Below, one piece after another: positions 1 through 6,157 of a DNA stretch of 6,157 nucleotides. The stretch's first letter is position 1. Each line of letters starts with the position of its first letter. The stretch comes from Parcubacteria group bacterium GW2011_GWB1_44_7 (GTDB taxonomy: Bacteria; Patescibacteria; Paceibacteria; UBA9973; DSPV01), in the NCBI GenBank assembly GCA_000999175.1, contig LCJJ01000035.1, positions 1 to 6,157 of the forward strand. Reading direction: 5' to 3'. A program made the translations under genes and the position numbers. Below the pieces are notes generated by a model. That model had not been told where the DNA came from, did no database searches, and saw only the letters and a list, made by a program, of their open reading frames with translations.

Positions 1-54
1 ATTTGCGCGCGCCCGATTTTTTCTTCTAAAAGGAAAAGAAAACTTTTTTGCTGG

Positions 55-77
55 GCTCTGCTCTTGGCGAGCAGGGC
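55..77. repeat. Hairpin in left-edge non-coding sequence
   Basis: Positions 55-63 pair with 69-77 (9 bp, one G-T wobble) around the loop TTGGC. It lies downstream of the minus-strand tRNA-Ser(CGA), but on that strand it is followed by an A-run rather than T-residues, so it is not a convincing terminator for the tRNA. The remainder of 1-121 is T/A-rich (a TTTTCTT/AAGAAAA repeat at 19-42) and shows no gene. Confidence 0.35.
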
Positions 78-121
78 GGCGGGGCGAGGCAACAATCGCC
101 CAAAATCCGAATTCTGAAAAT

Positions 122-212
122 TGGCGGTGAGGGTGGGATTCGAACCCACGAAAGGATTTCTCCTTTACGGCTTTTCGAGAACCGCGCCTTCAACCACTCG
201 GCCACCTCACCC
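122..212 (-). tRNA. tRNA-Ser(CGA)
   Basis: Class II tRNA read from the minus strand. The acceptor stem is GGTGAGG/CCTCACC with discriminator G73, the residue expected for serine. The anticodon stem is CGGTT/AGCCG with loop CTCGAAA, giving anticodon CGA, which reads UCG. A long variable arm (AAAGGA, loop GAAA, TCCTTT) and a T-arm with the TTCGAAT loop complete the fold. The 3' CCA is encoded (positions 122-124). It has the same acceptor stem and discriminator as the tRNA-Ser(TGA) at 3385-3474. It has its own promoter about 15 nt upstream and stands alone as a transcription unit. Confidence 0.96.
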
Positions 213-233
213 TTTAAAATTAAAAATTATCAT

Positions 234-262
234 TTTATAAACCAAATTAAAAGCCCCCTCAA
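234..262 (-). promoter_or_regulatory. Promoter of tRNA-Ser(CGA)
   Basis: Minus-strand -35 TTGAGG (257-262) and -10 TATAAA (234-239) are separated by exactly 17 bp. The predicted start near 227 leaves a leader of about 15 nt before the tRNA 5' end at 212. Seen by eye only. Confidence 0.6.
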
Positions 263-271
263 TATAGAAAG

Positions 272-352
272 CCGGAGGTTATGCGCCGTTGGCGGGGTTT
301 TGGTTAAAGAATTTATGTCAGTTCGCGCAATGAAATGAATCCGGGGGTTATG
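272..352 (+). repeat. Pair of 12-bp direct repeats, CCGGRGGTTATG
   Basis: CCGGAGGTTATG at 272-283 recurs as CCGGGGGTTATG at 341-352, one mismatch, 69 bp apart, in the non-coding gap upstream of the gene at 455. No gene is visible between 263 and 380. The function is unknown and chance is possible. Confidence 0.35.
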
Positions 353-366
353 AACAAGTGCTTTTC

Positions 367-392
367 TGCGGATTTAGCCGCAATGGTATAAT
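367..392 (+). promoter_or_regulatory. Extended -10 promoter with an overlapping inverted repeat
   Basis: TATAAT at 387-392 is a perfect -10 and is preceded by TGG (384-386), making an extended -10 element. No strong -35 is visible; TTCTGC at 364-369 sits at 17 bp. An inverted repeat TGCGG-N6-CCGCA (367-382) abuts the extended -10 and could be an operator or simply part of the upstream contact region. The predicted start near 399 gives a leader of about 56 nt for the gene at 455. Confidence 0.65.
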
Positions 393-454
393 GAGTTTAA
401 TTAATCGCTTTTTTGTTTTCGGGTGATTAGCCCGGCGTAAAAAAGTATTTTTAA

Positions 455-918
455 ATGAAAAAAATTGTTTGGATTGTCGTTGTTGCGGCAATTGCTCTGG
501 CGGCGTTTATTTTAACCAAAAGGCCGGCGGATGAAGAGGGGATTTTGGGAGGGAATCAAGAAACCGTTTCTCCGACTCCGACTCCCAGCGCCAAGATTTC
601 TAAAAAAGCGGCGCCCAAAACCGGCGGGGAAATCGCCGGCCAGTCGATGCGCTGGTTGCCGAATACGCCACCCGCAGAATTCAGTTTGACGAGCGGTGCC
701 AGTCGATTCCGGGCAGTCCGACTTTTAAAAACGGCACGAGCGTAATGTTTGACAACCGTTCCGGCGACGCCAGGTATATAAGGGTGGGGGAGACGACCTA
801 CTTGTTCGGAGGATATGATTACAAGATATTGACACTATCCAGTGAAGCGTTGCCCAAAACGCTGTCAATGGACTGCGGTGCGGCGATAAATGTGGGACAA
901 ATATTACTGCAGAAATAA
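455..918 (+). pseudogene. Membrane-anchored extracytoplasmic protein, frameshifted (hypothetical)
   Basis: Frame one starts with ATG at 455 and gives an N-terminal segment MKKIVW followed by a hydrophobic helix (about residues 4-20), then a Thr/Pro/Lys-rich linker. This frame drifts off after about codon 65 and stops at 743-745. From about 650 the -1 frame continues an obviously protein-like sequence (RRIQFDERCQSIPGSP, then NGTSVMFDNRSGDARYIRVG and the motifs YKILTLSS and MDCGAAINVG) to TAA at 916-918. Restoring one base gives 154 residues: anchor, linker, and a compact domain of about 85 residues with two cysteines (in RCQ and DCG) that could form a disulfide. From memory, small surface proteins with FDNR..DAR, TLSS and DCG motifs occur in Parcubacteria; I cannot name a function. 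There is no lipobox cysteine. The gene stands alone between its promoter and a terminator. It could be a real pseudogene or a sequencing deletion. Confidence 0.75.
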
Positions 919-928
919 GACGACACCG

Positions 929-979
929 AAATCAATTAACACAAAGCCGAGCTAAGCCCGGCTTTGTGTTAATTGATTT
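929..979. terminator. Bidirectional rho-independent terminator
   Basis: A perfect 21-bp inverted repeat (929-949 with 959-979) encloses a 9-nt loop. Its core is AAAGCCG/CGGCTTT, followed on either strand by A/T-rich arms. It begins 11 nt after the stop of the anchored-protein gene and separates that gene from the typA promoter. Confidence 0.85.
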
Positions 980-980
980 G

Positions 981-997
981 AATGCTTTCTAAGCATT
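981..997. repeat. Perfect 7-bp inverted repeat at the typA promoter
   Basis: AATGCTT (981-987), loop TCT, AAGCATT (991-997). The right arm shares its last base with the -35 hexamer of the typA promoter, a position where an operator could act. It may equally be a secondary hairpin of the preceding terminator. Confidence 0.4.
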
Positions 998-1025
998 TGC
1001 GTAAATTAAGAAATTAGTATATAAT
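997..1025 (+). promoter_or_regulatory. typA promoter
   Basis: -35 TTGCGT (997-1002), 17-bp spacer, and a perfect -10 TATAAT (1020-1025). Transcription should begin near 1032 and give a leader of about 74 nt before the ATG at 1106. Confidence 0.7.
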
Positions 1026-1054
1026 AAATTTGTTAAATTGGTTTAAATCTTTGG

Positions 1055-1083
1055 GCCCCCGTGCAGATGGGGGCTGATTTTTT
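1055..1083 (+). terminator. Terminator-like hairpin in the typA leader (possible attenuator)
   Basis: GCCCCC (1055-1060) pairs perfectly with GGGGGC (1069-1074) around an 8-nt loop, and three bases later comes a run of six T (1078-1083). The structure lies about 23 nt after the predicted transcription start and 23 nt before the ATG, so an intrinsic terminator or attenuator in the leader is plausible. No competing anti-terminator stem is obvious by eye. Confidence 0.55.
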
Positions 1084-1105
1084 CAACATCAAACCGCCAA
1101 AATTT

Positions 1106-2293
1106 ATGAAAGAGAAAATTACAAATTTAAGAAATGTCGCCATTATTGCCCACGTTGACCACGGTAAAACCACTTTGGTTGATTTTTTATTGAAACAATC
1201 CAATACTTTTCATGCCAAGGCCGAAGAATTAAGCAAGGACTTGATTATGGATTCAACCGACTTGGAACGCGAGAGGGGTATTACGATTTTGGCCAAAAAC
1301 GCTTCGGTAAATTACGGCGGGATAAAAATAAACATTATTGATACTCCGGGCCACGCCGATTTCGGCGGTGAAGTTGAACGCACATTAAATATGGCTGACG
1401 GAGCCCTGCTTTTGGTTGATGCCCAAGAAGGGCCGATGCCTCAAACCAAATTTGTACTCAAAAAAGCCATTGAGCTTAATTTAAAAATAATCGTTGTGAT
1501 AAATAAAATAGACAAACCCGGCGCGGATATCAAAAGAACAACCGATGAGGTGGCCAGTCTTTTTTTAAACTTAGCTCAAGAGGCGCATCATTTGGATTTT
1601 CCGATGGTGTACGCCATCGGCCGAGAGGGAAAGGCATGGAATCATATTCCGTCTCAAGAAGAAAAAACCCAGCCGGCCGACCTCAAGCCCCTGTTTGGAA
1701 AAATTATTGAATATATTCCGGCGCCGGAAGTTGACATTAACGCCCCGTTCCAAATGTTGGTGTCCAATCTTGATTATGACAGCTACCAGGGAAAATACAC
1801 AATCGGGCGGATTGCGAGGGGGAAAATTAAAAAAGACCAGCCGATTGCGGTCATAGACGGCGAGGGCAATAAACAAAACGGCAAAATTGAGAAAATTTTT
1901 ACGTATCAAGGATTGCAAAGGACAGAAAACGAAGAAGGGTTTGCCGGTGATATTGTCGCTTTGACCGGAATTCCCGATGCGCGCATCGGAACAACTGTTG
2001 CCGACCCCAATAATCCGGAAATGATACCGCCGGTTGTAATAGAAGAGCCGACTTTAAGAATAAGAGTCGGTCCCAATACTTCGCCTTTTAAGGGGCAGGA
2101 AGGCTCTCGCTTTACCTCAAGGCAAATTGCCGAAAGATTGCGCCGCGAACTGGAAACTAACGTGAGCATGCGGTTGGCCGAGCTTGGCGGAACTGATTTT
2201 GTGGTTTCCGGCAGGGGAGAATTGCACTTATCTATTTTAATTGAAACATTGCGGCGCGAAGGGTTTGAGCTGGAGGTTTCAAAGCCGGAATAA
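1106..2293 (+). CDS. typA: TypA/BipA ribosome-associated GTPase, N-terminal two thirds, ended by an in-frame TAA
   Basis: TypA/BipA is a translational GTPase of the EF-G/LepA family that binds the ribosome and affects 50S assembly, stress response and growth at low temperature. This reading frame gives 395 residues. The P-loop AHVDHGKTT is at 15-23, switch I RERGITI at 55-61, G3 DTPGH at 79-83, and G4 NKID at 133-136. G5 reads YAIGREGKA instead of the common YASAxxGxA. The beta-barrel domain II follows, then an EF-G domain III-like segment ending [21 protein letters not shown] chose ATG 1106 because family members begin a few residues before the [15 protein letters not shown] stretch; the GTG at 1061 would add 15 atypical residues encoded by the leader hairpin. 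There is no Shine-Dalgarno motif. The frame ends at TAA 2291-2293, directly after VSKPE, where family members continue with about 24 residues opening the EF-G C-terminal domain. The remaining third follows in the same frame (2294-2872). As read, the product lacks its C-terminal ribosome-binding domain. Confidence 0.9.
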
Positions 2294-2872
2294 GTCGGCA
2301 TTATTACGACTGAATTCGGCAAAAGAAAAGCAACTTTGGTTGATTTGATAAATCACAAGAACGGTTATTCCCGGTTTGTTTATCACATCAGCACCAGGGG
2401 ATTTCTGGGTTTGAGAAATATTTTAGTCACCAACACAAAGGGCACTGCGGTTATAAACAGCGTTTTGCTGGGCCACAAAGAGATGGCGGAACAGCCGCCA
2501 AGAATCAGAAACGGCGCTTTAATTGCTTCCGAAACCGGCAAGGCGGTAGCGTTCGGTTTAGAAGTTGCGCAGGGGAGAGGAATTGTTTTTATCGTTCCGA
2601 TAACACAAGTTTATGAAGGAATGATTATCGGTCTTAACAGCCGCAAAGAAGATATCGAAATTAATGTTTGCAAGGGCAAGGAACTTACCAATATGCGCTC
2701 AAAATCTTCTGACGGAACCATAATTCTTGCTCCGCCGGTTATTCTTACCCTTGAACAGGCGCTGGATTTTATTGAAGACGATGAGCTTCTTGAAGTGACG
2801 CCGCAATCTCTGCGACTAAGAAAAAAATTTCTCAAGAAAAGCGAGAGGGATAAAAACAAGAGAAAGGAATAG
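2294..2872 (+). pseudogene. typA: TypA/BipA C-terminal part, separated by the in-frame stop
   Basis: This is the same reading frame as the upstream typA segment, immediately after its TAA. It gives 192 residues: VGIITTEFGKRK, then the TRGFLGLR motif (family RGLIGFR), NTKGTA, the ETGKAVAFGL stretch, VYEGMIIG, the LTNMRSKSSDG signature of TypA, and the TLEQALDFIEDDELLEVTP and LRLRKK end typical of the family. The C-terminus is a basic, charged tail, and the stop is TAG 2870-2872. TypA's C-terminal domain contacts the ribosomal A site. No ATG or GTG with a ribosome site lies between the stop and the conserved sequence; the first plausible restart is TTG at 2336, which would cut into conserved residues. 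Independent translation is therefore unlikely. Both parts together give about 588 codons, against roughly 605-615 for intact TypA, matching the missing stretch of about 24 codons at the junction. Decay or a sequence error are the two explanations. Confidence 0.85.
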
Positions 2873-2904
2873 GGATAAAAACAAACCGGCATTCTCATCC
2901 CAAT

Positions 2905-2927
2905 GCGAATGCCTCAATGGCATTCGC
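2905..2927. repeat. Perfect 9-bp hairpin downstream of typA
   Basis: GCGAATGCC (2905-2913), loop TCAAT, GGCATTCGC (2919-2927). It is followed by CTCCTCC rather than T residues, so it is not itself a classical terminator. It lies 32 nt after the typA stop. Confidence 0.55.
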
Positions 2928-2945
2928 CTCCTCCGCAATCAAGTG

Positions 2946-2985
2946 GAAAATGAAAAAGCCCCCTTGTAAGGACCTTTTCATTTTC
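2946..2985. terminator. Terminator shared by typA (+) and tRNA-fMet (-)
   Basis: GAAAATGAAAA (2946-2956) pairs with TTTTCATTTTC (2975-2985), with a GC-rich interior (CCCCCTTGTAAGG). On the minus strand it starts 6 nt after the tRNA-fMet 3' end and finishes in CTTTTTCATTTTC. On the plus strand it ends in TTTTCATTTT. The convergent placement fits a bidirectional terminator. Confidence 0.65.
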
Positions 2986-2990
2986 TGTAG

Positions 2991-3064
2991 TTGCGGGGGT
3001 GGGATTCGAACCCACGACCTCAAGGTTATGAGCCTTGCGAGCTGCCAGACTGCTCTACCCCGCG
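2991..3064 (-). tRNA. Initiator tRNA-fMet(CAT)
   Basis: Minus-strand tRNA with anticodon CAT (loop CTCATAA, stem CAAGG/CCTTG). The initiator identity rests on the unpaired C1 x A72 end of the acceptor stem (CGCGGGG against CCCCGCA), which lets transformylase act, and on the A11-U24 pair in the D stem (GAGC/GCTC). The discriminator is A73. The T-arm is GTGGG-TTCGAAT-CCCAC. CCA is not encoded (the next bases are CTA) and must be added. The anticodon stem has A29-U41 instead of the usual G29-C41, so only two of the three consecutive G-C pairs important for P-site entry are present. A weak -10 (TATTAA, minus strand at 3072-3077) lies just upstream. Confidence 0.95.
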
Positions 3065-3119
3065 ATTACTTTTAATAGAAGCATAACATACTAATAAACA
3101 TTAAGGCAATAATTTAGCG

Positions 3120-3164
3120 GCATATCGTGTTTAACGATGTCGAACATCGTTAAACACGATATGC
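3120..3164. repeat. Perfect 21-bp palindrome with a 3-nt loop
   Basis: Positions 3120-3140 are the exact reverse complement of 3144-3164, separated by CGA. A second small inverted repeat (TGCGA, AAA, TCGCA at 3162-3174) overlaps its right end. There is no T-run on either side, so it is not a standard terminator. It sits upstream of the tRNA-fMet gene and downstream of the tRNA-Met terminator, where no protein gene is visible. The role is unknown; candidates are a cruciform or RNA-processing site, a protein-binding palindrome, or a mobile palindromic unit. Confidence 0.75.
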
Positions 3165-3198
3165 GAAAATCGCATCGTTCCGGTATTCGATCCCTCGC

Positions 3199-3221
3199 GC
3201 AAATCAAGCAGTTTGATTTGC
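3199..3221. repeat. 9-bp inverted repeat
   Basis: GCAAATCAA (3199-3207) and TTGATTTGC (3213-3221) around the loop GCAGT. It is itself bracketed by TCCGGT/ACCGGA (3179-3184 and 3225-3230). It lies in the palindrome-rich gap between the fMet and Met tRNAs, just beyond the terminator. Confidence 0.5.
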
Positions 3222-3228
3222 TTCACCG

Positions 3229-3270
3229 GATAAAACACAAAACCCGCAGAAGTGGGTTTGGTGTTTTATC
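3229..3270 (-). terminator. Terminator of the tRNA-Ser(TGA)-tRNA-Met unit
   Basis: An extended hairpin starts 3 nt after the tRNA-Met 3' end. The outer arms GATAAAACAC/GTGTTTTATC (3229-3238, 3261-3270) are separated by one A-G mismatch from an inner 8-bp stem (AAACCCGC/GTGGGTTT, one wobble) with a 4-nt loop. On the minus strand the inner stem is followed by TTTTGTGTTTT. It could act in both directions. Confidence 0.85.
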
Positions 3271-3273
3271 AAG

Positions 3274-3345
3274 TGTCGGTGGCAGGGATCGAACCTGCGA
3301 CAACTGCTTTATGAGGGCAGTGCTCTACCACTGAGCTACACCGAC
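3274..3345 (-). tRNA. tRNA with CAT anticodon: elongator Met, or Ile2 after lysidine modification
   Basis: Minus-strand tRNA with acceptor GTCGGTG/CACCGAC, A73, D-arm GCTC/GAGC, anticodon loop CTCATAA (CAT), and T-arm GCAGG-TTCGATC-CCTGC. Unlike the tRNA at 2991-3064 its acceptor stem is fully paired at 1-72, so it is not the initiator. Sequence alone does not separate elongator methionine from the AUA-reading isoleucine tRNA, whose C34 is converted to lysidine by TilS. The last anticodon-stem pair is C31 x A39, a mismatch. CCA is not encoded (CTT follows A73). It lies 39 nt downstream of tRNA-Ser(TGA) with no promoter between, so the two are probably cotranscribed, ending at the adjacent terminator. 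Confidence 0.93.
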
Positions 3346-3376
3346 CAAATTTGGACGGGGAGGGGGTGGGACTCTC

Positions 3377-3486
3377 CCAGCCCTTGGCGGTGAGGGTGAG
3401 ATTCGAACTCACGGTACGGTTTCCCGTACAACGGTTTTCAAGACCGTCTCCTTAAACCACTCGGACACCTCACCGCCAAGGGCTGG
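3377..3486. repeat. 19-bp perfect inverted repeat bracketing tRNA-Ser(TGA)
   Basis: Positions 3377-3395 are the exact reverse complement of 3468-3486. Seven of these base pairs are the tRNA acceptor stem. The other 12 extend it outward, so the discriminator G73 and the encoded CCA would pair with the 5' leader in the precursor. Confidence 0.9.
3385..3474 (-). tRNA. tRNA-Ser(TGA)
   Basis: Minus-strand class II tRNA with acceptor GGTGAGG/CCTCACC, G73, encoded CCA (3385-3387), anticodon stem ACGGT/ACCGT and loop CTTGAAA, giving anticodon TGA for UCA-type serine codons. A long variable arm (GTACGG, loop GAAA, CCGTAC) and T-arm GTGAG-TTCGAAT-CTCAC complete it. The precursor would carry a 12-bp extension of the acceptor stem beyond position 1 (see the surrounding inverted repeat). 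No convincing promoter is visible between the stop of the membrane-protein gene (3570) and this tRNA, so it may be transcribed from that gene and continue into tRNA-Met. Confidence 0.96.
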
Positions 3487-3511
3487 ATTCAAGACTGGTG
3501 TCTGGACCTTG

Positions 3512-3541
3512 TCCCGCATTCAACAAGATTGAAGTGCGGGA
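3512..3541. repeat. 12-bp hairpin with one bulge, upstream of tRNA-Ser(TGA)
   Basis: TCCCGCATTCAA (3512-3523) pairs with TTGAA-g-TGCGGGA (3529-3541), leaving one bulged G and a 5-nt loop. It lacks a T-run on both strands, so I do not call it a terminator. In a minus-strand transcript running from the membrane-protein gene into the tRNAs it would be a processing or mRNA-stabilising hairpin. Confidence 0.55.
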
Positions 3542-3569
3542 ATTCGGCGCAACCCTCCCCCTCATCGCA

Positions 3570-4007
3570 TTATTTGTCTTGTTCTTTTCCGCCAACTCTA
3601 TCTCTTCGATAGGCGTTGAGATTTTTGGAAATTTCGCTCAAAAGAAACGCTCCCAAAACCTCATAGCTTAAAAATCTTATCGGGGAAGAAACTTCCAGGC
3701 GCAGAAAAGAGCCGAGCAGAGACATGGCCAACAATGAAATCCACCAGACGTAAACGAACAATTCGCCGGGCCGGATGTTTAGTTTCACGCCGGTCCATCG
3801 GGAAGTTTCCTTGTGGATGATATAGACGCCGAGAAACACCAGATAACTTGTTACCAGAGTATCGGGAAGTTCAAAATCGGGAATCAGGAAATCCAGCCAG
3901 CTTAAAACCAGCAAAATCGCCGTCCAAAGCAGAAGAAAATGAAAAAGAAGGTCTTTTACCGAGGATAATTCAACTCTGTATCGGCTGGCTATTTTCTGGT
4001 CATCCAT
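3570..4007 (-). CDS. Hypothetical polytopic membrane protein (145 aa)
   Basis: I do not recognise this protein. It starts MDDQKIASRYRVELSSVKDL, a short hydrophilic cytoplasmic-looking segment. Hydrophobic helices follow at about residues 20-42, 48-65 and 82-103, with a fourth, weaker one at 109-124. The tail (NAYRRDRVGGKEQDK) is charged and positively biased, and the loop at 65-80 (HKETSRWTGVKLNIRPG) is basic. No enzymatic motif is visible. By size and layout it could be a small transporter-like or structural membrane protein. ATG 4007 is chosen because it is the first codon, lies 6 nt after an extended -10 element, and would start a leaderless mRNA. The upstream gene's terminator lies at 4034-4061. 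Downstream, 95 nt separate its stop from tRNA-Ser(TGA) without a terminator, so a joint transcript with the two tRNAs is plausible. Confidence 0.75.
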   Translation of the reverse strand: MDDQKIASRYRVELSSVKDLLFHFLLLWTAILLVLSWLDFLIPDFELPDTLVTSYLVFLGVYIIHKETSRWTGVKLNIRPGELFVYVWWISLLAMSLLGSFLRLEVSSPIRFLSYEVLGAFLLSEISKNLNAYRRDRVGGKEQDK

Positions 4008-4013
4008 AATTTT

Positions 4014-4022
4014 ATTTTAGCA
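4014..4022 (-). promoter_or_regulatory. Extended -10 promoter of the membrane-protein gene
   Basis: Minus-strand TGCTAAAAT: TAAAAT at 4014-4019, preceded by TGC. There is no good -35. Only 6 nt separate the hexamer from the ATG at 4007, so the predicted +1 falls on the start codon itself. Confidence 0.55.
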
Positions 4023-4033
4023 CAAAAACTAAT

Positions 4034-4061
4034 AAAAAAGAAGCGCTTACGCTTCTTTTTT
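4034..4061 (-). terminator. Terminator overlapping the end of the 100-aa gene
   Basis: AAAAAAGAAGCG (4034-4045) and CGCTTCTTTTTT (4050-4061) form a perfect 12-bp stem with the 4-nt loop CTTA. On the minus strand the first arm encodes the last residues KKEA, the stop codon TAA fills most of the loop (4047-4049), and the second arm ends in six T. It separates this gene from the membrane-protein gene. Confidence 0.88.
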
Positions 4062-4348
4062 ATCTCCGGCTTCAATGAGCAGTCGCTGGTGTTGCGCCGC
4101 ATACTTTTCCTTTAATATCCTTAAGGCGTTGTTTATCACTTCTTCTCGTCGGAGAATCGGGTCAGGCTCCTGTATTCCGAGGGATTCGGCTATGCGGTCA
4201 AGCTCATCAGGGTTTTCCCAAAAAACTAAAATCATGCCGTCCCGGCCGATTTCCTCATTTCTCCATATCTGGATAAGTTCCGGGTTTTTTTCAAGAAGGC
4301 GCTGAATGAAATAAAAGCCAAGGTGCTTTTAGAATCAGTTTGCTCCAT
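4047..4348 (-). pseudogene. Hypothetical 100-aa protein, frameshifted near its N-terminus
   Basis: An ATG at 4348-4346 opens MEQTDSKSTL in one frame. Around 4318-4325 the protein-like sequence moves to the -1 frame and continues GFYFIQRLLEKNPELIQIW, then RNEEIGRDGMILVFWENPDEL and on to the C-terminus KKEA with TAA at 4047-4049. In the downstream frame no start codon exists before ATG 4235, which gives only a 62-residue remainder. Adding one base near ACCTTGGC (as if a third G were lost) joins both frames into 100 residues. The second half is helical and charged (EEVINNALRILKEKYAAQ...), possibly a short coiled coil. I do not recognise the family and see no catalytic motif. It follows tRNA-Ile by 31 nt with no terminator, so both probably share the tRNA promoter. 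Its terminator overlaps its last codons. Confidence 0.68.
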
Positions 4349-4379
4349 TACGGGAGAAAATCAAGAGGAAGATGTTTTG

Positions 4380-4451
4380 TGCGGGCGCATGGAATCGGAC
4401 CATGAACCTCTGTCTTATCAGGACAGCGTTCTACCATTGAACTACGCCCGC
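4380..4451 (-). tRNA. tRNA-Ile(GAT)
   Basis: Minus-strand tRNA with acceptor GCGGGCG/CGCCCGC, A73, anticodon stem CTGTC/GACAG and loop CTGATAA, giving GAT (AUC/AUU). D-arm GTTC/GAAC. The T-arm CATGG/CCATG has loop TCCGATT, so position 55 is C where nearly all tRNAs have U (pseudouridine). The acceptor and D-arm resemble bacterial tRNA-Gly bodies, but anticodon and A73 fit isoleucine. CCA is not encoded. It has its own promoter with a leader of only a few nt, and the frameshifted 100-aa gene follows. Confidence 0.93.
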
Positions 4452-4462
4452 AATTTTTTTAA

Positions 4463-4491
4463 ATAATATCAAATAAAAAAGGTTTTGTAAA
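4463..4491 (-). promoter_or_regulatory. Promoter of tRNA-Ile and the gene behind it
   Basis: Minus-strand -35 TTTACA (4486-4491), 17-bp spacer, -10 TATTAT (4463-4468). Each hexamer matches the consensus at five of six positions. The predicted start near 4456 gives a leader of about 5 nt to the tRNA. Confidence 0.75.
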
Positions 4492-4520
4492 TTGAATAAA
4501 AGCCTGTTATTTGGTATTTA
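4492..4520 (+). promoter_or_regulatory. comEC promoter (leaderless geometry)
   Basis: -35 TTGAAT (4492-4497), 17-bp spacer ending in TGG, and -10 TATTTA (4515-4520), i.e. an extended -10 with a weak hexamer. Six nt separate it from ATG 4527, predicting +1 at the start codon. Its -35 directly abuts the -35 of the divergent tRNA-Ile promoter. Confidence 0.5.
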
Positions 4521-4526
4521 TACATC

Positions 4527-6149
4527 ATGAAAGTTTTGCACAAATCTGAAATTTTATTTTTTCTGTTGTTGGCTTTTTCAGGAGGAATTTTTATGGCGTC
4601 TTTTGTGCCCGTTTCATATAGTTTTATTTTGGTTTTAATAATTATAAGCATCGGAATTATTGGCATTTCGGCATATCACAAAACATTTTCCCGCGCCGGA
4701 ATTTTGACTGGAGCTCTTTTATTAGTTTTTGCGCTGGGAATCGTCAGGTTTAATTATGTCAGTTTATCAAAAAATATTTTGAGTCAATTTAGCGACATTG
4801 AGGCTGGCGGCCCGCTTCGCCACGGTTTGGGTGAGGCAAGCAGGGGAGTGGCGGTTATTTTGAAAGGATATGTTGACGATGAGACGGTTTATCAAAACGG
4901 CAGGGCGCAGTTTGTTTTTAGGGTGAAACAAATTATCGTGCCGGATAAAATTATTGAAGTTGATGAACGAACCCAGATTTTCGCCAATGTTTTTCCGAAA
5001 TATCAATACGGAGATTTTTTGGAGATAAACGGCGCGCTCAAGACCCCGCAAAATTTTGATCCCGTACGAAGCAGGGGCACGCTGCGAGCCCTCGCGGCTT
5101 CGTACGGGATTGATTATGTAAATTATTTAAAGAAAGAGGGCGTAGCAACGACGATGTCTTTTCCGAAGATTAAAACAAGCAAGACCGCCGGATTGGGGTT
5201 GTTTGAGAAAATGAAGCTTGGTTTTTATAAAAAAATATTTATCGTTAAGGATAAATTTGAATTGGCGGTGAGTCGTTCTCTGGCCGAGCCGAACGCATCG
5301 TTTATAAACGGCATTTTACTGGGAAGCCGGCAGGAAATCCCTGACAAACTGAAAGAGGCGTTCAATAAAACCGGCACTTCGCATATTCTCGCCGTTTCCG
5401 GATATAACATCACCATAATCGCCGAAGCGGTTCTGTGGGCGCTGGTTTGGTTTTTTAAAAGGCGAAAAGCGTTCTGGCTCTCGGCGGGGTTGATTATTTT
5501 GTTTTCCGTTTTGACCGGCGCTTCGGCCTCGGTGGTGAGGGCGGCAATAATGGGGCTCTTGCTGTTGTTCGCTTCCGGCTACGGGCGCTTGTCCGACGCG
5601 AAAAATTCAATTGTTCTCGCCGGCGCGGCAATGGTATTTTTAAGCCCGATGATTCTGGTTTTTGACGTCGGTTTTCAGCTGTCATTTATGGCGGTGCTGG
5701 GGCTGGCTTATGTTTATCCGCTGTTAAATTATAAAACGGAAAAAATTTCAAAAATTGCCGGCCAGATTGGAGAATTTGTTAAGAGTTTGAAAGAAATTAT
5801 TTTGATGACCTTGTCGGCGCAATTTTTTGTATTCCCGTTGCTCATCTATTATTTTAAAAATTTGTCTTTGGTGTCGGTTGTCGCCAATGTTTTGGTTTTG
5901 CCTTTTGTTCCGGCGGCGATGCTGCTTGGATTTTTGTCTGGTTTGGCGGGGATAATTTTTGTTCCTCTCGGTCGTATTGTCGGTTTCGCGGCATGGGCGA
6001 TTACGGCGTATCAAATTAAAGTAATAGAATTTTTCGCGTCTCTGCCGTTTGCCTCGGTGGCGGTTTCTTTCACCTCGGTGACGCTTATCATAATTTATCC
6101 GATATTGTTTTTCGGATTGTGGCGGATGAAAAAGAGAATTCTTTTGTAA
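4527..6149 (+). CDS. comEC: ComEC/Rec2 family DNA-uptake channel protein
   Basis: ComEC forms the inner-membrane channel that passes single-stranded DNA into the cell during natural transformation. This 540-residue protein has N-terminal helices (about 8-75), an OB-like soluble segment (about 88-215: VILKGYVDDE, RAQFVFRVK, YGDFLEING), then the competence domain. Landmarks are NGILLGSR (261-268), HILAVSGYNI (286-295, family HLLAVSGLH), GASASVVRAA (331-340) and DVGFQLSF (380-387), followed by multiple helices to the end. The C-terminal metallo-beta-lactamase domain of full-length ComEC (about 750 residues) is absent; it could be a separate gene beyond the window edge. ATG 4527 fits the hydrophobic N-terminus; there is no Shine-Dalgarno motif and the promoter predicts a leaderless message. 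Residues 179-196 are encoded by an inserted palindromic element and are not part of the family fold; residues about 94-107 may be a second insertion. The reading frame is intact. Confidence 0.92.
   Translation: MKVLHKSEILFFLLLAFSGGIFMASFVPVSYSFILVLIIISIGIIGISAYHKTFSRAGILTGALLLVFALGIVRFNYVSLSKNILSQFSDIEAGGPLRHGLGEASRGVAVILKGYVDDETVYQNGRAQFVFRVKQIIVPDKIIEVDERTQIFANVFPKYQYGDFLEINGALKTPQNFDPVRSRGTLRALAASYGIDYVNYLKKEGVATTMSFPKIKTSKTAGLGLFEKMKLGFYKKIFIVKDKFELAVSRSLAEPNASFINGILLGSRQEIPDKLKEAFNKTGTSHILAVSGYNITIIAEAVLWALVWFFKRRKAFWLSAGLIILFSVLTGASASVVRAAIMGLLLLFASGYGRLSDAKNSIVLAGAAMVFLSPMILVFDVGFQLSFMAVLGLAYVYPLLNYKTEKISKIAGQIGEFVKSLKEIILMTLSAQFFVFPLLIYYFKNLSLVSVVANVLVLPFVPAAMLLGFLSGLAGIIFVPLGRIVGFAAWAITAYQIKVIEFFASLPFASVAVSFTSVTLIIIYPILFFGLWRMKKRILL
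4799..4853. repeat. Possible second inserted repeat unit in comEC
   Basis: A TGAGGC direct repeat (4799-4804, 4832-4837) is 33 bp apart, exactly 11 codons, and surrounds an imperfect hairpin GCTT..GCC / GGT..AAGC. AAGCAGGGG (4838-4846) also occurs in the palindromic insertion at 5069-5077, in the same codon frame (Ser-Arg-Gly). The segment encodes a low-complexity stretch GGPLRHGLGEASRG between the membrane helices and the OB-like domain. The insertion interpretation is tentative. Confidence 0.35.
5056..5114. mobile_element. 49-bp palindromic element inserted in frame in comEC, with a TTGAT target duplication
   Basis: The element (5061-5109) lies between two copies of TTGAT (5056-5060, 5110-5114). 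Its ends are perfectly inverted (5059-5072 with 5097-5110, 14 bp, partly overlapping the duplication), with an inner AGGG/CCCT pair (5073-5076, 5089-5092). Element plus one duplication is 54 bp, exactly 18 codons. Deleting it joins QNFD to YVNYLKKEGV, restoring the FDYxxYLxxxG motif usual in ComEC. It is too short to encode a transposase, so it would be mobilised in trans, like a MITE or REP-like unit. Confidence 0.7.
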
Positions 6150-6157
6150 AAATTGAC

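Follow-up and report, generated by a model that had tools for sequence, protein, structure and literature searches.

A palindromic element lies in frame in comEC

The window, the 6,157-nucleotide stretch of Ca. Yanofskybacteria DNA analysed here, carries comEC on its forward strand at 4527-6149, a frame of 540 amino acids with DUF4131 and Competence domains (Pfam PF13567 and PF03772). Within comEC, positions 5060-5109 form a 50-bp palindrome (TCCCG...CGGGA) flanked by TTGA on the left (5056-5059) and on the right (5110-5113), a 4-bp target duplication of the form YNNR whose limits follow from the sequence and from the duplication rule obtained from other copies. We designate this mobile unit type A (T-CCCGTACGAAGC...GCTTCGTACGGG-A); neither it nor its parts are assigned a strand. 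The left arm, CCCGTACGAAGC, occupies 5061-5072 and the right arm, GCTTCGTACGGG, 5097-5108; both are supported by an inverted-repeat search and by the covariation of arms between copies of the CCCG palindrome family. The original prediction described exact inverted ends and exact direct repeats, and both were recovered: the search returned fully complementary 14-nt arms at 5059-5072 and 5097-5110, and TTGAT stands at 5056-5060 and again at 5110-5114, with 49 bp separating the two. Its claim of an in-frame insertion was likewise confirmed, the comEC frame running across the element without a stop and gaining 18 residues. The encoded peptide, PVRSRGTLRALAASYG, is placed between NFD and IDYV of ComEC. 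Folded as single-stranded DNA, the palindrome reaches -21.4 kcal/mol, compared with -10.7 (sd 2.24) for shuffled sequences (z -4.8), and none of 200 shuffles was as good. Elsewhere in the window, at about 1094-2872, a frame that we take to be TypA/BipA-like is broken by an in-frame TAA near 2291.

The ComEC linker receives several kinds of insert

The window comEC shares 98% identity with its counterpart in MGJJ01000016.1 (L001), a Ca. Yanofskybacteria assembly whose genome carries the unit again elsewhere. In a 32-row alignment the insert is common to the window and P0001 (98%) and missing from P0002 (84%) and P0003 (80%); in the comparison that the original prediction had proposed, the 18 residues are lacking in comEC orthologues and the flanks are conserved. 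Among the 116 of 120 relatives in which we located the site by pattern, 11 carry CCCG-family protein inserts there. Type A is found in one orientation in P0001 and in the opposite orientation in P0072 and P0083, and a longer type ending in RTSNGID in P0004, P0006, P0007, P0031, P0045, P0052, P0063 and P0074; a second insert, of type A (PERDREGSQRAPISYG), lies further upstream in P0007. Because 11 relatives bear CCCG-family inserts of several types at this place, we regard the linker as a permissive hot spot. Short inserts of other kinds (SAEGGSASGG, TPSTSSGRADF, GPSAGSGQAEF and similar) are present at the same linker in P0030, P0058, P0059, P0073, P0076, P0080, P0100 and P0111. The window comEC also has a second lineage-restricted in-frame insert at about 4813-4845 (PLRHGLGEASR), with roughly inverted ends; variants of it are found in P0002, P0003 and P0007, and it is absent from P0004-P0006 and P0008-P0010.

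It had further been claimed that removing the element restores a conserved segment of comEC. Among 55 comEC places compared with the window, two fit a clean empty site (NFDDFDYV type) exactly, both of them distant (L027 and L028; upstream identity 26-27%), but 28 are longer than it by 9 nt, so that excision does not regain the sequence of these relatives. P0072 retains the extra residues. Since so many places have 9 nt more and only two distant ones fit, the window site is not a simple pair of empty and filled states.

The element belongs to a dispersed family with a 4-bp target duplication

A generic family pattern (CCCGWWMGARN{23,53}YTCKWWCGGG) was found in 26 of the 45 order genomes and in 32 of the 379 phylum genomes, compared with 0 and 2, respectively, for the reversed pattern used as a control. 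The closest genome, G001, and the next-closest, G002, hold many palindrome copies with several interiors; the second copies whose existence the original prediction had made decisive are thus present both in the same genome and in related ones. We collected 99 distinct copies including the window, 97 of them with flanks; most units are about 47-118 bp long.

The junctions define the ends precisely. An exact 4-bp duplication flanks 61 of the 97 copies, all 61 being YNNR, compared with 0-2 at eight shifted offsets. Fifty-one junctions have 6-mers that match at 5 or all 6 positions, compared with 0-3 at eight other offsets, and our first reading was accordingly a 6-bp duplication. We rejected it after considering the copies with a 4-bp core matching at no fewer than 3 of 4 positions, 72 of the 97: their outermost positions agree little above chance (0.56 compared with 0.45 expected), and the bases adjoining CCCG and CGGG are complementary in 72 of 72 (TA 55, CG 15, AT 2). 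Because these inner bases always pair and the outer ones are near chance, the duplication is 4 bp long and the element reads YCCCG...CGGGR. The target-site duplication originally proposed in the window therefore stands, but as TTGA rather than TTGAT, and the element measures 50 bp. No target consensus was seen outside the hexamer RYNNRY in a set of copies selected for matching junctions.

The arms covary. Varying columns pair in 93-100% of copies with no stem filter applied, compared with shuffled maxima of 62-81%; one column (A or T after CCCG) is at the level of random pairing, and the stem filter used when copies were collected had removed just 1 of 98. It is thus the palindrome, and not one particular sequence, that is maintained. 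Many dispersed copies with terminal inverted repeats and a duplication of fixed length are two of the features of a MITE, and the family has both.

An unbiased scan for an inverted repeat with a 6-bp duplication (L001-L028 and three more loci) gave 30 matches, compared with 18-26 in four controls, and hence no general inverted-repeat signal; CCCG units were conspicuous among the 30. Viral contigs searched with two exact element patterns contained no copy. Several individual structures were also recorded. At L170:3999-4178 a 60-bp element with ATGCGT/ATGCGC ends is nested within a longer one bordered by ATCCAT. A Kerfeldbacteria genome has a composite palindrome with the same CCCG-family ends and a TTCA duplication (L047:8658-8868), and L063:3731-4027 is a 297-bp unit with TCCCGTTAGAGA-type ends and a TGAA duplication. 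The window itself contains two inverted repeats with short loops outside the CCCG family, 21-bp perfect at 3120-3164 and 25-bp near-perfect at 929-979.

Copies inside genes preserve the reading frame

Gene calling with a Markov model was too weak for this question (6 of 99 copies in frame), and we instead assigned in-gene status by homology of both flanks against all fetched DNA. The resulting set of 29 leaves out the window copy, L213 (a low-complexity match) and L007 (intergenic). Lengths are multiples of three in 28 of the 29, compared with 55 of 69 other copies (p=0.036), and the one that departs from this rule, L215 at 67 bp, seems to lie at the 3' end of a gene. None of these 28 contains an in-frame stop. 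Codon phase 0 accounts for 23 of 29 copies (a set that counts L213 and not L215), compared with 45-48% for RYNNRY hexamers in long ORFs (p=0.0002-0.001).

Genes with copies in frame include secA, ruvB, alaS, aspS, recO, obgE, pnp and nrdJ. NCBIfam names eight hosts, namely pnp, secA, recO, a cysteine desulfurase (which scores below the exact NCBIfam cut-offs), obgE, a B12-dependent ribonucleotide reductase, aspS and ruvB; alaS was identified by our own reading of the sequence, outside NCBIfam naming. Clean empty orthologues, in which the insert and one duplication are missing (net -6), exist for secA, alaS, recO and obgE among others. In ruvB, two genomes with upstream protein flanks 98.7% identical carry different element types at exactly the same site (L189:1501-1572 and L212:1501-1548), and in secA different types occupy exactly the same target in more distant genomes (L122:10814-10861 and L228:2501-2569). 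This turnover in ruvB and secA looks as if interiors had been exchanged in place.

The variable comEC linker and the several unrelated short inserts that relatives hold there might suggest an ordinary diverged ComEC loop with a chance palindrome, a reading that the repeated copies and the empty sites rule out for practical purposes, as the same DNA unit lies in unrelated genes with exact junctions. The suggestion that the element in the window is one of several palindromes that invade protein genes in a reduced genome is borne out by the copies across genomes, the in-frame genes and the clean empty sites. As judged by comparison of sequences, the palindromes are mobile, duplicate their target, are maintained as palindromes and preserve the frames that they enter.

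From the preserved frame we infer that the ribosome reads the insert as a short hydrophilic peptide, for example PERSREGSQRASASYG or the peptide of the window. Alternatively, the insert might go untranslated, through removal from the RNA or because the ribosome hops the hairpin between the duplicated codons. Ribosome hopping is known from gene 60 of phage T4 and from mitochondrial byps, the hairpin is strong, and the prevalence of codon phase 0 among the duplications would make the codons of take-off and landing resemble each other. However, hopping would permit stops and frameshifts, and the lengths in multiples of three and the lack of in-frame stops are what is expected of inserts that are read; we consider this alternative very unlikely.

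Some GIY-YIG genes are bounded by the same arms

The first lead to an enzyme, which the window alone could not reveal, came from two units in G002, 231-239 bp long, with palindrome arms, exact TTCA duplications and interiors that are broken GIY-YIG genes. A GIY-YIG nuclease of about 88 amino acids is the sole product encoded by units of about 280 bp that share the palindrome arms. The GIY-YIG domain is present in 45 of 45 genomes of the order, with 222 matches in total. We examined 70 GIY-YIG loci, 30 returned as loci and 40 from genomes rich in GIY-YIG genes or elements, which makes them other than a random sample; 27 of the 70 have tight inverted repeats (score at least 13), compared with 2 of 584 random places. 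Five of the 27 have palindrome-family arms, and a sixth such locus, L366, scores 12. An ORF was recovered at 62 of the 70 loci. YhbQ-like genes, a group defined post hoc by our own motif, lie within inverted repeats in 0 of 16 cases, compared with 24 of 46 for other GIY-YIG genes, a count that includes L339 and L366, admitted by hand at scores of 11-12. When we sought a duplication over eight end positions, 9 of the 31 listed units matched at 4 of 4 positions; two of the nine, L343 and L360, were then dropped because their match falls inside the arms. Units with quite different arms show YNNR duplications (TTGA twice, TGGA, CGTG and CATA).

The proteins of the six units with CCCGnnnGA arms are close relatives of one another, most of them ending in LTG or RTG, with part encoded by the right arm; in five of the six the stop TGA follows the arm immediately, and five of the six are exactly 280 bp. 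By global alignment the units are 64-93% identical, compared with 43-60% for their 60-bp flanks, and these six insertions have no conserved homing site in common. The catalytic domain PF01541 scores 59.9 and 62.8 bits (profile positions 1-70 and 1-71 of 78). The nearest solved relatives are UPF0213 proteins (1zg2 and 1ywl) and, weakly, an SLX1 homologue (7wme, E 0.009). SLX1 is a structure-specific nuclease, so even this weak relationship would fit recognition of a hairpin. An arm hairpin reads TCCCGTTAGAGCCA...TGGCTCTAACGGGA, and the GIY-YIG unit of G009 has the same unpaired arm position as 35 of 97 palindromes. At L366 (G040:C27), three arm-bearing GIY-YIG units lie within 3 kb in long open frames, and the frame of one of them continues into a pilin-like stretch (LPLTG-FTLIEVLIYSA).

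Arms track close relatives of one nuclease

In a search of the order with the L359 protein, 17 of the 19 matches listed at at least 59% identity have both arms, three of the 17 being the G040 units in L366. Of the other two, L390/L440 shows one arm before its contig runs out, and L388 lacks arms altogether and carries an in-frame stop. L439, at 58% identity, has arms. Below 55%, 16 loci were fetched and 13 were evaluable, of which one, a truncated G002 unit, has arms. The sample of the phylum gave a similar division, with arms in 13 of 14 fetched at at least 58% and in 2 of 15 below; the phylum member L409, at 72%, is without arms. These cut-offs (59%, 58% and the E value of 1e-27 used below) were set after viewing the lists. 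Exact duplications flank 7 of the 17 order units, each TTCA/TGAA (G028, G017, G036 with two, G011, G009 and G030), and 3 of 15 arm-bearing phylum units.

Nuclease and palindromes also occur together. Palindromes are present in 12 of 13 order genomes with a close nuclease relative (E at most 1e-27) compared with 14 of 32 others (p=0.003), and in 15 of 33 phylum genomes with a relative (E 1e-22) compared with 17 of 346 (p=9e-10), p values that are inflated by shared ancestry and drawn from partial assemblies. Both phylum searches covered 379 genomes and the second brought in no new genome labels, and we therefore treated them as one set. The total number of GIY-YIG genes correlates weakly with palindromes (Spearman 0.38, p=0.01). 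No GIY-YIG unit with palindrome arms was found in the partial assembly of G001, the genome nearest to the window, and no close GIY-YIG relative in the partial assemblies of copy-rich genomes such as G041 and G008.

A GIY-YIG nuclease is the candidate mobiliser

We conclude, with a probability of about 0.7, that the palindrome unit is a non-autonomous, MITE-like element of Patescibacteria whose candidate mobiliser is a GIY-YIG nuclease. To judge from the shared termini and duplication, the enzyme that moves the palindromes is probably the nuclease of about 88 amino acids encoded by the elements of about 280 bp.

Terminal inverted repeats with a target duplication of fixed length are typical of DDE elements, and both the palindromes and the GIY-YIG units could instead be passengers of a transposase, DDE or other, with specificity for these ends. 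In favour of this alternative, some element-rich genomes have no close GIY-YIG relative, and GIY-YIG is not an integrase. Yet of the two families profiled, DDE_Tnp_1 occurs in just 3 of 45 order genomes and rve in 15 of 45, being absent from G001 and G041, and on these grounds we rejected an IS/DDE parent. When family ends lying 200-4000 bp from each other were paired over 2.7 Mb, 13 matches resulted, namely the two G002 GIY-YIG units, the L047 composite palindrome, the 297-bp unit of L063 and, for the rest, neighbouring separate elements or repeats of one place. Moreover, the YNNR duplication also accompanies GIY-YIG genes whose arms are quite different. We therefore hold a transposase with GIY-YIG passengers to be unlikely, at perhaps one chance in a handful.

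Far less probable is a system of the RAYT/REP kind, in which a Y1 (IS200-like) transposase would move the hairpins as single strands. Y1 enzymes act on hairpins, and Y1_Tnp occurs in 24 of 45 order genomes, but six element-bearing genomes (G020, G028, G014, G024, G022 and G041) have no Y1 match, and the fixed duplication is not what IS200/REP transposition would lead one to expect.

Under the nuclease model, the GIY-YIG enzyme would recognise or cut extruded hairpin arms at the base of the hairpin and open a YNNR target with a stagger of 4 nt. Joining of the hairpin unit at the break, followed by filling of the gaps through host repair, would leave the 4-bp duplication. The element inserts at YNNR sites; copies in genes survive when length and duplication together preserve the frame, and the ribosome would read the insert as a short hydrophilic stretch, of 18 residues in comEC. 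The short palindromes may be relatives or derivatives that have kept the arms and not the gene. We know of no strand-transfer activity for a bare GIY-YIG domain. Against simple insertion stand the comEC site of the window, 9 nt off most uninserted relatives, and the differing element types at the same comEC, ruvB and secA sites.

Relation to known systems

To our knowledge, protein-invading palindromes are best known from Rickettsia, and we know of no mobiliser described there. The likeness to Rickettsia palindromic elements (RPEs) suggested at the outset is upheld by in-frame insertion into unrelated protein genes. RPEs, in the account of them given in PMC10969869, are about 150 bp long and described in Rickettsia species; compared by description, they too are families of short palindromic repeats in a reduced genome, enter unrelated genes without shifting the frame and add a peptide each time, and they are a precedent for protein-invading palindromes. 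The present elements differ in size (mostly about 47-118 bp), in their host (Patescibacteria), in the 4-bp YNNR duplication and in having a candidate nuclease-encoding parent. With MITEs, as outlined in the same paper, the palindromes have in common that they are non-autonomous, carry terminal inverted repeats and a target duplication and share their ends with a coding element, here the GIY-YIG units, which also share the duplication; unlike the parents of MITEs, the presumed parent would encode a GIY-YIG nuclease and no transposase, in only about 280 bp.

Small GIY-YIG genes have also been reported as insertions in rRNA genes of the same broad bacterial group, the CPR. According to PMC11270868, these ORFs belong to neither intron group and seemingly lie outside a context of spread by homing, given their low incidence and the low conservation of their insertion sites. 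Because of that context, the report would fit our model. The units described here differ in having defined ends, a 4-bp duplication and non-coding relatives; the terms 'palindrom' and 'inverted repeat' have no occurrences in the main text of PMC11270868. In open-licence PMC papers we recognised no description of palindromic elements in Patescibacteria or of GIY-YIG units with inverted repeats.

REP/BIME sequences with RAYT are likewise short repeats that form hairpins and that a small enzyme may move. The palindromes resemble them in both respects, but have no link to Y1, carry a duplication and often lie inside genes.

Taken more broadly, the GIY-YIG units have diverse arms (CCCGTTAGAG, CCCCGCACC, CACTCACACC, GGTAGT and others) and a 4-bp YNNR duplication wherever one is readable. 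We think it fairly probable that they represent a class of transposon that encodes, in about 280 bp, a single-domain GIY-YIG nuclease of about 88 residues as its sole enzyme, and that drives swarms of palindromes of 50-120 bp which enter essential genes in frame across Patescibacteria. If so, they would be among the smallest autonomous mobile elements and would transpose by cut and repair without a classical transposase. Many small patescibacterial GIY-YIG genes would then be explained, and perhaps also the GIY-YIG inserts in rRNA genes of this group. The palindromes make Patescibacteria a second, unrelated reduced lineage with protein-invading palindromes, here with a sharply defined rule of insertion, empty sites that are clean and an enzyme open to testing. 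Such a minimal system could be used to ask how a bare nuclease moves DNA and how inserts of about 17-26 residues are accommodated by core genes such as secA, ruvB and alaS. Another GIY-YIG subfamily, with GGTAGT-type inverted ends, occurs at L323, L349, L360 and L363 in four genomes and is probably a parallel family.
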